Assembly: GCA_937916515.1 (NCBI GenBank)
Contig: CALFSX010000065.1
Coordinates: forward strand, 1 to 64,000
DNA length: 64,000 nt
Reading direction: 5' to 3'
DNA from: an uncultured Planctomycetaceae bacterium
GTDB taxonomy: Bacteria > Planctomycetota > Planctomycetia > Planctomycetales > Planctomycetaceae
Each line of letters starts with the position of its first letter. Position 1 is the stretch's first letter. Below the pieces are notes generated by a model that saw nothing but the letters and a program-made list of their open reading frames with translations, did no database searches and was not told where the DNA came from. The position numbers and the translations under genes are program-made. This document shows positions 1-64,000 of the stretch, piece by piece.

Positions 1-113
1 TGAACTTTGCCAATGCTGTCGCCGGTTATTCGTGCACTCAACATGGAAACTATCAACTGCCAGCCGTGATAAGTCCTGGTGGAAGCCGGCTGAAATACAG
101 CGATTTTCGCTGA
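1..113 (+). CDS. Possible 3' end of an unidentified gene
   Basis: Frame 3 is open from the window edge to a TGA at 111-113 and gives 36 residues that read like an ordinary protein C-terminus (Gly/Asn/Ser-rich, ending in SDFR). Frame 2 is also open to about 190, so the choice of frame is not secure. No family can be named from so short a piece. The remaining bases up to 352 show no gene; they form the leader of the next gene. Confidence 0.25.
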   Translation, partial: NFANAVAGYSCTQHGNYQLPAVISPGGSRLKYSDFR

Positions 114-352
114 CTTGTGGCCGCGGAAAACGCGAACTGGACTATGTGAACGGTTGCCCACGAGCCAGAGCCGTCCACAACAATATGTAAATTGCTCTAG
201 CCTCCCGTAAGGCATCGAATCGCCAGAAACAACGAAGAATTCGCAGATTCCACTGATCTATGCAGCAGAAGTGAGCGTTTGCCGTATCCAGGCATTAACA
301 TGCGTTTGTGCAATCACCACTCAACCGGACGCTTCACCAGCGGAGTTCTTCG

Positions 353-2572
353 ATGGCCGTTATCGTTACCTGCCCCAACTGCGACAAAAAACTTAAGATG
401 AACGATCCGGCACCCGGCAAGAAAGTCAGGTGCCCGGCGTGCAAAGAGCCGTTTTCCCCTAGAGTTGGTCAAAGTAAGAAGTCTCCAACATCTGCCGCAC
501 CCGCCAAACCTAAACGCGAGTCGCAGAAACCGGTCGCAGATGAATTCGACGACTACGGGTACGATGACGACTATGGCGAAGACGGCTATGACGACGAACC
601 CGCCCCAGCAAGGCGAGCGGCAGCTTCTGGCGGAAAGAAAAAAACAGCCGCCGCCTCAAAGGGTAAAAGCGCTGCAGCAAAGAAAAAAGGGGCATCCGGC
701 GGCAAGTCGAAGACTCCACTATTTATCGGAGTCGGCGTGTTGGCCTTGGGGCTTGCAGGAGGTCTCACGTGGATGCTTTTGCCTTCAGGTGATGAAAATT
801 CATCTGGCGGAGAAGTCGCCGGCAACGACGGTGGCGGCGACGAACTGACCGCGGAAAACGACGGCGGGCACGACGCTCCAGCAGCGGGTGGCCACGGTGC
901 TCCGGCAAACAATGCCGCTGCAGCAATGGACCGGGGGTCTCACGATGCAGCGGCAGCAGCACAGATCGCGAACTCACAAACGAATGCCAATGCGGGTTCA
1001 GGAACATCCGGGAAAGTCGATGTTTCCTACCTTCCAGCAGATTCTGAAGTGGTTGTCCGAGTTGACATAGAACGACTGCTGGGAGGGCCGATTGGACAGT
1101 TGCTCACGATACCACAGGTATCTGAGCAGGTTGCTCAGATGTCGGGAAATTTCGGACTCACCCCGAACGATATTCAGTCCGTTACCGTAGGCGTCGGAGG
1201 CATCAGTGATGCCATTGAACGCGACGCAGAACCAAAGCCTGAGGAGCTTCCCGGCATCGCCGTGATCCGAACTAAGGTGACGATCGAAGCCTCGAAGCTT
1301 CAGTCCTTGATTCCTCGTTCAAAGATGGTTTCGGCGGGCTCAATCAGTTACATTCAGGCTCCCGCTAACCCGCCCGTTGCGATATGGGTTGCGAATTCCA
1401 ACACGGTCGTCGTTGGAGCTGAAGCATGGGTTAAACAGGTGAGTAGCAGCAATTCATCCGCAACCGCAATCGACCAGGCACTCTTTGACGGAACTTCTGC
1501 GTTGCAAGTCGTGTTCTCGCCAAAGAACCCCGACCGGATCTTTGCGAGCCTAAATCAAGACAAGCTTCCACCGGGGCCACCCGCGTCGATGGAAATGATC
1601 AAGACATTTCTCGCAAACGCCAAAGGCGCGTCGATTGGATTCGATTTCACCAACGATATCGGGTTCTCCATGGCCGCGAGGTGCAAGGATTCCAGTGGTG
1701 CTCAACAAATGGTAACGGCGTTAAACGCTGCTCAGGAAGAGTCTAAGGCGATGCAGGAAGGGCAGGAACTGCCGCCGTTTCTGGCTCCACTGGCAAACAT
1801 TCAGAAGGCAATGGAAGAGTCTTTGAAGATAGAAGCTGACGGAGATGTATGTCGCATGTCAATGTCAGCCGCAGGCGGTGGACAGCAAATTGGAGCATTC
1901 CTTCCGATGCTTCCTATGATGCTTCCTATGATGCTTGGTCCGGCCATGCAACAAGCTCAGTCCGCCGCAACAAGAACTCAGTCAAAGAACAACCTGAAGC
2001 AAATCGTATTGGCGATGCATAATTTCCACGACGTCTATCGACGTTTTCCCAATGCTGCGTCTGTCGATGAACAGAGCGGAAAGAAACTGCTTAGCTGGCG
2101 AGTGCATTTGTTGCCATTCCTCGGTCATCTGGACCTCTATGAACGGTTTGCCATCAACGAGCCCTGGGATAGCCCTGCAAACAAAGCCTTGATCGACCAG
2201 ATACCAGATGTCTACAAGTCTCCCAAGCTATCGCTGGCAAGCGGAATGACGGTTTATCAAGTGCCGGTCGGTCCCGGAACGGCATTCGAAGATGGTAAAG
2301 GCCATGCCATGAGAGAATTCTCGGATGGCACATCCAATACCCTGCTTGTGCTGGAAGTTTCGCCAGAACGAGCCGTCGTGTGGACCCAGCCTGAAGACTT
2401 CACTCCGAACAGTTCCAACCCACTTGCTGGACTTGGGGGTGTTGAAGAAAACGGCTTCCAGGCAGCGTGGACCGACGGCTCCACTCGATTCATCCCCATG
2501 TCTGTGCCACCAGAAACGCTCAAGGCCCTCTTCACCCGCAACCGCGGAGAAGTCGTTGACCAAAACTTTTAA
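353..2572 (+). CDS. DUF1559-type protein with N-terminal zinc ribbon and membrane anchor
   Basis: Protein of 739 residues. It opens with a CxxC-x16-CxxC zinc ribbon (C7, C10, C27, C30), then a Lys/Ala and Asp/Tyr-rich low-complexity stretch, one membrane helix (about 122-143) and a Gly/Ala/Asn/His-rich linker. A mid-domain of about 300 residues has no recognised family. The last 200 residues resemble the planctomycete DUF1559 module: a KNNLKQI..AMHNFHD motif near its start and a DGSTRF motif near the end. Most DUF1559 proteins carry a type IV pilin-like leader, and here the zinc ribbon and anchor replace it. I start at ATG 353 because GGAG sits at 342-345 and the zinc ribbon follows at once; an in-frame GTG at 308 lacks such a site. 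Function unknown; probably a cell-envelope protein. Confidence 0.85.
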
Positions 2573-2855
2573 GACAGCGCAAAAGCGTTGCCCCCCCTGA
2601 GCTTACCTCAGCGGCTCGCAGGGCCTCTGCGCGAGTCGCTGCATCTCAACTCGCGAACCGCAAACGAAGGCGATCTAACTGGTCCAGCCCAATCGGGAAA
2701 AATGAATTGAGGCAACAATCCGACTGACGTTGCAGATTTATTCAAGCAACGGCAACATGCACCTTCGGTTCGCGGTTGATTGCTGGAAGAAAACCGCAAT
2801 TACGAATCGTCGCGACCAGATACTATTCACCAGGCATGACGGGCGGCAGGGCAAT

Positions 2856-3800
2856 ATGACTTTGCTTTACATGGACGATAAATTCCTGCTGCACGATACC
2901 GGGCAGCATCCGGAATGTGCGGCTCGACTGCAGCATGTTCACGCAAGGTTAAAAGAGTCGGGTCTGGTTGAACGTTTCACTCAAGTCCCAATTCAACGAG
3001 CGGACGACGCTGACGTTGAGCGAGTTCACACGCAACAGCATATCGCCGCGGTTCGAGACTTTGCGGACAAGGGCGGCGGGCGAATCGAAACGGATACCGT
3101 GGTAAGTCCGGACTCGGCCGATGTTGCCTGGTTGGCCGCCGGAACGGGCATCGATGCTGTGGCACGAGTTGTGAATGGTGAAGACAAGTCAGCGCTGTGT
3201 CTGGTGCGACCACCGGGGCATCATGCGGTTCCGAATGGCCCAATGGGATTTTGCCTGCTGGGGAATATTTCCATTGCCGCGCGAACGGCCGTTCAGAAAT
3301 TGGGACTTGGTCGAGTGCTGATCGTCGATTGGGATGTGCATCATGGAAATGGGACCCAGGACGTTTTCTACGACGACGAAAACGTGACGTTCTTTTCGGC
3401 CCATCGATACCCATTTTATCCAGGCACCGGACGAAAGTCAGAAACTGGTCGAGGCAAAGGACTCGGCTCGACGTTCAACCTTCCGCTGGAATTTGGAGTG
3501 TCGCGGAAAGACTATCTGACAGCCTTCGAAAACGCGTTAACGAAAGCGGCAGACGCCTGCAAACCGGAACTTGTGTTGATTAGCGCTGGGTTTGACGCTC
3601 ATGCGGAAGACCCAGTCGGTTCTCTCGGTTTGGAAACAGAAGACTTCGAAACGCTGACCAAACTGGTGCAACAGGTCGCCGACACTCATTCTGACGGGCG
3701 TTTGGTGAGCATGCTGGAAGGCGGCTATAATGTCGAACGACTGGCCGATTGCGTGGAATTACACGCTCAAACGCTGCTCTCAGCTTCGCCAAACACCTGA
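2856..3800 (+). CDS. Histone deacetylase family zinc amidohydrolase
   Basis: Protein of 314 residues with the class II/acetylpolyamine amidohydrolase fold. Visible active-site elements are the His pair in PPGHHA (122-123), DWDVHHGNGT (158 onward, with D160 and H162 as expected zinc ligands), SAGFDAH (D247, third ligand) and EGGY ending in Y291, the transition-state Tyr. Bacterial relatives deacetylate acetyl-lysine, acetylpolyamines or similar amides; the substrate here cannot be read from sequence. The ATG at 2856 is preceded by a GGCAGGG-type ribosome site and begins the usual short beta strand. The reading frame is open back to 2730, but that stretch does not resemble the family. Confidence 0.93.
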   Translation: MTLLYMDDKFLLHDTGQHPECAARLQHVHARLKESGLVERFTQVPIQRADDADVERVHTQQHIAAVRDFADKGGGRIETDTVVSPDSADVAWLAAGTGIDAVARVVNGEDKSALCLVRPPGHHAVPNGPMGFCLLGNISIAARTAVQKLGLGRVLIVDWDVHHGNGTQDVFYDDENVTFFSAHRYPFYPGTGRKSETGRGKGLGSTFNLPLEFGVSRKDYLTAFENALTKAADACKPELVLISAGFDAHAEDPVGSLGLETEDFETLTKLVQQVADTHSDGRLVSMLEGGYNVERLADCVELHAQTLLSASPNT

Positions 3801-4256
3801 ACAAAAATACAGTATTCAATATTTTGGCTTCTCAGGCGCGGGATTAAGCCGACTCGACTTCCCGAATTGAAGTGGCTGATTGATAGTTCCCGATTCGAGA
3901 CCCTACAATCTGGCGGTTAATTTTCTACAGTGTTCAACTTCCAGGTAATGTTCGGCAGACCTCGCAAATTGCCGTCCCTTCCAAAAAAAACGGTGCCATC
4001 AACGCTACGGTGGTTAGCATGGGGCAAATTGAGCATTCTTGGCTTCAGTAACTGAGTTCAGATATCGACATAGGCAATATTTCGCGAGCGAATGACTTGC
4101 CGCGCGAATTTCGCGATAATGTAGCCGGACTCGCCAGAGTTCGGGGAACGGTCCCAAATCCTGGCGAATCCGGCTACCATTCTTTAGTGCACACGTAAAA
4201 CGACGCCTGACGACTGCCAATGCAACGTAGGCGACATCATATTTTCGGGGAAGAAC
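3801..4256. other. Intergenic region upstream of aceE
   Basis: No credible gene. It contains an AT-rich weak hairpin just after the amidohydrolase stop (AAAATA 3804-3809 with TATTTT 3820-3825) and the REP-like hairpin at 4121-4177 listed separately. It presumably also holds the promoter of the pyruvate dehydrogenase cluster, although no clear -35/-10 pair stands out. Confidence 0.6.
4121..4177. repeat. REP-like imperfect palindrome
   Basis: The outer arms GTAGCCGGA (4121-4129) and TCCGGCTAC (4169-4177) pair perfectly. The pairing continues inward through TCGCCAG (4131-4137) with CTGGCGA (4161-4167), with one mismatch between the blocks, leaving a 23-nt loop. The 11-mer GCGAATCCGGC (4164-4174) recurs at 62869-62879, also inside a palindrome, so the two are likely members of one dispersed intergenic family. 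The copy number in the genome cannot be judged from this window. Confidence 0.7.
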
Positions 4257-6959
4257 ATGCTAGATCCAGCAATTCTGGAGACGATTTCGGGCATTGATGC
4301 TGACGAAATGCAGGAATGGTACGACTCATTGGAAGACGTGCTGCATCGCTATGGCCCGGAAAGACTCAGCGAATTGCTGGTTCACCTGCAGGAACGAGCC
4401 TACCAGCGCGGTGTCAAACTGCCGTTTACCGCGAACACGCCTTACATCAACACGATTCATCACTCAGATCAGCAACGCTTTCCGGGCGATCTGCAAATGG
4501 AACGTCGCATTCGTTCCATCGTGCGTTGGAACGCGATGGCGATGGTTTTGAAAGCCAACAAACGATTTGACGGACTTGGCGGCCACATTTCAACCTTCGC
4601 TTCATCGGCAACACTATATGAAGTGGCTCAAAACCACTTCTTTAAGGGCCGTACCGAAGAACAAGACGGTGACATGGTTTACTTTCAGGGACACGCGTCA
4701 CCTGGCATGTATTCCCGAGCGTACCTGGAAGGTCGCCTGTCTGATGAAAACCTGGACAACTTCCGCCGAGAATTGCCTGCGGGCGTCGGACTTTCCAGCT
4801 ATCCGCATCCTTGGCTGATGCCGAATTTCTGGCAGTTCCCAACGGTTTCGATGGGACTCGGCCCGATCTGCAGCATCTATCACGCTCGGTTCCTAAGATA
4901 CATGGAACACCGTGGCCTCAGAGACACGCAAAACTCTCGAGTGTGGGCGTTTCTTGGCGATGGGGAATGCGACGAACCAGAATCACTGGGTGCGTTGACT
5001 TTGGCTTCTCGCGAAAACCTGGACAATCTGACCTGGGTGATCAACTGTAATCTGCAGCGACTGGACGGTCCAGTGCGAGGCAACGGCAAGATCATTCAGG
5101 AACTGGAAGCAGCCTTCCGAGGCGCTGGCTGGAACGTGATCAAGGTTGTTTGGGGCGGCGATTGGGATCCACTTCTGGACAAGGACGATGAAGGCAAGCT
5201 TGTAAAACGCATGGGCGAAGTTGTCGACGGTCAGTACCAGAAGTACACCGTTTCCGATGCTGAATACGTTCGTAAGCACTTTTTCGGTGCCGATCCCGAC
5301 GTGTTGGCAATGGTCGATCACTTGCCAGACGAAATGATGATGAGAATTCGTCGAGGCGGTCACGATCCTGAAAAAGTGTACGCCGCCTATTATTCGGCTA
5401 CGCAACACAAGGGTGCGCCTACAGTTGTGCTCGCAAAAACCGTAAAGGGTTATGGGCTTGGTGCACAGGCGGAAGGCCGCAACGTTGCTCACAACACCAA
5501 AAAGATCGAAATGCAGTACGTTCGCAACTTCCGCGATCGATTCGGTCTGCCGATCAGCGACGAAGAAATCGGTGAGATCCCCTACTATCGACCTGCCGAA
5601 GATAGTCCGGAAATGATCTATCTAAAGAACCGTCGTCAGGAACTTGGCGGCTTTGTTCCGTCTCGCAAGCCGACGGCAGAACTGCTTGACGTGCCAGCGC
5701 TGACAGACAAAGCCTTCCAGGGCAAAGGCGTATTGCCGGGCAGTGACGGCGACGCAGGTTCAACCACCGGAAGTCTGGGGCAGATTGTTCGAGGACTTGT
5801 TCGCCATAAAGGTGTCAAAGAACGCATCGTTCCGATCATTCCTGACGAAGCTCGTACCTTCGGTATGGAAGACCTGTTCAAGATGGTTGGTATTTACAGC
5901 AGCAAAGGCCAGCTGTACGAACCAGTCGATAGCGACGTCGTTCAGTACTACAAAGAAGCTAAGAACGGTCAGTTACTGGAAGAAGGCATCAATGAAGCAG
6001 GAGCGATGGGATCGTTCATCGCTGCGGGGGCAGCATATGCCAACCTGCAGACGAACATGATTCCGTTCTACGTCTTCTACAGCATGTTCGGTTTCCAGCG
6101 AGTTGGCGACCTGATTTGGTGTGCTGCGGATACTCGCTGCAAGGGCTTCCTGTGTGGAGGTACTTCCGGCAGAACTTCGCTTAACGGCGAAGGCCTGCAG
6201 CACGAAGACGGACACAGCCAACTGATCGCGACAACCGTGCCTTCTCTACGAGCGTACGATCCGGCTTACGGCTATGAACTGGCCGTAATTGTCCAGGATG
6301 GTCTGCGTCGCATGTATGGTGAAGGTGAAGAAATTTTCTATTACCTGAGCGTCTACAACGACAACTATCCTCATCCTGCCATGCCGGAAACAGAAGGCGT
6401 TGCCGACGGCATTATCAACGGGATGTACAAGTTCAGCAGCACCGATAGCGGAGCAGGGCAGACCTACCGTCCTCAGATCTTCGGCAGCGGACCGATTATG
6501 GAACATGCTCGAGCTGCTCAGCAACTTCTGGCTGACAAGTACGGCATCGGTTCTGACGTTTGGAGCGTCACCAGTTACAGCGAACTTCGCCGCGACGCGA
6601 TGGCTTGCAAGCACTGGAACGACCTGAACCCCGGCGAAACTCCGAAGAAGAGCTACCTGGAACGCACTCTTGATGGAGTGAACGGCCCGTTCGTTTCCAC
6701 AAGCGACAACGTTCGTCTGGTGGCGGATCAGATTCGCGAATGGATTCCAGGGGAATACATCACTCTGGGAACCGACGGGTTTGGTCGCAGCGAGACGCGA
6801 GAAGAACTTCGACGTCACTTCCGTATCGATGCAGAATCAACTGCTTATGCGGCTCTGCAGGGTATGACCAAAGTGGGAGCGTTTGAATCCGCTAAGCTGG
6901 CAGATGCAGTGGCGGATCTGGGACTTGATCCAAACGCGATTTTCCCAATCGACGCGTAG
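4257..6959 (+). CDS. aceE: Pyruvate dehydrogenase E1 component, homodimeric type
   Basis: Protein of 900 residues, the usual size for single-chain AceE. It decarboxylates pyruvate with thiamine diphosphate and passes the acetyl group to the lipoyl arms of AceF. The TPP/Mg motif GDGECDEPES starts at residue 234 and continues to the NLQRLDG segment. The N-terminal half also has the NTPYINTI and GHIS..ASSATLYEV segments typical of AceE. The C-terminal part holds the transketolase-like pyrimidine-binding and C-terminal domains (GAMGSFIAAG, LICGGTSGRTSLNGEGLQH-like region). ATG 4257 follows CGGGGAA. The gene heads a cluster with aceF and lpd, interrupted by one unrelated gene 52 nt downstream. Confidence 0.97.
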   Translation: MLDPAILETISGIDADEMQEWYDSLEDVLHRYGPERLSELLVHLQERAYQRGVKLPFTANTPYINTIHHSDQQRFPGDLQMERRIRSIVRWNAMAMVLKANKRFDGLGGHISTFASSATLYEVAQNHFFKGRTEEQDGDMVYFQGHASPGMYSRAYLEGRLSDENLDNFRRELPAGVGLSSYPHPWLMPNFWQFPTVSMGLGPICSIYHARFLRYMEHRGLRDTQNSRVWAFLGDGECDEPESLGALTLASRENLDNLTWVINCNLQRLDGPVRGNGKIIQELEAAFRGAGWNVIKVVWGGDWDPLLDKDDEGKLVKRMGEVVDGQYQKYTVSDAEYVRKHFFGADPDVLAMVDHLPDEMMMRIRRGGHDPEKVYAAYYSATQHKGAPTVVLAKTVKGYGLGAQAEGRNVAHNTKKIEMQYVRNFRDRFGLPISDEEIGEIPYYRPAEDSPEMIYLKNRRQELGGFVPSRKPTAELLDVPALTDKAFQGKGVLPGSDGDAGSTTGSLGQIVRGLVRHKGVKERIVPIIPDEARTFGMEDLFKMVGIYSSKGQLYEPVDSDVVQYYKEAKNGQLLEEGINEAGAMGSFIAAGAAYANLQTNMIPFYVFYSMFGFQRVGDLIWCAADTRCKGFLCGGTSGRTSLNGEGLQHEDGHSQLIATTVPSLRAYDPAYGYELAVIVQDGLRRMYGEGEEIFYYLSVYNDNYPHPAMPETEGVADGIINGMYKFSSTDSGAGQTYRPQIFGSGPIMEHARAAQQLLADKYGIGSDVWSVTSYSELRRDAMACKHWNDLNPGETPKKSYLERTLDGVNGPFVSTSDNVRLVADQIREWIPGEYITLGTDGFGRSETREELRRHFRIDAESTAYAALQGMTKVGAFESAKLADAVADLGLDPNAIFPIDA

Positions 6960-7011
6960 GCAAAGCAACGACATTCGGCAGGACAAACAAAGCGAGAACG
7001 ACAACCTATTC

Positions 7012-7761
7012 ATGGTTCACGACTGGTCAAAACTTTTCGATGGCGCTTTTCATGACTTTCACACGTCATGGATTGGGGCTATTCGTACCAGTCTCAACAA
7101 CGGACTGCTTCCGCCCGGCTATTACGCCGCGGCAGAGCAGGTTGTTGGTGGACCGTCACCGGATGTTGTGACTCTGGATGCGTGGCAGCCGGATGACAAT
7201 GAACACAGAGATAGAGATCGTTTTCCGGATTCATTTGCGGGTGGGGTTGCTCTGGCAGACAGCCCTCCAGCTGTCCAGTATCGAATTCAACTGGAGCGTG
7301 ACACCTTCGTTGCGAAAGCCAATCACATCGCAATTCGTCACTTGGCTAATGATCGGCTTGTTGCTGTGATTGAAATCGTGTCGGCTGGAAACAAGTCCGC
7401 CCCAAGGACGCTGCGTCCATTTTCCGAACGCGTTTACTCCCTCATGGTGGAACGCGTTCACTTGGTTCTTATCGACTTAATTCGAAGTGGAAATTGCTGC
7501 CCGGAAGGTCTGCCGACCTATCTGTCGTTCAGCAACTTCAACGCCACACCAAACATCACTGAAGATAAACCGTTTACGCTGACTGCTGTTCGCAGTGGCG
7601 AAACTTATGAAGCGTTCGTGGAGACCATCGGCGTTGGTGACACTCTGACCGATATGCCGCTGTTCCTGAACGATAGTCAATATATTCCACTACCACTGGA
7701 ACAAACTTACGAATCTGCATGGCAGGGAGTTCCTCTGCCGTGGAAACAGAAACTTAGCTAG
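7012..7761 (+). CDS. DUF4058-like protein of unknown function
   Basis: Protein of 249 residues beginning VHDWSKLFDGAFHDFH and continuing through a segment with LLPPGYYAAAEQ, which I associate with the DUF4058 family of uncharacterised proteins. The later part (NRLVAVIEIVSAGNKS and a Val-His-Leu-Val-Leu-Ile-Asp stretch) resembles a restriction-endonuclease-like or Uma2-like core, but I cannot place catalytic residues with confidence. The ATG at 7012 is chosen because family members start with this M-x-x-HDW block; the frame is open further back into aceE. It lies 52 nt after aceE and 57 nt before aceF, so it is probably co-transcribed with them. No known PDH role. Confidence 0.75.
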   Translation: MVHDWSKLFDGAFHDFHTSWIGAIRTSLNNGLLPPGYYAAAEQVVGGPSPDVVTLDAWQPDDNEHRDRDRFPDSFAGGVALADSPPAVQYRIQLERDTFVAKANHIAIRHLANDRLVAVIEIVSAGNKSAPRTLRPFSERVYSLMVERVHLVLIDLIRSGNCCPEGLPTYLSFSNFNATPNITEDKPFTLTAVRSGETYEAFVETIGVGDTLTDMPLFLNDSQYIPLPLEQTYESAWQGVPLPWKQKLS

Positions 7762-7818
7762 CGATCACGCACCGGACGCAGGACCATTCCAGCGAGTCGG
7801 GTTGTGAGAGAAATATCT

Positions 7819-9468
7819 ATGGCCACAGAATTCAAACTTCCCGAAGTTTCCGAAGGCGTCACATCTGTTGACGTTGCAGAAATCCTTGTTGCCGTCGGCG
7901 ACACCATTACCGCAGGAACCATTGTCTGCGAGGTCGAAACCGACAAGGCAGTGGCAGAAATTGAATGCCCGCTGGCTGGCACCATCAAGGAGATTCGCAT
8001 GGCCGTGGGAGACTCAGTTCCCGTGGGCCAGCCAATCCTGTTGATTGAAGAAAGCAGCTCAGCGGCGACTGCTCCTGCCGCTCCTGCAAAACCCGCTCCG
8101 CCGGCAGCAGCCGCAAATCCAGAGAAACCAGCGGCAGCACCTGCAGCAGAAGCTCCCAAAACAACGGGCACGCCGCAGACGATCGAATTCAAATTGCCTG
8201 AAGTTTCCGAAGGAGTCGCAACCGTCGACATCGCGGAAATTCTGGTCTCAGTCGGCGACGTCATCGCAGCCGACGCCGCGGTTTGCGAAGTCGAAACAGA
8301 CAAAGCCGTTGCTGAAATCAACTGCCCGCACGCTGGCACGGTGAAAGCCGTATTGGTCAAGGTGGGAGACACTGTTGCTGTCGGAACTTCGCTGATTTCC
8401 ATTGAAACGATTGTTGGTGGATCAACTCCTGCAGCACCGGCCATTGCTTCACCAGCCGCACCGGCAGCCAAAGCTGCACCGGCTGCAAGCCCGTCAGCTC
8501 CACAAACTGCACCTCTGGCCGCAGCGGCTCCAGCATCAACGGGAAGTTCTTCAAGTGGACGTCCGCCAGCCCCCGCCGGTCCTGCAACTCGACGCATGGC
8601 TCGCAAACTGGGAGTCGATCTGTATCAGGTGAAAGGATCTGCCCGAGGCGGACGTATTCTGATTGAGGACATCGAGGCGTATGTTCGAGGTCGCATGGCA
8701 GCTCCAGTCGCACCTGCGGGTGGCGGGGCAGCCACCGGGTTGCCGACGCCTCCACCGCTGCCGGATTTTTCAAAGTTTGGCCCAATCGTCAAACAGCCAA
8801 TGAACAAGTTGTCACGAACCGCCGCAAACAACCTGCACGCAGCGTGGCTGACGATTCCGCATGTCACTCAGCACAACCTGGCAGACATTACGGAACTGGA
8901 AGCAGCCCGAAAACGCTACGTCAAAGACAATCCGAAGTCACCAAAAATCACGATGACGGCCATCATGATCAAAGCCGTTGTGGGTGCCCTGCGAGCATTC
9001 CCGAAAGTGAATTCCAGTATCGACATGGAATCCGGCGAACTGATTCTGAAGAACTATTACAACATTGGAGTAGCGGTCGACACGCCTAACGGGCTGGTCG
9101 TACCAGTAATTCGCAACTGCGACCAAAAGAACGTTCTGGAAGTTGCTTCGGAAATGACCGAACTGGCCCTGAAAGCTCGAGACCGGAAACTGACTGCTGA
9201 AGATATGCAGGGGGGATCATTTACGATCACAAACCTCGGCGGTATCGGTGGCACGTATTTCACACCGATCGTAAATCACCCTGAAGTGGCGATTTTAGGT
9301 ATGTCTCGAGGACAGGAAACTCTGCAACTGGAAGACGGGCAGGTTGTGTCTCGCCTGATGCTGCCTCTTTCCATGTCATACGATCATCGAGCAATCAACG
9401 GTGCCGACGCAGCCCGATTTATTGTTAAGCTTTCCAGCAGCCTGACAAACTTCTTCGAACTGTTCTAG
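7819..9468 (+). CDS. aceF: Pyruvate dehydrogenase E2, dihydrolipoamide acetyltransferase
   Basis: Protein of 549 residues that transfers acetyl from E1 to CoA. Two lipoyl domains are seen, each with ETDKAVAE around the lipoylated lysine (K43 and K162), joined by Ala/Pro-rich swinging arms. They are followed by the E3/E1-binding domain (about 252-290) and the catalytic acyltransferase domain (about 320-549), with the active-site His in DHRAINGAD (522 onward). Asn replaces the more usual Asp in this motif, a variant I believe occurs in functional E2 proteins. ATG 7819 is preceded by GAGAG; an upstream GTG at 7804 would add only five residues. The next gene, lpd, follows after 101 nt. Confidence 0.96.
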
Positions 9469-9490
9469 CAACAGCGAAAGGCGGAAAGCG

Positions 9491-9552
9491 GAAAGCCGAA
9501 ACCGCAAACGTCGCCATCGCTGCAGTCAATTTTTCTTTCGCTTTCGGCTTTC
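9491..9552 (+). promoter_or_regulatory. Intercistronic hairpin between aceF and lpd
   Basis: GAAAGCCGAAA (9491-9501) is the exact reverse complement of TTTCGGCTTTC (9542-9552), giving an 11-bp stem with a 40-nt loop. Related purine-rich and pyrimidine-rich copies flank it (GCGGAAAGCGG before, TTTTCGGC after). It ends 17 nt before the lpd start and has no T-run, so it may act in mRNA processing or stability rather than termination. Confidence 0.5.
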
Positions 9553-9569
9553 AGTTTTCGGCTATTGAA

Positions 9570-10985
9570 ATGAAACACGCTCAACTTGTTGTTCTTGGCG
9601 GCGGTCCTGGTGGATACCCCGCAGCGTTTGCCGCGGCCGATCAAGGCATGCAGGTCATTTTGGTTGACGAAGGCACTCAGCCGGGCGGCGTTTGCCTCAA
9701 CCGAGGCTGCATACCGTCGAAAGCCCTGTTACACGTTGCCAAGTTAATCAACGAATCACGCGAATCGTCGGAATGGGGGGTCACCTTCCAACCACCGGAA
9801 ATCGACATCGACAAGCTGCGTGGCTTCAAAGACAAAGTTGTGGGATCGTTGTGCGGCGGCATCGAAGGCTTGTGCAAAGCTCGAGGCGTTGAACTCATCA
9901 AGGCTAGAGGCACGTTCACGAATTCAACAACTCTGGAACTGAAAGCCGCAAACGGAACAACATCTTCACTGACGTTCGACAAGTGCATCGTGGCAATCGG
10001 CTCAATTCCGACCATGCCACCGTTCTTCGATATCGGCGACGATCGAGTGATGGATTCCACGGGGGCATTGGAACTAAAGGACGTTCCAGAAAAGCTGCTG
10101 GTTGTTGGCGGAGGCTACATCGGGCTGGAAATGGGGTCTGTTTACGCAGCTCTGGGATCCGCCGTCACGGTCGTCGAAATGTCACCTTTTCTGCTGCCGG
10201 GAGCCGACCGAGATCTCGTGTCTCCTTTACAAAAACGGCTTGAACACCAATTTTCTGCGATTCACGTTAACACCAAAGTCGCCAAGCTTACTGCCACAGA
10301 TGCGGGAATCGTTGCAAATCTGGAAGGCGAAGGCGTTGATCCTGAAATGACCTTCGACAGAGTCCTGATTTCAATCGGGCGACGGCCCAACAGTCGCAAC
10401 TGTGGATTGGAAAACACAAAAGCCGAAATCGACGACAAGGGCTTCATCAAGATTGACAGGAATCAGCGGACAGCTGATCCACACTTAATGGCTGTCGGCG
10501 ATATCGCTGGCGAACCGATGCTGGCTCATAAGGCTACTCGAGAAGCGAAAATCGCTGTTGAGACACTTGCTGGCGAACCTGCAGAATTCGATAACATTGC
10601 CATTCCGGCTGTGGTTTTCACCGACCCGGAAGTCGCTTGGTGTGGAATTACCGAAACTGAGGCCAAAGCCAAGGGTATTGAGCATTCCACACACCGTTTT
10701 CCGTGGGCCGCTTCCGGTCGAGCTCAAACGCTGGGACGCACTGAAGGGATCACGAAAATCATCGTCGAACCTAAGCACCAGCGAGTACTGGGAATTGGCA
10801 TGGTTGGCCCGGGAGCCGGTGAAATGATTGCGGAAGCAGTCATCGCGATCGAAATGGGAGCGACCGCTCGAGACCTAGCCGATTCGATCCACGCTCACCC
10901 GACCCTGTCAGAAACAGTCATGGAAGCTGCAGAAAGTGCGTTCGGCCAGCCGACTCACTTCTTCCGACCAACGCGCAAGAAGTAG
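9570..10985 (+). CDS. lpdA: Dihydrolipoyl dehydrogenase (E3)
   Basis: Protein of 471 residues that reoxidises dihydrolipoamide using FAD and NAD+. The N-terminal FAD motif is [13 protein letters not shown]. The redox disulfide lies in [14 protein letters not shown] (C42 and C47). The NAD-binding motif is [12 protein letters not shown], and a second FAD contact is in the [15 protein letters not shown] segment. The C-terminal dimerisation domain carries the catalytic HAHPTLSE. All expected residues are present and the length is normal. As the last gene of the PDH cluster it may also serve other 2-oxoacid dehydrogenases or glycine cleavage. No strong ribosome site precedes ATG 9570. Confidence 0.97.
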
Positions 10986-11475
10986 CTCCGCGTGAACAAC
11001 ACAGGAATTCCGGGCAATTTGCGGAACCAACCAAGGCGATCAGCAAGTCACCACCAGCGAGTTCGATGAACGGTAATTGCGGTGTGCCCAAGCTTTGCAG
11101 ACCGCGTATGGAGTGAAAACTCAACTAACGACGGGAAAGTCAATTCCTGTGGTCGAGAAGGTTGGTGAGGGTTTGGCCAGCGTGTTACCTCGGAACACAT
11201 AAAGGCTTCCAAAAGATCGAGCGCTCACTAAGATACCGCCGAAACAAACTATCGATGCGTAGTTGATATCGACGCGAATGTCGCTGATCGATTTTCTGAT
11301 CGCACGTGTTTGTGACTTAGTAAGAGCCTAACGAGCTTTTGCGAAAGGTGCTCAAAGAATGAAGTGTTAACTTCTTTCTAACGTTTGTTTGAGAGACTCG
11401 TGGTCTTCACGAGTTTTTCAACAGTGTGGGTTTCCGATCGGATCGGGTTTTGTACGTCTAGATTGAACCGGACGA
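10986..11475. other. Long leader region upstream of nqrA
   Basis: This 490-nt stretch carries no convincing gene on either strand. It presumably contains the nqr promoter. Near its end is a terminator-like hairpin (11396-11418, listed separately). A smaller inverted pair, GTTA...TAAC, lies around 11366-11382. No known riboswitch class was recognised. Confidence 0.5.
11396..11418 (+). terminator. Terminator-like hairpin 57 nt upstream of nqrA
   Basis: ACTCGTG pairs with CACGAGT around the five-base loop GTCTT, and the downstream arm runs into five T residues (11414-11418). It is 411 nt from the lpd stop but only 57 nt before the nqrA start. This position suits an attenuator in the nqr leader at least as well as a terminator of the PDH cluster. 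Confidence 0.5.
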
Positions 11476-12819
11476 ATGCACCGTATAACCAAAGGGCTCG
11501 ATATCCCCATCACGGGCGAGCCAGATCAGACTGTGATTGACGGACCAGCGATTACTAAAGTCGCATTGCTTGCTGCTGACTACATCGGAATGAAGCCGAC
11601 GATGTTGGTTGCTGCTGGCGACACAGTAAAAGTTGGTCAGCCAATATTCACCGACAAAAAAACAGAAGGCGTCGTCTTTACAGCACCAGCTGCTGGAAAA
11701 GTGATCGACGTCAATCGTGGAGCGCGCCGTGCGTTTCAATCGCTGTCAATTGCCGTTGAAGGTGATGACGCTGTTGAATTTGCAGCTCCCGGCGAGAAAG
11801 ACATTGAAAGTGTCTCCCGCGAAGCCATCACCGAACTGCTCGCCAGCAGCGGAATGTGGACCTCTTTGCGAACTCGCCCATACAGCAAAACTCCTGCCGT
11901 AGGTTCTGTGCCTCGGTCTATCTTTGTGCAGGCGATGGACACCAATCCACTTGCCGCCGAAGTTTCACCGCTGGTTCGTGAACGCGAAAGAGACTTCCGA
12001 TTTGGTGTTCTGGCACTTACAAAACTAACCGACGGTATCGTTTACATTTGCCGCCGACCTGCTCAGCCATTTCCAGCAGAAGACCACCCTCGCGTCAAAG
12101 CTGAAGAATTTGAAGGCCCGCACCCAGCCGGTTTGCCGGGAACTCACATTCACATGATTGACCCCGTCAGCAACAAAAAGACGGTTTGGACAATCAACTA
12201 TCAAGACGTAATGGCCATCGGCCATCTTGTTTGCACGGGCAAAATCTGCACATCCAGAATCGTGTCTGTCGGCGGCCCGGCAGTTAAGACTCCCCGACTT
12301 CTTCGCACACGCCTGGGAGCGAACATTCCCGAGCTTACGGCAGGACTGCTTGAAGAACAAAATGTGAGAGTCATCTCAGGCAGCGTTCTTAGTGGTCGGC
12401 AAGTCAATTCAACAAACGAATACCTTGGACGCTATCACCTGCAAATATCAGCCGTCTTCGAAGGCAACGAACGCGAATTTCTGGGCTGGGTTTCTCCCGG
12501 CGAAGATAAGTTTTCCGTACGTCGAGTCTTCGCATCTGCTTTAAACGCCAGCAAACGTTTTGCATTCAACACGTCCACGGGCGGCAGCAAACGAGCCATG
12601 GTTCCGATCGGCATGTACGAACAGGTTATGCCGCTGGACATTATTCCTACGTTCCTGTTGAGATCATTAATCGTTGGTGATACAGAGCAGGCTCAAAACC
12701 TGGGCTGCCTGGAACTCGACGAAGAAGACTTGGCATTGTGCACATTCGTGTGCCCCGGCAAGTATGAATATGGGCCCATTCTCAGAAAAAACCTGTCTGA
12801 GATTGAGCGAGAAGGTTAG
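11476..12819 (+). CDS. nqrA: Na+-translocating NADH:quinone reductase subunit A
   Basis: Protein of 447 residues, the normal NqrA length. NqrA is the peripheral cytoplasmic subunit of the sodium-pumping NADH dehydrogenase and takes part in quinone binding. Family features are the opening [13 protein letters not shown], the early barrel-sandwich segment ([16 protein letters not shown]...APAAGKV), the [13 protein letters not shown] stretch and the C-terminal [17 protein letters not shown]. No transmembrane segments are seen. It is first in nqrABCDEF. ATG 11476 is the only start that preserves the family N-terminus. Confidence 0.97.
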
Positions 12820-12895
12820 TAAATCAGTATTCCTGACAGACATTGCTGCGAAACTTCTCTTAGAGGCAGCTTCAGACGGTGCCTGTCGGATTCAC

Positions 12896-12954
12896 GTGTA
12901 ACTCTGGTCAGTTACACAACAGACACAAACACATTCGTTTCGGATGAATCCGAA
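12896..12954 (+). promoter_or_regulatory. Two hairpins in the nqrA-nqrB gap, one touching the start codon
   Basis: GTGTAAC (12896-12902) pairs perfectly with GTTACAC (12911-12917). Next, TTCGGA (12939-12944) pairs with TCCGAA (12949-12954) around the tetraloop TGAA. The last base of that stem is the A of the nqrB ATG at 12954. No purine-rich ribosome site is visible between them, so nqrB initiation could depend on this structure. Confidence 0.45.
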
Positions 12955-14231
12955 TGAAATTCCTGCGAGATAAACTGGATGCGATGGAACCGCTCTTCCA
13001 CAAAGGTGGAAAACTGGAGCGATTCTTTCCAATCTACGAAGCTGCCGACACATTTCTGTATACGCCGGGAGAAGTCACCAAAGGGGCTTCTCACATCCGC
13101 GATGGTATGGATCTGAAGCGGATGATGATCTTCGTGGTCATCGCTTTAACGCCATGCATTCTGATGGCCTGTTACAACACAGGTGCTCAGACGCACGCCG
13201 TTGCGGAAAAAGCCGTTGCGGCTGGTACTGCAGCAGACGAGGTGATTTCGCAACTCGGCTGGCGAGCCACCATTGTCAGTGGTTTTGGCTGGACTCCAGA
13301 AGGCGGCGGAAGTCTCTTTTACAATTTCCTCCATGGAGCCCTGTACTTTGGCCCCGTCTTCCTGGTCACTCAAATCGCAGGGGGCACCTGGGAAGTTATC
13401 TTCTGCTGTATTCGTAAGCACGAAATCAACGAAGGCTTCCTGGTAACAGGCATGCTGTTCCCTTTAACTCTGCCAGCGACAATTCCGTTGTGGCAGGTTG
13501 CTCTGGGCATCAGCTTTGGAGTTGTTATCGGGAAAGAAGTATTTGGTGGCACAGGCAAGAACTTCCTGAACCCGGCTCTTACGGCACGAGCGTTCCTGTA
13601 CTTCGCTTACCCAATTCAAGTGACCGGATCAACGGTTTGGGCTGGAATGGTTGACGGCGTAACAGCACCCACCTTGCTGACCACCATGGGCAACGTTAAG
13701 AATATCCTGCCAGCAGGCGGTTCGTTCAAGAACGTGATCGATAACGAACTGGGCGGCTTAAGCCTCACTCAGGCGTTTCTGGGCAACATTCCCGGCTCCA
13801 TGGGGGAAACATCAACACTGGCATGTTTGCTGGGAGCGATCTTTTTGATCGCCACTGGCGTTGGTTCATGGAGAATCATGGCAGGTGTCGTAATCGGGGC
13901 CATGGGCCTTGCGACCGTTATGAATGGATTTGAAACACCTACAAATGCGATGTATCAAGTTCCAGCTGTCTGGCACCTGTGTACCGGTGGCTTGGCCTTC
14001 GGACTAGTGTTTATGGCTACAGATCCGGTGTCAGCCGCGATGACGGATACTGGCCGATGGGTGTACGGAATTCTGATTGGCATGATGACGATTATCGTCC
14101 GAGTTCTAAACCCAGCATTTCCCGAAGGAATTATGCTGGCCATTCTGCTTGGCAACGTCTTTGCCCCTGTGATTGACTTTATGGTCGTCCAAAAGAACAT
14201 CAATCGAAGGCTTGCACGCAATGACGCCTGA
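12954..14231 (+). CDS. nqrB: Na+-translocating NADH:quinone reductase subunit B
   Basis: Protein of 425 residues with about ten hydrophobic membrane helices. NqrB binds riboflavin and a covalent FMN and forms much of the sodium path. The opening matches the family (MEPLFHKGGKLERFFPIYEA), as do GKEVFGGTGKNFLNPAL and the C-terminal helices. The covalent FMN threonine should be T240, in DGVTAPT (234-240). The usual SGAT flavinylation motif of this subunit is here T-A-P-T, keeping only the acceptor Thr. It overlaps nqrC by 11 nt, suggesting translational coupling. Confidence 0.96.
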   Translation: MKFLRDKLDAMEPLFHKGGKLERFFPIYEAADTFLYTPGEVTKGASHIRDGMDLKRMMIFVVIALTPCILMACYNTGAQTHAVAEKAVAAGTAADEVISQLGWRATIVSGFGWTPEGGGSLFYNFLHGALYFGPVFLVTQIAGGTWEVIFCCIRKHEINEGFLVTGMLFPLTLPATIPLWQVALGISFGVVIGKEVFGGTGKNFLNPALTARAFLYFAYPIQVTGSTVWAGMVDGVTAPTLLTTMGNVKNILPAGGSFKNVIDNELGGLSLTQAFLGNIPGSMGETSTLACLLGAIFLIATGVGSWRIMAGVVIGAMGLATVMNGFETPTNAMYQVPAVWHLCTGGLAFGLVFMATDPVSAAMTDTGRWVYGILIGMMTIIVRVLNPAFPEGIMLAILLGNVFAPVIDFMVVQKNINRRLARNDA

Positions 14232-15081
14232 AACCAAAAGAACCTTTAAGGTTGCGATTACTCTTTGCTTCATTTGCTCCATCGTTGTTTCTTCGTTGGC
14301 TTATTTCCTGAAAGATATTCAGGAAGATGCTAAAGAATCGTTTCGGCAACAAAGCATTCTTTCAGCGGCTGGGTTGTGGACAGAGGGTGGAGATCCGGGC
14401 GAACTGTTTAAAGACAACGGTGTCAGCCCTGTGGGCATTGACCTGGAAGACTACAAACCCGAGGGTAGCGACCTGTCAGAAGCAAAATTTGACATGGCCA
14501 AGTCTCTGCAAAATCCAGAATTAAGCCGCGAACTCCCATCAACAGAAGACATCGCCGGTCTGAAGAAGATGGAAAAATACTCGGTTGTCTACGAAGTCAA
14601 AAACGACAAGAAGGTCCAGACAATTGTCTTACCAATCCGCGGTAAGGGTTTGTGGTCCACACTTTACGGATTTGTCGCACTGGACCTGAGTGAGATGGAT
14701 AAGGGGCCAGAACATATCAAAGTGGCTGGCCTGACATATTATAAGCACGGAGAAACACCAGGACTGGGCGGCGAAGTTGACAACGTTCGATGGAAAGACA
14801 AGTGGCGTCCGAAAGCCAAGACGGAAGAACATGAAGCGTCTGCGATCTATCCATTTGATTCTGACTGGAAAGTCATTGTCGAAGTCACCAAAAGCAAGAC
14901 CACAGATCACCAGGTAGATGCCATTTCCGGAGCAACACTCACATCCAATGGCGTGACGAATATGCTGCAGTTCTGGCTGGGCAAAAATGGCTTTGGCCCG
15001 TACATCAAGAATTTGGCGTCAGCTGGCGACTCCGCACCCAAAGCTGCAACAGCCTCGTTAACAAACGTTCAACATAATTAG
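14221..15081 (+). CDS. nqrC: Na+-translocating NADH:quinone reductase subunit C
   Basis: Protein of 286 residues with one N-terminal membrane helix (about 11-30) and a soluble domain expected on the periplasmic side. It carries covalent FMN at T239 in an intact DAISGAT motif. The YYKHGETPGLGG segment is also typical of the flavin-binding domain. The ATG at 14221 lies inside the end of nqrB. An alternative upstream start at 14173 would run far into nqrB and does not resemble the family. The FMN is attached by ApbE, which is encoded at the end of this cluster. Confidence 0.96.
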   Translation: MTPETKRTFKVAITLCFICSIVVSSLAYFLKDIQEDAKESFRQQSILSAAGLWTEGGDPGELFKDNGVSPVGIDLEDYKPEGSDLSEAKFDMAKSLQNPELSRELPSTEDIAGLKKMEKYSVVYEVKNDKKVQTIVLPIRGKGLWSTLYGFVALDLSEMDKGPEHIKVAGLTYYKHGETPGLGGEVDNVRWKDKWRPKAKTEEHEASAIYPFDSDWKVIVEVTKSKTTDHQVDAISGATLTSNGVTNMLQFWLGKNGFGPYIKNLASAGDSAPKAATASLTNVQHN

Positions 15082-15131
15082 TCTGCAAGAATCAATAGTC
15101 TGATAGACCTAAGTCTTTCAAGAGAACTGAG

Positions 15132-15758
15132 ATGGCTGAACCAACTCCCAAACAGATCCTTCTGGATCCGCTGATCAACAAGAACCCAATTGCTTTGCAA
15201 ATTCTGGGGCTGTGCAGCGCATTGGCTGTGACTGTAAAGCTGGAAACCACGTTGGTAATGGCAATTGCCGTAACGTTGGTTACCGGATGTTCCAGCGCAG
15301 CGATTTCGGTAATCCGCTCCGAAATTCCCAGCAGCATTCGAATTATCGTGCAGATGACCATTATTGCCTCAATGGTGATCATGGTTGATCAAATCCTGCA
15401 GGCATTCACTCCAGAACTTAGCCGACAGCTTTCGGTCTTCGTTGGTCTGATTATTACCAACTGCATTGTGATGGGACGTGCCGAAGCGTTTGCCATGAAG
15501 AACGGCCCGCTGCTTAGTTTCATGGACGGAATCGGCAATGGCCTCGGGTACGGCTTTATCTTGATCCTTGTCGGCTGCTTTCGAGAGCTACTGGGGTCTG
15601 GAAAATTGTTCGGCATGAATATTCTGACTCCAGCCACCGAAGGCGGTTGGTACCAAACTAACGGACTGATGCTGATTGCTCCGAGTGCGTTCTTCTTGAT
15701 TGGACTGATCATTTGGGTGATCAGAACCATCAAGCCAGAACAGGTTGAAGCTGAGTAA
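15132..15758 (+). CDS. nqrD: Na+-translocating NADH:quinone reductase subunit D
   Basis: Protein of 208 residues with about six membrane helices. NqrD pairs with NqrE in an inverted arrangement and shares an intramembrane iron-sulfur centre. The likely cluster ligands are C28 (GLCSALAVT) and C111 ([12 protein letters not shown]). The GNGLGYGF and GWYQTNG segments are typical. It lies 50 nt after nqrC and 33 nt before nqrE, within the nqr operon. Confidence 0.96.
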
Positions 15759-15791
15759 CAAGTTGAATTTCAGCCATTAAGGCCGAGTACT

Positions 15792-16409
15792 ATGGAAAAT
15801 TACGTAAACATCTTTATCAGTGCGATCTTCACCAAGAACCTTGCATTGTCACTGTTTCTGGGGATGTGCACGTTTCTGGCCGTCTCCAAGAACGTAAAGA
15901 CAGCCATGGGGCTTGGCGTCGCAGTCACCGTAATCCAGGCGATTACGGTTCCAGCGAACAACCTGCTGTTTCAATATCTGCTGAAACCAGGCGCTCTAAG
16001 CTGGACTGGAATTGAATCTCTGGCTGAACAGGACCTGATGTTTGTCGGCCTGATCTGCTACATCGGTGTCATCGCCGCTATGGTTCAGATTCTGGAAATG
16101 GCACTCGACAAATACTTCCCGGCACTCTTCAACGCACTCGGCATTTTCCTTCCATTGATCACAGTAAACTGCGCCATTCTGGGTGGCACACTGTTGATGG
16201 TCGAAGAAAAAATGAACTTCGGAGAAAGCGTTGTTTACGGGTTTAGCTCGGGCATGGGATGGGCACTCGCGATCGTTTGCCTTGCCGGTATTCGAGAGAA
16301 AATGAAATATAGTGACGTGCCAGCCGGACTTCGCGGTTTGGGCATCACATTTATTACGGTTGGTCTGATGGCTTTGGCGTTTCAGACGTTCTCTGTAATC
16401 AAGTTTTGA
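15792..16409 (+). CDS. nqrE: Na+-translocating NADH:quinone reductase subunit E
   Basis: Protein of 205 residues, hydrophobic throughout with about six helices. It is the structural partner of NqrD, and its likely iron-sulfur ligands are C26 ([11 protein letters not shown]) and C127 (TVNCAILGG). The signature [16 protein letters not shown] and the closing [13 protein letters not shown] match the family. A 122-nt gap containing a 17-bp palindrome separates it from nqrF. Confidence 0.96.
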
Positions 16410-16445
16410 TACATCTGCAATCTTCGGTTGCTCGGATAATTAGCC

Positions 16446-16462
16446 TCGGACAAGTTGTCCGA
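16446..16462. promoter_or_regulatory. 17-bp perfect palindrome upstream of nqrF
   Basis: TCGGACAA-G-TTGTCCGA has 8-bp arms around a single central base. With so short a spacer it looks more like a dimeric regulator operator than an RNA hairpin. It sits in the 122-nt nqrE-nqrF gap, 70 nt before the nqrF start. No other copy was noticed in the window. Confidence 0.45.
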
Positions 16463-16531
16463 ATGTCACATTTGCCAAAGGCATCTGGCTAGACCCCGAC
16501 AGCGGACATTTGTTTTGACTGGTTTGTTGCA

Positions 16532-17752
16532 ATGGCAGTTATCCTTGGCGTAGCGATGTTTACCGGAGTGGTTGCGGCCCTCGTTGGTCTCATCGTAGCC
16601 GCTCGTGGCAAGTTGGTTTCGACCGGCGACGTTTCGATCGTCATCAACCACCAAAAGACGATCCACATACCGGCTGGCGGCAAACTTCTGAATGCCCTCG
16701 CAGATGAAGGCATTTTCATCTCTTCAGCCTGCGGTGGAGGAGGCACATGTGCACAATGCAAGGTCCATGTGCTTGAAGGTGGTGGCGACATTCTGCCCAC
16801 TGAAAAAACTCACATCAACAAGAAAGCAGAGCGTGAAGGCTGCCGGCTTTCGTGTCAGGTTGCTGTGAAGCAGGATATGAAAATTGAAGTACCCGAAGAG
16901 GTCTTCGAAACCAGGAAATGGCGTTGCAAAGTCCGCTCCAATCGCAACGTGGCCACTTTCATTAAAGAACTGGTCCTGGAACTTCCTGAAGGTGAAGACG
17001 TTGGCTTTAGAGCTGGCGGATACATTCAGATTGAAGCTCCACCACACGTGGTCGACTACCGTAACTTTGACATTCAGGAAAAGTTTCGAGAAGATTGGGA
17101 CAAGTTCAACGTCTGGGACAACATCTCCAAGGTTGACGAAACGGTCGTTCGAGCATACTCAATGGCAAACTACCCGGGCGAGAAGGGCATTATCATGCTC
17201 AACGTCCGAGTTGCCAGTCCGCCGCCACGATCGCCGAAGGGAACTCCTCCGGGTAAGATGTCTTCTTACATCTTCAACCTGAAGCCAGGTGACGAAGTAA
17301 CGATCTCAGGCCCGTATGGTGAGTTCTTTATCAAAGAAACTCCCGCAGAGAAAATCTACATCGGAGGTGGAGCAGGTATGGCCCCGCTTCGATCACACAC
17401 ATTCGAACTGTTCAAGAACATGCACACCGACTGCAAAGTATCTTATTGGTACGGTGGTCGTAGTGTTCGAGAACTGTTCTATATGGAAGAGTTTGAAGAA
17501 CTGGAAAAGAACAATCCGAACTTCAAAATGCACATCGCGTTGTCGGATCCGTTGCCAGAAGACAACTGGACAGGCCTGAAGGGATTTATTCACCAGGTTC
17601 TTCATGACGAATACCTGTCGAAACACCCAGCCCCTGAAGATTGTGAGTACTACATCTGTGGACCTCCAATCATGCTTAAGTGTGTTCAGGACATGCTGTC
17701 AGATCTTGGTGTCGAACCAGAAAACATCGCCTTCGACGACTTCGGCGGCTAA
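16532..17752 (+). CDS. nqrF: Na+-translocating NADH:quinone reductase subunit F
   Basis: Protein of 406 residues, the NADH-oxidising entry subunit. It has one N-terminal membrane helix (about 4-23) and a ferredoxin-like [2Fe-2S] domain with ligands C67, C73, C76 and C108. An FAD domain (RAYSMANYP) and a NADH-binding domain ([12 protein letters not shown]) follow, and the chain ends in the usual FDDFGG. Electrons pass from NADH to FAD, to the 2Fe-2S centre and then to the membrane subunits. It is the last structural nqr gene; a strong intrinsic terminator follows about 95 nt downstream. Confidence 0.97.
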
Positions 17753-17846
17753 CAAGAATCAATTAGCTCAGCGGTAATTTCTGTTGCCGCCTTTGCAAAT
17801 CGCCGTGAACACGGGCTAAACCGTTACCATGGCAGTGACTCATCCT

Positions 17847-17883
17847 GAGACCCCGATACAATCGTATCGGGGTCTCTTTTTTT
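17847..17883 (+). terminator. Strong intrinsic terminator after nqrF
   Basis: GAGACCCCGATAC (17847-17859) and GTATCGGGGTCTC (17864-17876) form a perfect 13-bp stem with the loop AATC, followed directly by seven T residues (17877-17883). This is the clearest rho-independent terminator in the window. It ends 20 nt before the start of the apbE-nqrM gene, so that gene needs read-through, antitermination or its own promoter overlapping the hairpin. Confidence 0.9.
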
Positions 17884-17903
17884 CTCGGGCGCGGATTTCT
17901 GCC

Positions 17904-19238
17904 ATGCGAACGATCTTTTTCCCAGCCGCCACACTGGTTCTGCTTGCCACCACTGCTGTTGCCACAGCAACTGAATCGCTGCAACTCACCGGCAACACAA
18001 TGGGCACCTATTATTCGATCGTTGTTGACTCACCACCGCAGTCACTGGGTGACGGATCAGCACTCAAGGCCAAGGTCGAATCGACGCTGAAAGAAGTCAA
18101 CCGCCAGATGTCCACATGGGACGAGACATCAGAGATTTCCAGGTTCAATAGCAGCACATCTACTGACTGGTTTGACGTTTCTGGCGAATTCGCGATGGTC
18201 GTTGCCGAAGCCCGGAAGATCCACGAACTCAGTGATGGCGCATTCGACCCAACTTTGGCACCGCTGATCAGTCTTTGGGGCTTTGGAGATCGTCGAGATA
18301 AACAAATCCCAAACCAAGCGGCAATCGAAGAAGCGAAGCAATCAACGGGAATGAAACATCTGGAGGTTCGGCTTACCCCCCCCGCCCTGAAGAAAGCCAT
18401 TCCAACATTACAAATCAATCTCTCGGCAATCGCAAAAGGTTACGGCGTTGATGCCGTTGGAAACCTTCTGGACGCTGAGCACCTGACATCGTACGTGGTC
18501 GACATCGGCGGGGAAAACCGAACGGGACTTGCCAAGTCTTCGGGTGGTGCATGGAAACTTGGAATCGAATCTCCCAAAGGTGGACTCAAGCGAATCCTGC
18601 AGTTAACGGAAACCTCTGTAGCTACATCTGGAGATTACCGTAACTTCTTCGAAATAGACGGTGTCACCTATTCACATGCGATTGACCCAACAACTGGATG
18701 GCCCGTAAAGAATCCTCCAGCCTCAGTGACGGTGACGCACAAGTCCTGCATGACCGCGGATGCCTGGGCCACGACAATGATGATTCTTGGAGCAGAACGA
18801 GGAGTCGAAGTCGCATCAAAGAACGGCCTGCCCGTGCTGTTTCAACTGATTCAGTCTGACGGAAGTTTCACAGAGCTTTCCAACGAGGAATTTAAGGCAC
18901 TTCCTCAAACGGAAGTCGCCGAATCTGACCCCGACGTCACGGACACTTCACCAGCGCCTAACGTGACTGACACAAAAAAAAACACAGCAAAGTGGTTTCC
19001 ATTCGCTGCAGCTGCTGTTTTGTTTGTGCTTGCAATTGGAGGCATGGCGATCGGCACCATGTTGCAGAACAAATCAATTAAAGGAAGCTGCGGCGGCCTG
19101 GCCTCCATGCCAGGCAGTGACGGGAAGTCCATTTGTGAGCTTTGCACAATCCCTAAAGATCAATGTACCAACGCAGAACTAAAAGAACAGATGCAGGCCG
19201 CTGCCGAAAAACGTGAAGCGTCTGGCCAGCAAGCCTGA
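17904..19238 (+). CDS. apbE: ApbE-NqrM fusion: FAD:protein FMN transferase with NQR maturation domain
   Basis: Protein of 444 residues. A signal peptide (about 1-22) leads into an ApbE domain (about 25-335) with NTMGTYYSI, the SAIAKGYGVD core, TSVATSGDYRN and the Mg-binding HAIDPTTGWP. ApbE attaches FMN to Thr in NqrB and NqrC outside the membrane. After a Pro/Asp/Thr linker comes one helix (about 364-385) and then KSIKGSCGGL with cysteines C396, C411, C414 and C421. This matches NqrM (DUF539), the small membrane protein needed for the NqrD/E iron centre. Topology fits: ApbE outside, one crossing, cysteines inside. The start is ATG 17904, because the upstream frame from 17829 runs through the terminator hairpin and lacks a signal peptide. 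The two functions are normally separate genes. Confidence 0.92.
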   Translation: MRTIFFPAATLVLLATTAVATATESLQLTGNTMGTYYSIVVDSPPQSLGDGSALKAKVESTLKEVNRQMSTWDETSEISRFNSSTSTDWFDVSGEFAMVVAEARKIHELSDGAFDPTLAPLISLWGFGDRRDKQIPNQAAIEEAKQSTGMKHLEVRLTPPALKKAIPTLQINLSAIAKGYGVDAVGNLLDAEHLTSYVVDIGGENRTGLAKSSGGAWKLGIESPKGGLKRILQLTETSVATSGDYRNFFEIDGVTYSHAIDPTTGWPVKNPPASVTVTHKSCMTADAWATTMMILGAERGVEVASKNGLPVLFQLIQSDGSFTELSNEEFKALPQTEVAESDPDVTDTSPAPNVTDTKKNTAKWFPFAAAAVLFVLAIGGMAIGTMLQNKSIKGSCGGLASMPGSDGKSICELCTIPKDQCTNAELKEQMQAAAEKREASGQQA

Positions 19239-19254
19239 ATATCGTTTTCAACGC

Positions 19255-22200
19255 TTATTCAATTTTGAGTGAATCGATGTCAAGGTCTGTCGTTTCAACC
19301 GCAGCTTCGGAACCCACAACCTTTCGAAGCCAGTCCTGCGAAGGCCACGCAAACGGGCGAAATTTCTCCGTCGTACCGGTTTGGTCACGGTACACCAGTG
19401 CTCGCCCCTGCGCAAGCGATGCAGCGACAGGGTTGTCAACCAGACTTGCCGAATCTGTTTGATTCATCCGGAATGCAATACGGTTTTCGAATTCACGAAG
19501 CAGTGAGTTCGACAACCAGCGAACAGCGTTGTTGAACGTGTCCGACCAGACCACGACATGAATTCCAACCAGCGGCCCACGTTTCAAAATGTCGCCTAGC
19601 ATGTTGGCAACAGTTAATTTCTTAGGCTCCCCATAGCTGCCCAACCCAAAGTCGTCTTCTTCTTTGCGTAACGATCGAAACTGTCCAATGTTACGTACGA
19701 TCAAAACGTGTTCCGGCCCAGCAGATAGCTCTGCGTTTTCCTCCCGAGCAACCACAGCATTGTATATCGATTCCACAATTGAATCGCATTCTGTGGACTG
19801 CTGAATTTGCACGTTTGCCGTCCCCAACACCTGCTGCAACGCAACAAACTTTTGCAGCGATTCCTTGTCCCGACCGTCATGCAGCATTGTTATTGCAGGC
19901 ACACCAGCAGCTGCTGCAACCACAGAAGCTCCGCACGATGTACTTAAAATGGTAAATGCAATCAGACTGTCCACGTGGGCTTCGTCTTGTCCTACAATCA
20001 GAATATTCTGCCCACTGGCTCGCCGAAGTTCGATACATGTGGGGGCCGCGATCGCGACCGGCTCACCCAGCCAAATAGTGACCGCATCGGTGCCCCGGCG
20101 AGTGGCATCAGCCATTCGGGCAAGATGGACGTTCAATGGAGCACACAGTTCCGCAGTAGGTGCCACGTTGCCTTCAAATACAATCATTCTGTATTCGGTA
20201 TCTGCTGTATTTCGAGGCTGTGACAGCATGGCCTGAATACCTTCTTCGCGTCGAGCTTCATCAAGCCATGCCACCTGAAACTGATGATTACCCTGGACAA
20301 GTCCGTTGGCATCGTTGTAGATCGCTTCGCCTGGGCGAGTCAGCATACGAGCAGCCATATTGTCTTCACTAAGAATCAGATGTGCATCGCTTTCGCTACA
20401 CTGCAACGCAATTCGAACGGCAATCTGCCCCATGGTGCTGCGGGCCAAAGAGTACGCACCTCCCAGTGTCTGCGATCCCAGCAGAACGTGAATCCCGAAT
20501 GCTCGCCCCTGACGAACCAGTCGGTCCAATAACAAAGAAGCTCTGGCAGAAACGCGATCTTCCGCTGTAAAGAATTCCTGGAATTCATCAATCAGCAGTA
20601 GCAATCGAGGCATCGGTTCCGCAGGAAATCGCGTCCGAAACGACGGCACATCCTGAACGCCCCGGTCACGAAACAGTTCGCCGCGCTCCTGCAAAACTTC
20701 ATCAAGTCGTTCAAGCACGCTAAGTCCAAATTCTCGATCGCTTTCAATCGCAACGACTCTGGCGTGAGGCAGCTTATTGGCAGCATACGTTCGAAATTCA
20801 ACGCCCTTCTTAAAGTCGATCAGATAGAACTGAATTTCATTGGGACTGTAATGCAGTGCCAGGTTGGTAATCAGAATATGCAAAAACGTCGATTTGCCGG
20901 ATCCCGTTTTGCCGGCGATTAAGACGTGCTGCGACGTACCTCGCCCCAGCCGCATGAACTGCAGCCTGGCTGCACCAGCACGACCGATCGGCAGGTCAAT
21001 TCCGTCAGCCGTTGAATGAGTCCAGATTTCGTCTGCACGTGGCGCAATCCGGTTGAAGGAAACTTCAACTCGACGCGCATCTTTGGATTGATCGCCTACA
21101 GCACGTACCAGCTTCACATAGTCAGCCGCTTTGGGTTCTTGATAGCCTTCAAACAGCACGCTTGTAGAAAATTGAAGCTTTGGCCGAACCACGTTTTCAA
21201 CAACCTGGAACCGCATGCAATTGTTTTTCAGATCATCAATATCAAACGATGGCGGAGCGGCAACAGCTGGATTCCACGCCACCAACGCATGTACTCCACA
21301 GCGAGAACCACTTGTCAGAATCGATGATAGATGCCGAGCCGATTCTTCGGTAAAAGCACTCGGAAAACCTGCGACGATAACAAAGTGATAAGGCTCCGCC
21401 ACTTCTCCGGCGGAAATATTGTACTCTTCAATCGAATCGAATTGACTGCGAAGATACGTCTGAAAGATGTTCTCCATGTGCTCCGTAACGCGTTGCAACT
21501 GATCACGAATCTGAGAACATTCTGTCCAGATACGACTCTGGATCAGCAGTTCGTCAAAGTCGGCCAAATGCATCATCGCAGAAAAACTCTGTCCGAGCCC
21601 GACTGGATCGATCAACGTTAAACGAATGCGCCCGGCAGGTATCACGGTCAGCAGCTTCAGTATTTGAGTTCGAATAAAACTCAATGCTGCTTCACGTCCC
21701 GAGGAATCGTGTTCAACAAGAATTGAAGTGTCTTTCGGAAACCTAAGTACAGCCGGCATTTCCACACATTGACTTGTCGCGACTTCGGATTCAATCCCAT
21801 CGGGCGCCTTGGGGGCCGTCACCAGGATGTCGCCAACGGAAATACAACGAGGCATCACTGTTGGCAACACCCACTTTTCCTGTCCGGGCCACCTCAACGT
21901 TGATGCAGCCAGAGCAATGGATTTTTGGCCAAGGCTTCGCAGTTGCTCCATTGCCGCGGTCCACGATTGCAGCAGCTGGCCAGCATTCTCTCGTTGCAAA
22001 GCCGTTGCCGATTGAAATCGCTGCTCACATTGCTGAAGATCCTCAACGAGCTGTTCAGAATGACGACTTCGACACGCCTGCAGATCCTGTTCCTGCAAGT
22101 GTGATATTCGTTGCAGTGATGCGGCAGCTTCAGTTTCCAGTTGCTGATTTCGCAGCGAAAACTCCTGAGTCAGTTGATTCAGTTGAGCTGAACTTTTTGC

Positions 22201-23262
22201 TCTGAGTTGGCTAAGTCGACTGTCGATTTCGGAGTGAATTTTCTGCGTCTGAGTTCGCCGTCGTTCGCTCAAGTCAAGACGCCACTCTTCCGCTGAAACT
22301 TCCAGGCGATCAATGACTCTTTCGCTTTTATCCTCCCATGCCATTCGCGCATGTTCTGCGTTGCTGAAGTCCTGCAACATCGATTGGAAACGAGTTCGCA
22401 ACCTGCCCTGAACCGTAAGCAGCACGACCGTTGCCACCAACAACACGACCGCTCCCGCAATCACTGCTGCAACAGCAGCCCATTGCCAATCGGGTCGGGC
22501 AATCTCGGGATTGATGAACTGCTGCAGGTCGGCGTTAACTGCAACAATCGGAATCCACAACAGAACAAAGGTCAACACACTAAAGCCCCAAATGCGGAGC
22601 CCCTTCACCCATTGAGGCAGGTGCATCTTTTCCACCTCAGCCGCTTCAGAAAATATGCGATCACCTGCCGAAACTGCTGCGTCGCGCAATACTGAACGAC
22701 TACCGTTGGCAATGTTCGCAGGAGGTGGAGTTGTGTCAGGCGCTGCGTGACATCGTTCAAGAAACTGCTGCGTGTGCTTCAACTGCTGATGAAGCTTGCC
22801 GAAACGTTCGTCCAGTATTGCTTTTTGAGTCGCATACGTTTCAGCTTCGCGTTCAAACTGAGTTGCCGGACTGTCTTCAACGCTTTCATCAAGGACGGAC
22901 TGCAGAATCCACGTTTCACTTTTTCGCTGCTCTTCAAGTTTCTCGACCTCAGCCGCCAGAGACGCCGCAACCTGCTGAGTATTTCGCGAATATGACTCAC
23001 GCAGGGATTCGTGCTGATAGCCCGAATCCAGCCGGACCGTCTCCTGTTGCCCCATTGCAGTTTGCTGAATACGGTCAAGTTCCTGAGCAACCGTTTGTTC
23101 ATTGTTGAATCGAATACTGGCAAGCTGGCGGTCTCGATCTTCGACCAATGCGTTTAGGTTAGCCCGTATTTCGCTTAGTTCGCGACGTCTTTGTTCACAA
23201 TCTGCCGATAGCCGTACCGCTAGAGAAAGCTGACTTGTGATATTTAGTTCGCTGTTTTCCAT
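19255..23262 (-). CDS. EssC/EccC-like FtsK/SpoIIIE ATPase with coiled-coil N-terminus
   Basis: Protein of 1335 residues. Residues 1-170 are predicted coiled coil (Gln/Glu/Arg heptads). Two membrane helices follow (about 222-244 and 260-284), then more coiled coil (290-450). Three ATPase-like modules come next: about 455-700 with no P-loop, about 750-1000 with an intact Walker A GKTGSGKST (784-792) and Walker B LLLLIDEF (887-894), and about 1060-1310 where GQDEAHVDS replaces the P-loop. This DUF-D1-D2-like order resembles the type VII secretion motor EssC/EccC. The FHA domains of firmicute EssC are replaced by coiled coil, and a third canonical ATPase is absent. Two small W-x-D proteins are encoded upstream on the same strand. 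Inferred role: inner-membrane motor for exporting them. It converges on apbE with a 16-nt gap. Confidence 0.85.
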   Translation of the reverse strand: MENSELNITSQLSLAVRLSADCEQRRRELSEIRANLNALVEDRDRQLASIRFNNEQTVAQELDRIQQTAMGQQETVRLDSGYQHESLRESYSRNTQQVAASLAAEVEKLEEQRKSETWILQSVLDESVEDSPATQFEREAETYATQKAILDERFGKLHQQLKHTQQFLERCHAAPDTTPPPANIANGSRSVLRDAAVSAGDRIFSEAAEVEKMHLPQWVKGLRIWGFSVLTFVLLWIPIVAVNADLQQFINPEIARPDWQWAAVAAVIAGAVVLLVATVVLLTVQGRLRTRFQSMLQDFSNAEHARMAWEDKSERVIDRLEVSAEEWRLDLSERRRTQTQKIHSEIDSRLSQLRAKSSAQLNQLTQEFSLRNQQLETEAAASLQRISHLQEQDLQACRSRHSEQLVEDLQQCEQRFQSATALQRENAGQLLQSWTAAMEQLRSLGQKSIALAASTLRWPGQEKWVLPTVMPRCISVGDILVTAPKAPDGIESEVATSQCVEMPAVLRFPKDTSILVEHDSSGREAALSFIRTQILKLLTVIPAGRIRLTLIDPVGLGQSFSAMMHLADFDELLIQSRIWTECSQIRDQLQRVTEHMENIFQTYLRSQFDSIEEYNISAGEVAEPYHFVIVAGFPSAFTEESARHLSSILTSGSRCGVHALVAWNPAVAAPPSFDIDDLKNNCMRFQVVENVVRPKLQFSTSVLFEGYQEPKAADYVKLVRAVGDQSKDARRVEVSFNRIAPRADEIWTHSTADGIDLPIGRAGAARLQFMRLGRGTSQHVLIAGKTGSGKSTFLHILITNLALHYSPNEIQFYLIDFKKGVEFRTYAANKLPHARVVAIESDREFGLSVLERLDEVLQERGELFRDRGVQDVPSFRTRFPAEPMPRLLLLIDEFQEFFTAEDRVSARASLLLDRLVRQGRAFGIHVLLGSQTLGGAYSLARSTMGQIAVRIALQCSESDAHLILSEDNMAARMLTRPGEAIYNDANGLVQGNHQFQVAWLDEARREEGIQAMLSQPRNTADTEYRMIVFEGNVAPTAELCAPLNVHLARMADATRRGTDAVTIWLGEPVAIAAPTCIELRRASGQNILIVGQDEAHVDSLIAFTILSTSCGASVVAAAAGVPAITMLHDGRDKESLQKFVALQQVLGTANVQIQQSTECDSIVESIYNAVVAREENAELSAGPEHVLIVRNIGQFRSLRKEEDDFGLGSYGEPKKLTVANMLGDILKRGPLVGIHVVVWSDTFNNAVRWLSNSLLREFENRIAFRMNQTDSASLVDNPVAASLAQGRALVYRDQTGTTEKFRPFAWPSQDWLRKVVGSEAAVETTDLDIDSLKIE

Positions 23263-23379
23263 GAGGATGTCTTTGCCCAGGAAATGGTCTGTGCGGAGTC
23301 ATTCGCAGAACGTTACCAGTCTTGAATAACGGACTCTGTACTGAAAGTTCCGTCGAATTAATCGCCTGCATGAAAACTG

Positions 23380-23628
23380 TTACAAAATCGGGCCTCGTTC
23401 CCGAGTGTGTGAGCAAACACGTTCGGCCTGCGACATCACACCGGAAAGTTTCTCAATGGTGTCCAGCATGGCACGAACCTGAGCCGACAACGGCACCAGA
23501 TACTCGTCCTCCACCTTCTGCGAAACGGAATCGGACCACTGTTCTTTGGTTTCCATCCAGATAAGTTCCAGCTGCTTCATAGCATCATTTAACCGAGCAG
23601 CGGGTGATTGAAAGTCAGCATGTTTCAT
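23380..23628 (-). CDS. Small helical W-x-D protein, possible second WXG100-like substrate
   Basis: Protein of 82 residues, almost entirely helical by composition, with no signal peptide or membrane helix. W31-S-D33 lies near the middle. The following residues K38, V39, D41, E42 and Y43 align position by position with W43-R-D45, K50, F51, E53, D54 and F55 of the WXG100-like protein at 24302-24574. The two look like members of one helical-hairpin family. Its start codon overlaps the previous stop by 4 nt (ATGA), so translation is coupled. The EssC-like ATPase gene follows 117 nt downstream. The pairing is my reading and was not tested by structure prediction. Confidence 0.7.
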   Translation of the reverse strand: MKHADFQSPAARLNDAMKQLELIWMETKEQWSDSVSQKVEDEYLVPLSAQVRAMLDTIEKLSGVMSQAERVCSHTRERGPIL

Positions 23629-24242
23629 TGTTCGGACTCGTCTTTCGTTTCCATCGCGGACAAATCGCTCAAAATCGAATCAGCTTCCGTTGACGAACCA
23701 GCATCTGAAGGTGATTCATCCGGCGATGGAACACGCTCAAGCGGAGCACCAACCCCCGGAACCTGCACGTTGCCATACGCCTCCAACCGGTCAACTGCCT
23801 GATTCAGCAGACTTAACAACTGCGGAATATCGCGTTCGATCGCTCGCGTTAGTTGTGACGAGCGACCGTGGTATTCATTGGCCTCGTGGTGAGCACACAC
23901 GCTCCAGTATTTCACAACCGGAATCTGCTTTTGAGCAAACTCAAGTTCCTTCTTCCATCGTTCAAGATCCTTTTGTTCTTCAAAACACGTCGGTCGAAAA
24001 TCACCGATCCGCCGCATTCTGCACTTGTGAAGTCGCACACGAGCTTCACCCATTTCACGATAGCATGTTTCAATCTCACGCTTCCAGAATCCTGGTCGAT
24101 CGCGTTCAAGCCAACCAATCATCCTTAACAGCTGCATTTCCAACGCAGAAACACATAAGCGAGCGTCTTCCTGAAAGACAAGCACTGCCGCCTGAAAACG
24201 CTTCAATGCATCAATCGACCGGACGTTTGCTGATTCAGTCAT
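23625..24242 (-). CDS. Conserved-context hypothetical helical protein of the type VII-like locus
   Basis: Protein of 205 residues with no family recognised. Residues 1-165 are charged and helix-rich, with many Arg, Glu, Leu and several Trp, and read like long coiled coils. The last 40 residues are Pro/Ser/Asp/Glu-rich and probably disordered. There is no signal peptide or membrane helix. It lies between the WXG100-like gene (59 nt upstream) and the 82-residue gene (4-nt overlap), so it is probably part of the same transcript. It could be a chaperone or adaptor for the small proteins, by analogy with accessory genes in other type VII loci. That role is inference only. Confidence 0.75.
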   Translation of the reverse strand: MTESANVRSIDALKRFQAAVLVFQEDARLCVSALEMQLLRMIGWLERDRPGFWKREIETCYREMGEARVRLHKCRMRRIGDFRPTCFEEQKDLERWKKELEFAQKQIPVVKYWSVCAHHEANEYHGRSSQLTRAIERDIPQLLSLLNQAVDRLEAYGNVQVPGVGAPLERVPSPDESPSDAGSSTEADSILSDLSAMETKDESEQ

Positions 24243-24301
24243 CGTAGTTACCCGTTGCTAAACCCACACTGACAAAAGAGAAGGGCAGCGGCTTCGCAGA
24301 A

Positions 24302-24574
24302 CTATTGCTGCTGTAGATATTCTTCAATCAGCTGAGCCTTGCGCATCAGATACGGAATGTAAGATTCGTTCGATTCAACAAAACGCCCCAACGCCTTCAT
24401 GTTGCCGCCAAAGTCTTCGGCAAACTTCAGGTGTTCTTTGTCTCGCCACGTTTGAGCAAGAGTGTTCAACTGAGCTGAGATTGCTCCGGACTTCTCGTTG
24501 AGTTCTTCGTTAAACCGACGCAGCATTTGAGCAAAACGCCGCAACTCGGTGGGATCGACAATCGCCTGATTCAT
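24302..24574 (-). CDS. WXG100-like small helical protein
   Basis: Protein of 90 residues with the WXG100 layout: helix, a central turn motif W43-R-D45 where WXG would stand, then a second helix. There is no signal peptide. The usual C-terminal YxxxD/E export tag is not evident; the tail is Gln-rich after IEEYL. WXG100 proteins form helical-hairpin dimers exported by type VII/ESX systems. The start at 24574 is supported by an excellent ribosome site, GGGAGGA, about 8 nt upstream; a longer frame back to 24724 has no such support. It is first in the locus leading to the EssC-like ATPase. Confidence 0.8.
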   Translation of the reverse strand: MNQAIVDPTELRRFAQMLRRFNEELNEKSGAISAQLNTLAQTWRDKEHLKFAEDFGGNMKALGRFVESNESYIPYLMRKAQLIEEYLQQQ

Positions 24575-24882
24575 AATGCAGTTCCTCCCAAGGACTTCAC
24601 AATTGCAATAAACCAACAAAGGCTTCGCCAATGCCCCAGTGGCGTGGATGGCCGAAAGACGTGGGACGTCCCAATCGCCGAGCCGCTCCGTTGTCGCTAC
24701 GAAAATAATGCGTACATTATGCACGCATCATTTCAAGTAAGACTCTAACGAGGCCGTGCCTCAGACCATTTGAGCTGACGCTCAGAAACGCGACTACGTC
24801 GCTCAGAAAACTTGACTGAACGTGAACAAGTTTCCTGCTGAAAGAAGTCTAACTGGCCACCGCCATGCCTCAATATGCCGCA

Positions 24883-24931
24883 GGCGTTAGCCCCGGTTTT
24901 TCCCGTGATCCGCACTAACCGGGCGAACGCC
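24883..24931. repeat. REP-like imperfect hairpin
   Basis: GGCGTTAGCCCCGGTT (24883-24898) pairs with AACCGGGCGAACGCC (24917-24931) with one mismatch and one extra base. Pairing extends a few bases outward (CA before, TG after, with a bulge). The 18-nt loop is TTT-rich at its start. The sequence differs from the 4121 and 62842 elements, so it would be a second intergenic hairpin type. Confidence 0.55.
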
Positions 24932-25081
24932 CTGCAGCTAATGTGGTTAACAGAAATACTGAACTTTCATTGAACCTGGCGCTGTCCAGCTAAAGCAATC
25001 CACTAATCACCAGAAACCTGTAAGTAAGACCACAAGAGCATGCCGTCTTTTTCAGAACACATCTACTTTTCGCCACAAACA

Positions 25082-25119
25082 GTCTGTAACACACAATGCC
25101 AAGGCATTGCATTACAGAC
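25082..25119. repeat. Compound hairpin downstream of the AsmA-like gene
   Basis: GTCTGTAA (25082-25089) pairs with TTACAGAC (25112-25119). Inside it, AATGCC (25095-25100) pairs with GGCATT (25103-25108). The pairing is perfect in both blocks with an asymmetric internal loop. It lies 140 nt beyond the stop of the minus-strand AsmA-like gene and has no T-run, so any terminator role would be factor-dependent. Confidence 0.45.
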
Positions 25120-25258
25120 CACAGTTAAGGTAACGAATTCTTCCTTACGACGTACGTCTCAAAGAAGAATTCGGAACCTGCGATGGTCAAAATAGGCGAA
25201 GTTCCGTTAAGCAAAGCTTTAACCATCACTGTTCGCCCGCGACGATACAGCTGACAGG

Positions 25259-28200
25259 CTATCGCGGCTGCGGCTGAGCCATTCCGTTAACTTGCTGTCG
25301 AAACCTCGGCATGCCCGGGTTTGTCGTCGCTCGCTGAAACACGCCAGGCGCCGTTAGCATCGGAATCTGTCCATTGGGACTTGGATTGAATGCCTGCAAA
25401 AACTGTTTCATCCCTTCGTCCAGCTGCCCCAATGCAGCAGCTCGCGTTTGTGGACTGCTTGTGGTGCCTCGAATTTCAACCTTTGACCAGTTTGTGAACA
25501 GACCACTTAAGATCGGAATCGGTACGTTTCGGGATCTGGCTGGGCGTGAATAAAAGTCCAGATCCACTGCTCCGGAAAAGCCGACGCTTCCCTGACCGCG
25601 AAAACTGATCGCTTCGCCAACAAGGTCAACGGGGTTTAGCCAGAATGCTTCATCATGAACAGAAAAATCCATCATTGCGTAATCAAACGCCGTCCGATTC
25701 TGAACGTTGAAATTGCCCTGAGACAGTGAACCCAGCAGCTTAACCATCACGGGCAGTTCGTACAGCGCTGCAGGACTGATTCGCAACTGCCCCTTGCCAG
25801 TCAGGTTTACGGAATCGTTGCTTTCTCCGGAGATCCCCATCCACGCAGTCACAACGCCCTTCAGGTTACGCTGATCCGGAATATGAATGCGGGCATACGA
25901 TTCCAGTCGAGCGTTCAGCAGTTCAGTGTAAAACTTGAATCGCCCGTTTTCTCGCAGATCCACTTTAGCATCCAGATACATTTCTCCGCCGTAGGCCTGA
26001 GCTTTCACCCGGCTGTTTGTATCAACCTGTGCCAGTGGGGTCTCCTCAAACACCTGCCGAGCGCCCATGACCAATTCTTCGTTGTTCAAAGAATATGGGC
26101 CTCGAATGGAAGCAAACGGCATTTCAAGAACCTCAGCCGTCTCCAGCTGGATGGTCCCTGTGTTTTCCAACTGAAACCCGTCCCAGGTTCCGGCGGCCGA
26201 AACCAGTCCGTAAACGTGTTCAACATCCAGTCCGGCATTCATGGCACAGTCATTAAATCGCAATCTCATGTCCCACCGAGCCGTCGTGTTTCGATCGCCC
26301 GCCAATGTTCCTCGAAAATCAATTTGCGACTTATCGATCGACACTGTGCCCTGTTGATGCAATCGCTCCATCGTACTGCGCCAGGTTTGCGGCAATGCAG
26401 CCCGCAACTGATCGTCTGGTCGAAGATCGCTTGCAGTCAAGTCGTTCAGATGCACCTGCCATTCACCGTTGGGCTTGGCTTCTGCCCAGCCTGTAGCGCG
26501 AATTTTTGCGGCGTCGTGCGTTGCATCAAACGAATGAATTTCGCAGTGCTGAACACCCGCGTATCGCGGATCATTGGAATCGAAGCTGACATAGGCTTCC
26601 TCAACAAACATGTCGAATGGAAACTGGCGCGGACGGATCTTTGTGTTAAAGATCCGCACCGGAGTTTCCGCCGGAAAGTGAACAATCACAGGTAGACCGG
26701 GCCCAGCCGTCCAATTCACCTTCGCCGTAACATCACAAAACCCATCCGGATCGATCAACTTCCAAAGATCCCGTTGAGAACGAGTTAACGCGTTGTAAAG
26801 GTCTGAATCCAACGGCGCGTTTTTGGCGGTAATCTTCAGGTCCAGTACACCGGGCGAAGGTTCGCCTGCAAAGCTTCCCGTCGCTTGTAACCGTCCGCTT
26901 CCGTGCTTGCCGACAAGCTCCAGAAACTGCCAGTTCTTTGTGGCACTATTAAACGTCAGATGCCCAGACAGCGACTCAATCGCATATGGAAATTTCACAA
27001 ACCTCATTTGGCCATCATAGAATCTCGCGTCCACCGCCATGTGAGTCGGCTGATCAAGCCCGGGAGGACGATAGAACACCAGATTCGCATTAGCCATGCC
27101 GGAAATACGCATGGAATCAATGACGCTTTGTTGCTTTTCCTGCAATGCATTTCGAAACCGACTATCGATAGGAAATTCCGTGACCGCCATCTGTAGTCGC
27201 ATTTCCGTGGTTGCTCCTGGATTTTTCATCCACCCGGTCACATGAATCGGACGATCACCAACGTTTCCTCGAACGTCGACATCAAGCAATACTTCATCTT
27301 CCAAAAGTTGCGGATCTACCTGAGAACCTGAAGCGGCGCCCTCCTGGCGCTGAGCAATTTTCCCTTTAAGCCCGCTGGTCGGATATTTGAACTTCTCATA
27401 CAACAGGGTGCCTTCGTGAATCTCCGCATTCAGTCCCCCAACCTTCCACGTGCCATCCGCTTGTTGATGCCATTCTGCATGAGCAGACACAATACCGTTG
27501 GGCTGGTATGCGTCAAAAAGTCGCTTTACTCTTGGTGGTAACAACGGGCTTAGTTTGGGGGAAACTGGAAATCGCTCCACATTCAACCACGCTTTACCCG
27601 GCGTTGCATCAGGGCCATTGGCCATTTGAAAGCCGCCGTTCAGATCGGCATCGCCACCACGCGCTTTGTTTAACCTGAACACAAGGTTCGCATTATCTTT
27701 ATAGAAAACACCATCAACTTCATTCAGTTCAATCGGAATAGCAACAGAAGCGACTCGCCCCTTCTTGATTTCAACTCGAATTTTGAATTCCGGAATCGGC
27801 GAATCCTTCACGCTGAATGCGTCAAAGTTGACGTTAAGCGTTCCTGAAAACTGTGGAGCCACCTGACTGTTGTCGCCAATCATTAATGCCGCTGCGTTTG
27901 CGTCGGAAGAAACGGTTGCCGTTGGCGGCAGCAGACGCTCCAATGCATCGTCGATCTTTGCAAGTTGCCCCTGAATCTGCGGGGCTGTCGATTGAGCAAT
28001 CTGCAACAACTGTTGATCGGCCTGAACATCTTTCAGGTCTCCGCCAAGTCGCCATTGCTTTGATTCAAGATCTCCAAGGCCGGAAAGGTTCAACACGCCA
28101 ACGCCAGGTAAAGCGATTCCGCCATCAAATTCATAGGCATGCTGAGAAGTTGGAATCGCCAGAAACCGGGGACTCGTCAACGATAATCTCGCCGGTGGAA

Positions 28201-28684
28201 TTCCCGTGCTGTGATTTAAAGTCAGCTGCACACGCAGATCTTCAACAACGACCTGCGGCAACCCAGCCATTGGAGTCTCTGGTCGATTGAAATCATAGTT
28301 CTGCCAGTTCCAGCGACCGTCTGTTTCACGCGTGACCAAAACTGCAGCAGACTTCAGATGGATTTTGGTGACGACGATTTCCTGTCGGTCCACAAGCCTG
28401 TCGGAGTCAATCAGCACGTTCAGTTCGGCGGCTCGCAACAGAGGCTTACCGCTGACAGCTTCTCGGATTTCAATATCCTTCAGCGTCACTCCGTGAGTGC
28501 CATTTAAGCTGGTTCCGCCAAGAATCAGCTTCAAATCCGGAGCCGCGACCGCGAATCTCTTAAGAATTTCGCCCTGAACCAGTTCGTCGCTTTTATTCCA
28601 GAAATACAGCCCCGCCAGGCCTGCAGCAACTGCCACAACCAGCGTAATGTTGATCATCCATTTCAGAACGGGAAGAAACTTCAT
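25259..28684 (-). CDS. Large AsmA-like envelope protein
   Basis: Protein of 1141 residues. It has a single N-terminal membrane helix (about 9-29), then KRFAVAAPDLKLILGG...LKDIEI and a long series of beta-rich segments such as GRWNWQNYDF. This pattern is typical of the AsmA/TamB/YhdP superfamily. The C-terminal third contains the AsmA-C-like stretch (GLYFYSRPAR-type region, then NVPIPILSGLFTNWSKVEIRGT). The last 50 residues are Pro/Gln/Asn-rich. Such proteins span the periplasm and are thought to move or organise lipids between membranes. It probably heads a minus-strand group away from the glycosyltransferase and sulfatase upstream. The exact lipid role is inference. Confidence 0.8.
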   Translation of the reverse strand: MKFLPVLKWMINITLVVAVAAGLAGLYFWNKSDELVQGEILKRFAVAAPDLKLILGGTSLNGTHGVTLKDIEIREAVSGKPLLRAAELNVLIDSDRLVDRQEIVVTKIHLKSAAVLVTRETDGRWNWQNYDFNRPETPMAGLPQVVVEDLRVQLTLNHSTGIPPARLSLTSPRFLAIPTSQHAYEFDGGIALPGVGVLNLSGLGDLESKQWRLGGDLKDVQADQQLLQIAQSTAPQIQGQLAKIDDALERLLPPTATVSSDANAAALMIGDNSQVAPQFSGTLNVNFDAFSVKDSPIPEFKIRVEIKKGRVASVAIPIELNEVDGVFYKDNANLVFRLNKARGGDADLNGGFQMANGPDATPGKAWLNVERFPVSPKLSPLLPPRVKRLFDAYQPNGIVSAHAEWHQQADGTWKVGGLNAEIHEGTLLYEKFKYPTSGLKGKIAQRQEGAASGSQVDPQLLEDEVLLDVDVRGNVGDRPIHVTGWMKNPGATTEMRLQMAVTEFPIDSRFRNALQEKQQSVIDSMRISGMANANLVFYRPPGLDQPTHMAVDARFYDGQMRFVKFPYAIESLSGHLTFNSATKNWQFLELVGKHGSGRLQATGSFAGEPSPGVLDLKITAKNAPLDSDLYNALTRSQRDLWKLIDPDGFCDVTAKVNWTAGPGLPVIVHFPAETPVRIFNTKIRPRQFPFDMFVEEAYVSFDSNDPRYAGVQHCEIHSFDATHDAAKIRATGWAEAKPNGEWQVHLNDLTASDLRPDDQLRAALPQTWRSTMERLHQQGTVSIDKSQIDFRGTLAGDRNTTARWDMRLRFNDCAMNAGLDVEHVYGLVSAAGTWDGFQLENTGTIQLETAEVLEMPFASIRGPYSLNNEELVMGARQVFEETPLAQVDTNSRVKAQAYGGEMYLDAKVDLRENGRFKFYTELLNARLESYARIHIPDQRNLKGVVTAWMGISGESNDSVNLTGKGQLRISPAALYELPVMVKLLGSLSQGNFNVQNRTAFDYAMMDFSVHDEAFWLNPVDLVGEAISFRGQGSVGFSGAVDLDFYSRPARSRNVPIPILSGLFTNWSKVEIRGTTSSPQTRAAALGQLDEGMKQFLQAFNPSPNGQIPMLTAPGVFQRATTNPGMPRFRQQVNGMAQPQPR

Positions 28685-28761
28685 GCATCCATGCCGAAGA
28701 CGTATACCGCAGCCATGCGGCTTTTAAGAATCAACAGACGAAACAACGGTTGTCGATTCGC

Positions 28762-30090
28762 TCAGGATTCTGATGTTTCCCTAGACAAAGATAGCCTGCA
28801 CCACCCAATGGCACCCAGCACCGAAAGCGGAAACTCCAGTGGCAAACGATACCTCACAGACCCGACAAACACCATATGAACCAGCAAAAACAGCAGCAAA
28901 GGGCCGACCGTGACCAGCAAAACCGCTGAATCACGCGGATGTTTCTTTATCCCCAGATAGACACCGCCAAACAAAGCCAGCCACAAGACAACGCACACAA
29001 CCCAGACCACCCATCCTGACGACTTCGCGAAATTGGGAACGGGGCTCAAACACCGAGCAGTCTTGTTCAAAGCGAGCATCACCGTCCGGCCCGGATTTGC
29101 CGTCGCAAAATCGATCGCCTTTCGCTTGTAGTGTTCGTTCATTTCGAATTCAGACATCGTCGCCATCACGTTGTCATCGTCGAAAAACTGCATATTGCTG
29201 GCACCGTCAGCATTCGGATTCAGACCATCATACATGCTGGGCCCCGACCAAAGAGACGTAAAAACAAGGTGCCCAGTAGCTTCAAAATTGCGAACCGCCC
29301 AGGGCAGCATCACCAGAATGCATCCAATCACCATAACACCGCTCGCCAAAATACGAACAGCGAATGGCGCGGTCAATGTTCGAGTTCGCTCAATCGCCAA
29401 TGCAGCAAGGACCGCAACACCCAGCCATGGCAGAAATCCAGGCCTGACCATGACTGTCACACCAATGGTGGCACCGACACACGCTGCCTTGAACAGTGCT
29501 CTTCTAAGCTTAAACGTCTGATCAGCTGAACTGCCGCGAAGCTGCTGCAATAGCCGGAACAACGCAAGCAGGCTCATCAACATCCAAAACGCGAAGTACG
29601 TTTCAGAAAGAATCAGAACGCTGTTACCAACGTGAACAGGATTGATGGCAACGAACGCTGCCGCCCAAAATCCCGCGCGTTCAGAACTTGCTTCCGTTCC
29701 AAGTCGAAAGGTCAACCAACAACAGGCTGTCCCAATGATGGCCAGTACAATTCTTGCCGCCAATATATTGTTACCAAAAACACAAATGGAAACCGACAAC
29801 AATAGCGGAAATCCGGGCACGCGCAGAACATACCTGGGCGGAGTATGAATGGCATAGTCGTCGCCGGCACAAATCTTTTCCGCCAAAGCCCAATAACCAT
29901 TTGCGTCGCCTTCGATCAGGAACTGTCGTCCAGCGTTTGTGGCGTAGTCATCCACAGCCACCGCCGCAACCAGTCGCAGCAACAGGGCAACGACAATCAG
30001 AATCCGCATGCGACTGCGCCAAATACAATTCTGAGTCTTTGTGGCAGCAACTTCCGCTCGTGCATCCAAATCGTTATCGCTTGTCAACAT
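28762..30090 (-). CDS. GT39/ArnT-like integral membrane glycosyltransferase
   Basis: Protein of 442 residues with roughly ten membrane helices. The first luminal loop holds an acidic pair (VAVDDYATNAG, then the GDANGYWALAE region). The RVPGFPLLLS segment and AFWAAAFVAINPVHVGNSVLILSE-type helices are usual for the dolichyl/undecaprenyl-phosphate-mannose glycosyltransferase (GT39/PMT-like) superfamily. It would transfer a sugar from a lipid carrier on the outer face of the membrane. The assignment is at superfamily level; donor and acceptor are unknown. The start codon lies inside the end of the sulfatase gene (17-nt overlap). A later ATG just before MRILIVV (30009) is possible. Confidence 0.8.
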   Translation of the reverse strand: MLTSDNDLDARAEVAATKTQNCIWRSRMRILIVVALLLRLVAAVAVDDYATNAGRQFLIEGDANGYWALAEKICAGDDYAIHTPPRYVLRVPGFPLLLSVSICVFGNNILAARIVLAIIGTACCWLTFRLGTEASSERAGFWAAAFVAINPVHVGNSVLILSETYFAFWMLMSLLALFRLLQQLRGSSADQTFKLRRALFKAACVGATIGVTVMVRPGFLPWLGVAVLAALAIERTRTLTAPFAVRILASGVMVIGCILVMLPWAVRNFEATGHLVFTSLWSGPSMYDGLNPNADGASNMQFFDDDNVMATMSEFEMNEHYKRKAIDFATANPGRTVMLALNKTARCLSPVPNFAKSSGWVVWVVCVVLWLALFGGVYLGIKKHPRDSAVLLVTVGPLLLFLLVHMVFVGSVRYRLPLEFPLSVLGAIGWCRLSLSRETSES

Positions 30091-31441
30091 TGGCTTCCCA
30101 TGTGTTATGAAGTGCTTCCAGTTCCTTCACAACTTCCGGATATTGCGATGCAAGATTTTCGAGCTCGTGGATCGAGTCGCCAAGGTTGACCAGAAAACGT
30201 GAGTCGTCATCCGTCAGTGGTGCCATGTTGCTGGTATCGTTAGGATTGCCGATCAATTTCCAATCACCTTTCCGAACAGCCCACTGAGCACCTCGTTTCC
30301 CTTTGCCTGACTGCCAGTGAAACACATCATGCGGAGTTGATGCACTGCCATCGCGAATGATGCCGGTTAGATCCTTCCCATCAAATGTACGCTCGCCAGC
30401 GTCTAAACCGCAGGCGGAAATCAATGTTGGCAGCCAATCGCAACCAGTCGCCATTTGATGTCGAACTTCTGCGGCTGGAAACTTGCCCGGCCACGAAACA
30501 ATCGCGGGAACTCGAATTCCGCCTTCAAACAAACTGAACTTCGCTCCACGATAAGGTCCCGCACTTCCGCCGCCGCCAAACGTTCTTTCTTCTGTGCTAT
30601 GACCGTGATCCGACTGAAAAATCACGATCGTGTCTTCCCGCAACCCCAGCGTTTTAAGGTGAGAAAGTACTCGGCCAACAATCTCATCCGTTGTGGAAAC
30701 AAAAGCGGCGTACATTCGTCTGGGAGCATCCAGATGTGCGTAGTGCTTCCGCCATTTGTCCGATGCCTGCAGTGGATAATGAGGAGTATTCAAAGCCCAA
30801 TACAGCATGAACGGTCGTTCTTTATGCTGATCAATAAAGCGAATGGCGTCGGCTGCCATCATGTCCGGAAAGTACTCACCATCATGAAACACTTCCGTTC
30901 CATTGCGCCAAAGGTCGTGCCGATTGGGGCCGTTCCAATAGAAAAAGTGAGAATAGTTGTCGATGCAGCCTCCCATGTGACCGAACGATTCAGAGAATCC
31001 CTGCCCATTGGGCATCGTGTCTGGCGTATAGCCAAGGTGCCACTTTCCGACGTGCCCGGAAACGTAACCGTTTTCCGTAAACACTTCGCCAACTGTCGCC
31101 GTCGCCGCTGGCATGCCGCCGATTCCGGAGCTTGATGAAACGTTTCCCGGCACGCCAGCACGTTGAGGATATAAGCCTGTGATGAATGCAGCTCGAGATG
31201 GCGAACACACGGGAGCCGCTGCATAAAACTGAGTGAATCGAACTCCAGTTGCTGCCAAAGCATCCAGTTCTGGAGTCGTCAAGTCAGATGCGCCACAGCA
31301 ATTCAGATCGACGCTCCCCAGGTCGTCAGCCAGAATCATAATGACGTTGGGTCGACGTTCTTCGGCAGACACATTGCTGCACGTCGACGCAATACTGCAG
31401 GCATACACAATCAGGCAGCAAATTCGAAGACAGTAGCTCAT
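30074..31441 (-). CDS. Secreted sulfatase (arylsulfatase family)
   Basis: Protein of 455 residues with a signal peptide (about 1-26). The metal-binding ILADDLG (ends about residue 42) and the C79-S-P-S-R motif are intact; C79 is the residue converted to formylglycine. GKWHLGY, the HGHSTEE segment with its likely metal-binding Asp-His, and YRGAKFSLFEGGIRVP are also present. The type S1 sulfatase removes sulfate esters, typically from algal polysaccharides in this phylum. An AGGGGA-like ribosome site precedes ATG 31441. The membrane glycosyltransferase gene overlaps its 3' end. Substrate unknown. Confidence 0.95.
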   Translation of the reverse strand: MSYCLRICCLIVYACSIASTCSNVSAEERRPNVIMILADDLGSVDLNCCGASDLTTPELDALAATGVRFTQFYAAAPVCSPSRAAFITGLYPQRAGVPGNVSSSSGIGGMPAATATVGEVFTENGYVSGHVGKWHLGYTPDTMPNGQGFSESFGHMGGCIDNYSHFFYWNGPNRHDLWRNGTEVFHDGEYFPDMMAADAIRFIDQHKERPFMLYWALNTPHYPLQASDKWRKHYAHLDAPRRMYAAFVSTTDEIVGRVLSHLKTLGLREDTIVIFQSDHGHSTEERTFGGGGSAGPYRGAKFSLFEGGIRVPAIVSWPGKFPAAEVRHQMATGCDWLPTLISACGLDAGERTFDGKDLTGIIRDGSASTPHDVFHWQSGKGKRGAQWAVRKGDWKLIGNPNDTSNMAPLTDDDSRFLVNLGDSIHELENLASQYPEVVKELEALHNTWEANVDKR

Positions 31442-31497
31442 CCTGCAAATCCCCTAAACAAAACACGCGGGCGACAAATCCAGACAAAACGCAAACA

Positions 31498-32031
31498 TCA
31501 GCCGTGCACTGACTTCAGATCTTCTTCTTCCATCACACCAATAAACGGCAGGTGACGGTATTCGTCGTTGTAATCCAGACCATAGCCGACCACAAACTCA
31601 TCGGGAATCTTGAAACCATAGTAATCTGGTTCAATGGACACTTCCGTACGTGCCGTCTTCCACAACAGTACTGCCGACTTCACGCTGTTCGGCTGAAACT
31701 CTTTGACGGCTTCAAACAAACCCACCATCGTGTTACCTGTGTCGAAGATATCATCCAAAACCACAACATCGCGTCCCTTAAGATCCGGAACCAGAGCACT
31801 GTTGATTTTCAGTGTTCCCGGTGACGTGCGAGTGCCACCGTAACTGGCCGCCTGAATCAACGCCACTCGCAGCGGCACTGAGGTGGCTCGAATCAGATCT
31901 GCCAACAAAACAATACTCCCAGTCAGCACTCCCAAAATGGTCAGTGGCTTTCCCGAATATTCTTCAGACAACGTCGCCCCGAGCTCTTTTACGCGTTCGC
32001 TGATTTCCGATTCTGTGATTAAAGTCTTCAT
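31498..32031 (-). CDS. hpt: Hypoxanthine phosphoribosyltransferase
   Basis: Protein of 177 residues. It salvages hypoxanthine (and usually guanine) to IMP/GMP using PRPP. The PRPP-binding motif VVVLDDIFDTGNT (about 89-101) is complete. The early GVLTGSIVLLADLIR and the C-terminal FVVGYGLDYNDEYRHLPFIG match the family closely. Length is normal. It is divergently arranged with thiL; the 145 nt between their starts must hold both promoters. A GAGA-type ribosome site lies 5 nt before the start. Confidence 0.96.
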   Translation of the reverse strand: MKTLITESEISERVKELGATLSEEYSGKPLTILGVLTGSIVLLADLIRATSVPLRVALIQAASYGGTRTSPGTLKINSALVPDLKGRDVVVLDDIFDTGNTMVGLFEAVKEFQPNSVKSAVLLWKTARTEVSIEPDYYGFKIPDEFVVGYGLDYNDEYRHLPFIGVMEEEDLKSVHG

Positions 32032-32176
32032 TGATTCTCGCTGAGTTCCTGTCGCTGGAAAACCTTGTCAATTGAGTGCGAAGAGTACGCCGATTGTCAA
32101 AGAATTCCAATTCAGCAGATACAATTACACCAGCAGTTTCACCGACCAACATCCTTCCGCAAGCTTTAAACCATCC

Positions 32177-33094
32177 ATGTCATCGGAGCGAGAATTTATT
32201 CGCCAGCTGCAGAACCGCTTTCAAAATCGGTTCCCAGTCACAGTGGGAATCGGAGACGACGGTGCTGTCATTGATGTTGAACGGGAAACAGAGCAGGTCA
32301 TTGTCACCGACCTGCTGCTGGATGGAGTTCACTTCGACCTTGCAAACACTTCCCCGGAAATGGCCGGACGAAAAGCAGTCGCCGTTAATCTCAGCGACCT
32401 TGCCGCCATGGCGTGTCGCCCCACAGCCGCTTTCGTTTCGATAGCCATTCCTCATAACCTTAGCGAAACAGAAACGTTCCTGAATCGTCTGTACGACGGC
32501 ATGGAAGATTTAGCACGCCAGTACGAATTCACCATCGCTGGAGGCGACACAAATCGATGGAACGGCCCGTTTGCGATCAACGTATGCCTGACCGGAATTC
32601 CGTTCGCAAAAACTGCGATGCTAAGATCCAGCGCCAGACCAGGAGACAGCCTGTTTGTCACCGGTCCGTTGGGAGGCAGCCTTCCCAGCGGACGCCATCT
32701 ATCTTTCGAACCACGCTTAAACGCGGCCAACTGGCTGGCCACCAACACCAACATCCACGCGATGATGGACATCAGCGATGGGCTCAGCATTGACCTGAAT
32801 CGCATGATGGAAGCCAGCGGCACAGGCGCCATCATTACCGCAGCAAATATCCCGATTCACTCAGACGTGTCCTTGTCACTTCCCGCACGAACTCGTTTGG
32901 ATCACGCCCTGAACGACGGTGAAGACTTTGAACTACTGATTGCCGCACCCAACTTCCCGGAAGTTACGCCATTCCCTGAAGACATAACAATAATAAAAAT
33001 CGGTGAAGTCACTCACGACCGCGGCCAGTGCCAAATACGATCAAGCGACGGAAAAATCGAAGTCCTGCCCGAAAAAGGGTGGCAGCACCTGTAA
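32177..33094 (+). CDS. thiL: Thiamine-monophosphate kinase
   Basis: Protein of 305 residues that phosphorylates thiamine phosphate to thiamine diphosphate, the cofactor used by AceE. Motifs are EREFIRQL at the N-terminus, VGIGDDGAVI (metal/ATP site), LLDGVHFDL, GRKAVAVNLSDLAAM, TIAGGDTNRW and the C-terminal DISDGLSIDL and HALNDGEDFELL. The start at ATG 32177 gives the normal family N-terminus; the frame is open from a TTG at 32072, but those extra 35 residues do not fit. No TPP riboswitch was recognised upstream. Confidence 0.95.
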   Translation: MSSEREFIRQLQNRFQNRFPVTVGIGDDGAVIDVERETEQVIVTDLLLDGVHFDLANTSPEMAGRKAVAVNLSDLAAMACRPTAAFVSIAIPHNLSETETFLNRLYDGMEDLARQYEFTIAGGDTNRWNGPFAINVCLTGIPFAKTAMLRSSARPGDSLFVTGPLGGSLPSGRHLSFEPRLNAANWLATNTNIHAMMDISDGLSIDLNRMMEASGTGAIITAANIPIHSDVSLSLPARTRLDHALNDGEDFELLIAAPNFPEVTPFPEDITIIKIGEVTHDRGQCQIRSSDGKIEVLPEKGWQHL

Positions 33095-33193
33095 ACGCTT
33101 AACTGCAGAGATGTGCCGCTAATACATTTTTTTTACAGCTTCTGAACAACCTCGGCCGGACTTCAAACAGCGAACTCAGCAAAGCCAACACCA

Positions 33194-34015
33194 TCAGCCA
33201 CCGGACTTTGATGCCCCAGCATTCTCTTTTCTTGACTCGCCTCGTAGCTTAAAGACGGCAAACAACTCGCTCACCACCATTCCGGCAATAATGCTGCCGA
33301 CCATGATCGCCCAGAACATCCACGGCGGTGCCTGCTCAAGACCGCTTTTCAGATTCATACCAAACACACTGGCCATCGCGGTTAACGGAAGAAACACAGT
33401 CGCCATGGTGTTAAGCCGGTGAGTTGTCTTTTCGACAGATCGCGAGTGAATCGCCTGCAGTTCTCCCTGGCGAGCAATATGGAAGTCCAGCGAATTGCGA
33501 GCATCTTCCTGAAGCAGTTCGCAACTACGAGCAACGTCGCTGGCATGGTCTAAAAACTTCTGCAACTCTGATTCCGCATCAGAATCATCAATCGTTGAAT
33601 GAGCCTTCGCGAGCGTATCTGTAAAATTCCGAATCGCGCGGTTCAGAGGACCAACGCGTTCAAGAACATGAAACTTTTGGGTGGCACTCACCGCAGTGTC
33701 ATGAGTCAAACTTAGAGCATCAACAGCGTCGTCGTACTCTTCAATCATGCCCTCCAGCACAGGTTTCGGCTGGCCGCGTTCTGAACAACGCCAATCGCCA
33801 CCAGGCGGTCTCCAAAAATAGACGCTTTCACGATGCTTCAACTTTGCTACGGGAGCCTTATGGAGCACCAGTACCAAATGCCCGTCGGCCACAATCTCTC
33901 GTTGACGCCCCGGGCGATCGCCGATATGAACACGAATATCCAAAGGAATATCCCAGCCTGCTGGCAACTTCATCAGCCATTCTCCCACCAAGTCGAATCC
34001 AGTGTGACACACCAT
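33194..34015 (-). CDS. CorA-like divalent cation transporter
   Basis: Protein of 273 residues from the chosen start. A soluble cytoplasmic region with long helices (about 80-205) is followed by two C-terminal membrane helices. The first ends in FGMNL, corresponding to the CorA signature GMN at the pore mouth. The family forms pentamers that carry Mg2+, Co2+ or Zn2+. The start is uncertain: in-frame ATG codons lie at 34075, 34045 and 34015, and a TTG at 34090. None has a clear ribosome site, and 34015 gives the best fit to the soluble domain. Direction of transport and metal cannot be read here. Confidence 0.82.
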   Translation of the reverse strand: MVCHTGFDLVGEWLMKLPAGWDIPLDIRVHIGDRPGRQREIVADGHLVLVLHKAPVAKLKHRESVYFWRPPGGDWRCSERGQPKPVLEGMIEEYDDAVDALSLTHDTAVSATQKFHVLERVGPLNRAIRNFTDTLAKAHSTIDDSDAESELQKFLDHASDVARSCELLQEDARNSLDFHIARQGELQAIHSRSVEKTTHRLNTMATVFLPLTAMASVFGMNLKSGLEQAPPWMFWAIMVGSIIAGMVVSELFAVFKLRGESRKENAGASKSGG

Positions 34016-34269
34016 GTGCCCGCCTGATCCGCGAATTCCCAACATCAAAACGAACGTTGCCCGCGAATAGATCATCCAAATTTCAGACAATCAAAGCAAC
34101 TAAACACTTCGACATAAACAGCTGATAAGAAACGACTTAGCAGACCGACACAGCAGTTTTCCTTTGCGATAAACAGCGCCAGGTTAAGATTCGGCTCGTA
34201 CGCAGGGCTTCTCCGCCGGAGCGTGAACATTGCCGGCAACATTGCACCCGCAAATCACCTGATCGCGAT

Positions 34270-34941
34270 TCAATAGCATTGCAAGCTGCGCAGAACTTCT
34301 CGAAATCGCAAGAACGTATCCAGCAACTTCTTCGGCGCCGCGGCCTGCCCGAGTCGTAACAGAATCCGATCAGATTCCACCAACAGTTCACCAGTCATCT
34401 GGGGGATGGTCAGACTACACCAGGTTCCAGATCGATCGTACTGCACCACAACGTTACCTTCGTCCTGATCTTCGATGGTGTCGATCAGCGTTTCGATATG
34501 AATGGAATTCGGCGGACTCACTTCAATCGAATTAAACAGCATCCCAAACACAGACGTAAACGCAGGGCTCAGCAGCACATCCTGACCACAAAAATTTGTC
34601 ACCTGACTGCGAATTACGGCCGTCCCAGGATCATCAGAAGACATCGCCGCAACCACTCGATAATCAAACAAGGGTGTTACAATTGCGCCGAACCCGTCGG
34701 ACGGATCCTGCACTCTTAAATCAACGCGTTTGAACTTGAAGTGACGACGAAACTCAGCAAATCGAACGTCAAGGTCTGCTCCAATATCACCTTCTGCAAT
34801 CCGCCGCACAAAGGCCTGAGTGTGTTCGGAATCGTCGCTGGGAACCTGATGCGACTTCTTGAATCCAGCAAGATCGCGCACCTGCAATTGTCTCTCGCAC
34901 AACAGGACGATATTGGTAACCGGTTCGTTCGGCATTTCCAT
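34270..34941 (-). CDS. Hypothetical protein, no family recognised
   Basis: Protein of 223 residues from ATG 34941; the frame is open back to a TTG at 35028. It is soluble with no signal peptide, contains alternating beta-like segments (NIVLLCERQLQVRD; GAIVTPLFDYRVVAAM; VVVQYDRSGTWCSLTIP), and ends in an Arg/Leu-rich helix. The codon pattern resembles its neighbours and the frame stays open for more than 750 nt, which argues for a real gene. There is no clear ribosome site. It lies between the CorA-like gene (same strand) and an RluA-family gene (opposite strand). Function unknown. Confidence 0.6.
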   Translation of the reverse strand: MEMPNEPVTNIVLLCERQLQVRDLAGFKKSHQVPSDDSEHTQAFVRRIAEGDIGADLDVRFAEFRRHFKFKRVDLRVQDPSDGFGAIVTPLFDYRVVAAMSSDDPGTAVIRSQVTNFCGQDVLLSPAFTSVFGMLFNSIEVSPPNSIHIETLIDTIEDQDEGNVVVQYDRSGTWCSLTIPQMTGELLVESDRILLRLGQAAAPKKLLDTFLRFREVLRSLQCY

Positions 34942-35281
34942 GCCGGTGATGATTGCAGAGCCTGAAATGCTGACGTTTCCTACAAACTGCGAGTTAAAAA
35001 CCAAGACGTTGAAACGTGAATTCTGCAAGGAGCAGGGCAGTAGCGTGTCCGAACAAAATCACAGAGCGGAATGTTAGAAGCACTCGAACCAGGCCGCAAT
35101 TCGCAGAGTTCTTCAGCTGGGCAATCCGCACAATTTTTTTCGTTCCATCGCCCATATCGCCCTCAACAATTCATTGCCTAATCGAACGCAGAAGACTGGC
35201 CCTGGCAATTGCGGGGCAAGAAAGCTCAAAACAACAACGATAGCGAATTACGTCTGCGACGTATAGAATCGGATCATCGCC

Positions 35282-36325
35282 GTGTGCACCATCAAAACAC
35301 GGTCCTCAATCCTTCTCACACTCGAAGTCGCAGAAATCCCTACGTCTTCCGAAGCTACTGTGCCAGAGCTTACGTTCACTGTTGAGCCGTATTTATCCGG
35401 GGTTCGAGTTGATTCGTTCCTGGCACGACACCTGCGCAACTACACCTCATGGCGACTGCATCGCATGGTGACCGAAGGGCTGGTCAAGGTTGACCAGATG
35501 CCCGCTGATGCCACTCAGCGGCTTTTTCGAGATCAGGTTGTCACTATTCAATTGGTCGAACCACCAGACAAGCTTCTTCAACCAGACTGCGTTCCGCTAA
35601 GTATTGTGTACGAAGATCCCTGGCTGCTGGTGATCGACAAGCAGGTTGGAATTGTCGCACATCCGGTCGGCGAATTTCAGGACGGAACGCTATCCAACGC
35701 AATTCAACATCACCTGGATCGGCACACCACAGCCAAAGGGCTGCTGCGCCCCGGTGTCGTTCATAGGCTTGACCGCATGACCAGCGGGCTCATCGTTGTC
35801 ACCAAAGAGCATCTATCGCACAGAATACTATCAATCGATTTTCAGGAAGGGCGAACTCAAAAGTCTTACCTTGCATTGGTGCAGGGCCACCCCACCTTTT
35901 CAAAGCTTGTCGTCGATCAGCCGATCGGCATGCACCCGAAAGGCAACAGTGTATTAATGTCGTCTCGCCCAAACGCACGTAAACCTCGTCCGGCCAGAAC
36001 AGACGTGACAACAGTGGAACGAATGTTGAATTGCAGCCTCGTTGAATGCACTTTACACACCGGCCGCAATCATCAAATTCGAGTTCACATGGCGGACATC
36101 GGACACCCTGTTCTGGGTGACGAATACTACGACATCAACGGCACAATCAAAAACGCAGCTCGCCTGAAAGGCAGCGAGCCAACCAGCGACCGGCACGCAC
36201 TGCATGCCAGCCGACTGGGCTTTCAACACCCAATTCTGAGCGTATGGATGGAATTTCGATCGAAACCACCGCAGGATTTCTGGACTCTGCAACTGCTGGC
36301 TACACCGGCATCGAAGAACGAATAA
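35282..36325 (+). CDS. RluA-family 23S/tRNA pseudouridine synthase
   Basis: Protein of 347 residues. An S4 RNA-binding domain (about 33-95: VRVDSFLARHLRNYTSWRLHRMVTEGLVKV) precedes the catalytic domain with HRLDRMTSGL, whose Asp is the nucleophile. LLVIDKQVGIVAHPV, GRNHQIRVHMADIGHPVLGDEYY and the closing FQHPI segment are typical of RluA/RluC/RluD enzymes. The exact target uridine is not determined by sequence alone. The listed start is a GTG; another start slightly downstream cannot be excluded, because the S4 domain begins only at about residue 33. Its 3' end overlaps the convergent gene by 26 nt. Confidence 0.92.
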   Translation: MCTIKTRSSILLTLEVAEIPTSSEATVPELTFTVEPYLSGVRVDSFLARHLRNYTSWRLHRMVTEGLVKVDQMPADATQRLFRDQVVTIQLVEPPDKLLQPDCVPLSIVYEDPWLLVIDKQVGIVAHPVGEFQDGTLSNAIQHHLDRHTTAKGLLRPGVVHRLDRMTSGLIVVTKEHLSHRILSIDFQEGRTQKSYLALVQGHPTFSKLVVDQPIGMHPKGNSVLMSSRPNARKPRPARTDVTTVERMLNCSLVECTLHTGRNHQIRVHMADIGHPVLGDEYYDINGTIKNAARLKGSEPTSDRHALHASRLGFQHPILSVWMEFRSKPPQDFWTLQLLATPASKNE

Positions 36326-37295
36326 ACGCATCCAGCATGTGTGGTCGCCTTGTGGATCGAAGAATTCTGTTCATCACCCGTTCAGCCTGCACCGATGCGT
36401 GCAACGATGAATCCGGAGAAAAGCCCACAACTTCGCCAACACCAAAGACTCCCGCGCACCATGTCTCAAAGTGGCTGGCACACCATAGCTGACCGTTTTC
36501 GTCGGGCTCAACATTGATCGCTGACAAATTCAAGTGATCAGTAAACCCCACAACTCGACGACAATCAACGACGTCAGAATGCATGTCTGCAAACTGAGAA
36601 CCCAGATTGGGAAGCCCAACATCTGCCGGATGATGTCCGATTTGAACTCCCGCTGCGGCAGCCAATTCCAACATCACAGAATCGCGATCTTCTCTCGCTA
36701 CGTGACGAGTCGCAACACCAAACAAACTGGTCAACGCTGCCAGGCCCGCTCCAAAGTTTCCGCCCCCGACAATACAAACCGAAGTCGGCAGTGCCTGTCC
36801 AAGAAACAATGATTCAGGACGATGGAATGGCACAAGTCCGACCGGGCGATGCATGGCCGTTCGGCGAACCCCCGTACCAATCACAATATTGTCAACGTGA
36901 AACGTATCTGCGCCACACTGTAAAGCTTTGCCCCCACCTGACGCATGTTGTGCACAAAAGTGGGCCTCACCCAACACGACATCAACGCCAGCGGATTTAA
37001 GGACATCAATTCTGTCCAATATTTCTGCAGCAATAGAACGTGCCACTAACGTCTGCAACAGTCGAGGAGTCGCTGACTTCTGAAACATGCGACTTCGCCG
37101 AGGCGTACGATCGACAAGCAGGTTCGAAACCAGCCTTCGCAAAGCCTGGCCAACCAGCCACGATGAATGCCGAGTGACCGGCAAAAACGCGACGGTTCTT
37201 TTGCCGGACGCCGCTGCCAGACAAAGTGTTTCAAACGCTGCTTCGTCATTTCCAATGACTGCAAGTTCGTGGTTCATGGTCGTTATCCGGAACAT
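36300..37295 (-). CDS. SthA/disulfide-reductase-like protein lacking redox cysteines
   Basis: Protein of 331 residues related to soluble pyridine nucleotide transhydrogenase (SthA) and other flavoprotein disulfide reductases. The central NAD(P)-binding motif VCIVGGGNFGAG is intact, and the segment FGVGEVVGFSPDSSLHASVQAERV matches the AVGDVIG region of SthA. Missing are the N-terminal FAD GxGxxG (here VIGNDEAAFE), the CxxxxC redox pair, and the C-terminal dimerisation domain (family length about 465). A degenerate paralog with a binding or regulatory role is likely. The start at 37295 has AAGGCGGA upstream; ATG 37277 is possible. It overlaps the convergent RluA-family gene by 26 nt. Confidence 0.75.
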   Translation of the reverse strand: MFRITTMNHELAVIGNDEAAFETLCLAAASGKRTVAFLPVTRHSSWLVGQALRRLVSNLLVDRTPRRSRMFQKSATPRLLQTLVARSIAAEILDRIDVLKSAGVDVVLGEAHFCAQHASGGGKALQCGADTFHVDNIVIGTGVRRTAMHRPVGLVPFHRPESLFLGQALPTSVCIVGGGNFGAGLAALTSLFGVATRHVAREDRDSVMLELAAAAGVQIGHHPADVGLPNLGSQFADMHSDVVDCRRVVGFTDHLNLSAINVEPDENGQLWCASHFETWCAGVFGVGEVVGFSPDSSLHASVQAERVMNRILRSTRRPHMLDAFIRSSMPV

Positions 37296-37759
37296 CTGTC
37301 CGCCTTTTCATCAAAGTCACCAGCAGTGTGCGAGATAAAATCAATCCGACTTACGATGGCACACCAGGTAAATTGATCGGCAGTCTGCCAGTTCCACATT
37401 ATGGGCAAACAGAATAGAACAGGAAAACTGCGGGGTAGGCTGTCGGTTAAGCTGACAGTGACGATTAACGCGATCCTGTTGGATCGGCGATCACCCGCTC
37501 GTCCCTCGATGTTGAGAATACTAAGCAATTCTCTTTCCAGCTGATGCACTTGGGCCACTTCACCCAAATCGACGTAAGGTGGAGTAACTCAAACCGTGCC
37601 GCATTCGGCCTGAATCGTCAAAGTCGGCAAATTTGCGTATATTTCGTAATCTGCACAAGCCGTTCCGGCGTTTCGCCGGAGGTATTGGCCGTCACGTGGC
37701 ATGGTTTTGAAATCCGATTTCAGCGGCCAAATTTTCCTCAATTGGGAGGTCTTGCTTAA
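37296..37759. other. Divergent promoter region between the SthA-like gene and hflK
   Basis: A 464-nt non-coding stretch. Small inverted pairs are present: CTGTC/GACAG at 37440-37458 and GAGAAT/ATTCTC at 37514-37533, the latter followed by TTT. Near its end GGGAGG (37744-37749) is the hflK ribosome site. No gene was found. Confidence 0.5.
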
Positions 37760-38743
37760 ATGTCTTCGCCCGAAATTCAATTCGATTTCAGACGAGACGA
37801 CGTCATGAAGGCAACTAAGGTTGTCATCGTGGGGTTCGTCCTGTTCGCCATTTTTCTGCTGGCGACGAAATCCATGTACACCGTGCAGCCCAACCAGGAA
37901 GCGGTGGTGCTTCGATTCGGCAGCTACAGCACGACCTGGAGCCCCGGACTTCACTTCTGCATTCCATTCGTGGATGAAGTCTTGTTTGTTGACGTCCAGG
38001 AACGCAACATTCGCATGCCATTTGGAGTGACGGGCGAATCACTTGACCGTCGCATCAACGAAGAAGATGTGTTGATGCTGACGGGCGACCTGAACGCCGC
38101 CGTCGTCGAATGGACCGTTCAATGGCAGGTGTCCGATCCTCAAAAATTTCTGTTTACGTTTCACTCCGACGGGCTTGCTCAAGACGAATTCCTGCAGGGG
38201 ATCATCACCGTCGTTGGTCGCACCGTGATGAACCGCCTGGTGGGCGATTATTCGATTGGTGAAGTACTAACCAGTCGCCGAGAAGAAATCAGCATTAAGG
38301 CCGCCGAAGCAACTCAGCAAAAACTGGATCAGTACGAATGTGGAATCCGCATTACCAACCTGCAACTTCAGCGAGTCACTCCGCCAGATCAGGTCAAAGC
38401 ATCGTACGCAGCGATTAACGAAGCCGACCAGACACGTGACAAGCTCGAAAACGAAGCCAACAAAGAAAAGAACACACGCCTGCCCAAAGCCAAGGCAGAG
38501 CGAGACAAAGCGATTCGCGAAGCAGAAGGCTATGCGGCTCGACGACGTTCTGAAGTGAAGGGCGAAATCGACGCGCTGATGGCTCAATACGAGCAGTTCG
38601 CCAAAGCCCCGGAAGAAACCCGCCAAAGACTTTATCTTGAATCACTTGAAAAGGTGCTAACCAACATCAAAGACAAAACAATTATCGACTCAGACATGCG
38701 TCAGCTACTGCCACTGTTGAATCTGAATGAAGGGAGCCGCTGA
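37760..38743 (+). CDS. hflK: HflK-like SPFH membrane protease regulator
   Basis: Protein of 327 residues with one N-terminal membrane helix (about 19-38), an SPFH/band 7 domain (VQPNQEAVVLRFG through the EVLTSRRE region) and a long charged helix. It ends in the family's ERLYLESLEKVL-like segment. HflK and HflC form a cage around the AAA protease FtsH and modulate its attack on membrane proteins. A GGGAGG ribosome site precedes ATG 37760. The stop and the hflC start share a base (TGATG), so the two are translationally coupled, as is usual for this pair. Confidence 0.92.
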   Translation: MSSPEIQFDFRRDDVMKATKVVIVGFVLFAIFLLATKSMYTVQPNQEAVVLRFGSYSTTWSPGLHFCIPFVDEVLFVDVQERNIRMPFGVTGESLDRRINEEDVLMLTGDLNAAVVEWTVQWQVSDPQKFLFTFHSDGLAQDEFLQGIITVVGRTVMNRLVGDYSIGEVLTSRREEISIKAAEATQQKLDQYECGIRITNLQLQRVTPPDQVKASYAAINEADQTRDKLENEANKEKNTRLPKAKAERDKAIREAEGYAARRRSEVKGEIDALMAQYEQFAKAPEETRQRLYLESLEKVLTNIKDKTIIDSDMRQLLPLLNLNEGSR

Positions 38744-39816
38744 TGTCTGCTGCAAAAAATTCTGTACGCGGCCCGGCCGCCATTGTCGTAGGAATTCTGT
38801 TACTTGTGTTGTGCTACAGTTCCATGTTCACAATCAACGAACGTGAACTGGGAGTCGTGCTGGAATTCGGCAAGCACGTTCGCAGCATCGAAAAGCCGGG
38901 CTTGTACTTCAAAATTCCGTTAATGCAGGAAGTCCGTCGCCTGCCGAAAACACAACAATTCTGGACCAGTGGTTCCGGCGATATTTTGGAAGCGTTGCCA
39001 ACAAAAGACGGCAAGAAAATCGAAATTTCAGTGTGGGCGATCTGGAGAATCACAAACCCTAAACAGTTTGTCAAAGAAATGCGGACCGTTCAAAACGCTG
39101 AACAGCAGGTGCTGCAGCGCGTTCGAGCTGGCGTGCGGGACGTCGTGACCGCGTATGACCTTTCTGAAGTCGTACGCAGCACCGATCGCAAACTGACAAA
39201 CTCATTCGGCCTGGCAGAAATTCCAATGCTGACGTCCGACGATTCCATGGATGACCTGACCAACATCGAACACGCCAAAATCGAAATGGGGCGTGAAAAA
39301 ATCATGGCTGAAATTCGCAAACGAATTGAAGCCCAGCTTACCGTTGCTGCGGAAGGCGGCGGAGCACCCACCATCGATCGAGGCATTGAACTTATCGATG
39401 TGGGAGTCAGCAACATTGGCTTTACTGAATCCGTTCGCAAAGCGGCCTTCGCCAGACTGGAAGCCTTCATGGACGCCATCGCCGCTCGTTACGAAAACGA
39501 AGGCGAACAGCGAAAGCAGGAAATCATTAACGAAGTCGACGCCGAAGCGGAAAAAATTCTTGGGGAAGGCGAAGAGCAAAGCAAACGTCTTCGCGGTGAA
39601 GTGGAAGCTGAAGTCATCGAATCATTTGCCAAAGCCATTCGCGCAACGGGAGACTTCTATAACTTCCAGAGAACTCTGCAGGTTTACGAAAATTCTCTGG
39701 GGGACGATACGCGTTTGATTTTGACAACCGACAGCGACCTGCTGCGAATGCTTAAGGAGTTGGGAGAGGCCGGAAACAAGGCGCCTGCAACCGCTGCCCC
39801 GAAACCCGCCGAATAG
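38743..39816 (+). CDS. hflC: HflC-like SPFH membrane protease regulator
   Basis: Protein of 357 residues and the partner of HflK. It has an N-terminal helix (about 11-29), then TINERELGVVLEFGKHVRSIEKPGLYFKIP (typical opening of the HflC band 7 domain) and the LTNSFGLAEIPML segment. A long Glu/Lys-rich coiled helix includes YENEGEQRKQEIINEVDAEAEKILGEGEEQSKR. The Ala/Pro-rich tail may be exposed. It is expected in the inner membrane with HflK, complexed with FtsH, which is not encoded in this window. Confidence 0.92.
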   Translation: MSAAKNSVRGPAAIVVGILLLVLCYSSMFTINERELGVVLEFGKHVRSIEKPGLYFKIPLMQEVRRLPKTQQFWTSGSGDILEALPTKDGKKIEISVWAIWRITNPKQFVKEMRTVQNAEQQVLQRVRAGVRDVVTAYDLSEVVRSTDRKLTNSFGLAEIPMLTSDDSMDDLTNIEHAKIEMGREKIMAEIRKRIEAQLTVAAEGGGAPTIDRGIELIDVGVSNIGFTESVRKAAFARLEAFMDAIAARYENEGEQRKQEIINEVDAEAEKILGEGEEQSKRLRGEVEAEVIESFAKAIRATGDFYNFQRTLQVYENSLGDDTRLILTTDSDLLRMLKELGEAGNKAPATAAPKPAE

Positions 39817-39896
39817 ACTCAGTACTTTCCGATAGTGCAAGTACAGAGCGAAACGTGATCGACGACTGTGACAGTCAACGAGCTCTAAGAACCATG

Positions 39897-39929
39897 AAAA
39901 GCCGGACCGCTGCCAGCAGTCCGGCTTTT
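39897..39929 (+). terminator. Intrinsic terminator of the hflKC operon
   Basis: AAAAGCCGGAC (39897-39907) and GTCCGGCTTTT (39919-39929) form a perfect 11-bp stem with an 11-nt loop ending in four T residues. It lies 80 nt after the hflC stop. Because the stem itself is flanked by A and T runs it could work in both directions. Confidence 0.85.
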
Positions 39930-40188
39930 CTAATTCCACATTACTCTCGCAACAGACCAGGCGGAACTAACCGTTCAAGCGTTGGAAATTGACTTGTAGA
40001 ACACTGAACAAAGTCTGCATCCGCCGCCACAGACGTTTTTCAAGCGTTCATTGGTTCTTCAAGCTGCTGTAAACCGACACGACATGTCACTTTTTGCGAA
40101 AGCTTTCTGTGTTTTGTCGACATTCGCCACCGAATGGATCGATCATTCGTACAGAGTCAAAGCTGTTTTGAATTCCGAGTATTATTCA
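39930..40188. other. Gap between the hflKC terminator and the VanZ-like gene
   Basis: No gene, apart from an upstream extension of the VanZ-like frame back to 40051 that does not resemble coding sequence of that family. It presumably carries the promoter of that gene. Confidence 0.4.
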
Positions 40189-41202
40189 ATGTCATCAACC
40201 AGACCGCCCGAGACATCACTTGCAGACGGAGGCATTTCCGACCTGCTTCGAAAACGCACGCTGCTGGCATTGGCGTTGGTTGCTACGGTGGGCGGCACTC
40301 TGGTTTTTCCATTTCCGATGGAAGGCCGAATTTGGGGTGACCTGTTCGACCTGGCTCACGCCCCAGTTTTCTGCCTGTCGCTGATTTGCCTGGTTGGATT
40401 CTTAGATCCCTCAGCCATTGGTGCCCCGAAACGATTCGCCACAATTCTGCCCATGACCTTTCGGCGAGTACTTGTGGTAGCTGCCTTCATGACAACTCTG
40501 GGACTTGTAGGCGAATACCTGCAGAAGTTTGCAAATCGAAGTCCAAGCTGGTTAGACGTCGCCGCCAACTCAGCCGGCTTACTTGCCGGTTGCACGTGGG
40601 TCTGGGCCGTCGCCTCACGAGGTATCCGACGAAAACTTCTGGTTGGCGCCGCCGTCGCAATTCTGTTACTGGTGAATGCAAACCCAGCCCTTGAAGTCTG
40701 GGACAGCATTCAGCAAATAAGAAGCTTTCCGGTTCTGGCTTCGTTTGAACGTTCTCGAGAAACCGGCAGCTGGGCAACTCACGAAGCCAGCTTCGCACTC
40801 TCCGACAAATGGGCGACAGACGGAAAACAGTCGCTTGCCGTGGCAATGCACGCCGGCCAGTTTCCGGGCGTCGCGATGTTGTGGATGAATTCCGACTGGA
40901 CCGAATTCCGTTCACTAAAATTCGACATCAAAAACACGAACAACACACGCCTGACGTTAATCGTCAAAGTTCAGGATAAGCAGCACACTCAAACGGGATT
41001 CGAATACGACGACAGGTTTCACCAGAAAGTTGAAGTCGCCGCAGACTCCGTCGCAACGGTTAATGTTGATCTGAATTCCGTCAAAAATGCGCCGGCCAAT
41101 CGAACGATGGACATGACACACATCAACATGATCGACATCTTCGCAGTCGACATCAAAGAACCAACCACCTTCCATCTGGACTACGTCCGACTGGAGAAGT
41201 AA
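40189..41202 (+). CDS. VanZ-like membrane protein with C-terminal beta-sandwich domain
   Basis: Protein of 337 residues. Residues 20-165 hold about four membrane helices with the VanZ-like pattern: an Asp-Leu-Ala-His turn and then GEYLQKFANRSPSWLDVAANSAGLLAG. From about residue 190 a soluble domain (SFERSRETGSWATHEASFALSD...FRSLKFDIKN...FHLDYVRL) resembles carbohydrate-binding or CIA30-like beta-sandwich modules. The soluble part is presumably outside the membrane. VanZ-like proteins are poorly understood; some affect glycopeptide sensitivity. ATG 40189 is preferred over 40051 because the membrane domain follows closely. The two-domain arrangement is the notable point. Confidence 0.75.
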   Translation: MSSTRPPETSLADGGISDLLRKRTLLALALVATVGGTLVFPFPMEGRIWGDLFDLAHAPVFCLSLICLVGFLDPSAIGAPKRFATILPMTFRRVLVVAAFMTTLGLVGEYLQKFANRSPSWLDVAANSAGLLAGCTWVWAVASRGIRRKLLVGAAVAILLLVNANPALEVWDSIQQIRSFPVLASFERSRETGSWATHEASFALSDKWATDGKQSLAVAMHAGQFPGVAMLWMNSDWTEFRSLKFDIKNTNNTRLTLIVKVQDKQHTQTGFEYDDRFHQKVEVAADSVATVNVDLNSVKNAPANRTMDMTHINMIDIFAVDIKEPTTFHLDYVRLEK

Positions 41203-41479
41203 GGCGTGGTCCATTGATCTGAAACAGTCGCCACTGCCGTACTGACAGAAGCCGGCAAGCTGCAACGCGGATGAAGATCTGGCAACGCTCCTGCACACCG
41301 ACCGGCCTGACGATTCAGCCGCCAACCTAATGATTACCGGGTTCAAACGGTATGGTGAATACTGGCAAAAATGCCAAACAACAATACTTTCGTGAATGCC
41401 CGCAGCATCGGTTGCATGCAGGCATTTGCCAAATTAGTGTTCAATCTTCGCTTAAATCAACCTTGCCCGGAACCCTGCC

Positions 41480-42784
41480 ATGAATCGTCTTTGCCTTCTG
41501 TTGACAACCTTCGCGTGCATTCTGGGTGGAGTAAGCAAAGCCGCCGATTCAGACTTCTCGTTAACGGAAGCCGGCAGTCAGAAGTGGTTTAAAGGAAACA
41601 TGCACACGCATTCGCTTTGGAGCGACGGTGATGACTACCCCGAAATGATCGGGTCATGGTATCAGGAACGCGGCTACAGCTTTTTGGTGTTTACAGACCA
41701 CAACGTGCTGCTCAGAAATGAAAGATGGTTGGACATTGAAAAAAACAAAGGCGGAGTCAAAGCATTCGAAAAACTTAAAAGCAAATTCCCCGCCGATTGG
41801 ATCCAGACGCGAACGCATAAGAAACGCGAACAAGTCCGGCTGAAGACATTCAGTGAAGTCTTTGAGCGACTTGCCCGTCCACAGGAATTCCTGCTGATTC
41901 AGGGCGAAGAAATCACCGACAGATTTCAGAACCTGCCGATCCACATGTGCGCCACCAATGTCACCGAACTGTTGGTGCCGATGCACGGCGGAAGCGTCAT
42001 CGAAGTTATCCAACAAAACATTAACGCCGCTATTTCACACAGAGAACGAACGGGCGAGAAGACACTGGTTCACTTGAATCACCCAAACTTTGGCTACGCC
42101 GTCACGGCTGAGCAACTCATGCAGATTGTCGGAGAGAATTTCTTTGAAATCTACAATGGCCATCCCTCTGTCAACAACTCTGGTGACGAAACACACGCAT
42201 CTACAGAACGCATGTGGGATATCATCAATACGTTTCGGCTCGCCAAACTGGATCTGCCAATAATGTATGGACTTGCGACAGACGACGGTCACGATTACCA
42301 CCGAACTGACAAAGGGAAGGGCAGTCAGCCAGGCCGAGGCTGGGTGATGGTTTTGGCAGATACCCTGACGCCCGACGCTCTGGTTACCTCATTGGAAGCT
42401 GGTAAGTTTTATTCATCCAGCGGTGTTCAACTTCAGAACATTACTTACACAGACGGATCGCTAAACGTAGTCGTCGCCGCCGAAGACGACATCGATTATC
42501 GTATCGAGTTCATTGGCACACGCCGGAACTTCGATGCAACCGCCAAACCTGCAGTCGATGACGAAGCCACGGCGGATGGCCTCACCAGAGTTTATAGCTC
42601 CGACATTGGAACAATCTTGAAGTCCGTCGAAGGCGCTGCAGCGGAATACAAATTCGACGGCAGCGAACTTTACGTTCGAGCCGTCATTACATCCTCACGC
42701 AAGCACCCCAATCCATCAGAATCCGGCGAATTCGAACGTGCCTGGGTACAACCAGTCACCGTTGGGCGAATAAGTCGTGAGTGA
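41480..42784 (+). CDS. Secreted PHP-type metal-dependent phosphoesterase
   Basis: Protein of 434 residues with a signal peptide (about 1-21). PHP-domain metal ligands are visible: H42-T-H44, D49-G-D, TDHN (72-75), GEE in LIQGEEITD, HLNHPN, and DDGHDYH near residue 270. This is the order expected for a trinuclear-metal hydrolase. After the catalytic domain a beta-rich tail (from about 315) is probably an accessory domain. Substrate unknown; secreted PHP-like proteins of this kind are frequent in planctomycetes. An 8-nt overlap with the next gene suggests co-expression. Confidence 0.85.
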   Translation: MNRLCLLLTTFACILGGVSKAADSDFSLTEAGSQKWFKGNMHTHSLWSDGDDYPEMIGSWYQERGYSFLVFTDHNVLLRNERWLDIEKNKGGVKAFEKLKSKFPADWIQTRTHKKREQVRLKTFSEVFERLARPQEFLLIQGEEITDRFQNLPIHMCATNVTELLVPMHGGSVIEVIQQNINAAISHRERTGEKTLVHLNHPNFGYAVTAEQLMQIVGENFFEIYNGHPSVNNSGDETHASTERMWDIINTFRLAKLDLPIMYGLATDDGHDYHRTDKGKGSQPGRGWVMVLADTLTPDALVTSLEAGKFYSSSGVQLQNITYTDGSLNVVVAAEDDIDYRIEFIGTRRNFDATAKPAVDDEATADGLTRVYSSDIGTILKSVEGAAAEYKFDGSELYVRAVITSSRKHPNPSESGEFERAWVQPVTVGRISRE

Positions 42785-43406
42785 ATTGAATTGTTTCTGG
42801 CAGTGTTTTGCCGCAAAGGCCAACGAATATCTGGTGATGCCTACCGTTGAGATTATTGACTCCGTCCACAAGGCTTGGGGCGAATTCGATCCGCTGATCA
42901 CGGCTGAAATATCGAACAGAATGACAAATGGAGATCGGGAATTAATCCTGACGTCTCATGGAAACGCTGAAACATTTGCTGCTGTAACGACATTGGCAAA
43001 TGCCGCTCCGAGGCTCGGCCATTGGATCGTTTCGGCCTTGAAACCACCTCGTGGGTTTTGGTTTCGTTCGTTTGGGCATGAAAAGCTGAACATTGCCAAT
43101 TGGCAATTCGTTTTGCTGAAGGCAGCTGATTTCCCGGGGGAATACGGGCTAAGCATTGAGGTGCCTGAAGCTGATGGCAACGAACTGTACGATCAACTTC
43201 TGCGAAATATTGTCGAAGAAGGAATTGGGGAGGTGGTGCTTTCACAATGCAGGCACATGGAGTGGAGTACAAATGTATCCGGCGATGCTGAGCCGATCAG
43301 CCGCCTGTACGAATTCGCTTCCAGTTGGGTTCTGGTAAAAGGTCCGTCGTGTCTACGTCAGTATCTTTTTGACACGGAAGCCCGGTCTCAGGCCCAGAAC
43401 ACATAA
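42777..43406 (+). CDS. Hypothetical soluble protein
   Basis: Protein of 209 residues starting at GTG 42777, overlapping the PHP gene by 8 nt. It begins with a helical segment (WQCFAAKANEYLVMP...DSVHKAWGEFDP). A core follows with RELILTSHGNAETFAAVTTLANAAPRLGHWIVSALKPP, a pattern of a small alpha/beta protein I have no reliable name for. There is no signal peptide or membrane helix. The translational overlap with the PHP gene suggests shared expression, but the cytoplasmic versus secreted location of the two products argues against a complex. Function unknown. Confidence 0.7.
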   Translation: MSELNCFWQCFAAKANEYLVMPTVEIIDSVHKAWGEFDPLITAEISNRMTNGDRELILTSHGNAETFAAVTTLANAAPRLGHWIVSALKPPRGFWFRSFGHEKLNIANWQFVLLKAADFPGEYGLSIEVPEADGNELYDQLLRNIVEEGIGEVVLSQCRHMEWSTNVSGDAEPISRLYEFASSWVLVKGPSCLRQYLFDTEARSQAQNT

Positions 43407-43473
43407 CGTTGCCGCAACTTCACGTCATTTCCTATTCAACGTGGCCTGAGGCATCAAACAGTTTCACGCCGGT

Positions 43474-43764
43474 TCAATCATTAACATGATAGACCCACAG
43501 TTCTGCGTTTTCGTTACGGACCAGAATTCGTGATTCACCAATCCAGCGCGGATAACTGAACGCACCAGTTGCGACCAACTTAGACTTTCCGGTACCTGAG
43601 TCAAACACCACTAAATTAGCTTTCCTTCGGCGCTCACCTTCGACCGTGTCGACATAGCAAATCCCTGTGTTGTTCCAATCAAAGTCGACGAAGTAGTGAT
43701 CGGATTGAAATCGTCGCGATTTCTTTCCAGACTTGACGTCAATAGTGCAGAACCACTCATCACT
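43474..43764 (-). pseudogene. Decayed C-terminal remnant of a beta-propeller (PD40/TolB-like) protein
   Basis: On the minus strand a frame with no ATG runs 96 codons from just after a TAA (43765-43767) to a TGA (43474-43476). It has clear protein character: SDEWFCTIDVKSGKKSRR, DFDWNNTGICYVD, VVFDSGTGKSKLVATG and YPRWIGESRILVRNENAELW. The D-x-x-x-G and W-x-x-x-G spacing recalls WD40-like/TolB blades. Upstream the same frame is broken by stops (43765 and further), so the N-terminal portion has decayed or been deleted. No start codon or ribosome site remains. Confidence 0.6.
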
Positions 43765-43923
43765 TTAACCACGACACAGATCGATTGCCTCAGTCTTCCG
43801 ACTTCAACTCGCTATGTCGTCTCACGTTCAGGCGAATACACAACCTCACAAATGTTCGCCAGGCTGAGTCATGTAAAATCCCACAAAGACATAGACTGCC
43901 ATACAATCGTCCAGCGACGTGCT

Positions 43924-44280
43924 TCACTTCGGTATTGATTCATGAAACACATGCAACTCAGGTCGGCTGGATTGCAGCTCAGCCACGCCGACTGGTGTAA
44001 TATTAGTTTTACTAATATCCGGGCGTTCAAGCTTCGGAAGTGACAGCAGGAACGGGGCGGATGCATCGGTGATCTGAGTTTCGCTCAAATCCAGCCCGAC
44101 ACAACGGTCCAAAGCCCATACTGAGGAAAGTCGCTCGTCGGTGATGGGGCCGTTTGTCATCAGCTTCACCTTACGGAATCTGGCGGCCACACTGTCTGGC
44201 CCTCCGCAGCCCGCTTCAATTTCGTCCCAGATCGAACGCAGTTTGGCCAGGTCAACTGGTTCGCTCTTCTTCTGTTCCAA
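43924..44280 (-). pseudogene. C-terminal half of an LRR protein, separated by an in-frame stop
   Basis: This frame is in phase with the gene at 44284-44577 and is separated from it only by TAA and one CAG codon. It encodes about 118 residues after a TTG: a helical lead (VDLAKLRSIWDEIEAGCGGPDSV) and leucine-rich repeats of the planctomycete type (LDLSETQITDASAPFLLSLPKLE, then ISKTNITPVGVAELQ). It could be translated by reinitiation at the TTG directly after the stop. More likely the original gene was a membrane-anchored LRR protein of about 217 residues, now broken. Confidence 0.6.
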
Positions 44281-44283
44281 CTG

Positions 44284-44577
44284 TTAATTCAGTTTCTGCA
44301 GCCCAATAAATTCCTCCGGATGTGGCGAAAAGAAATCCTGCACGACAAGGTTCGACGTCCAGGCAACGGCATCCTTCCACTGACTTGCTGGAACATCAGC
44401 GGGGCCATGTGACTGTAACGCGTCTATCGTGCTGCGCAGTTGAACGACCTCATTACGATACTGTGTTGTGGTGTAGACCTTCCACAAAAACCAGCTAAAC
44501 AGAATGCACGAGACCGCGCAAACAAAAACAATCACGTACCGTTTCCAACGAACGGGGCGAGCTACTTCATCGCTCAT
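44284..44577 (-). CDS. N-terminal half of a membrane-anchored LRR protein
   Basis: Protein of 97 residues with a short cytoplasmic lead, one membrane helix (about 14-34) and a helical stretch (YRNEVVQLRSTIDALQ). It stops at TAA 44284-44286, just before sequence that continues naturally into the LRR portion (LQKLN, stop, QLEQKKSEPVDLAK). The start has an excellent ribosome site, AGGAGAAG, 6-7 nt upstream, so expression signals are intact. The stop could come from a single-base change of a CAA or GAA codon. Without the LRR half the product is unlikely to function. Confidence 0.6.
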   Translation of the reverse strand: MSDEVARPVRWKRYVIVFVCAVSCILFSWFLWKVYTTTQYRNEVVQLRSTIDALQSHGPADVPASQWKDAVAWTSNLVVQDFFSPHPEEFIGLQKLN

Positions 44578-45045
44578 AAGACTTCTCCTGATGCTGAACG
44601 TGCAGGAAACAGTGACTCACGATTTCCTTGTGAGGCGATCCACTCGAACATCTGACGCATACTGCTGGCAAGTCTCCCCTGAAGCTGCGGCATTCGCTTT
44701 CCTGCGCAAGAATAATGCCTTATGGATTTTGGGGCAGCGAACATCACTCGCTTTTCGCCACGACAGCGCGGATACTGCAAAACAGCAGCAGCGACGAATG
44801 AATGAATGAATGAATGAATGAATGAATGGGCTCACGACATTCAATCACGAAAACACTGGGGCCGAGCTTTCCAGGGTGCGCAGCTCCGTCATTGGCGTAA
44901 GACAGAAGTGCGTCGAACGCACGACTGCGGAGAACAAGTTCGTCAGCAGCGAGCTCTAAGTTCGAGCCGTCATCACTTCTGCGTTGGCCCATGATTGGCG
45001 CCGATCCGTTCGCGCGGCTCGACGTTGGTGAAATGACAAGAACGA
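44578..45045. other. Non-coding stretch with a microsatellite
   Basis: Several short frames are open on the minus strand here (one from 45067 to 44744). They are driven partly by the GAAT repeat, which encodes Ile-His-Ser-Phe runs, and show no ribosome site or family. I treat the region as intergenic between the LRR gene and the LEPRALLS surface protein gene, both on the minus strand. Confidence 0.5.
44796..44828. repeat. (GAAT)8 tetranucleotide microsatellite
   Basis: Eight perfect copies of GAAT plus a final G. Tetranucleotide arrays change length by slipped-strand mispairing and shift frame when inside genes. This one is about 220 nt upstream of the LRR gene start on the minus strand and downstream of the LEPRALLS gene, so it would more likely affect spacing or transcript ends than a reading frame. 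Confidence 0.95.
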
Positions 45046-48000
45046 TCAATCGTTCGTGAATAGACACTCATTTCGTTTCTTGTCCTTGACGCTGTCCCGA
45101 TACGACGCGAAAAACAAATCACGACCTTTGTCGCCGCGTACCGAATCGCGGTCGCCGTCGCTGATCAGCGTTGAGAGATTCAGAACATACGATCCATTCA
45201 GCCCGCTTGGTATGACACCTGTCAAATGGTCGTACTTTTTTTCATGTGTAACGTCTTCGCGAGTCCATTCGGCTTGCAGACTATCCAGAGCAGCCAGTGA
45301 ATCTTCAAAGGCCCAGATGTCGGCTATCAGCAAATCGTCACCGGCGTTTCCGCTGAGGTCATCTTTACCGGCGCCGCCGAGGATGATGTCATCGCCGCTT
45401 CCTCCGCTGATCCTGTCATTGCCCAACCCACCGATCAGGACGTCGGCTGCTCGACCGCCCGTCAACTGGTCGTTGCCAGCTCCGCCGTCGATCAGAGCAG
45501 GAATGTCGAGGCCTCCGTCGGAGCTGCCGTCGCTGCCGCCGTTCCCGATCGTGGCCTGGTCGTCCCCATCGCACAGCACGATGTGAATCGACCTGATCAG
45601 ACCAGGGTCAAAGCGAAACACATCTGCACCCTGGTCCCGGCCACCATCGCTGCCTCCGTCAGATCCTCCATCGCTGCCACCATCCGAACCACCGTGGCCT
45701 CGTCTGCGTTGTACATCAAAGTTGGCGACCACTTTGATATCGCCCGAGTCTCCATGTCGGCGTCGACCGGCTTCCTGAACATTCACGATATCCTTGCCGG
45801 ATGTCCCGACGATTTCCAACACGCCGTCAACCGTGACGCGAACACCGGTCACAATCGACGTAGTCGAGTCCAAGTCGAATTCGCCGTCCTGGTCAGTGAT
45901 CTGCACGGTGACCACAAACAATCCGCCGGTGGAATACTGATGATCGCCGGTGACCACACCCGTGAGCTGATTCACAACACCAGCCGATGTTGTACCGTCA
46001 CCCCAGTCGATCGTAGCGATATGAGTATCGCCAGTATCCGCATCGGTGAAGGTTGCGGTCAACGCAACGGTTTCGCCCGGCAACGCTTTGTCGGCCATCG
46101 TGGCGTCGGTCGTGAGGGTGATGATCTCGGGAGCCGCATTGGTGGCATCGTCATCGTTTAGAATGGTCAGCACAGCCGTTGCGTTGGCAGTACCGGAAAT
46201 GCCATTCGCCAATGACAGCAGGACCGTTTCGTCCGCTTCGATATCACTGTCTCCCAGCAATTCAACTGGGACGAACTTCGTCACTTCTCCGGGAAGAAAG
46301 TTTACGGTGATTGGTCCAACAGTGAAGTCATCCCCAGCAACTGCGGTGCCGCCGGTCAGCACAACATCGACCGATGACGCGATCGCAGTATTCACAGATC
46401 GAGTGATCTGAACGACGTTGGTTGTATTCGGCGAATCACCTTCCACGACAGCATAAGTTGCAGCCATGAAATCGTATTCCGGCGGCAGCGTGATTAGATT
46501 CATGTTATTGAAACTGATATTTGAACCAACATTTCCACGCGAACCGTCGGACGTGCCGGGCCCGGCTATGTTGACGTTCGGCGTGACGGGGAACCTTGAA
46601 AGATCGAGCGTGTCGATCCCTGAGGCAGCTCCGTCACCACCATTCAGGTTTGAATTGATCCCGGTGTCGCCCGAGGGGTGAATTGTGTCGTTTCCGCCGA
46701 GCGAAGAAATTACGTTGATCGCGACTCCGCTGGCGGTCGTCAATGCTGATGCATCCAGTACATTGTCGCCAGCACCGCCCGTCATTCGCAGATCTTCCAC
46801 ATTGGCAAATGTATTGACGTACGTGCCGACAAACAACGTGCCATCAATCGCTGTCATGTCAACGTCGCCGGTTGCGGTAAACCGGTCATTACCACCGCCC
46901 CCATCGATTGTGTTGTTGCCTTCGTTGTCCGCGATGATTTCGACAACGTCACCACCCAGCAGCGAATCGTTTCCGGCAAGCCCCGACAGGTAAATGGCAC
47001 TGATTCCTGAAGCCGCTGTTACGGCACTGGAGTCCAGGATGTTATTCCCTGCACCGCCTTGCAGCCGCACGTCCTCGAAGTTGGCATGAGTGCTGACGAT
47101 GCCATTGATTGACAGTGTACTATTTGTGAGGACCTGGTCTGTGTCGCCAAAGATGATCAGAATATCCGTACCGCCGAGTCCGTCCAGGACATTCATGCCA
47201 CCGGTATCGCGAATCGTGTCATTCAGGTAGCTGCCCGTGAGGATATCATTGCCATTCCCGCCAATAATCTGAACGAATGCCACATCTCCTCCGGCAGTGA
47301 TGGCTGACGCGTCGATTGTGTTACCACTGGCACCGCCGCGCATATCGAAGGTCTCGATACCAACATGGGTGTTGACGCTGGTCCCAATTGTGAAGGTGGT
47401 ATCAGTCAGCGTCATGTCGCTGTCCTGAAAGGCAGGAACGCCGTCGTCAAGCGCTCCACCGACAAAGGAATTGTTTCCAATGAAATCCAGGAATCCATTT
47501 CGCACTCCCGAAGCACCGATCAGCGTGTCATTCCCTTCGCGGCCGGTCAGATTGACGCCGGTAATGCCGCTGGCCGAAGTAACCGCTGATGCGTCGATCG
47601 TATTGTCGCTTAGAAGTCCGCCAAGACTTACGAATTCGACGTTTGCATATGTATCGAATTCGGAACCGATAGTGAGCCCGGCGTCAGTCAGCGTCATGTT
47701 GATATCAGAATTGACCAACCACTGATCGTTGCTGATTTCCCCACGACCATCGATTGAATCATTTCCATGACTTTCGGTAAAGCCGTCATTCAGATCACTT
47801 CCGATCATTATGTCATCTCCGTCTCCGCCAAACAGAGACGTGCGACTCAGACTTCCGACCTGGCCGACTGCTGACATATCCAGCGAATCGTTCATGTCGC
47901 CGAGGTTCACGTTGATCACAACCAGGCCCGCCGTCGGAATTGTGACTTCGTTGGCGTTGACCACAGTGATTCCGGCACCTGGCGTAATCGGAGCCGTGGT

Positions 48001-48234
48001 GTCGATGATCGTGATGATTCCTCCGGACTCAGAGATAGTGACTGTATTCGCCTCACCGGCGTTGGCAACAAAGCTAAGCGATGTACCGGACACACTTACG
48101 CTGCTGAGTAAAGCTCGTGGCTCGAGCGACTCCAGCATTGTGTTCGATGGTCTTCGCTGCCTTGCATTCACTCGGCGCGAATGCACGTTGCCGAACGATC
48201 TGGAAAGCAACTGACGCAGAGAAAAAAACAGCAT
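45046..48234 (-). CDS. LEPRALLS surface protein with Calx-beta, PKD-like and RTX-like repeats
   Basis: Protein of 1062 residues. An Arg-rich N-terminus carries LEPRALLS (37-44), a planctomycete export-linked signature, with no ordinary signal peptide. Four internal repeats of about 92 residues (starting near 177, 270, 363 and 455) share a T-x-x-x-L-x-I-G, NVE, LDASA-type and GNDTL-type pattern. A Calx-beta domain (about 585-695) and a PKD-like domain (704-796, TIDWGDGTT) follow. Next come a GGSD simple repeat (848-866) and RTX-like calcium-binding GGxGND repeats (917-966). The conserved-type tail DSLQAEWT...GLNGSYVL is typical of such proteins. Probably a large cell-surface adhesin or matrix protein. 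An AAAGGG-like ribosome site precedes the start. Confidence 0.88.
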   Translation of the reverse strand: MLFFSLRQLLSRSFGNVHSRRVNARQRRPSNTMLESLEPRALLSSVSVSGTSLSFVANAGEANTVTISESGGIITIIDTTAPITPGAGITVVNANEVTIPTAGLVVINVNLGDMNDSLDMSAVGQVGSLSRTSLFGGDGDDIMIGSDLNDGFTESHGNDSIDGRGEISNDQWLVNSDINMTLTDAGLTIGSEFDTYANVEFVSLGGLLSDNTIDASAVTSASGITGVNLTGREGNDTLIGASGVRNGFLDFIGNNSFVGGALDDGVPAFQDSDMTLTDTTFTIGTSVNTHVGIETFDMRGGASGNTIDASAITAGGDVAFVQIIGGNGNDILTGSYLNDTIRDTGGMNVLDGLGGTDILIIFGDTDQVLTNSTLSINGIVSTHANFEDVRLQGGAGNNILDSSAVTAASGISAIYLSGLAGNDSLLGGDVVEIIADNEGNNTIDGGGGNDRFTATGDVDMTAIDGTLFVGTYVNTFANVEDLRMTGGAGDNVLDASALTTASGVAINVISSLGGNDTIHPSGDTGINSNLNGGDGAASGIDTLDLSRFPVTPNVNIAGPGTSDGSRGNVGSNISFNNMNLITLPPEYDFMAATYAVVEGDSPNTTNVVQITRSVNTAIASSVDVVLTGGTAVAGDDFTVGPITVNFLPGEVTKFVPVELLGDSDIEADETVLLSLANGISGTANATAVLTILNDDDATNAAPEIITLTTDATMADKALPGETVALTATFTDADTGDTHIATIDWGDGTTSAGVVNQLTGVVTGDHQYSTGGLFVVTVQITDQDGEFDLDSTTSIVTGVRVTVDGVLEIVGTSGKDIVNVQEAGRRRHGDSGDIKVVANFDVQRRRGHGGSDGGSDGGSDGGSDGGRDQGADVFRFDPGLIRSIHIVLCDGDDQATIGNGGSDGSSDGGLDIPALIDGGAGNDQLTGGRAADVLIGGLGNDRISGGSGDDIILGGAGKDDLSGNAGDDLLIADIWAFEDSLAALDSLQAEWTREDVTHEKKYDHLTGVIPSGLNGSYVLNLSTLISDGDRDSVRGDKGRDLFFASYRDSVKDKKRNECLFTND

Positions 48235-48654
48235 GAGATGGCCCTTTAAAATTGTTTAACTTTTTTGAATACGACGAATTGGGAGTGTGAGAAAAAAATC
48301 GAGTGACTTGGACAGCCAGCCGATGCCGGTCAATGACGGTTTGGACACAGCAACCGTCCCGTTTACCCGTCGGTCCCCGGAAACCCGATTGGCAGCCCGG
48401 ATTCGTAATCTGTACTCAGCAAAATCACGTCCGCTTTCGTCCTGGCGGCAGCACCGTAAAAGACGCAGCAGTTAAAAATCACGACAACCAGGGTTCTCAT
48501 GGCATGGCCCAATCATTCGTTTGCGGAATGTTCGATTGCGACTGTGAATGCCGGTCCTCACCCACTGGACGCCACGCAATCCTGTTTTTTTTGACAAATC
48601 TGAACGATTTGAATCACGAGCCTCTGTAAACTGCGCAGCAGCCTCATCGCTTCG
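48235..48654. other. Divergent regulatory region, LEPRALLS gene and sigma factor
   Basis: A 420-nt stretch between the two divergent starts. The bases next to the LEPRALLS start are AT-rich (48246-48275 and the A-run near 48293), fitting a promoter. No ECF-type -35/-10 pair could be assigned with confidence, and no gene is supported. Confidence 0.5.
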
Positions 48655-49248
48655 ATGAAGAGAATGACAATGGATCAAACTGAAGAATCAGTCTGGCTGG
48701 ACAACATCATTCACCGCCGCAACGGTTACGAAGCGGCGGCTGTGGATGAATTTGCAGACCGACTGTTGCGACTGGCTCGTTCGCGATTACCCGGTCGATT
48801 GCAGCAGCGAGTCGACCCGGAAGACATTGTTCAATCCGTCTTTAAAAGCTTTTTTGCTCGCCACGAAGCCGGACGTTTTTGCTTTGAACAGGCAACGGAT
48901 GTCTGGCGACTATTGGCCGCGATTACCTGGCACAAAGTCCAGCGTTCGATTCGATATCATCATCAGCTGGAACGCGATGTCCAAAAGGAAACGGGCACCT
49001 CATCCACGCCCATTGAACAACCCGGCAGCGATCCCACGGCGTCATCATTGGTTGTCATGATGGAACTGCTCGACCAGATCATGAGCCGCATTCCCGAAAA
49101 GCATCGCGAGATTCTGCGGCTAAGAATGGACGAATATTCGATTGATGAGATTTCTGAAGCCGTTGGCGTGTCGTCTCGCACGGTCGATCGGGCATTAGCT
49201 CTGGTACGCGAAGTCGCTACTGAGTTGTTAGAAGAGAAACCTGGTTAA
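48655..49248 (+). CDS. ECF-type RNA polymerase sigma factor
   Basis: Protein of 197 residues with a sigma-70 region 2 (about 24-93: DRLLRLARSRLPGRLQQRVDPEDIVQSVFKSFF..RHEAG) and region 4 (about 133-190, with the helix-turn-helix SIDEISEAVGVSSRTVDRALALVREVA). The R-x-D-P-E-D-[IV]VQSVF segment is typical of planctomycete ECF groups that sit next to Ser/Thr kinase genes. No anti-sigma factor is adjacent; the kinase gene begins 26 nt downstream, so phosphorylation may control activity. Starts at 48655, 48664 or 48670 are possible. Confidence 0.92.
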   Translation: MKRMTMDQTEESVWLDNIIHRRNGYEAAAVDEFADRLLRLARSRLPGRLQQRVDPEDIVQSVFKSFFARHEAGRFCFEQATDVWRLLAAITWHKVQRSIRYHHQLERDVQKETGTSSTPIEQPGSDPTASSLVVMMELLDQIMSRIPEKHREILRLRMDEYSIDEISEAVGVSSRTVDRALALVREVATELLEEKPG

Positions 49249-49274
49249 GCGAAGAGAAACTCGCCTGAAGCTCC

Positions 49275-50810
49275 ATGAAACTAACCAACTGGCAACTCCA
49301 TGAACCCATTCTACTCGCGTTCGAAGACGCATGGGCCACGGGGCAGGTGCCGCAGGTGGACGCGTTTCTTCACCCCACGGCAGAAGAGCCACATCTGGAA
49401 CTATTGGCCGAATTGGTCATGATCGACTTCGAGCATCGTTGCCAACGATCAATGGCAACAAACCTTGATGAGTACCTGTCACGATTTCCCAACTTGAAAT
49501 CAGATCCGGAAATTCTGAACGAACTCATTCAGCATGAATTTCGTCTGCGACGAAAATTCGGCAGTTATCCAACTCAGGCGGAAATCGATAGCCGTTTCGG
49601 TGCTGACAGCACAGCCCGACAAATCTGGCACCGAATGTCAGACTCAAACGGACAACAAGCCAACGCCGCCGCTCAGCTTCCAAGCGGCACGCGGATCAAT
49701 TCTTATGTGATTGAAAACGTCGTCGGCACTGGCGCTTTTGCCACGGTGTATTCAGCAACTGACAGCCGACTCAACCGTAAAGTCGCGATCAAGTTGTTGA
49801 CACAATCATCCGATCTGCGTCCGGAACTCCGGCAACGACTGCAACGAGAAGCTCAGGCTGTAGCGTCGATCAGCCATCCCAATATCGTGCCGGTGTTTGA
49901 ATCCGGCATGTTCGGAGATCACGCGTACATCGTCACCAGACTGGTCCATGGAGAAACGCTGGCTCAACACCTGCGGAACCATACTCTGACAGCCAGGCAA
50001 TCCGTAGAACTAGTCTGCCAACTTGCTGCTGCGTTGAGTGAAATGCATCGCCTGGGCGTAATTCATCGCGACATTAAACCAGCCAATATCATGCTGGAGA
50101 ATGGAATTCCACAACTGCTGGACTTCGGGCTGGCAGCGATGACGGACGCCAGCCAGCAGCTCACACATGACGGCGACATCGTTGGGACTCCCGCTTTCAT
50201 GCCGCCCGAACAGGCTGACGGCAGAGCAGGGCACTCAGACGCAAGAAGTGACATCTACAGCCTTGGTGCTGTCTTGTATCGACTTGTCTGCGGATGCCTT
50301 CCGTTTGAAGGCAACACAAGTGAAGTCATCAGCAGAGTCCTGCACCAGGAAGCTCGCATTTCAACCGCGACGACGCAACAAATTGGCAAAGACCTGCACA
50401 CAATCATTCTGAAATGCCTGCAAAAAAATCCTGCCGATCGATATCAAACGGCGAACGACCTGGACCAGGATCTCCGCAGATACTTAAACGGGACTCCGAT
50501 TCACGCTCGCCCCATCGGACTCATGACGCAACTCGGCAAGTGGTGCCGACGTAGACCGGCGTTGGCAACAATGTCAGCCATCGCGTTCATTGCCGTTTGC
50601 GTGCTGGTCGCTGTTTCTGGCCGGGTCGGCCACATCCTGCAACAGCGAGATTCGGCTCAGCAAACCACTCTGCAAACGCAGCAGCAACTGGCTGCATCCG
50701 CCGCTGAAGCTGGACTGCTGGCGTTGCAACGTGGACAAGTAGAAATGCGATTGAGCGCTTTCAACAGAGTCTCAGGCAGGGGCACAGAGAACGTGTTTTT
50801 GTCTTGTTGA
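49275..50810 (+). CDS. Membrane Ser/Thr protein kinase (Hanks type), C-terminus frameshifted
   Basis: The frame gives 511 residues. A helical N-terminal region (1-140) is followed by the kinase domain (about 144-410): glycine loop GTGAFATV (151-158), K173, HRDIKPAN (264-271), DFG (283-285) and PPEQ (310-313). One membrane helix lies at about 430-448. All catalytic residues are present. From about residue 491 the frame departs from sensible sequence and stops at 50810. The continuation (AIERFQQSL...) lies in the -1 frame and joins the TPR-like gene that follows. The original gene was almost certainly 49275-52198. Paired with the ECF sigma factor, it is probably part of a phosphorelay-like switch. 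Confidence 0.88.
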   Translation: MKLTNWQLHEPILLAFEDAWATGQVPQVDAFLHPTAEEPHLELLAELVMIDFEHRCQRSMATNLDEYLSRFPNLKSDPEILNELIQHEFRLRRKFGSYPTQAEIDSRFGADSTARQIWHRMSDSNGQQANAAAQLPSGTRINSYVIENVVGTGAFATVYSATDSRLNRKVAIKLLTQSSDLRPELRQRLQREAQAVASISHPNIVPVFESGMFGDHAYIVTRLVHGETLAQHLRNHTLTARQSVELVCQLAAALSEMHRLGVIHRDIKPANIMLENGIPQLLDFGLAAMTDASQQLTHDGDIVGTPAFMPPEQADGRAGHSDARSDIYSLGAVLYRLVCGCLPFEGNTSEVISRVLHQEARISTATTQQIGKDLHTIILKCLQKNPADRYQTANDLDQDLRRYLNGTPIHARPIGLMTQLGKWCRRRPALATMSAIAFIAVCVLVAVSGRVGHILQQRDSAQQTTLQTQQQLAASAAEAGLLALQRGQVEMRLSAFNRVSGRGTENVFLSC

Positions 50811-52198
50811 AGCTGGTGGAATCCCACTTCATCCGTGGCGACATCGAATCCGCATTGAGCAACTGGACACAGGCTGAACAGGAACACTCCTCCAACCAAC
50901 TCAAAAAATCGGTGAATACTGAAGCGGAACATAGTCAAATTGAACTCTGGAAAGCAGAGTTAGCATTGGCAGGTTGCCTTCAACCTGAAGACGGAGCCAC
51001 TCTTTTTGAACACGCTCGAAAGCTACTGCTACCGGAACCGGACCGTCTTTACATCGACGGCATGTTGGCAGACACGAGTCTCGAAGCAGTGTTGCTGTTT
51101 CGTCGATCAATCCAAACCGCCCCATTCCATTATCGCGCAAGGATGATGCTGATCACGACTCAACTTTCGCTGGCGATGCTGGAACAGGCGAAAGCTGACA
51201 TTCAAGTCGCTCGGCAAATGTACCCGGAGAACACCGACTTCATCCTGCTGGAAGGACTCCATCATGCTCTTACCCTGGCTCCGGAACAGGCACAGCAGGT
51301 TCTGGAGCTCGCGAATTTTTCGAGTAACGAACTAAACAACTGGACCACGCTTTATGGCATCGCCGGCACACTTGTGAACAGTCCGGCGATCGACACCGGA
51401 ATGGGCGAACTTGATGAAGCACAGCTAACCGAAGTCTGCAAGCTAATTTCCACCATCATGTTACCGTTATTTCGTGAACGTCACTGGAGACTGCCCTTAC
51501 AAACGGAAACTCAACTTAAGAATGTCTTTAGCAAATGGCTGGACCAGAAAACCGCTGGTGCCCAACCGTCGCACGCCAGCACGATCGCGACGCTGGAAAC
51601 GGCAATTCAAGTACACCCGGAAGCATCGCTGATGATTGCTCTGGGAGGCCTGCGGCTATTGCAATGCGACGGAAACCCGGCAAACGCTGAATCAGAGATT
51701 CCTAAACTGGAACTCGCACGATCCGCCTATCGCCAATCGATCAAACATCCCGGGTATTTGAAGCATGGTGATCAAATGACGTGGAAGGCACTTTTCACAA
51801 TTGCCACCGTCCTTGGCCAGATGATGCATCACGAGGTCGCTGAAAATTTTCAACAGGTCCTGCACGCCGCCTCAATGATCCAAACGGATTCGATCAACGT
51901 CGCTTCCCGTGCGAGAACATTTGTGATCCTGATTATGGAACATGGCAACAACGCTCAAGCCATTCGTTGGGTGGACCGGTGGATTGAACTTTCCACAATG
52001 GGCAGTCAAGGCTGGCAAGACGCCGTTTGGCACAAAGCCGTGCTTGCCAAACGTCTTGAACAATGGGTCGATGTCATTCGGTCGTGCGACGCGTTGCTGG
52101 ACGTCGACCCGACCTATCCTGAAGTCGTTCCATTACGAGACTTTGCGGTGGCAAAACTTCGTGACGTTCTGGGTGATGAACAGACCGAGCTTCCCTGA
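50804..52198 (+). CDS. TPR-like C-terminal part of the split Ser/Thr kinase
   Basis: The frame opens at TTG 50804 and yields 464 helical residues with TPR-like repeats (SALSNWTQAEQ; YRARMMLITTQLSLAMLEQAKADIQVARQMYP; WVDVIRSCDALLDVDPTYPEVVPL). The same frame is open upstream from about 50735 (NAIERFQQSLRQGHRERVFVLLKLVE), directly after the kinase sequence becomes unreadable. Planctomycete kinases next to ECF genes commonly end in such solvent-exposed repeat domains. There is no ribosome site before the TTG. This is best read as one gene broken by a single-base indel near 50741-50747 or by a sequencing error. Confidence 0.8.
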   Translation: MLKLVESHFIRGDIESALSNWTQAEQEHSSNQLKKSVNTEAEHSQIELWKAELALAGCLQPEDGATLFEHARKLLLPEPDRLYIDGMLADTSLEAVLLFRRSIQTAPFHYRARMMLITTQLSLAMLEQAKADIQVARQMYPENTDFILLEGLHHALTLAPEQAQQVLELANFSSNELNNWTTLYGIAGTLVNSPAIDTGMGELDEAQLTEVCKLISTIMLPLFRERHWRLPLQTETQLKNVFSKWLDQKTAGAQPSHASTIATLETAIQVHPEASLMIALGGLRLLQCDGNPANAESEIPKLELARSAYRQSIKHPGYLKHGDQMTWKALFTIATVLGQMMHHEVAENFQQVLHAASMIQTDSINVASRARTFVILIMEHGNNAQAIRWVDRWIELSTMGSQGWQDAVWHKAVLAKRLEQWVDVIRSCDALLDVDPTYPEVVPLRDFAVAKLRDVLGDEQTELP

Positions 52199-52543
52199 TG
52201 AATTCTCCATAATCAGCACTTCGGCGTGCCCCCACGTCAACGAACCTGGCACATTCAACGCAGCAGAGATTCCAGCGACGGTTGGCGCTGTCCGGAAAAA
52301 TGTCGCTGGAAATTCTCGGAAAACGCGTGAAACGGCGATTGACCGGTAGGCTCGCGAACATAATCGTCACGTTTTTGATGCCAGACACGTCGTCAGTAGA
52401 TGAAATTGCCCAAACACGTCACAATGGAGGAAAACTGGGGTTCCCCAGCCAAATATCCGACCGGAAGCCATATTTTTGGCCATCAATTCACGCAGTTGGC
52501 ATCGGGCTGGCTAAGACAACCGCTGCGAGAGGAAATTCAAACA
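52199..52543. other. Gap upstream of dnaX
   Basis: The dnaX frame is open from 52400, but the 48 extra codons do not resemble the family, so I treat this as leader. No hairpin or other gene stands out. The dnaX ribosome site GAGAGGA is at 52527-52533. Confidence 0.5.
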
Positions 52544-54355
52544 GTGAGCACAGGATCACATTACACAGTTTTGGCTCGTCGTTTTCGCCCTCAGGCGTTT
52601 GACGACGTGGTTGGCCAGGAACACGTCTCGCAAGCTTTGCGGAATGCAATTCGAGCCGGCCGAGTTGCTCATGCGTACCTGTTCACTGGCGCTCGCGGAG
52701 TCGGCAAGACGTCCAGCGCACGCATTCTGGCCAAAGCATTGAATTGCCCCAATGTTCAGGACGGCGTTCCCTGTAATAATTGTGAAATCTGTGACGGCAT
52801 TGGTGCCGGCAACGATGTTGACGTGCTGGAAATCGACGGTGCCTCCAATCGAGGTATCGACGACATCCGTTCGCTGCGAGCCAACGCCAACAGCCGACCG
52901 ATGCAGGGCAAGTACAAGCTGTACATCATCGACGAAGTTCACATGCTTACCCGAGAAGCCTTTAATGCACTTCTGAAAACGCTTGAAGAACCGCCTCCGA
53001 ATGTGAAGTTTGTGTTCTGCACGACGGAACCAAACAAAGTTCCCGACACTATTCTTTCACGATGTCAACGATTCGACTTCAGCGCCATCGGCGAAGAATC
53101 AATCGGCAAACGCCTGAAAGAAATTGCCACCGCCGAAGGCTTTGAAGTCGAAGACGACGCCGTCGAACTTGTCGCGCGGCGAGCTCGCGGGTCTATGCGA
53201 GACAGTCAATCTTTATTCGACCAGTTGCTGGCATTCAGCGACGGGACAGTTCGCGCGGACGACGTTCACCGTATGCTGGGAACAGCCAGCGATGACATGC
53301 TGATTGCGCTATTCGACGCAATCGCCGAACACCGGCCGGGGGAAGTATTGAACACTTTGGACGCGGCAATCCGAGGCGGCGTGCAATCCGGAGAACTGCT
53401 TGATCAATGCGTGGGATATGTCCGTGATCAAATGGTCGTGCTAAGTGCGGGCGCTAAAGTGCCATTGTGCAGTGTTGGTCCCAGTCGCCGCGAAATCGTC
53501 CAAAAACAGGCAGCGCGTTTGGGCATGCCAAACGTGATGGCCGCGTTTCAGATACTTTCAGAAGCCAAAGGGCGAATGCTTCGCAGCACATTTGCTCAAG
53601 TGCTTCTGGAAATGGCACTGGTGCAGATCGCGCTGCTGGAGAACCTGTCGGCAATCAGCAAACTTCTGTCCGGCGAACTTCCTGCACTGCCAGCACCAGT
53701 TGAAGGCGCTTCACCCGCAGCTTCCAACTCAGCAAGTCCATCAGCCGCCAGTGCTGGCGCATCGCCGGACGATTCGGACGCCGGAAAAAAAAAACCTGAA
53801 GAATCCGTAATTCAGGCACCGGAGCCGCAAAAAACGGCACCCGAACCATCAAGACGGATCGAATTCCGACAGGAAAACGCGGAGCAGATCCTGACGGAAG
53901 TAATTTCACAAACGGGATTTACGTTGTCGTCGGCATTGAAGTCACTGACGTCAATAGCAATTTCTGGACCAAACGGACTAGAATTACGCTTGGGCTCGAC
54001 CTATGATTTCCAAAAGCGAGTGATTGAGCAGTCGGAAAATCGAAATTCGCTGCAATCAATCGTCGCTAATTTAACGGGTGTCGACCCGTTGATCTCTTTA
54101 AAAATCATCGCCGAATCTGCCAGGCAAGCACCACAGGTAACAGAAGCCCCCAAGCCAACAACATCTCAGGAACATAAAAAGGAATCGCCGCCTCAAATTA
54201 AAGGCCCGAGTCCGCTGAACGTACGAAATGATATCGATCCCGAACAGGATGCTTTCGTACAGCATGTCGTTGATTTGTTCGGGGCGAAGGTTGTAAGGAT
54301 TACCGACGCGCCGGCTCGGCGAGAAGCGGTTGCGGAAACAGATGAGGACGACTAA
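52544..54355 (+). CDS. dnaX: DNA polymerase III subunits gamma/tau
   Basis: Protein of 603 residues as tau. The clamp-loader AAA+ module has Walker A GARGVGKTS (49-57), a zinc site C68/C77/C80/C83, the DEVH box (130-133) and TEPNKVPDTILSRC as sensor/arginine-finger region. Domain III and a Pro/Ala/Glu linker follow, then a tau-specific C-terminus. GTG 52544 is the start because it begins YTVLARRFRPQ and follows GAGAGGA by 10 nt. An A10 tract (53785-53794) lies in the linker. Slippage to the -1 frame gives K-K-K-T-stop (TGA 53797-53799), and to +1 it stops at 53808-53810. A gamma form of about 418 residues would result. The gene is followed by ybaB (2-nt gap) and recR. Confidence 0.96.
   Translation: MSTGSHYTVLARRFRPQAFDDVVGQEHVSQALRNAIRAGRVAHAYLFTGARGVGKTSSARILAKALNCPNVQDGVPCNNCEICDGIGAGNDVDVLEIDGASNRGIDDIRSLRANANSRPMQGKYKLYIIDEVHMLTREAFNALLKTLEEPPPNVKFVFCTTEPNKVPDTILSRCQRFDFSAIGEESIGKRLKEIATAEGFEVEDDAVELVARRARGSMRDSQSLFDQLLAFSDGTVRADDVHRMLGTASDDMLIALFDAIAEHRPGEVLNTLDAAIRGGVQSGELLDQCVGYVRDQMVVLSAGAKVPLCSVGPSRREIVQKQAARLGMPNVMAAFQILSEAKGRMLRSTFAQVLLEMALVQIALLENLSAISKLLSGELPALPAPVEGASPAASNSASPSAASAGASPDDSDAGKKKPEESVIQAPEPQKTAPEPSRRIEFRQENAEQILTEVISQTGFTLSSALKSLTSIAISGPNGLELRLGSTYDFQKRVIEQSENRNSLQSIVANLTGVDPLISLKIIAESARQAPQVTEAPKPTTSQEHKKESPPQIKGPSPLNVRNDIDPEQDAFVQHVVDLFGAKVVRITDAPARREAVAETDEDD
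53785..53794 (+). promoter_or_regulatory. A10 slippery tract in dnaX, candidate gamma-producing site
   Basis: Ten A residues read as GGA AAA AAA AAA CCT in the zero frame. One extra A in the mRNA, or a -1 ribosome slip, gives ACC TGA immediately. One fewer A, or a +1 slip, gives AAC CTG AAG AAT CCG TAA. Both alternative frames close within six codons. The tract sits in the flexible linker between the clamp-loader core and the tau tail. Homopolymer A tracts in dnaX are used this way in Thermus (transcriptional slippage). Confidence 0.7.
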
Positions 54356-54357
54356 AG

Positions 54358-54717
54358 ATGTTTGAACAACTGAAAAATCTTGGCTCAATGATGCAGCAGG
54401 CTCAGCAAATCCAGGGGCGCATGGCTGAAGTAAAAGACAAAATCGCTGAAATGCGAGTCGAAGGAATTTCCGGCGGCGAAATGCTTAAAGTCGTTGCGAC
54501 TGGCGACATGAAAATTGTCAGTGTCCACATCGAACCATCTTTGATTGAAAGCCAGGATGTGGAAATGATTGAAGAACTGGTTGCGGCAGCAACGAACCAG
54601 GCACTGCAAAAAGCAAAAGAAGCGGCAGCCGCCGCAATGTCAGAAGTTGCAGGTGGAATGAACATTCCGGGACTGGGCGATGCATTGTCAAAGTTCGGAC
54701 TGGGCGGCGATAAGTAA
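54358..54717 (+). CDS. ybaB: YbaB/EbfC family nucleoid-associated protein
   Basis: Protein of 119 residues with the family pattern: MFEQLKNLGSMMQQAQQIQGRMAEVKDKI, the beta segment GEMLKVVATGDMKIVSVHIEPSLI, and a C-terminal amphipathic helix ending in Gly-rich DALSKFGLGG. The small dimeric DNA-binding protein is usually encoded between dnaX and recR, as here. It follows the dnaX stop by 2 nt, so translation is probably coupled. Confidence 0.93.
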   Translation: MFEQLKNLGSMMQQAQQIQGRMAEVKDKIAEMRVEGISGGEMLKVVATGDMKIVSVHIEPSLIESQDVEMIEELVAAATNQALQKAKEAAAAAMSEVAGGMNIPGLGDALSKFGLGGDK

Positions 54718-54858
54718 TTGCAGCGTTCCAATTCACAAGAACGCTTGGTCAACCGAATACAACACATCACACCACGACGATTTAAAAACGTTTCAACACA
54801 CAACGCTTGGGCGAGGCTGCCAAAGCAAGCTTGCGGGAATCATCAAAAGGCAACAGGG

Positions 54859-55485
54859 ATGGCTGGAATGAAATCAGATGCAACCGACCACCCCTATGGC
54901 GTCAGCGTCGGGCGATTGATTGACGAATTCAACAAGCTGCCAGGCATTGGCAGAAAGTCGGCAGAACGGCTCGCCAACTACGTGCTGTCCTGCAATGTGG
55001 CGGAAGCAAACTCACTGGCCGACGCGATTCGTAACGTAAAGACGTCTGTCAAAAGATGTAGTAACTGTTTCAATCTGACAGAAACCGAAATCTGCAGCCT
55101 GTGCCAGGATCCGCGTCGAGAAGCCTCCGTCATTTGTGTTGTTGAGCAACCGAAAGACGTTGTCGCTTTGGAATCAAGTGGGGCGTTTGGCGGTCGCTAC
55201 CATGTTTTGGGAGGACGCATTGCTCCACTGGAAGGGACCGGTCCGGAAAATCTGACCATCAACCAACTGATCAAAAGAATTCGACGCGACGGCGTGACAG
55301 AGCTGGTAATGGCCACCAATCCGACTTTGGAAGGCGACGGCACAGCTTTGTTTATTACGAATCTACTGGAAAACGACAATGTAAAGATTACACGACTTGC
55401 GCGTGGTATCGCGTCGGGCAGCGTGTTGGAATTTGCCAACCGAGAAATGCTGGCCGACGCGCTGCGAGGTCGACAATCGTTCTAG
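54859..55485 (+). CDS. recR: Recombination mediator RecR
   Basis: Protein of 208 residues. It has an N-terminal helix-hairpin-helix ([24 protein letters not shown]), a zinc finger C67-x2-C70-x8-C79-x2-C82, then a Toprim domain ([29 protein letters not shown]...[18 protein letters not shown]) and the C-terminal [25 protein letters not shown]. RecR acts with RecO/RecF to load RecA at gaps. The start is ATG 54859, preceded by AAAGG at 8 nt; ATG 54868 is an alternative three codons later. The frame reaches back to a TTG right after ybaB, but those residues do not resemble RecR. Confidence 0.95.
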
Positions 55486-55548
55486 AATCGTGCTTTACTC
55501 ACACAAACCACCCTCTTAGTCATTGAATCAATAGAAACCCGGAATTGT

Positions 55549-55563
55549 TGGCACCGCGTTTGC
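55549..55563 (+). promoter_or_regulatory. Sigma-54 (-24/-12) promoter upstream of rpoN
   Basis: TGGCAC-CGCGT-TTGC matches the sigma-54 consensus TGGCAC-N5-TTGC at every core position, with correct spacing between GG (-24) and GC (-12). The predicted start of transcription is near 55575, about 64 nt before the rpoN ATG. No other exact match was noticed in the window. Confidence 0.7.
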
Positions 55564-55570
55564 GTACCGC

Positions 55571-55585
55571 TGTCACGTTGTGACA
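55571..55585. promoter_or_regulatory. Inverted repeat at the predicted rpoN transcription start
   Basis: TGTCAC-GTT-GTGACA is a perfect 6+6 palindrome with a 3-nt spacer. It lies 8 nt downstream of the -12 element, so a bound protein could block initiation. It could also form a short hairpin at the 5' end of the mRNA. Confidence 0.45.
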
Positions 55586-55638
55586 TAAGCTGGTCTCATT
55601 GACGCAGACCTGTAGTTCTCAGGACGATCGTTTCCGAC

Positions 55639-57150
55639 ATGCACCTGAACATTTCTCAGCAAATGAAGATGAGCCAGCAAATGAAGCTGGCCCCGCGGAT
55701 GATCCAGTCCATGGAGATTCTGCAGCTGAACATGATGGCGCTGAACGAACGCATCGAACAGGAACTTGTCGAAAATGTGACTCTGGAAGTTGTCGACAAG
55801 GATCGTGATCAGCCGTTCTCAGAAGCCGACGAAGTGATTCGTCCGGACGACAAACGAGAAGCTCGCGAACTGGACAAAGACGTTGAACAGCGAGAGCTGG
55901 TCAACGATAACGACAAGAACAACGAATCCGATTTCGAACGTCTGCTGGAAATATCCTCCGACTGGCCCGAAGACAACGTCAGCTTTGGCGGAAGCCAGTC
56001 GTCGAATCAGATTTCCGACAGCATGGACCGTCAGCACGACGCCATGGCCAACATGATGGCCAGACCACAGTCGCTGCACGAATATCTGCTGGAACAATTC
56101 AGCTTCAACAGCATCGACCAGTCACTTAGCCAGTTTGGCGAATACCTGATCCAGCACCTGGACCATAACGGCCGGCTGCAAAGCCTGTTGGCCGAAATCT
56201 GTCAGCAGTTCAATCGCGTTTACGACCAAAGCCTGACTAACGAACAGGCCGAAGAAGTACTTGTGATGATTCAGCAACTGGACCCGCCAGGTGTTGGCGC
56301 CAGAGACTACAACGAAATGTTGTTGCTGCAGATCACCGACAACATGCCCTTCCATGAAGTCATGCGAGTGCTGGTGCGTGACCATCTGGAAGACATTGCC
56401 TTCAATCGCCTGCCCATCATTCAAAAAGCCACCGGCTACAGCATCGATATGATTAAGGTGGGAATCGAACAGATTCAGACCTTAAATCCGTATCCTGGTC
56501 GAGGCTTTGAACAACGCCCTGTACAGCGAGTTACGCCGGACCTGGCCGTCGAAAAAGACGACAAAGGCAACTACGTCGTTCGCCTGCTGGACGAATATGT
56601 ACCAGAACTTCGCATCAGTCCACGCTATGCGAAAATGCTGAAAGAAAATCCAACCGCAGAAACACGCGAGTGGATCAAGAAGAAGGTCGAATCCGCACGA
56701 TGGTTGATTGAATCGATTGAGCAACGCTATAGCACCGTAAAAAAGGTGGCTCAGGAAATCATCAATCACCAGACCGAGTTCATTGAAAACGGGCCGGAGT
56801 TTATTTGTCCGCTGAAGATGCAACAGATCGCGGATCGCGTGGGAGTACATGTCACCACGGTTTCCAGAGCTGTGGATGAAAAATGGATTCAGACGCCGCG
56901 AGGACTGTTTCCACTGAAACGATTCTTTGGCGGCGGAACGCAAACAGCCGAAGGCGAAGAAGTGGCATGGGACACAATTCGCATCAAACTGCAGGAACTC
57001 ATCGACGGCGAAGACAAAGTCAAACCACTTAGCGACGACGCACTGGTAGACTCACTGGCAGAGCAGGGCTTGAAACTTGCACGTCGAACGATCACCAAGT
57101 ATCGCAAGCAAATGGGAATCCCCAGCTCTCGACAACGTAGAGAATACTAA
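55639..57150 (+). CDS. rpoN: RNA polymerase sigma-54 factor
   Basis: Protein of 503 residues. Region I at the N-terminus is Gln/Leu-rich ([32 protein letters not shown]). An acidic region II (about 50-110) follows, then the core-binding domain ([15 protein letters not shown]...[11 protein letters not shown]). The DNA-binding part contains a helix-turn-helix ([24 protein letters not shown]) and the RpoN box [11 protein letters not shown] near residue 485. Sigma-54 needs AAA+ enhancer-binding activators; none is in this window. A sigma-54 promoter-like site lies directly upstream. Confidence 0.97.
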
Positions 57151-57441
57151 TCACCTGCTGAATACCCGAATCGGTTACTGACGTTTTGCTGGCGTGCCGA
57201 TTTCAACTGACGCCGGAAGCTGGACTTCTTAAAGCCCCGAACTTGTCACATTGAGTCAGGTTTTCAGAGCGAGAACGAAGCGTTTCCGAGCAGCAGGTCG
57301 AATGGTCTGAGGCACGGCCTCGTTGGAATCTGACGACGACTCTTTCAATGAGTCGTTCTCGTCACTGTTTTTCACAGGATGATTTTGCCAGAATGAAACG
57401 CCTTGCTCGCGTTTACCAATAAACATCCGGGATTGCATCTT

Positions 57442-58782
57442 ATGGAACGACGTCATTTTCTGCAGGCTTCCTCCGCAGCACTTCTCGCAGGACTCTCGCC
57501 TCGACTTTTCGCTGCCAGCCCTCAGAAGCAGCTGAAAGTTGGCCTGATTGGCTGCGGCTGGTATGGCAAATGCGACCTGCTGCGACTGATTCAGGTTCGC
57601 GATGTTGAAGTCGTGGCACTGTGCGATGTCGATAGCCGCATGCTTAGCGAAGCGACGACTATCGTGGCTGAACGTCAAAAATCCGGCAACACCCCGCGCA
57701 CGTTCGGCGACTATCGCACCATGCTGGATGAAGTCGAATTCGATATCGTTCTGGTGGACACACCGGACCACTGGCACGCATTACCAGCGATTGCTGCTAT
57801 GGAAAAAGGCGCTGACGTCTGGGTTCAGAAGCCGACGGGAGTTGACGTCATTGAAAGCCAGGCCATGCTGTTTGCCGCCAGAAAGCTGGGGCGAGTTGTA
57901 CAGGTGGGGACTCAGCGACGCAGCACTCCTCACCTGATTGAGGCTCGCGACAAGGTCATCAAGCAGGGACTTTTGGGGGACGTGGGACTGGTGGAAGTTT
58001 ATTGCTACTACCACATGAGAAATCAAAAGAACCCGCCCGATACGTTGCCTCCGGAAAACCTCGACTACGAAATGTGGACCGGCCCCGCACCGATGCGACC
58101 TTACAACGAAATCGTGCACCCTCGCGGCTGGCGTGCCTTCATGGAATATGGCAACGGAATTGTAGGAGACATGTGCGTGCATATGTACGACATGACTCGC
58201 TGGATGCTGGACCTTGGATGGCCAAGCCACATCAGTTCAAACGGCGGCATTCTGGTTCAAACAGAAGCCAAAGCCAACATTACTGACACGCAAACGGCAA
58301 CCTTCCAACATCCCGACTTCCCGGTGATCTGGCAGCACCGTTCCTGGGGCGACGCTCCTGACCCTCAGTATCCATGGGGAACGACAATCTACGGCAGTAA
58401 AGGCACGCTGAAGCTGGATGTGAACAAGTACGACTTCATCCCACGCGGCGGCGGCAAATCAATGCATGGTGAAGCTTTGTTTGAATACGACAAATACCCG
58501 GAAGACAAAACCGAAAAGGACCTTGAACGACACGTTGCGTCTGCGATTCGCGGTCACATGGTGAACTTCCTTGACTGTATTGAATCGCGGGAGAAACCTG
58601 TTGCCGATATCGAACAGGGGCATATCTCATCATCCAGCTGCATTCTGGCAAACGTCGCAATGGATCTTGGCAGAACTCTGGAGTGGGACCCAACAACCCA
58701 CACTGTCAAAAACGACAGAGAAGCCAACCAAAGACTAAGACGCCCGTATCGAGCACCGTGGATCCATCCTGAACCAGTGTAA
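57442..58782 (+). CDS. Twin-arginine exported Gfo/Idh/MocA family oxidoreductase
   Basis: Protein of 446 residues. The N-terminus MERRHFLQASSAALLAGL is a Tat signal (RRHFL), so the protein is exported already folded, probably with its cofactor. The Rossmann motif GLIGCGWYGK follows. DTPDHWHALPAIAAM, then a QKPTG in place of the usual EKP, and the C-terminal domain with GNGIVGDMCVHMYDMTRWML complete the family. These NAD(P)-dependent enzymes act on sugars and related polyols. The ATG at 57442 begins the Tat signal; the longer frame from 57403 would bury it. Substrate not determined. Confidence 0.92.
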   Translation: MERRHFLQASSAALLAGLSPRLFAASPQKQLKVGLIGCGWYGKCDLLRLIQVRDVEVVALCDVDSRMLSEATTIVAERQKSGNTPRTFGDYRTMLDEVEFDIVLVDTPDHWHALPAIAAMEKGADVWVQKPTGVDVIESQAMLFAARKLGRVVQVGTQRRSTPHLIEARDKVIKQGLLGDVGLVEVYCYYHMRNQKNPPDTLPPENLDYEMWTGPAPMRPYNEIVHPRGWRAFMEYGNGIVGDMCVHMYDMTRWMLDLGWPSHISSNGGILVQTEAKANITDTQTATFQHPDFPVIWQHRSWGDAPDPQYPWGTTIYGSKGTLKLDVNKYDFIPRGGGKSMHGEALFEYDKYPEDKTEKDLERHVASAIRGHMVNFLDCIESREKPVADIEQGHISSSSCILANVAMDLGRTLEWDPTTHTVKNDREANQRLRRPYRAPWIHPEPV

Positions 58783-59214
58783 GATACGGTACAATATTAC
58801 AGCGCACTTTTCCCACGGCGCGAATGCACTCTCCCCTTTGCAGTGGACGAAGCTGGTCGAGTTTCGCTGTGCAAGAACGCGTCTACGCGTTCTTTTGCGA
58901 AGTGGTAGTGAATTTATGGAGTGCGGCGACTTGTCACCGCTTTCTTTACCTACAGCACTTCAAAGTGCCAGATCTTCCATTTGCTGACCGTCCATAAATA
59001 GAAAGCTTCAACAAGTCGAAGCACTTCAAAGGATAGGTTCACAGTCTCAGAGCGGAAGGCGACCAAGTCTTATGGTCGCCTGCTTTACCGGCAACCACGC
59101 ACTGCCCAAGAACAAGCTCTCGTTGATTGGCCGGAACCGTGCGTTTAGCGTGGGCAAATTGGTGGGCGACGACAGGAATAACGAATACCAGCAGCGCACA
59201 TCTACGATCCACAG
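58783..59214. other. Convergent intergenic region with two hairpins
   Basis: The oxidoreductase (+) and the BLUF gene (-) end on either side. GCGGCGAC (58923-58930) with GTCACCGC (58933-58940) forms a short near-palindrome with one mismatch. GGCGACCA (59058-59065) with TGGTCGCC (59073-59080) is a perfect 8-bp stem with a 7-nt loop. Either could aid termination, although neither has a T-run. No gene is supported. Confidence 0.5.
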
Positions 59215-59640
59215 TCAGTCAAGTTCATCGGATTCGATGAATCCCTTGAAGATTGAAACAATCGTTTCGGTCCGCGTTTGGAAGTTTGCCCGACACGCAT
59301 CTCGAACCATCTGCAGATATTCGAGATCAAGCGTGGCGCTGGTTCCCACGTTGAATTGATCCATGCTCCACCGTGAAAAACCGCGTTCGGGCACGGAGTC
59401 GTTAAACAGAATTGACACATACCGATGGCGTGGGTCAGCACTGAGCTTTGCCATCAGGGCATTTACTGCGTCAAACTCGCCTTCGATGAATTGCAGAAAT
59501 CTGCGTCCGCAATTGAAGAAGACTCCAGTGATACCGTTCTCCTGGTTGCTGATTCTTGCCTTGGCTACGATCGCCTCAACCGTCGATTCAAGTTCACTGT
59601 CGGTTCCGGCAAACTCACTTGTGTAAACGATCAGATGCAT
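59215..59640 (-). CDS. BLUF-domain blue-light photoreceptor
   Basis: Protein of 141 residues. The BLUF fold is clear and the flavin-site residues known from AppA are all present: Tyr6 (VYTS), Asn32 (NQENGITG), Gln50 (RFLQFIEGE) and Trp91 (SRWSMD). These form the Tyr-Gln hydrogen-bond switch on FAD. After the domain (about 1-97) comes a helical tail of about 44 residues and no effector domain, so it would act through a partner. The start at ATG 59640 gives the usual M-x-LIVYTS opening; the frame is open to 59694. It lies 158 nt after aconitase on the same strand. Confidence 0.93.
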   Translation of the reverse strand: MHLIVYTSEFAGTDSELESTVEAIVAKARISNQENGITGVFFNCGRRFLQFIEGEFDAVNALMAKLSADPRHRYVSILFNDSVPERGFSRWSMDQFNVGTSATLDLEYLQMVRDACRANFQTRTETIVSIFKGFIESDELD

Positions 59641-59798
59641 CTCAATCAATCCAGACTCTGGGCATGCAAACGCATCAGACATTTGCCGAAACACGAAGTA
59701 GCCAAATTATCCGTGTCTACACGGGCTCCGAAGGCCAGGTTATTTTCGACCTGGCACCTCGGAATCGAATTCTGCAAACAAACGCCAGAGACACACCA

Positions 59799-62471
59799 CT
59801 AGTTCTTAGCAAGTTCTCGCAGCACTGTGTGAAGGATTCCACCGTTGCGATAGTACACCACCTCCACAGGCGTATCGATCCGACATGTTGTCACAAAGTG
59901 AACCTCTTCGCCGTTCGCCTTGCGTGCCGTAACTTCTACTGCCTGTCGAGGCTCAAGTGAATCATCCAACCGAATATCGAAGACTTCGGTTCCATCAAGT
60001 TCCAGACTTTCGCGACTCTCGCCTTCTCTAAACTGAAGCGGCAAAACACCCATACCCACAAGATTGCTGCGGTGGATACGCTCAAAACTGGTAGCGATGA
60101 CAGCTTTAATGCCAAGCAAAAACGTACCTTTTGCGGCCCAGTCACGAGACGATCCGGTGCCATATTCGGCACCGGCCAGCACCACCAAAGGAGTCGCATC
60201 CTTCTTGTATTTCATGGCGGCATCGTAAATCGAAGTCTGTTCGCCCGTTGGATAGTAAATGCTGACGCTGCCTTCTGTTCCAGGAGCCAACAGATTTTTC
60301 AAACGAATGTTTGCGAACGTTCCGCGAGTCATGACTCGATCGTTGCCGCGGCGACTTCCGTAGCTGTTGAAGTCTTTAACGTCCACACCTTCCGCCTGAA
60401 GGTACTTTCCAGCTGGACTGTCTGGCTTGATCGCCCCGGCAGGACTGATGTGGTCTGTTGTGGTGGAATCCCCCACGGAAATCAAACAGCGAGCACCCTC
60501 AATTGCTGCAATTGGCGACGGGGTCACGGGCATATCAACAAAGAACGGAGGCTCCTGCACATAGGTGCTTTTGTCGTTCCATTCGTAAAGAGCACTGTCA
60601 GAGCTTTTGATCGCCTGCCACTCTTCCGGACCATTTGCAGCTCCGGCATATTGTTCAACAAACATCTCGGGAGACATAGCAGCGGAGATTGTACTCGCGA
60701 TTTCTGCCTGAGTTGGCCAGATATCCTTTAGAAAGACATCAGCACCATTTTGATCCTGCCCGATTGGATCGTTGTCCAGGTCGACATCTACGGTGCCAAC
60801 CAATGCATAAGCCACTACCAACGGAGGACTTGCCAGGTAGTTAGCCTTCACCAACGGATTAACTCGACCTTCAAAGTTGCGATTTCCGGACAGCACGGCA
60901 GCCGCCACAAGATCTCCACCGGTTACGGCACTTGCCACGGAATCCGGCAAGGGCCCGCTGTTACCGATGCAGGTTGTGCAGCCGTAGCCCACGGTTTGGA
61001 AGCCTAGTTCATCCAAAGGCTTATCCAGACCAGCCTTAGCAAGATATTCAGTCACAACGCGAGATCCGGGAGCCAGGCTTGTCTTTACCCACGGCTTGCG
61101 AGTCAAACCCTTTGCGACGGCATTTCTGGCCAACAAGCCAGCTCCCACCATTACGCTGGGGTTACTGGTGTTGGTGCAACTGGTAATCGCAGCAATAACA
61201 ACAGCTCCATCAGCGATCTCCGAAGTTGAACCAGCTTCCTCAACCTTAACTGGTGCAGAAGGAGTTGCCTTGGCGAACGTTGTGCCCAGGTCCTTCTTCC
61301 ATGAAGGTTGCATGTCTTTCAGCAAAATACGGTCCTGAGGTCGTTTGGGGCCAGCCAATGATGGCAATACGGTGCTCATGTCCAGACCCAGAGTGCTGCT
61401 GAAGCGTGGTTCCGGCGAGTCATCCGTTCGGAACAAGCCCTGTTCTTTGGTGTATCGTTCAACCAGATCGACAAGCTCAGCCGGACGACCGGTTCGACGT
61501 AGATAGTTCAGTGTTTCTCCGTCGACAGGGAAGAAGCCCATGGTGGCACCGTATTCCGGAGCCATATTTGCCAAAGTCGCTCGGTCGGCCAGACCAAGCT
61601 TTGCCATACCTTCGCCGTAGAATTCGACAAACTTGCCAACACAACCGTGAGCTCGCAGCATTTGAGTAACGGTAAGAACAAGGTCAGTCGCCGTTGCACC
61701 TTCCGGCAGAGCACCTGTCAGCTTAAAGCCCACAACTTCAGGCGTCAGCATATACACCGGTTGCCCCAACATGACGGCTTCCGCTTCAATGCCTCCAACG
61801 CCCCAGCCAACAACGCCCAGGCCGTTGATCATAGTTGTGTGGCTGTCAGTTCCGACAAGGCTGTCTGGATAAGCAACGCCATTGGTCACCATCACAACCT
61901 TGGCCAGATATTCCAGATTCACTTGGTGAACAATGCCAGTGGCAGGCGGAACTACGCTGAAGTTTTCAAACGCTTTCTGCCCCCATCGAAGAAATTCATA
62001 GCGTTCGTTGTTGCGTTCAAATTCAATTTCAACGTTATGCTTCAATGCAAAGCGGCTGGCGAATTCATCAACCTGCACGCTGTGGTCAACAACCAGATCG
62101 CATTGAACCAGCGGGTTGATCTTCTTCGGATCGCCACCCATTCTAACCATTGCACTTCGCAACGCCGCCAGGTCAACAACAGCCGGCACACCGGTGAAGT
62201 CCTGCAGAACAACTCGCCCCGGCTTAAACGGCACTTCCACCTGAGCGGGAGCCGTGGCGTTCCAATTGGCAAGATTGTTTACGTCATCCGGATTAACGAT
62301 AAAGCCGTCAACGTTTCTCAAACACGCTTCCAGCAAAACACGAATAGAAAACGGAAGAGTATTGATTTCCCCAATACCGTCGTCGGCGAGTTTACGAAGA
62401 CTAAAATACTTTACGTCGCCGGCTGAGGTTGAAAGAATCGCTTCAGCACCGAAAGGGTTCATTGAGGCCAT
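59799..62471 (-). CDS. acnA: Aconitate hydratase
   Basis: Protein of 890 residues that interconverts citrate and isocitrate. The [4Fe-4S] ligands are in [13 protein letters not shown] and in [13 protein letters not shown]. The early [15 protein letters not shown]-type region and [22 protein letters not shown] are canonical for AcnA. The C-terminal swivel domain includes [21 protein letters not shown] and [17 protein letters not shown]. Length is normal. The start at 62471 gives [14 protein letters not shown] 62462 is an alternative, and the frame is open to 62525. It supplies the TCA step after citrate formation from the PDH product. Confidence 0.96.
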
Positions 62472-62995
62472 TTTGGAAGACTTAGTGTTTGATGTGTGGC
62501 TGAAAAGGAAATCGATTGAGTACACAAAAATGGTGAGGCTGCGTCGATCTTTAGCCTGACCTTGTTGCGATCGCTATCGGCATTGTAGAGAAGCGTCTGA
62601 AAGTCTCAATTCGCCAATGCCTGTATTGGCAACGCCAATCTCAGAACTCGCGATAAAACCCGCAAGAGTCTTACTCGAAATGGGCCGAAACGCGACGTTT
62701 CACACGAATTCGCACAGGACAAGCCGAGTTTTCGGGGCTCTGTCGCCGCCGGAACACTTCAGAAGCGAACTCAGCCTGAATTGAAAACAACCATTCTCAC
62801 TGAACGGAACCGTAAAAGATCCATAGTCTCCAGACTTCGGACGCCGCTTTCGGAACCCCGGGGTTCTAGCGAATCCGGCGGCTAACGATCCATTAAACGA
62901 GGTCGCCATACCGGTCTGAGGAAAATCCACCACGGCGATTCCGCACTAAACGTGTCCGCGCTGCGGTAGGTCTTCAACGGATCCTGAATTGGCAC
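62472..62995. other. Intergenic region upstream of acnA
   Basis: No convincing gene. A short minus-strand frame (62700-62933) overlaps the palindrome at 62842-62880 and has no ribosome site, so I do not call it. Presumed acnA promoter lies just after 62471. Confidence 0.5.
62842..62880. repeat. REP-like palindrome sharing a core with 4121-4177
   Basis: A perfect 14-bp palindrome GAACCCCGGGGTTC (62853-62866) is nested in outer arms CGCCG (62842-62846) and CGGCG (62876-62880). The 11-mer GCGAATCCGGC (62869-62879) is identical to 4164-4174 in the other element. In both, it is part of the downstream arm of a hairpin and is preceded by CT[GA]. Two dispersed members of one family in 64 kb are likely. 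Confidence 0.6.
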
Positions 62996-63628
62996 CTATT
63001 CGGCGTTCCAGATTTTCACGTCGTCAATCTTTATTGATTCACCACGCATGACAAACCGATAGTTCGGCTTGTCTGCGTCCAGGCGAGCATTTTCGGCAGT
63101 CACTTTGAGTCCGTTGTCGGTCATCACCACAACTTTGTTTCCCACCATTTCGACCTGCATCGTATACCACTTACCCTGCTCAAACGTTCCCTTGGCAGAT
63201 CCAATTGTTTCGCTCTTGATCGACTTATCTTTCTTGTCCGCATCCGTTCTCACAACCAATCCGGTTGGAGAAACAAGTGCTCGGAAAAGATGACCTCTGG
63301 CATAGTTCAAACTGAAGTGAAACCCATCCGTTGAATCATCAAGCTTAAACGAAAACCGTACAACGGAATTTCGATTCTTCTTTTGACAACTCAGCACTGC
63401 CGCATGCATATCGGCTTTCAGTTCTTTGCCAACAATCGCTCCATCAGCACTCTGCCAATCTCCCTTAACCGCCGCCCAAACCTTTTTATCAAGATCGCCC
63501 GCGTCAAAAGATTCGTCCAAAACCACAGCAATGGGTTTAGCCAACACGGGAGAAATATCGACGTTCTTGTCAGCCAGACAAACAGAAGACGCCAACAACA
63601 ACAGACAGAATGGAAGAATCGTTTTCAC
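62996..63628 (-). CDS. Secreted beta-sandwich protein, DUF1080/LamG-like
   Basis: Protein of 210 residues with a signal peptide (about 1-19, MKTILPFCLLLLASSVCLA). The mature part (DESFDAGDLDKKVWAAVKGDWQSADGAIVGKELKADMHAAVL...DDSTDGFHFSLNYARGHLFRALVSPTG...GKWYTMQVEMVGNKVVV...FVMRGESIKIDDVKIW) fits the concanavalin-like fold of the 3-keto-disaccharide hydrolase/DUF1080 family. That family is abundant in planctomycetes. Catalytic residues cannot be fixed from sequence here. It may bind or cleave a polysaccharide. Neighbouring genes do not indicate a pathway. Confidence 0.8.
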   Translation of the reverse strand: MKTILPFCLLLLASSVCLADKNVDISPVLAKPIAVVLDESFDAGDLDKKVWAAVKGDWQSADGAIVGKELKADMHAAVLSCQKKNRNSVVRFSFKLDDSTDGFHFSLNYARGHLFRALVSPTGLVVRTDADKKDKSIKSETIGSAKGTFEQGKWYTMQVEMVGNKVVVMTDNGLKVTAENARLDADKPNYRFVMRGESIKIDDVKIWNAE

Positions 63629-63815
63629 TTATGAGTTACTCCAAACAGAAAGAATCAGCTATTCGCTGAAAACCAACAGCACGTGACTTTGTGGTGAAAC
63701 TAACACCAACAGCCGCACATGCCAAGCCAGCCGTAACGCACACGGCATTACTGCATCCTGACGCAATTAATCACCACACGACAACGCGCGATGGCTTGAC
63801 GATACGTTCATATGC

Positions 63816-64000
63816 TCAATCATGCCGAACCAATTCGGCACCACTGGCCTCTTTGGCAATATTGTCCAGAACCATTGGCAAAAACAGCACACCGGAATAA
63901 TGATTGGCTGGCATTTTGATGTAATGACTGGATGCCACACCACTTGCCTTCGCAAACGAATCAGTACTTTCGGCCGTTACCACAGTGTCGAATGTTGCGG
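63816..64000 (-). CDS. 3' end of a possible alpha/beta hydrolase (partial)
   Basis: The minus-strand frame is open from the window edge for 61 codons to TGA 63816-63818. It begins ATFDTVVTAESTDSFAKASG and continues SSHYIKMPANHYSGVLFLPMVLDNIAKEASGAELVRHD. The order of an Asp after F (candidate acid) and an NHYSGV His (candidate catalytic base), followed by a C-terminal helix, suggests the end of an alpha/beta hydrolase. The N-terminal part with the nucleophile lies outside the window, so the family is a guess. No start or operon context can be given. Confidence 0.55.
   Translation of the reverse strand, partial: ATFDTVVTAESTDSFAKASGVASSHYIKMPANHYSGVLFLPMVLDNIAKEASGAELVRHD

What the first reader, a model, noticed from the sequence alone, without database searches (positions are those of the whole stretch)
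19255..24574. Compact type VII/ESX-like locus with coiled-coil EssC-like motor
Seen: in transcription order on the minus strand, a WXG100-like protein, a 205-residue helical protein, an 82-residue W-x-D protein (4-nt overlap) and a 1335-residue FtsK/SpoIIIE ATPase with two membrane helices. Known: type VII systems pair WXG100 substrates with an EssC/EccC motor. No EsaA, EssA, EssB or EccB/D/E homologue is nearby. Inference: a minimal planctomycete type VII-like exporter, possibly undescribed as a unit.
Basis: partly seen in the sequence, partly recalled or inferred. Interest (0 to 1): 0.82.

Follow-up and report, generated by a model that had tools for sequence, protein, structure and literature searches.

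The report
Membrane-anchored WXG100–ATPase operon of planctomycetes
Four neighbouring genes, kept together or at least kept in the same genome across many planctomycete families, encode a membrane-anchored molecular motor of the type VII secretion kind with three small helical partner proteins; it looks like a toxin-free, membrane-bound branch of a little-studied family, and nobody has yet shown what, if anything, it exports.

Summary
In detail: a WXG100 protein, a 205-aa long helical hairpin (H205), an 82-aa WXG100-like protein (SP82) and a 1335-aa EccC-like ATPase lie in that order on the minus strand. The order recurs across Planctomycetota. Of 155 high-quality genomes sampled, 22 have both WXG and motor, and none has only one; in 8 genomes of the whole sample the two are far apart yet both kept. 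The WXG is a true WXG100 protein (best solved relative: H. pylori HP0062). The motor folds like EccC but with three nucleotide-binding domains, only the middle one intact. YukD and EssB are missing from the genome; no WXG carries the YxxxD/E export signal.

The kind is not new. Zhang et al. 2012 noted 'solo WXG' proteins with a three-domain, middle-active ATPase in several lineages, planctomycetes included, and Bell et al. 2024 described the CoCoNuT-linked form. Related plasmid loci lack membrane helices and, where readable, put a nuclease toxin with immunity gene in the H205 slot. New here, as far as I could find: the four-gene unit; two membrane helices in the motor; no nuclease; family-tracking, mostly vertical inheritance. 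Export is likely but unproven.

The parts
24302..24574 (-). WXG: 90-aa WXG100 protein (motif W43-R44-D45; 15 of 90 columns invariant over 42 relatives; conserved C-terminal LLRKAxRIEEYLQQR-type helix)
23625..24242 (-). H205: 205-aa protein predicted as one long antiparallel two-helix hairpin (residues 10-76 and 87-158, pLDDT mostly above 90) with a disordered tail; no nuclease or other enzyme domain
23380..23628 (-). SP82: 82-aa WXG100-like protein (invariant W24, W31, D33), overlapping H205 by ATGA
19255..23262 (-). Motor: 1335-aa EccC/EssC-type FtsK-family ATPase
22417..22593 (-). Motor residues about 224-282: two predicted transmembrane helices between long charged stretches
21079..21930 (-). 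Motor residues about 445-728: degenerate first nucleotide-binding domain (LIDPVGLG, no Walker A), folding like the EccC5 DUF domain
   Evidence: 8rin_A, Z 14.5
20248..20940 (-). Motor residues about 775-1005: the only domain with intact Walker A (GKTGSGKS) and Walker B (LLIDEF)
19258..20145 (-). Motor residues about 1040-1335: degenerate last nucleotide-binding domain (NILIVGQDE in place of Walker A)

Best explanation
The operon encodes a membrane-anchored type VII-like translocation motor with its own small set of helical clients. Shown or predicted here from sequence: an EccC-type ATPase with two membrane helices, a degenerate DUF-like domain, one intact ATPase domain and a degenerate last domain; a WXG100 hairpin; a second WXG100-like protein (SP82); a long hairpin (H205) whose gene overlaps that of SP82; strict co-retention of WXG and motor. 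Inferred: the motor forms a hexamer at the inner membrane through its helical stalk and membrane helices. WXG, SP82 and H205 pack together as helical bundles. The nearly invariant WXG C-terminal helix docks on the motor, probably on a degenerate domain as in EccC, and switches on the central ATPase. H205 is the cargo or the cargo-carrier domain, because in plasmid relatives the same slot holds a helical domain joined to another domain, in Helicobacter a nuclease toxin followed by an immunity gene. Planctomycetes have lost or never had the toxin part, so the cargo would be H205 itself or a partner on its variable tail, moved across the inner membrane for a housekeeping role.
For: Order WXG-H205-SP82-motor conserved across the phylum. 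Motor and WXG co-occur in 38 of 294 sampled genomes against 3 with only one, all three incomplete MAGs; among high-quality genomes 22 both, 0 single, 133 neither; 8 genomes keep both though unlinked (further split cases). WXG profile finds HP0062 (E 4e-12), B. anthracis EsxB (1e-8) and S. aureus EsxA (2e-5) over nearly its full length. Motor model: best Foldseek hits are all EccC/EssC; first domain matches EccC5 DUF; only the middle domain has Walker A and B. Two TM helices predicted in most of 40 planctomycete motors, with a stretch of near-constant length after them. SP82-WXG profile similarity. H205-SP82 ATGA overlap in 21 of 44 loci. Toxin slot: Helicobacter plasmid gene ends in a WHH/colicin-DNase nuclease next to SUKH immunity; H205 profile scores three slot proteins of other relatives above all 256 controls. 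Motor tree follows family lines.
Against: No export has been measured. No YxxxD/E signal in any of 42 WXG proteins. No YukD or EssB in the genome. Six relatives outside the phylum have no convincing membrane helix in the motor, so membrane transport is not the evident ancestral job. The H205-to-toxin link rests on weak profile scores (17-21 bits, best control 15) plus position, and the Helicobacter toxin itself is not hit by the H205 profile. The heptad test on the stalk failed.
Confidence: 0.5

Rival explanations
1. It is not an exporter but a membrane-tethered intracellular complex, related to the Ter/CoCoNuT stress and defence modules: the ATPase remodels or delivers the helical hairpins inside the cell.
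For: Relatives lack membrane helices and lie beside TerY-P triad-type genes and a CARF protein (Caballeronia), TerD genes, with a TerD domain fused to the motor (Rhodococcus), or Hsp70/GrpE (R. pseudokoreensis). Bell et al. 2024 also say a mechanism different from EssC is likely because the membrane domains are missing.
Against: Planctomycete motors carry two membrane helices; no fifth gene of any kind is conserved next to the cluster; inheritance follows families, unlike a defence island.
Confidence: 0.3
2. It is an ordinary T7SS whose accessory genes lie elsewhere in the genome.
For: Clusters are split in several relatives, so separate loci are possible.
Against: No YukD in 8 of 9 genomes and no EssB in 9 of 9; three instead of four nucleotide-binding domains; the motor groups with the solo-WXG relatives and apart from EccC.
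Confidence: 0.05
3. The motor is a DNA translocase of the FtsK/SpoIIIE type and the small proteins are regulators.
For: FtsK/SpoIIIE domain; VIA-align gives FtsK motor domains Z about 23 over about 265 residues.
Against: The genome has a separate canonical FtsK with 4TM, alpha and gamma domains; the motor has an EccC-DUF-like domain and a WXG100 partner; by sequence and Foldseek EccC/EssC rank first.
Confidence: 0.08

Closest known systems
Solo-WXG systems with a three-domain, middle-active YueA-like ATPase (Zhang et al. 2012, PMC3482391, table footnote naming planctomycetes)
   Different: Called mobile there; here largely vertical. H205, SP82 and membrane helices were not found mentioned in the passages read.
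CoCoNuT Type III-A-associated EssC-like/WXG100 module (Bell et al. 2024, PMC11090510)
   Same: Three ATPase domains with only the central one active, N-terminal coiled coil, two WXG100 proteins, one of them without the motif, plus a coiled-coil protein
   Different: There no transmembrane helices and the coiled-coil protein carries a restriction-endonuclease-like domain; here two membrane helices and no nuclease, and no conserved CoCoNuT or TerY-P neighbours
Helicobacter pylori HP0062/HP0066 and the plasmid locus of Helicobacter sp. NHP19-012
   Same: HP0062 is the best solved relative of the WXG and has the same WRD motif; FtsK-type gene in the cluster (PMC3397514, PMC4978471)
   Different: A nuclease is part of the cluster (HNH/ENDO VII in H. 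pylori per PMC4978471; WHH nuclease and SUKH immunity on the plasmid); plasmid motor has no convincing membrane anchor
T7SSa/T7SSb (ESX, Ess)
   Same: WXG100 hairpin and membrane-anchored EccC/EssC-type ATPase
   Different: Three instead of four nucleotide-binding domains; no YukD/EssB; no YxxxD/E signal; usually a single WXG100 protein per genome

Membership tests
Type VII secretion system (T7SSa/T7SSb) | WXG100-family protein | tested here: met
   PF06013 matches 42/42 members, best 1e-12; PDB EsxA/EsxB matches
Type VII secretion system (T7SSa/T7SSb) | EccC/EssC-type ATPase with two N-terminal transmembrane helices | tested here: met
   Foldseek and HMMER best hits EccC/EssC; two hydrophobic helices
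Type VII secretion system (T7SSa/T7SSb) | Four nucleotide-binding domains (DUF plus three) | tested here: not met
   DUF-like domain plus two; alignment and model
Type VII secretion system (T7SSa/T7SSb) | YukD/EsaB and EssB present (T7SSb) | tested here: not met
   No match in G000; controls ring in B. subtilis
Type VII secretion system (T7SSa/T7SSb) | EccB, EccD, EccE, MycP (T7SSa) or EsaA, EssA (T7SSb) | not tested
Type VII secretion system (T7SSa/T7SSb) | YxxxD/E export signal on the WXG100 substrate or partner | tested here: not met
   0 of 42 WXG, 2 of 45 SP82; 15 of 48 H205 but at differing places
Type VII secretion system (T7SSa/T7SSb) | Motor-dependent export | not testable with these tools
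   Needs an experiment
Solo-WXG / CoCoNuT-associated EssC-like module | Three FtsK-type domains, only the middle one with Walker A and B | tested here: met
   40 aligned motors; most relatives align over 750-840 model positions where EccC aligns only domain by domain
Solo-WXG / CoCoNuT-associated EssC-like module | Two WXG100 proteins, one without the motif | tested here: met
   SP82 vs WXG profiles hhalign prob 87, E 4.5e-6; SP82 profile hits a Caballeronia WXG100 at 30 bits against 10 for controls; PF06013 in 7/45
Solo-WXG / CoCoNuT-associated EssC-like module | Long N-terminal coiled coil | tested here: inconclusive
   Charged, Pro/Gly-poor stretches, but heptad test negative
Solo-WXG / CoCoNuT-associated EssC-like module | No transmembrane helices in the ATPase | tested here: not met
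   At least one, mostly two, in all 40 planctomycete motors; none in five of six relatives, one marginal segment in the sixth
Solo-WXG / CoCoNuT-associated EssC-like module | Coiled-coil protein fused to a nuclease | tested here: not met
   H205 has no Pfam domain in the window copy and only scattered chance-like hits in 48 relatives
Solo-WXG / CoCoNuT-associated EssC-like module | Mobile element | tested here: not met
   Motor tree follows families: 5 changes, the minimum, against 16.2 shuffled

The most novel reading that the evidence does not exclude
Planctomycetes run a membrane-anchored WXG100 exporter as a stable, toxin-free housekeeping machine made of only four genes, a third branch beside the Gram-positive T7SS and the TM-less toxin-bearing modules, that moves a long helical hairpin protein across the inner membrane of a two-membrane bacterium.
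Probability: 0.35. Interest if true: 0.8.

Novelty: new variant of a known kind. Interest (0 to 1): 0.55.

Why it matters
WXG100-plus-FtsK pairs in Gram-negative bacteria have been noted but, per a 2023 review (PMC10765036), not confirmed as secretion systems. A four-gene, membrane-anchored, chromosomal version, also present in a cultured strain (Botrimarina hoheduenensis Pla111 is among the loci), would be one of the simplest places to ask whether such a system exports protein. It also suggests that the nuclease cargo of the related plasmid loci is an add-on, and that the bare hairpin set is a stable machine in its own right.

Tried and rejected
Chromosomal FtsK role: rejected, the genome has a separate canonical FtsK. 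Canonical T7SS with remote accessory genes: YukD and EssB not found; the one YukD hit, in G037, lies about 1.05 Mb from its nearer motor copy and was not pursued. A fifth conserved neighbour gene: none, the most common neighbour family is in 6 of 39 loci. Toxin domains on planctomycete H205: none; two long C-terminal extensions (L208, L198) show no recognisable domain by eye (not searched against Pfam). H205 structure search: only generic long coiled coils, no hit under E 0.02, so no functional claim from it; a weak LXG-complex match (8gmh_C, E 0.49) is not used. Heptad periodicity of the stalk: negative. PADLOC: matches of the motor's ATPase domain to FtsK/HerA-like models plus weak chance-like hits, none for the small proteins. 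Phage collection: one unannotated gut contig (L228) with a related TM-less motor beside a 349-aa protein with a WXG-like start. HP0063-HP0065 could not be read, since no H. pylori genome was reachable.
Full report
Observation. Nothing else of this kind was seen next to them: on one side are NqrF and ApbE genes, on the other a 1141-aa AsmA/YhdP-like gene.

Conservation. The motor is found in most of 38 related genomes. Reading the loci shows WXG-H205-SP82-motor in that order again and again in the class and in other planctomycete families, and in 39 of 81 loci centred on the WXG gene, several of the others being cut by contig ends. No fifth neighbour is conserved. In an even sample of 294 genomes of the phylum, 40 have the WXG and 39 the motor; 38 have both and the three odd ones are incomplete MAGs. 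Among 155 high-quality genomes the same 22 have both. These counts are not independent of descent, but in eight genomes (G011, G124, G142, G173, G188, G229, G250, G285) WXG and motor lie far apart and both are still kept. G004 and G018 are split too. Genomes lacking the motor that were tested for H205 and SP82 lack those as well (G008, G014, G027, G032). This is good evidence for one functional unit. The motor tree follows families, which speaks for vertical descent.

Components. The WXG is 90 residues, almost without gaps, with 15 invariant columns over 42 relatives. It is the most conserved of the three small proteins (mean column identity 63% against 30% for H205 and 37% for SP82) and usually the only WXG100 protein in the genome: 7 of 9 genomes had a single PF06013 match. 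Its profile matches HP0062 of H. pylori, B. anthracis EsxB and S. aureus EsxA over nearly the full length, and Pfam WXG100 in every member. SP82 shares the W-x-D turn and is a WXG100 relative by profile comparison. H205 is predicted as a hairpin of two helices of about 70 residues each with a variable disordered tail; structure searches gave only generic coiled coils. H205 and SP82 overlap by ATGA in 21 of 44 loci, which suggests coupled synthesis.

Motor. Residues 445-1335 were modelled (pLDDT 81.6, pTM 0.68). The best structural matches are EccC and EssC. VIA-align places the first domain on the EccC5 DUF domain (Z 14.5, 223 residues, 3.8 A) and covers 724 residues of EccC, though with high rmsd (14.1 A), which I put down to domain orientation. 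Walker A and B are intact only in the middle domain; the first and last are degenerate throughout 40 motors. N-terminal to this core are two membrane helices, followed by a charged, Pro/Gly-poor stretch of mostly 153-168 residues. I could not confirm a regular heptad pattern.

Relatives outside the phylum. Plasmids of Helicobacter, Caballeronia, two Rhodococcus and a Deinococcus encode motors alignable over the same three domains (in Helicobacter mainly the first two). None of these motors shows convincing membrane helices. Four of the five loci have a clear WXG100 relative. In the Helicobacter locus the next gene is a helical protein ending in a WHH/colicin-DNase nuclease, followed by a SUKH immunity gene and a 77-aa gene before the motor. 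In Caballeronia a 436-aa protein with a helical N-terminus fills the same slot; I read its C-terminus as nuclease-like by eye, and Pfam names nothing. The H205 profile scores three of these slot proteins above every one of 256 controls, but only by a small margin. The 76-77-aa genes before the Helicobacter and Caballeronia motors match SP82 in size and place but not by profile. The tree joins planctomycete motors with these relatives and sets them apart from EccC and other FtsK-like ATPases (97/83), planctomycetes forming one clade (86/90).

Prior knowledge. Zhang et al. 2012 (PMC3482391) state in a table footnote that planctomycetes and other lineages have solo WXG domains with a distinct ATPase of three HerA/FtsK domains, only the middle one active, and call them mobile versions of T7SS. 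Bell et al. 2024 (PMC11090510) describe the CoCoNuT-associated version: same ATPase layout, N-terminal coiled coil, no membrane helices, two WXG100 proteins and a coiled-coil nuclease, and doubt an EssC-like mechanism for lack of membrane domains. An H. pylori study (PMC4978471) lists a WXG100 secretion system with FtsK and an HNH nuclease. A 2023 review (PMC10765036) says Gram-negative WXG100/FtsK pairs are not functionally confirmed. So the kind is known in outline.

What is new, as far as the held literature shows: the four-component make-up in planctomycetes, the two membrane helices, absence of nuclease and immunity genes, the strong conservation of the WXG, co-retention when unlinked, and mostly vertical inheritance. 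Papers outside the open library, above all Sutcliffe 2011 and Anantharaman et al. 2012, could not be read.

Mechanism. The best reading is a membrane-anchored type VII-like motor with three helical clients or adaptors; the H205 slot is where cargo seems to sit in relatives. Export itself is inferred. The main rival, a membrane-tethered intracellular complex, remains open.

Noticed in passing
window 16532-19238 (+): NqrF (16532-17752) followed by an ApbE flavin transferase with an NqrM domain at its C-terminus (17829-19238): maturation factor and subunit gene side by side, ending 16 nt short of the motor's stop codon on the other strand.
   Followed up: no
window 25259-28684 (-): 1141-aa AsmA/YhdP/DUF748-like protein upstream of the operon; not a conserved neighbour of the cluster.
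   Followed up: partly
window 45046-48234 (-): About 1060-aa protein with Calx-beta, PKD and RTX calcium-binding repeats, likely a secreted surface protein.
   Followed up: no
window 2730-3800 (+): Histone-deacetylase-family protein near pyruvate dehydrogenase E1 and E2 genes.
   Followed up: no
G037:C1:3341505-3341732 (L232): A YukD-type ubiquitin-like protein in one relative, about 1.05 Mb from its nearer motor copy; none in the other eight genomes tested.
   Followed up: partly
G033 and G037 (L047/L059, L046/L058): Two complete H205-SP82-motor sets but a single WXG gene per genome, so one WXG may serve two motors.
   Followed up: partly
L225:7492-11460: Rhodococcus plasmid motor of this family carries an N-terminal TerD domain (E 4e-19), a direct fusion of a Ter stress domain and an EccC-like ATPase.
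   Followed up: no
L228:2037-7371: Unannotated 'phage' contig from human gut encodes a related motor with a duplicated first domain, followed by a 349-aa protein with a WXG-like start and an unknown C-terminal part.
   Followed up: partly
G144 (L125:7042-10631): WXG and motor adjacent, without detectable H205 or SP82 between them; possible reduced or diverged version.
   Followed up: no
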